This document shows positions 1 through 12,274 of a stretch of 12,274 nt of DNA, one piece after another. The stretch is from the NCBI GenBank assembly GCA_002320935.1, contig DCLG01000050.1, positions 63,959-76,232 on the forward strand, given 5' to 3'. Positions within the stretch are counted from its first letter, which is position 1. Each line of letters opens with the position of its first letter. The notes beneath the pieces were generated by a model that worked only from the letters and a program-made list of their open reading frames with translations, was not told the origin of the DNA and did no database searches. The translations under genes were made by a program, and so were the position numbers. This DNA is from Pedobacter sp. UBA1654. GTDB lineage: Bacteria > Bacteroidota > Bacteroidia > Sphingobacteriales > Sphingobacteriaceae.

Positions 1-2150
1 AAATGTATAAGAGCTCTGCGCCGCAGCAGAATCATAATTTAAATCTGTCCGGAGGGGGCAACAATATGAACTACTATGCCTCCTATTCCTTCCTTAAAGA
101 AGGCGGTTTGATTACGGGCGACGCATTCAATGCAAACCGTCATAACGCCAGGTTGCGCGTGAGTTCAACATTGTTTGACAGATTGCAATTAGATGCGAAT
201 CTGGGCTATGTTGATCGCTTGGTGACAGGTTCAAGTGCTGGCATTGCTGCAGGTAGCGGCGTGCTCTATACCTCGCATGTGATTTCGCCGCTGGTACCTG
301 TTCGCTTCACTACAGGTGGATGGGGTTATCTGGGCGGGTCTGCTAACCCGGTGGCCATTGCAACTGACGGTGGTACCAACGATTTCAGCTCACAAGAGCT
401 TACCGGTAACCTGCAGGCCACATTAAACATCACGCCAGACTTGCGCGTAAAAGGTCAGTATGGATTGGTAAAGTCAAATTCTTTAAGACAAATCTTCAAT
501 AAGACAATTAACTACTATAGTCCGATAGATAATTCGCTTATCTACATGACCAATAATCCCAACAAGATCGACAACAGGGATTACACATCGACCTACCAGA
601 CTTTCATCGCGACTGCGGAGTATGAAAAAACATTCGCAGAAAAGCACTACATCAAAGCATTGGCAGGTGCTTCATCGGAAGAGAATAGCAACACGTACCT
701 GCTTGCAAGCAGAACCAATGTGCCTACGCAGGATGTTGGAAGTATAAACCTGGGAACACTGAATCAACTGAATGACAGCGAAGCTTCACAGAATGCGCTG
801 CAATCTCTATTTGGTCGCTTGAACTACAGCTTTAAGGAAAAATACCTTTTGGAAGGTAACTTCAGGTACGACGGATCATCGAGATTCGCACCAGATCTTA
901 GATGGAATACTTTCCTTTCCGGATCTGCCGGATGGGTTTTTTCCAAGGAGCAATTCTTTGAGCCTTTGCAGAACATCATCAGCTTTGGTAAAATCAGAGC
1001 ATCCTATGGAACACAAGGTAATGATAAGGTTGGCTCAGATTTTGCCTATATCGCTTCGATAAATTCAGTTGGAACGATGCCAATCGGTAATGTCATCACG
1101 CTTGGATACAGACAAACGGGAATTCCAAATCAGTGGTTAACCTGGGAATCCGTAGTAAAGCAGGATATTGGTATCGACCTGACCATGCTGAACAACCGTT
1201 TAAGTCTTACGGCAGACTATTATAAGAATACCACCAACAACATCCTGTTGGAAGTACCATTGCCAGATGTGCTTGGAACCGGATATCCGCCACAGAATGC
1301 CGGTAAGGTAGAAAACAAAGGTTGGGAGCTACAAGTTGGATGGCAGGATAACATCAGAGCGTTTACCTACGGCTTCAACTTCAACCTCTCTGATGTGCGA
1401 AATAAAGTATTGAGCCTTGGTGATGCACCAGCAACAGTGGGCGACCGCGTAAGAACCGTTGGCCATCCTATTGATGCTTTCTACGGCTTTGTTGCCGATC
1501 GCATCAGTCAGGTGTCTGATTATACGCTTGATCCGGTTACGAACAACTACACCCCTAACTTTCCGTATGATGCAAGTTATCCAATGCAGCCTGGGGATAT
1601 CAAGTTCCGTGACCTGAACGGTGATGGAAGAATAACCCCTGCAGATGACCGCCAGGTAATTGGAAGTCACATTCCACGTTATACCTACGGTCTGAGAGGA
1701 AACTTTGGGTACAAAGGAGTAGACCTAAGTTTCTTTTTCCAGGGGGTAGGACAGGCTGACGGGCTAATTACAGGAGGTGCAAGACATGCACTGATCAATG
1801 ACAGCTCAAATCCGCAAGCCATACACCTTAACCGCTGGACGCCAACAAACACCAATGCGAGCTATCCAAGATTAGCCTACGGCTACAGCTACAACCAACG
1901 TCTATCGACATACTGGTTAGAGGACGCTTCCTATTTACGATTGAAAAACGTCCAGGTAGGCTATACACTTCCTAAATCCCTTACAGAGAAACTGCGTATC
2001 GACAGGCTGAGGGTGTACGCCTCGGCTGACAACCTATTCACCAGCACCAATTATTTCTATGGTTACGACCCGGAAACACCTGTTTCATCCGGCGGATTTT
2101 ACCCACAGGTAAAAACATTCATTTTTGGTCTGAACATCAATTTTAAATAA
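1..2150 (+). CDS. SusC/RagA-family TonB-linked outer-membrane transporter, C-terminal part (5' end outside window)
   Basis: The reading frame is open at the left edge, so the ATG at position 3 is internal and not the true start. About 715 residues are visible, whereas SusC proteins usually have about 1000-1100. The signal peptide, carboxypeptidase-regulatory-like domain, TonB box and most of the plug are therefore missing from view. What is visible is the C-terminal beta-barrel: alternating aromatic/polar strands, the SusC-typical segment around residues 530-580 with DLNGDG (about residue 537) followed by a YTYGLRGNFGYKG strand, and a terminal strand ending FIFGLNINFK with the aromatic residue needed for barrel assembly. 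In the family, SusC forms the outer-membrane pore that imports oligosaccharides with energy from TonB, capped by SusD. The susD start lies 2 nt after the stop, so the two genes are surely co-transcribed. The substrate cannot be read from this part. The family assignment is very secure. Confidence 0.96.
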   Translation, partial: MYKSSAPQQNHNLNLSGGGNNMNYYASYSFLKEGGLITGDAFNANRHNARLRVSSTLFDRLQLDANLGYVDRLVTGSSAGIAAGSGVLYTSHVISPLVPVRFTTGGWGYLGGSANPVAIATDGGTNDFSSQELTGNLQATLNITPDLRVKGQYGLVKSNSLRQIFNKTINYYSPIDNSLIYMTNNPNKIDNRDYTSTYQTFIATAEYEKTFAEKHYIKALAGASSEENSNTYLLASRTNVPTQDVGSINLGTLNQLNDSEASQNALQSLFGRLNYSFKEKYLLEGNFRYDGSSRFAPDLRWNTFLSGSAGWVFSKEQFFEPLQNIISFGKIRASYGTQGNDKVGSDFAYIASINSVGTMPIGNVITLGYRQTGIPNQWLTWESVVKQDIGIDLTMLNNRLSLTADYYKNTTNNILLEVPLPDVLGTGYPPQNAGKVENKGWELQVGWQDNIRAFTYGFNFNLSDVRNKVLSLGDAPATVGDRVRTVGHPIDAFYGFVADRISQVSDYTLDPVTNNYTPNFPYDASYPMQPGDIKFRDLNGDGRITPADDRQVIGSHIPRYTYGLRGNFGYKGVDLSFFFQGVGQADGLITGGARHALINDSSNPQAIHLNRWTPTNTNASYPRLAYGYSYNQRLSTYWLEDASYLRLKNVQVGYTLPKSLTEKLRIDRLRVYASADNLFTSTNYFYGYDPETPVSSGGFYPQVKTFIFGLNINFK

Positions 2151-2152
2151 AC

Positions 2153-3808
2153 ATGAAGAAGCAATTTACATATATGATGCTTAGCCTGGCTCTGGTTGCC
2201 AGCTCATGCAAAAAAGACTTTTTAGATCGCCAGCCTTTAGACACCATTTCAGACGAAACTTTCTGGAATACAGAAGAACAGCTGATCCTGGCGGTAAACG
2301 GCTTATACGCCAACATCAAGAACAACAATACGGTCGCCTTGGACCAAATGGGAGATAACAGCATCAACTCCTCTACTGGTGATAGCTACAGAATATTCAG
2401 CAGCGGGAACTTCGGAGCTGATCTTTCCTCTGTAGATGCAGAATGGAGGAGCCAGTTTGCTGGAATCCGCCAGTGTAATGTTTTTCTGGAGAACTATAAT
2501 AAAGCAACTGGCGTTAGCCAGCAGAAAAGAGATCAGATGGCAGGGGAGGCTAAAACTATCCGTGCATACATGTACATGAACCTGGTATGTTACTTTGGCG
2601 ATCTTCCGATTGTTACGAAACCGCTGAATATTGATGAAGTCTATGAGCCAAGAAGCCCTCGAAAAGAAGTAATTGATTTTATCATTAAGGAACTTGATGA
2701 AGCTGCGGCAATGATGCAGGCAGCACCACAAACCGGTGCTGCGCTCGGGCGCTTAAGCAAAGCCGCTCCACTTGCATTCAAATCCAGAATAGCCATGTTC
2801 GACAGCAGATGGGCCGAGGCAGAAAAAGCAGCAAAAGAAGTCATGGATCTGGGTGTATACAGCTTGTACTCAACTGGAAATCCTGAAGTTGATTATAACA
2901 ACCTTTTTAATTACAAGGGAAAATTATCTGCAGGTGCGAACAAAGAGACTATCGTTGCCAGAATGAATCTTGCTGATATCAGCATGCACAACATTAGCAG
3001 GGAGTCACAGGTGCCGGATCAGGCATCGCGATACAACCCAACAAAGTCGCTTGTAGATGCTTACTTGTGTGTTGATGGCTTGCCGATCGACAAATCGCCG
3101 CTCTATAAGGAAGATAGCTACGCAGCCCTGTTTGAAAACCGCGACCCGCGCATGAAGCAGACAATCCTTGCACCAGGAGCAGCATGGGGTGGGCGTCGCG
3201 ACGGCAATCCCGCAAATACCAACCCTGCCATATTCACCGCACCCAAGTTTGTTTCCGATAAGTTGGGCTCCGTAACCATCACGGGTTATTACTTCACCAA
3301 ATATGTTGAGGTGAGTGCTGTATCACAAGTATCCAGAGATCACAATGATATCCATGTTATGCGTCTTGGCGAAGTGTTGCTTAACTATGCAGAAGCAAAA
3401 ATGGAGCAGGGTACCCTTACGCAAGCCGACCTTGATTTAACCATTAACAAACTTCGTGATCGTGTAGGCATGCGTCACATGATACTTACGGAACTTGCAG
3501 AGAATGGTCTGGATCTGCGCACTGAGATCAGAAGAGAGCGCCGTGTAGAGTTGGCAAGGGAAGGTCAGCGCTGGTATGATATCATCCGCTGGAAACAGGG
3601 TGCATTGCTTGGTGCCGATGTAAAAGGCATGAAGAAGTCGCTCGCCGTTGTGCCTGCCCATGTAAGTAATATCGCTGCAGATGCGGATGGTTACATCGTT
3701 GTAATGACGGGCCGCCAGTTTGATGAAAACAAGCACTATTTGTGGCCAGTGCCATTGAACCAGCTTCAACGAAACCCTAACTTAGGACAAAACCCAGGCT
3801 GGAACTAA
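2153..3808 (+). CDS. SusD/RagB-family nutrient-binding outer-membrane lipoprotein
   Basis: This is a full-length SusD partner (551 residues, a normal family length) of the preceding SusC. The N-terminus is a lipoprotein signal: hydrophobic MMLSLALVASS followed by Cys19, with KKDFLD directly after, the usual SusD start. The N-terminal half (about residues 20-220) carries the TPR-like helical scaffold (for example NGLYANIKNNN and AKTIRAYMYMNLVCYFGDLP). The C-terminal half carries the SusD_RagB signatures RLGEVLLNYAEA, the RRERRVELAREGQRWYDIIRW helix region, and the tail WPVPLNQLQRNPNLGQNPGW. The protein should sit on the cell surface as a lid over SusC and capture glycan. The ATG at 2153 is 2 nt after the susC stop, and it is the only start that gives the intact lipoprotein signal. 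The downstream EEP gene begins 12 nt later, which suggests one operon. The C-terminal coding end shares a 13-nt identity (3788-3800) with the susD relic at 5936-5948. Confidence 0.96.
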   Translation: MKKQFTYMMLSLALVASSCKKDFLDRQPLDTISDETFWNTEEQLILAVNGLYANIKNNNTVALDQMGDNSINSSTGDSYRIFSSGNFGADLSSVDAEWRSQFAGIRQCNVFLENYNKATGVSQQKRDQMAGEAKTIRAYMYMNLVCYFGDLPIVTKPLNIDEVYEPRSPRKEVIDFIIKELDEAAAMMQAAPQTGAALGRLSKAAPLAFKSRIAMFDSRWAEAEKAAKEVMDLGVYSLYSTGNPEVDYNNLFNYKGKLSAGANKETIVARMNLADISMHNISRESQVPDQASRYNPTKSLVDAYLCVDGLPIDKSPLYKEDSYAALFENRDPRMKQTILAPGAAWGGRRDGNPANTNPAIFTAPKFVSDKLGSVTITGYYFTKYVEVSAVSQVSRDHNDIHVMRLGEVLLNYAEAKMEQGTLTQADLDLTINKLRDRVGMRHMILTELAENGLDLRTEIRRERRVELAREGQRWYDIIRWKQGALLGADVKGMKKSLAVVPAHVSNIAADADGYIVVMTGRQFDENKHYLWPVPLNQLQRNPNLGQNPGWN

Positions 3809-3820
3809 AATCGTGTCATC

Positions 3821-4636
3821 ATGATGAAAATATTCAAACACATCGGATTACTGAGCAGCATGATGTTGCTGCTCAGTTGTTCAGAAAAACTGCGTCAGAC
3901 AGATACAGCTGATGTAAGCTCGCTAAAGGTGATGTCCTATAACATTCACCACGCAAATCCACCGTCAGTGCCTGGCAAGATCGATCTTGATGCGATCGCG
4001 AAGGTCATCAGCGATCAAAAGCCAGATCTGGTCGCCTTGCAGGAAGTGGATGTGAATACCGGACGATCAGGGAAAATCAACGAGGCAAGTCTGCTGGCCT
4101 CTAAGCTGGGCATGAAGGGTTTCTTTTTCGCTAAGGCCATTGATCATGATGGTGGTGATTATGGAGTGGCCATACTTTCCAGGTATCCGCTTACGGACAA
4201 TCAGATCCACAGGCTTCCTACCCAGCAAGACACAAAAGGAGAACCCCGGGTGCTGGCAACCGTACAGGTTAACCTGCCTGGCGGTAAAAAATTACGTTTT
4301 GGAAGCACACACCTCGACGCGCAAAAGAACGATACCAACAGGCTGCTCCAGGTGGTCGAGATCAACAGGATCGCAGCACAGGAAAAGCTGCCGTTTATCA
4401 TCGCTGGCGACCTTAATGCGACGCCAGAAAGCGCCGTTATCAAGTTGTTTGATGAACAGTTTACGCGTACCTGCAGCGATTGTGCATTTACCATTCCGGT
4501 AATCAATCCGACCAAAACGATCGACTTCATTGGCTACAGCAAGAACAGCAATCTGGAAGTTGTAAGTCATGAAGTCATTCCAGAGCGGTATGCATCAGAT
4601 CATTTGCCTATTGTGTCCATTTTTAAGCTGAAATAG
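3821..4636 (+). CDS. Endonuclease/exonuclease/phosphatase (EEP) superfamily lipoprotein
   Basis: A 271-residue metal-dependent phosphodiesterase/phosphatase-fold protein. The superfamily motifs appear in order: MSYNIHH (Asn41), LQEVD (Glu75), GVAILSR, STHLD (His164), AGDLNATP (Asp197, Asn199), IDFI (Asp235) and SDHLPI (Asp260-His261). All the usual catalytic and Mg2+-binding positions are present, so an active enzyme is expected. The N-terminus is a lipoprotein signal with LLLS-Cys20, which places it in the periplasm or at the outer membrane. A start at the second Met (3824) would give Cys19 and is equally plausible. The superfamily covers DNases, inositol-phosphate phosphatases, sphingomyelinases and related phosphodiesterases, and the substrate cannot be told from sequence. 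It lies 12 nt after susD, so co-expression with the SusC/SusD pair is likely. This could mean a phosphate-bearing ligand for the system, but that is inference. Confidence 0.93.
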   Translation: MMKIFKHIGLLSSMMLLLSCSEKLRQTDTADVSSLKVMSYNIHHANPPSVPGKIDLDAIAKVISDQKPDLVALQEVDVNTGRSGKINEASLLASKLGMKGFFFAKAIDHDGGDYGVAILSRYPLTDNQIHRLPTQQDTKGEPRVLATVQVNLPGGKKLRFGSTHLDAQKNDTNRLLQVVEINRIAAQEKLPFIIAGDLNATPESAVIKLFDEQFTRTCSDCAFTIPVINPTKTIDFIGYSKNSNLEVVSHEVIPERYASDHLPIVSIFKLK

Positions 4637-4692
4637 CCGATCCAGCCGATTCAAACAATCGTCTTCAATTATCGTTTACATAGCTAAAAGAA

Positions 4693-5466
4693 ATGATTAT
4701 GAAACTGAAAATTGCATTCGCAGCCTTAATGCTCTCCACCTGCAGCTATTATGCACAGGCACAGCAACCCACATTGCCTGTTCCAGAACGTGTAAATGTA
4801 AAAGGTGGCGAGCTGACCATTCAGCCGATAACCCATGCAACGCTTGTTCTAAACTATCAGAATAAGAATATCTACGTAGACCCTACTGGAGGAGCAGAGG
4901 CGTTCACCGGACTTGGAACACCACACGTAATCCTGATCACAGATATCCACGGGGATCATTTTGATAAGAAAACCATTGAGGCCATCAACAAAACAGACGC
5001 AACCTTAATCGTGCCACAAGCCGTAGCAGATTCACTTCCTGCAACCATAAACAAACAAAAACTTGTGATCCTGAAGAACGGGGCTAAAACCACGCAGGCT
5101 GGTGTTTCTATTTTAGCAGTGCCGATGTACAACCTTCCAAATGCGGAAAACGCGAAGTTCCACCCAAAAGGCAGGGGTAATGGCTACATTCTTGAGATCG
5201 GTGGCAAAAGAATTTACATATCCGGAGATACGGCAGATACACCAGAAATGCGAGCTTTAAAAAACATAGATATGGCTTTTGTTTGCATGAACCTGCCATA
5301 TACGATGGACGTTAATGCTGCAGCATCTGCAGTGCTGGCATTTAAGCCGAAAGTTGTTTACCCTTATCATTACCGCGGACAGGATGTTGAAGCATTTAAA
5401 AAGCAGGTAAATGATGGGGATAAGAATATTGAGGTGAAAGTGCTTCAGTGGTATCCAGGAAGCTAA
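4693..5466 (+). CDS. Secreted metallo-beta-lactamase-fold hydrolase (UlaG-like/L-ascorbate-lactonase-type)
   Basis: A 257-residue MBL-fold protein. It has a signal peptide (AFAALMLSTCSYYAQAQ, cleavage probably after residue 23), so it should be periplasmic. Metal-binding motifs are visible: ITDIHGDHFD gives the HxDH core (His86, Asp88, His89), a further His157 in KFHPKGRGNGY, Asp179 in YISGDT, and a late His226 in YPYHYRGQD. A strand-turn with THATLVLNY and IYVDP precedes them, as in the UlaG/YcjG-like branch. That branch includes lactonases and many uncharacterized hydrolases, and the real substrate is unknown. The start could also be the Met at 4699 (MKLKIAF), which still leaves a good signal. 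The gene is 56 nt after the EEP gene and probably in the same transcript. Its stop overlaps by a few bases the ancestral stop of the convergent regulator relic on the minus strand. Confidence 0.9.
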   Translation: MIMKLKIAFAALMLSTCSYYAQAQQPTLPVPERVNVKGGELTIQPITHATLVLNYQNKNIYVDPTGGAEAFTGLGTPHVILITDIHGDHFDKKTIEAINKTDATLIVPQAVADSLPATINKQKLVILKNGAKTTQAGVSILAVPMYNLPNAENAKFHPKGRGNGYILEIGGKRIYISGDTADTPEMRALKNIDMAFVCMNLPYTMDVNAAASAVLAFKPKVVYPYHYRGQDVEAFKKQVNDGDKNIEVKVLQWYPGS

Positions 5467-5875
5467 TCCGCTTTAAATTCTGAGAAGAAATCAAATAAAC
5501 TTACTTCTGCCGGTATCTGTAACTTCTTGCGAAGTCGGTACCGGCTTATCTACCCCGCGTGGTGAGATCTTCATCAACTCCGCAATCTCTTTAGTAGATA
5601 AACCCAACTTCAGATAAGCCGCCAGCTTCATATCATTAGAGGTCAAATTGCCGTACAGATTTTAACTCCTCCAGGAAGTTTGCATGTACTTTATTGAAGT
5701 AAATGGAGAATTGTTCCCAGCCCTCTGCTGATTTTTCCTCGGACGAGAGCAACCTGATGATCTTTCTTAAATTGTAAAGATTTTCATCCGAAGGAATATT
5801 GGTGTTCAGCTTGCTTAGATCGTGCTTTATCTTAGTAAGCAAATCTTCCTTTTGAACCAGATGCATGGAAGTAGA
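5463..5875 (-). pseudogene. Decayed C-terminus of a LuxR-type HTH transcriptional regulator
   Basis: The minus strand encodes, in three successive frames, the C-terminal end typical of the long Bacteroidota sensor/regulators that end in a LuxR-type HTH. Frame one (5875 down to about 5660) reads SMHLVQKEDLLTKI and then WEQFSIYFNKVHANFLEELK. Frame two (about 5659 to 5545) gives the HTH: LYGNLTSNDMKLAAYL, GLSTKEIAELMKIS and PRGVDK. Frame three (about 5544 to 5463) gives RYRLRKKL and a short tail ending FSEFKAD plus stop. Each switch is explained by the loss of 2 nt. The N-terminal sensor part is absent altogether. The longest unbroken piece, 5636-5881, would start at GTG and gives only 81 residues. 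Such regulators usually control a neighbouring susC/susD pair. It cannot bind DNA in this state. The homology is recognized by eye; the family assignment is strong, the exact parent less so. Confidence 0.85.
5509..5545. repeat. Quasi-palindromic hairpin inside the regulator relic
   Basis: The outer arms GCCGGTA (5509-5515) and TACCGGC (5539-5545) are exact complements. Inside them ACTTC (5522-5526) and GAAGT (5531-5535) pair around a TTGC loop, leaving small internal bulges. No T-run follows on either strand, so it is not an obvious intrinsic terminator. It encodes part of the RYRLRKKL region of the decayed HTH, and one of the two frameshifts maps onto its right arm. It may be incidental to coding, or it may have promoted the mutation. 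Confidence 0.5.
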
Positions 5876-5953
5876 GAACACTATAATCTATTACCAATTC
5901 CACAGATTGAAATGGAACGAAATGACAAACTCGTTCAAAACCCAGGCTACTAA
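5876..5953 (+). pseudogene. 3' remnant of a second susD gene
   Basis: Read on the plus strand in one frame, this stretch gives the classic SusD C-terminus: EHYN, then LLPIPQIEMERND, then KLVQNPGY and a TAA stop at 5951-5953. Compare the intact SusD of this window, which ends HYLWPVPLNQLQRNPNLGQNPGW. The relic keeps the conserved P-x-P, the RN and the QNPG, but it differs enough (LLPIPQIE; terminal Y) to come from another susD and not from a fresh local duplication. Upstream of about 5876 the frame runs into the antisense strand of the regulator relic and all similarity to SusD stops. The glycoside hydrolase gene starts 50 nt after the stop, which matches the normal place for a first enzyme gene after a susC/susD pair. 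Confidence 0.82.
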
Positions 5954-6003
5954 TACGCTCGCTGAGGGTAGCAGCAGCTGGCCTCATTTCCTAAACTAAA
6001 ATT

Positions 6004-7290
6004 ATGAAGCTAAAAAATTTATTGTTTACAGCAGTTGCATGCACCCTTCCTTTTATACTGAATGCACAACAACACCTTAAAGGTCCTGTAAAAGTAGAGG
6101 TAAAAAAGAATGGTAATGCCTATCAGTTGCTGCGAAATGGACAACCTTATTTCATTAAAGGGGCTGGCGGCACCAGTTACCTGAGTCGTATTGCCGCTTA
6201 TGGTGGAAACTCCATAAGAACATGGGGCACCAAAGATGCACAGCAAATCCTGGATTCAGCTCAAAAACATGGCCTCACGGTGCTGATGGGCTTAGGGGTT
6301 GTGCCAGAAAGACATGGATTCAACTATGATGACGCTGACGCGGTGAAAAAGCAGTTTGAACGTGTCAAGGCAGACGTTATCAAGTTTAAGAACCACCCTG
6401 CATTGCTGGCCTGGGGAATCGGTAATGAACTTAACTTGTCGTACAAGAATCCCAAAGTATGGGATGCAGTGAACGACATTGCTAAGATGATTCACCAGGA
6501 AGACCCGAATCATCCGGCAAGTACCGTATTGGCCGGCATCAATAAGCGGGAAATTGATTACATCAAGACCAATACACCTGCCATCGATATTCTTGCAATT
6601 AACACCTATGGCGGACTTGCAGCGCTACCTGAACAGGTAAAAGCAACAGGTTGGACGGGACCATACTTGGTAACCGAATGGGGCCCAACCGGTCATTGGG
6701 AAGGTCTGCAAACGACCTGGAACGCGCCGATAGAAGAAACGAGCAGTGAAAAGGCTGCTGTGTATAAAAGCAGGTATGCCTTTTCCGTAGAACGGGATAC
6801 ATTAAACTGCCTGGGTTCCTACGTATTTTTATGGGGTCAGAAGCAGGAAAGAACACCAACCTGGTACGGCGTATTCACAGAAAGTGGGGAAGAATCTGAG
6901 GTGGTGGATGTAATGCAGTACCTCTGGTCGGGCGCTTACCCTAAAAACAAGTCGCCACACATCTATGCTTTTCACCTAAACGGTAAAAAGGCGGTAAATA
7001 GCATCCAGTTAAAAGCAGCAACCAAATATCCGGTTTTTGTTGATGCTGCTGATCCGGACAGAGACCCATTAACTTACCATTATGAACTGCTGGCTGAGGC
7101 CACCAATGTTGGTGAAGGCGGAGATCATGAAGATCGTCCAAAAGCCATTCCTACAAACCTGGATAACCTTAAAACCAACACGGTACAAATTACCTCACCA
7201 AATGCCAAAGGCGCGTATCGCTTGTTCGTATACGTTAGAGACGGCAATAATAATGTCGCAACAGCAAACATTCCCTTTTACGTAAACTAA
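6004..7290 (+). CDS. Secreted clan GH-A glycoside hydrolase (GH2-like TIM barrel) with C-terminal Ig-like domain
   Basis: A 428-residue enzyme with a Sec signal peptide (cleavage probably after LNA, residue 21). After a short entry strand (QLLRNGQPYFIKGAGG) comes a TIM barrel with GGNSIRTWG, a stretch ending in HGLTVLMGLG, the acid/base motif AWGIGNEL (Glu142) and the nucleophile motif YLVTEWGPTG (Glu225). The two glutamates, 83 residues apart, mark a retaining clan GH-A hydrolase. Residues from about 330 to 428, with DAADPDRDPLTYHYEL and a final YRLFVYVRDGNNNVA strand, look like an Ig/cadherin-like beta-sandwich. Proteins like this are often labelled 'GH2 TIM-barrel' but lack the GH2 N-terminal sandwich domains. 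A GH158-like beta-1,3-glucanase is an alternative I cannot exclude. The GH16 gene starts 27 nt later, so both probably share a transcript and act on beta-glucan. No Bacteroidota-type promoter (TAnnTTTG) is visible just upstream. Confidence in a GH-A hydrolase is high, in its family moderate. Confidence 0.87.
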   Translation: MKLKNLLFTAVACTLPFILNAQQHLKGPVKVEVKKNGNAYQLLRNGQPYFIKGAGGTSYLSRIAAYGGNSIRTWGTKDAQQILDSAQKHGLTVLMGLGVVPERHGFNYDDADAVKKQFERVKADVIKFKNHPALLAWGIGNELNLSYKNPKVWDAVNDIAKMIHQEDPNHPASTVLAGINKREIDYIKTNTPAIDILAINTYGGLAALPEQVKATGWTGPYLVTEWGPTGHWEGLQTTWNAPIEETSSEKAAVYKSRYAFSVERDTLNCLGSYVFLWGQKQERTPTWYGVFTESGEESEVVDVMQYLWSGAYPKNKSPHIYAFHLNGKKAVNSIQLKAATKYPVFVDAADPDRDPLTYHYELLAEATNVGEGGDHEDRPKAIPTNLDNLKTNTVQITSPNAKGAYRLFVYVRDGNNNVATANIPFYVN

Positions 7291-7317
7291 AAAGAAGCCT
7301 TTAATAAATACAATATC

Positions 7318-8418
7318 ATGAAACCAATTATAGTTGCCACAAATAAACTGCTGCTTTTACTCCTGTTTACACTTACGGTATCTTGCTCCAAGGCAGAGCA
7401 TGCACCTGCATCGCTTAACCTGCAATTGGCTGTTGAGGTTACAAATGATGGCTCCGGTGTGGTAGCTGTTACCGCAACTGCAAACAATGCAGACCGGTAT
7501 TATTTCACATTCGGTAAAAGTAGCAACGAGGAAGGTCTTCGATCAACCGTTGGGAAAGCTTCAGTAACTTATACCAGTAGTGGAAAATACACCATTAAGG
7601 TCACTGCTTACGGACCCGGCAATACCGCTGCGGTAGCAACAAAAGACGTTGATGTGGTGGTTGCGATGAAAGATGAAGGCTATGTAAGTGCCGAAAGCTA
7701 TCCCGGTATGAAACTGGTGTGGAAAGATGAGTTTAGTGGTAATGCACTGAACACTGCCGATTGGAGCTTTGAGCTTGGCAATGGTATCGATGGCTGGGGA
7801 AATGCTGAACTGCAATACTACAGAGCGGAAAATACTAGTGTTAAAGATGGCTATCTCACCATTACAGCAAAGAAAGAAGCCTTGGGAGGTTATCAATACA
7901 CGTCTTCCAGAATCAAAACCCAATACAAAAAGGCCTTTAAGTACGGGAGGATAGATATACGTGCTAAATTACCAAAAGGTCAGGGCATATGGCCCGCTTT
8001 ATGGATGCTGGGCGCCAATATCGATGATGTAAAGTGGCCTTATTGTGGTGAAATTGATATTATGGAGCTTGTTGGTGGTGGTCCGGGAAAGGACAATACC
8101 GTATATGGAACCATCCATTTTGACAACAATGGTTCTTATGCCAACATCAGCAAACCTTATACATTGCCGACTGGAGACTTCTCAGAGAAGTTCCATGTTT
8201 TTTCGATCCTATGGGACGAGCAGAAGATCAGCTGGTTTGTCGATGATGTTGAGTTTCATAGCCAGGAAATCACTTCCGCTGAACGCAAGGAATTCCAGGA
8301 ACCTTACTTCCTGTTGTTTAACCTCGCTGTAGGTGGCAGGTGGCCAGGTAGTCCTGATGCAACAACCACTTTCCCGCAGCAAATGACGGTTGACTATGTA
8401 AAGGTCTTTCAGAAATAA
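7318..8418 (+). CDS. GH16-family endo-beta-1,3-glucanase (laminarinase-like) lipoprotein
   Basis: A 366-residue lipoprotein. The signal LLLLLLFTLTVS leads to Cys23. Residues about 30-118 form a PKD-like beta-sandwich, seen in FTFGKSS and SSGKYTIKVTAYGPG. From about residue 130 the GH16 jelly roll begins with MKLVWKDEFSG. Its landmarks are WGNAELQYY, YGRIDIRAKLPKGQGIWPALWMLG and the catalytic ExDxxE site in CGEIDIMELVG (nucleophile Glu245, Asp247, acid/base Glu250), then YGTIHF, and finally VGGRWPGSPDATTTFPQQM with YVKVFQK at the C-terminus. NAELQYY plus this form of the catalytic site is characteristic of laminarinase-type GH16, which cleaves beta-1,3 or mixed beta-1,3/1,4-glucans internally. 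Being a lipoprotein, it may sit at the cell surface. It follows the GH-A gene by 27 nt and is ended by the hairpin terminator 3 nt downstream. No oddities seen; complete. Confidence 0.95.
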   Translation: MKPIIVATNKLLLLLLFTLTVSCSKAEHAPASLNLQLAVEVTNDGSGVVAVTATANNADRYYFTFGKSSNEEGLRSTVGKASVTYTSSGKYTIKVTAYGPGNTAAVATKDVDVVVAMKDEGYVSAESYPGMKLVWKDEFSGNALNTADWSFELGNGIDGWGNAELQYYRAENTSVKDGYLTITAKKEALGGYQYTSSRIKTQYKKAFKYGRIDIRAKLPKGQGIWPALWMLGANIDDVKWPYCGEIDIMELVGGGPGKDNTVYGTIHFDNNGSYANISKPYTLPTGDFSEKFHVFSILWDEQKISWFVDDVEFHSQEITSAERKEFQEPYFLLFNLAVGGRWPGSPDATTTFPQQMTVDYVKVFQK

Positions 8419-8420
8419 CA

Positions 8421-8454
8421 AAAAAACCGGCAGCGGTAAACTGCCGGTTTTTTT
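8421..8454. terminator. Bidirectional intrinsic terminator between convergent genes
   Basis: A perfect 13-bp stem: AAAAAACCGGCAG (8421-8433) pairs with CTGCCGGTTTTTT (8441-8453) around a 7-nt loop. Seven Ts follow the GC core on the plus strand, and the A-run becomes a T-run on the minus strand. It begins 2 nt after the GH16 stop and reaches the stop codon of the convergent DUF922-like gene, so it can stop transcripts from both sides. Confidence 0.93.
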
Positions 8455-9541
8455 ATTGCTTCAGTTCTTTGTCTATCCTGTTGTTCCAGGCATCCTGCGC
8501 AAACCTGTTAATGCCATGCCTGGTTTCATCATCATACGCCTTTTGCATGGCGTTCATGTCTCGATATGAATCCAGGTACTGCATGTTCAGCAATGCTTCA
8601 TAGTTGTCTGGGGTTAGCTTTTTAGCCAGCATCTTCTTCTTAAACTGCTCGGCAATGATTTTAGCGATATCAAAATGCCGCTGTTCATGGTTCAGGTAAT
8701 AATCATTGCGGTCTGAAGGGTTCGCCCAGCAGGCACTTTTCGGAACGTAAGCTTTCACTGCTACATGCACCTTTAGTACACCATTCTCCAGGTCTGCTTC
8801 CTGAACATAGCCAAAGCTGGGCATTACAGATGCCTGGAAATTTCCTGATATCCTGATCTTAGAATGGAAGTCTGCCCAGGTTAAGGGCCGCTTTGGATCG
8901 TAATAGATGGTGTCACCCTCCTTACTTTCCTTAAAATCTGTAAAACTTATTTTAACGGATTTAGCCAGCCTGCGGTCCCAGCCCAAGTTCTCCTCCATCC
9001 AGCTGTCGAAATACTTAAGCCCGGTGCTAAGCAATTGTCGCACATTCCTTTCTACTGATGCGGTACCTGCTAAACTTCTTCGATAGCGCAAATTACCCGG
9101 GTAGGTGATTAAAGGCTCCACGCCATAGTCCTTATCCAGTCCGAAGGACAATCTCAGGTTAATCTGCCCATCCACGCTATTGCTGCTTACAGCCGTTTCG
9201 GAGATTTTGAACTGCTCAATACCAATAATGACGGCCTTGCCGGAGGTCTGCTTCGGCAAGTTCTTATCCAAAAACTGCTTTATGGCCAACGCTGTACCAC
9301 CTTGAAGGTTCATGAGTTGTGCTTGCGGTTTATTGGCTGTGTTCTTTATAATGATTTCTGCCGGCTTGCTTTTATCAGCGCGATTATCCTTTACTCCAGC
9401 AATGTAAAAACCAGTAGGTTTTAGTGCAATGGCTTCATCGGTCAGAACGAGCTGCCCGTAAGCGGTGAAGGTGGTAAATAGGAAGCTGATGATGGTAAGG
9501 AGCAAGCGGCAGGCGGTTGTTTTGTTGCTTGTCTCTCTCAT
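8453..9541 (-). CDS. Secreted DUF922-like putative zinc metalloprotease (HExxH)
   Basis: A 362-residue protein with an N-terminal hydrophobic signal (LLLTIISFLFTTFTAYGQ, cleavage probably around residue 29). The C-terminal part resembles the DUF922 family: YDPKRPLTWADFHSKI (about 214-229), then NHEQRHFDIAKI with a zincin-type HExxH motif (His285, Glu286, His289), and YDDETRHGINRFAQDAW (337-352), whose Glu339/His342 could supply a further ligand. The family is regarded as predicted secreted zinc-dependent proteases, and activity is inferred from the motif only. Residues about 30-185 form a separate N-terminal region with alternating strands (AGVKDNRADKSKP, KAVIIGIEQFKIS, INLRLSFGL) and a C-terminal helix (VRQLLSTGLKYFDSWMEEN). 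I do not recognize it with certainty. The gene is convergent with GH16 and shares its terminator. It lies downstream of, but is separated by a terminator from, the DUF3494 gene. The ATG at 9541 is chosen because it gives the signal peptide. Confidence 0.8.
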   Translation of the reverse strand: MRETSNKTTACRLLLTIISFLFTTFTAYGQLVLTDEAIALKPTGFYIAGVKDNRADKSKPAEIIIKNTANKPQAQLMNLQGGTALAIKQFLDKNLPKQTSGKAVIIGIEQFKISETAVSSNSVDGQINLRLSFGLDKDYGVEPLITYPGNLRYRRSLAGTASVERNVRQLLSTGLKYFDSWMEENLGWDRRLAKSVKISFTDFKESKEGDTIYYDPKRPLTWADFHSKIRISGNFQASVMPSFGYVQEADLENGVLKVHVAVKAYVPKSACWANPSDRNDYYLNHEQRHFDIAKIIAEQFKKKMLAKKLTPDNYEALLNMQYLDSYRDMNAMQKAYDDETRHGINRFAQDAWNNRIDKELKQ

Positions 9542-9617
9542 ACTCAGGTACCTATAACGCAGTTCGTATGCCCATATTATATGCTTAAATAAATATGTAT
9601 CTGGTCTCAGCTCCTAA

Positions 9618-9651
9618 ACAAGAAATGCCCGCAGCTTTTAAGCCCGGGCAT
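9618..9651 (-). terminator. Likely intrinsic terminator of the DUF3494 gene
   Basis: ATGCCCG (9625-9631) pairs with CGGGCAT (9645-9651). Inside it GCTT (9634-9637) pairs with AAGC (9640-9643), making an almost continuous hairpin. Read on the minus strand, the stem is followed by TTTCTTGTTT, an interrupted T-run. It lies 33 nt beyond the stop of the minus-strand DUF3494 gene. This suggests that the DUF922-like gene downstream has its own promoter, somewhere in 9542-9620; I could not identify it. Confidence 0.6.
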
Positions 9652-9683
9652 CTCAATTAAAATATTTCTTTTAAAGCTTTATA

Positions 9684-10517
9684 CTAATTAGGCATATTCA
9701 CTGTACTGGCATTTAGCGTTACAGCGGTTTGTGCAAATAGTTTTCCGGTAACAAATGCACCTGTATTCAGAGCGATTAAGCTTTTGCTTAAAATGGTTCC
9801 GCAAAGATGACTGTTGGTTCCAAGTACTGCCTGACCAGCTACCACCCATGTGATGTTTTTAGCTTTAGCACCACCTGTTAACTTGATTCTTGCGCCGCTA
9901 CCTAAGGTTAGATCTCCAGCAATTTGAAAAACCCATTTGTCATCCGGACCACCAGCAAGCGTAAGGCCGGCTTCTGAAATTAAAAGACCTGTTGACCATT
10001 TGTAAATACCAGGTGTTAATCTGCGACCACTAATGTCGCCATTATTTGCCTCTAAAACCGGTGTTGGTAAACTTAAGCCATTGGCTGTAGTATACGCAGC
10101 TTCCATATTGTTGATTGCGTCAGTTAACATTGCAGGCGTTGGTGTTCCATAATCCGTTGCATAAACTTTTCCGGTCACGAACGGACTGGTTGAAAATTGA
10201 TTGCTCTCATCCATGGTCAGTGCAAATCCGGTAATGGCAGTTGCTGCAATTGGACTTACGCCAATATTTCCCTGAATTGCTGTCTTTCCAGTCGTCGTAA
10301 TCCCTGCTTTTGCAAGAATCGTAAAGCCTGCAGCTGTGCCTAAATCAAGTTGGGTAGAACCGGTCGTTTGATCGCCAGTTGCACTGCCATTTTCTACAGC
10401 CTTGGACGTGTTTTCCGTATTTTCTTTTTTACATCCTGAGCCTATTGCAAGTACAATAAGCAGGGAGCAAAATGTTGTACGGATTGTTTTGCTGCGGATT
10501 TGTGTAGCGTTTATCAT
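9684..10517 (-). CDS. DUF3494 ice-binding-protein-like lipoprotein
   Basis: A 277-residue lipoprotein. The signal sequence LLIVLAIGSG ends at Cys29, followed by KKENTE and a Thr/Ser/Gly-rich linker (about 33-56). The rest (about 57-273) is a single DUF3494 (IBP-1 type) beta-solenoid domain. Its signatures are LGTAAGFTILAKAGITTTG, NIGVSPIAATAITGF, GDISGRRLTPGIYKW, WVFQIAGDLTLGSGARI, NITWVVAGQAVLG and CGTILSKSLIALNTGAFVTGKL. Characterized members bind ice crystals or inhibit recrystallization. Many others are adhesins or have no known ice activity, so the function here is a family-based inference. The lipid anchor suggests that it stays on the cell envelope and is not released. The ATG at 10517 is preceded by 298 nt of non-coding DNA shared with the divergent CLC gene. 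There is no functional link to the beta-glucan genes. It hints at a cold, seasonal or freezing habitat. Confidence 0.92.
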   Translation of the reverse strand: MINATQIRSKTIRTTFCSLLIVLAIGSGCKKENTENTSKAVENGSATGDQTTGSTQLDLGTAAGFTILAKAGITTTGKTAIQGNIGVSPIAATAITGFALTMDESNQFSTSPFVTGKVYATDYGTPTPAMLTDAINNMEAAYTTANGLSLPTPVLEANNGDISGRRLTPGIYKWSTGLLISEAGLTLAGGPDDKWVFQIAGDLTLGSGARIKLTGGAKAKNITWVVAGQAVLGTNSHLCGTILSKSLIALNTGAFVTGKLFAQTAVTLNASTVNMPN

Positions 10518-10815
10518 CTGTGTATGTTCAATTAAAGGTATGTTTATGACCTGACTAGCCCTTATGCAAAGGCTCAGCCGAATGCGGGTCAGAAATCCGA
10601 ACGTGCAAATTCTGTGTAATGCAGATCATACTTGAAAAAAGTGGAGGCTGTTTCGAAGACGCAGGACACTAAAAGGCGGTACAAACAACATCTTTGACAT
10701 TTCAAGTGGCAAAATGCTGCACAATAATATACTGTCTGGATTTAACGATTCATAACGACGGTTTCGATGCAATTTTTGGAATACGGGAATTATTCCTGTA
10801 ATTTCAGCGCAGGAA
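10518..10815. other. Divergent intergenic region, 298 nt
   Basis: This non-coding gap separates the minus-strand DUF3494 gene from the plus-strand CLC gene, so it should hold both promoters. I see no ORF with recognizable homology in it. Small inverted elements are present, such as AGGCTcAGCC (10570-10579) and the pair CTGAC/GTCAG (10551-10555 and 10588-10592). Near-matches to the Bacteroidota -7 element occur but have no properly spaced -33 partner. I looked for the conserved elements of the fluoride riboswitch and did not find them. Confidence 0.5.
10783..10799. promoter_or_regulatory. Dyad-symmetric candidate operator upstream of the CLC gene
   Basis: ACGGGAATTATTCCTGT is a 17-nt near-palindrome centred on the T at 10791. 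GGAAT and ATTCC pair exactly, and the outer AC/GT also pair, with one mismatch per arm. A further GGAAT half-site occurs 8 nt upstream (10778-10782). It ends 16 nt before the CLC start codon, where a repressor or an RNA hairpin could act. No regulator is identified. Confidence 0.35.
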
Positions 10816-12159
10816 ATGGTGTCTTCCAGAAAAAACCTTCAATTTAAAACCTTACTGGCTGCAGGTCCTCAACTCATTCGCTGGTTCATTCTGATTGCAG
10901 CTGTTGCAATCACAGTGGGCAGTATGGTTGCTTTTTTTCTCTGGGCATTGCAGCAAACCATTCATTTTCGCTTTCAGCATCCATGGTTGTTGTATTTGCT
11001 GCCAATTGCCGGCGTGTTGATCCATTTCATATATCGGTTCTACGGGCAATCTGCTGAAAAAGGCAATGCATTGATCTTGCAGCAGATTCAGGATAATGGT
11101 GAGTCTGTTCCAAAGCGCATGGCTCCACTAATCCTCATTACCACCCTGATTACGCATCTGTTTGGAGGTTCAGCGGGCCGTGAAGGTACGGCGGTACAGA
11201 TGGGGGGCAGCATTGCATCCATGTTTAGCGGAATTTTCAGACTTCAAGCAGATGACCGCAAACTAATGCTGACAATGGGTATGGCCGCAGGCTTTGCAGC
11301 AGTATTCGGGACACCATTTGCAGGTGCGATTTTCGCCCTCGAAGTATTAACCAGAGGCCGGGTTAAATACAGCGCATTCATTCCAGCATTACTTGTTGCC
11401 TTGCTGGCAGATGCCACGGTAAATGCCTGGAACGTCCACCATCAGCACTACCGTATTGATGAGCTGCCCATGTTCAACGACTACCTGGGTCGTTCATTGC
11501 ATTTTGATCTCCTGCTGACCTTGAAAATCTTGCTTGCAGCTGTGGCTTTTGGCCTCACGAGCTATTTGTTTACACGTATGATTGAGTGCATCAAAGATCT
11601 ATCTAACAAGTTCATTAGCATCAAATGGATGATACCTTTCGCTGGGGGAGTCATCATCATTGCGCTTACCCAATTGCTCGGCAGGCCCGATTACCTGAGT
11701 CTTGGTGTAGATCCGGAATATCCAGGTGCGGTTACCTTGCAGTCTGCTTTCCATTTAGGCGGTGCCGATAACTGGAGCTGGCTCTGGAAAACGATCTATA
11801 CTTCCATAACCATTGGAACCGGATTTAAGGGCGGCGAGGTGACGCCACTATTCTATATCGGTGCGACCCTTGGCAATACCTTGTCAGCTTTGCTGAACGC
11901 GCCAGTTAGCCTCTTTGCGGCTTTAGGGTTCATTGCCGTGTTTGCTGGTGCCACCAACACACCGCTAGCCTGTACCATCATGGGCGCTGAACTGTTTGGT
12001 GCTGATCATCTGGTGTTCTTTGCCCTGGCATGCTTTATCGCCTACCTGTTTAGCGGCTTCATCGGCATTTATGGTCGCCAGCAATCCTGCAGATCTCGAA
12101 CGTACCTAAGTGCGAAGTTCTCGAAGTATCTTCCGGGTGAACAGGTTTCTGATTGTTAG
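10816..12159 (+). CDS. CLC-family anion transporter, probable fluoride-type (CLC-F) F-/H+ antiporter
   Basis: A 447-residue polytopic membrane protein (about 10 hydrophobic segments) of the CLC chloride channel/antiporter superfamily. Motifs in order: GNALI (83-87) where canonical CLCs have GSGIP; FGGSAGREGTAVQMGGSIAS (116-135), with the gating Glu123 but GREGT in place of GREGP; FGTPFAGAIFALEV (164-177); GTGFKGGEVTPLFYIGATLG (334-353) in place of GxFxP; and FAGATNTPLACTIMGAELFG (376-395). The 'proton glutamate' of E. coli ClC (second E of the EE pair) appears as Val177. Loss of the GSGIP serine plus GREGT and GGEVTPLF fits the CLC-F subfamily that expels fluoride. A chloride transporter of the divergent 'voltage-gated channel' type is the alternative. 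The ATG at 10816 directly follows AGGAA, which is close for a ribosome site, but the next Met is inside the first membrane helix. It stands alone as a single gene. Confidence 0.9.
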   Translation: MVSSRKNLQFKTLLAAGPQLIRWFILIAAVAITVGSMVAFFLWALQQTIHFRFQHPWLLYLLPIAGVLIHFIYRFYGQSAEKGNALILQQIQDNGESVPKRMAPLILITTLITHLFGGSAGREGTAVQMGGSIASMFSGIFRLQADDRKLMLTMGMAAGFAAVFGTPFAGAIFALEVLTRGRVKYSAFIPALLVALLADATVNAWNVHHQHYRIDELPMFNDYLGRSLHFDLLLTLKILLAAVAFGLTSYLFTRMIECIKDLSNKFISIKWMIPFAGGVIIIALTQLLGRPDYLSLGVDPEYPGAVTLQSAFHLGGADNWSWLWKTIYTSITIGTGFKGGEVTPLFYIGATLGNTLSALLNAPVSLFAALGFIAVFAGATNTPLACTIMGAELFGADHLVFFALACFIAYLFSGFIGIYGRQQSCRSRTYLSAKFSKYLPGEQVSDC

Positions 12160-12274
12160 CGAAGGTGGTTGTGTATTCCTGATGCATACTATTTAATACA
12201 ATCTTCTGATAAAAAAGCATTGAACGCCGGCTGCGGAATACAATAGCTTTGATTTCCGCTAACTGAAAAACAAT
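12160..12274. other. Non-coding tail to the window edge
   Basis: These 115 nt follow the CLC stop. I see no convincing gene and no clear intrinsic terminator. An inverted pair GCGGAA (12233-12238)/TTCCGC (12254-12259) has a 15-nt loop and is not followed by a T-run. A gene could begin or end beyond the window. Confidence 0.4.

What the first reader, a model, noticed from the sequence alone, without database searches (positions are those of the whole stretch)
5463..5953. Deletion scar joining a LuxR-regulator tail head-on to a susD tail
Seen in sequence: the minus strand up to about 5875 carries the C-terminal end of a LuxR-type regulator, and the plus strand from about 5876 carries the last codons of a SusD (LLPIPQIEMERND, then LVQNPGY and stop). 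Known: in Bacteroidota loci such a regulator often lies divergent to susC-susD, with enzymes after susD. Inferred: one deletion of roughly 6-8 kb (regulator N-terminus, susC, most of susD) fused the two ends and left the GH-A and GH16 genes without their own transporter. The window thus holds two ancestral loci collapsed side by side: an intact transporter with EEP/MBL genes, and glucanases whose transporter is gone.
Basis: partly seen in the sequence, partly recalled or inferred. Interest (0 to 1): 0.72.

Follow-up and report, generated by a model that had tools for sequence, protein, structure and literature searches.

The report
Deletion scar in a glucan-uptake locus
A bacterium related to Pedobacter appears to have lost about 8 kb from a beta-glucan feeding locus: the sensor and the sugar importer are reduced to fused stubs while the two glucan-cutting enzyme genes remain. 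This is a clean, recent example of ordinary gene loss.

Summary
Window 5463-5875 (minus) is the last ~139 codons of a triple-Y/LuxR-type regulator, and 5876-5953 (plus) the last 25 codons plus stop of a SusD. Pedobacter quisquiliarum (L001), the closest named relative found, is colinear on both sides and has the full version: EEP-MBL-<regulator(979 aa)-PKD protein-SusC-SusD-GH158-GH16-DUF922-ice-binding-CLC. Relative to it the window lacks ~8.19 kb, with 1-2 bases of microhomology. All 11 loci (of 80 fetched) with a close GH16 directly behind GH158 keep the whole set; none of 145 genomes of that genus showed a match across the junction. Two corrections: the regulator stub also carries two frameshifts with almost no missense decay, so its loss is recent; and EEP-MBL already abuts the intact regulator in P. 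quisquiliarum, so two loci were not collapsed together. The remaining GH158 and GH16, the enzyme pair of a beta-1,3-glucan locus, have intact frames but no sensor, promoter region or importer of their own; they are probably silent or dependent on read-through from SusC-SusD-EEP-MBL. No second record of the junction was found, so an assembly error is unlikely but not excluded. Ordinary locus erosion; low interest.

The parts
3..2150 (+). SusC-like TonB-dependent transporter of the neighbouring locus (N-terminus outside the window)
   Evidence: TIGR04056 OMP_RagA_SusC E 3e-175, profile 281-981/981
2153..3808 (+). SusD-like lipoprotein of the neighbouring locus, intact
   Evidence: SusD_RagB E 1.5e-52
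3821..4636 (+). EEP-family protein, intact; follows SusC-SusD in 6 of 6 relatives read
   Evidence: Exo_endo_phos E 5e-25; synteny
4693..5466 (+). MBL-fold hydrolase, intact; left neighbour of the scar
   Evidence: Lactamase_B_3 E 2e-17; 88% identical and same place in L001
5463..5875 (-). Remnant of a triple-Y/LuxR-type regulator: last ~139 of ~979 codons, in three frames (5654-5875, 5548-5643, 5472-5546), stop at 5463-5465
   Evidence: intact orthologue L001 1259-4198
5875..5876 (.). Deletion junction; lacks the equivalent of ~8.19 kb of L001 (about 1679 to 9871)
   Evidence: alignments of both sides; no match crossing it in 145 genomes
5876..5953 (+). SusD remnant: last 25 codons and stop (chance mini-frame from 5861, 30 aa)
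   Evidence: SusD_RagB positions 272-297/297, E 4e-6
6004..7290 (+). GH158 glucanase homologue, open frame intact, catalytic residues kept (N141, E142, E225)
   Evidence: Matches GH158 structure 9oro (E 2e-102) and 6pal (E 8e-85)
7318..8418 (+). GH16 glucanase, likely lipoprotein, open frame intact
   Evidence: Glyco_hydro_16 E 2e-27; 86% identical to L001 GH16; lipoprotein is by eye from the N-terminus

Best explanation
This is the scar of a recent ~8.2-kb chromosomal deletion inside a beta-1,3-glucan-type utilization locus of a Pedobacter-like bacterium. Shown by comparison: L001 has a divergent regulator and a PKD-protein/SusC/SusD/GH158/GH16 row between the MBL gene and the DUF922 gene, and the window has only the outer ends of that stretch. 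It lacks the first ~840 of 979 regulator codons, the divergent intergenic region, the PKD gene, SusC and the first ~528 of 554 SusD codons. Inferred: the ancestor had the long form; the break was joined with little or no sequence homology (1-2 bases); the regulator stub then took, or already carried, two frameshifts. GH158 and GH16 lost their sensor, promoter region and cognate importer, and are either silent or transcribed by read-through from the upstream SusC-SusD-EEP-MBL genes.
For: L001 is colinear on both sides, from EEP and MBL to CLC, with the full set of genes in between. Homology to the two ends stops at the same window base, 5875/5876, leaving L001 1679-9871 without counterpart. The 11 of 80 fetched loci with a close GH16 directly behind GH158 all carry long open frames for regulator, PKD gene, SusC and SusD (11 of 11). 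None of the 33 match rows from 145 genomes crosses the joint. The regulator stub has two frameshifts in ~0.4 kb while the other nine genes are open. Within it pN is 0.039 against pS 0.73, and of 131 residues compared with 26 relatives only one is unique to the window and one more is shared with just two of them, so it was a working gene until recently.
Against: No second record of the same junction was found, and the window's own genome is not held, so the reads cannot be checked. One search scored only the 4 best first-look candidates per genome. One deletion cannot be told from several overlapping ones. Loss of expression is inferred from position only.
Confidence: 0.92

Rival explanations
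1. Assembly or binning artefact: two pieces of a contig, or of two strains, were joined wrongly, and the organism has the full locus.
For: The window's source genome is not held and the junction was found in no other sequence that I could search. The joint has only 1-2 bases of overlap.
Against: A misjoin usually needs a shared repeat (general knowledge), and the alignments show no more than 1-2 shared bases at the joint (no separate repeat search was run). The stub also has two frameshifts not expected in a working regulator, while nine neighbouring genes are open; by uniform chance both would fall in the stub with p about 0.001. Flanks on both sides match one L001-like lineage at 74-88% protein identity.
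Confidence: 0.06
2. The short junction is the older state, and regulator, PKD gene, SusC and SusD were inserted in the relatives.
For: 40 of 80 GH158 loci show no SusC/SusD hit with the window's proteins (14 of these 40 are shorter than 15 kb), so GH158 without a linked importer is common in the wider family.
Against: The window holds the very C-terminal ends of the regulator and SusD genes, in place and ending at their own stops. An insertion would not leave these ends behind. All 11 loci with a close GH16 directly behind GH158 have the long form.
Confidence: 0.01
3. A variant of the best explanation, not exclusive of it: the regulator was first inactivated by its frameshifts, the locus fell silent, and the deletion followed.
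For: Both frameshifts lie in or just before the DNA-binding end, which would be enough to silence the locus.
Against: No intermediate is known. The order cannot be read from one sequence.
Confidence: 0.3

Closest known systems
Intact GH158/GH16 locus of Pedobacter quisquiliarum CGMCC 1.15343 (NZ_BMIL01000002, L001)
   Same: Same genes in the same order on both flanks (EEP, MBL, GH158, GH16, DUF922, ice-binding, CLC); same regulator and SusD ends
   Different: Has full regulator, PKD gene, SusC and SusD; lacks the SusC-SusD pair left of EEP, where other genes lie
[quoted passage not shown]
   Same: SusC/SusD homologues with GH16 and GH158, described there as a set for beta-1,3-glucans
   Different: The Bacteroides locus has a hybrid two-component regulator, SGBP-B and GH3; the Pedobacter version has a triple-Y/LuxR-type regulator and a PKD protein, and the window has lost regulator and importer
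Residual PUL gene clusters in Bacteroides strains that lost mucin use (PMC8845570, passages seen)
   Same: Loss of a polysaccharide trait with gene clusters left behind
   Different: In the passages seen, inferred from transcriptomes and pangenomes across strains; no base-level scar was described in them

Membership tests
Polysaccharide utilization locus (working PUL) for GH158+GH16 | Adjacent susC-susD pair of its own | tested here: not met
   Only the last 25 SusD codons remain before GH158; the upstream SusC/SusD pair is only 32%/29% identical to the L001 pair and belongs to a SusC-SusD-EEP module
Polysaccharide utilization locus (working PUL) for GH158+GH16 | Linked sensor/regulator | tested here: not met
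   Regulator reduced to a frameshifted C-terminal stub
GH158 (endo-beta-1,3-glucanase, clan GH-A) | Sequence relation over the whole TIM barrel and Ig-like domain | tested here: met
   9oro residues 21-423 and 6pal residues 5-405 matched
GH158 (endo-beta-1,3-glucanase, clan GH-A) | Catalytic Asn/Glu pair and Glu nucleophile (N136, E137, E220 of BuGH158; PMC7157763 passages) | tested here: met
   Window N141, E142, E225 in the alignment; that 6pal is BuGH158 is recalled
GH158 (endo-beta-1,3-glucanase, clan GH-A) | Activity on beta-1,3-glucan | not testable with these tools
   No assay
Pseudogene by deletion | Intact orthologue in the same place in relatives | tested here: met
   L001 with both flanks; the gene set itself in 11 of 11 loci checked
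Pseudogene by deletion | Further disabling changes in the remnant | tested here: met
   Two frameshifts in ~0.4 kb; the other nine genes are open

The most novel reading that the evidence does not exclude
Operon capture with reciprocal importer loss. The ancestor of the window and P. quisquiliarum had two neighbouring SusC-SusD pairs; the window lost the glucan pair and P. quisquiliarum lost the EEP pair. In the window the deletion brought GH158-GH16 onto the same strand 537 bases behind SusC-SusD-EEP-MBL with no recognised terminator or promoter between, so the enzymes may now be driven and served by the other importer.
Probability: 0.1. Interest if true: 0.5.

Novelty: new member of a known kind. 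Interest (0 to 1): 0.22.

Why it matters
It gives a base-level, recent and well-polarised example of how a glycan-use locus can erode: sensor and importer gone while the enzymes survive. It also warns that GH genes next to a SusC/SusD pair in a contig may not belong to that pair: here a caller working by neighbourhood would assign GH158/GH16 to the wrong importer. Otherwise it is ordinary gene loss.

Tried and rejected
Intact conspecific copy: I looked for SusD and regulator proteins whose ends equal the window's stubs. Of the 120 SusD relatives listed (of 6422 matches), the best tail matched 23 of 25 residues (P0002). Of the 25 regulators compared (P0121-P0145, of 120 listed and 3919 matches), the best matched 127 of 131 residues (P0125). 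So no copy from the window's own species was identified.

Junction in other records: no exact match in the IMG/VR scan and no match crossing it in 145 genomes of the genus.

Promoter and terminator scans of 5300-6150 gave nothing above chance; the Bacteroidota -7 motif TAnnTTTG (recalled) is absent from 5467-6003 on the plus strand, where about 0.25 would be expected by chance. These tests are weak for this phylum.

Relaxed selection on GH158 after the deletion: Tajima-type counts give more changes on the window branch than on six sister proteins (of 21 in the alignment). With L001 as outgroup, 18-33 against 6-9 (chi-square 3.8-13.7); with L002, 16-28 against 5-9 (chi-square 2.0-11.1). The closest sister P0241 is not clearly different (3.8 and 2.0). 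The regulator stub gives only 2-5 against 1-4 over five relatives and two outgroups, too few to tell. No other gene of the window had sister sequences as a control, so I draw no conclusion.

Corrected on checking: I first counted two replacements unique to the window in the stub by eye; the recount gives one, plus one shared with two relatives. The odds did not need changing.

Literature: six term searches. In their listings I saw no paper on this Pedobacter locus; no claim of absence from print beyond these searches. One search (all four terms together) gave 0 papers.

Full report
Check of the observation. The minus strand from 5875 down to 5463 encodes the end of a LuxR-type regulator. It is not one open frame: the protein runs through three frames, 5654-5875, 5548-5643 and 5472-5546. 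Aligned with the intact gene of L001 the window is 2 nt shorter at each of two places. The LuxR-like part hits GerE weakly alone (E 4e-4) and better with the pieces joined by X (E 1e-5); the other two pieces alone hit nothing in Pfam. The plus strand 5876-5953 is a SusD end: Pfam SusD_RagB positions 272-297 of 297, E 4e-6, and 25 codons aligned to the L001 SusD end with 22 identical residues. An in-frame ATG at 5861 inside the regulator part makes a chance 30-aa frame.

What the full version looks like. L001, Pedobacter quisquiliarum, is colinear with the window on both sides: EEP, MBL to the left and GH-A, GH16, DUF922, ice-binding, CLC to the right (74-88% protein identity). Between MBL and GH-A it has a 979-aa regulator on the minus strand (Reg_prop, Y_Y_Y, GerE), a 278-aa PKD-domain protein, a 1018-aa SusC and a 554-aa SusD. 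Of the 80 loci, the 11 that have a close GH16 (56% or more) directly behind GH-A (L001-L004, L006, L008-L012, L058) were checked in full: 11 of 11 have long open frames for regulator (959-1054 aa), PKD protein (271-321), SusC (1014-1021) and SusD (554-574). Only L001 among them also has the EEP and MBL genes at the left. Against the rarity of the find, 40 of the 80 loci showed no SusC/SusD hit with the window's proteins as queries, 14 of these on stretches under 15 kb, so a GH158 gene without a linked importer is not rare in itself.

The joint. Homology to the L001 regulator ends at window 5875 (L001 1678), and homology to the L001 SusD starts at window 5875/5876 (L001 9872). About 8.19 kb is missing: roughly 840 regulator codons, the divergent intergenic region, the PKD gene, SusC and ~528 SusD codons. 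The overlap is one base against L001, two if the ancestor had the base seen in L002 and L058 at that place. In the genus of P. quisquiliarum, 30 of 145 genomes gave 33 matches to 5467-6003; all end at or before query base 410 or start at or after 415, so none crosses the joint (the 4 best candidates per genome were scored).

Age. Synonymous sites between window and L001 are saturated or nearly so (pS 0.61-0.80 in the seven intact genes compared). The regulator stub has pN 0.039 against 0.07-0.16 in those seven genes; part of that is because a DNA-binding end is conserved anyway. Of 131 stub residues set against 26 relatives (L001 and 25 of the 120 listed), one is unique to the window (Asp for Glu) and one more is shared with only two relatives. 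So the gene was under selection until shortly before the present, yet it has two frameshifts, while the nine other genes are open. If indels were random errors over ~11.5 kb of coding sequence, both would fall in this 0.4 kb with a chance of about 0.001. Closer relatives than L001 are known to me only as proteins. A GH158 protein 89% identical to the window's (P0245) and a full 972-aa regulator (P0123) both report a single contig of 40,647 bases, so they probably sit on one contig, and that relative keeps the regulator. The loss is then younger than that split (inference).

The left neighbour. SusC-SusD-EEP is a module of its own: 6 of 6 close SusD relatives read (of 44 genomes with a match among 399 searched) have EEP directly after SusD. 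The MBL gene is separate elsewhere: 0 of 6 loci read have SusC, SusD or EEP in the 14 kb around it. In P. quisquiliarum EEP-MBL abuts the regulator, but left of EEP lie an FRG-like and other genes and metG, not SusC/SusD (FRG and metG named by eye), and that genome's best match to the window's SusD is the GH-locus SusD itself at 33%. So the two loci were neighbours before the deletion. P. quisquiliarum has probably lost the other importer, though that it never had it is not excluded.

Function. The GH-A gene is a GH158 homologue: 9oro (named GH158) E 2e-102 and 6pal E 8e-85. The catalytic Asn-Glu and Glu named for BuGH158 in PMC7157763 (passages seen; that 6pal is BuGH158 is recalled) are kept as N141, E142 and E225. 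The same paper describes GH16 and GH158 with SusC/SusD homologues as a beta(1,3)-glucan locus. The enzyme genes in the window are therefore probably sound, but sensor, importer and the divergent promoter region are gone. A Bacteroidota -7-like TACATTTG lies in that region of L001 at 4292, and none lies in window 5467-6003 (motif recalled). No terminator-like site was found between MBL and GH158, so read-through is possible but untested.

Known or new. Residual loci after loss of a polysaccharide trait are described (PMC8845570, passages seen). This case is a clear, recent and well-placed example, not a new kind of thing.

Noticed in passing
L085 3720-12191 (P. quisquiliarum, left of EEP): Where the window has SusC-SusD, P. 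quisquiliarum has an FRG-like protein, an ATPase-like protein in two frames and other small genes before metG: perhaps a defence-type island that replaced the importer (named by eye).
   Followed up: partly
window 6004-7290: GH158 has more changes on the window branch than on six metagenomic sister proteins (16-33 against 5-9 over two outgroups; not clear against the closest, P0241); no control gene was available.
   Followed up: partly
L144 6595-8628: In another genome of the genus the MBL gene stands tail to tail with a GH158-like gene, with no importer hit in the 14 kb read, hinting at a repeated link between these two genes.
   Followed up: no
window 9684-10517: An ice-binding-like protein (Pfam PF11999) lies two genes behind the glucanases, conserved in place in P. 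quisquiliarum.
   Followed up: no
window 5463-5466: The stop codons of MBL (plus) and of the regulator stub (minus) overlap by 2 bases; in L001 the genes are 43 bases apart.
   Followed up: no
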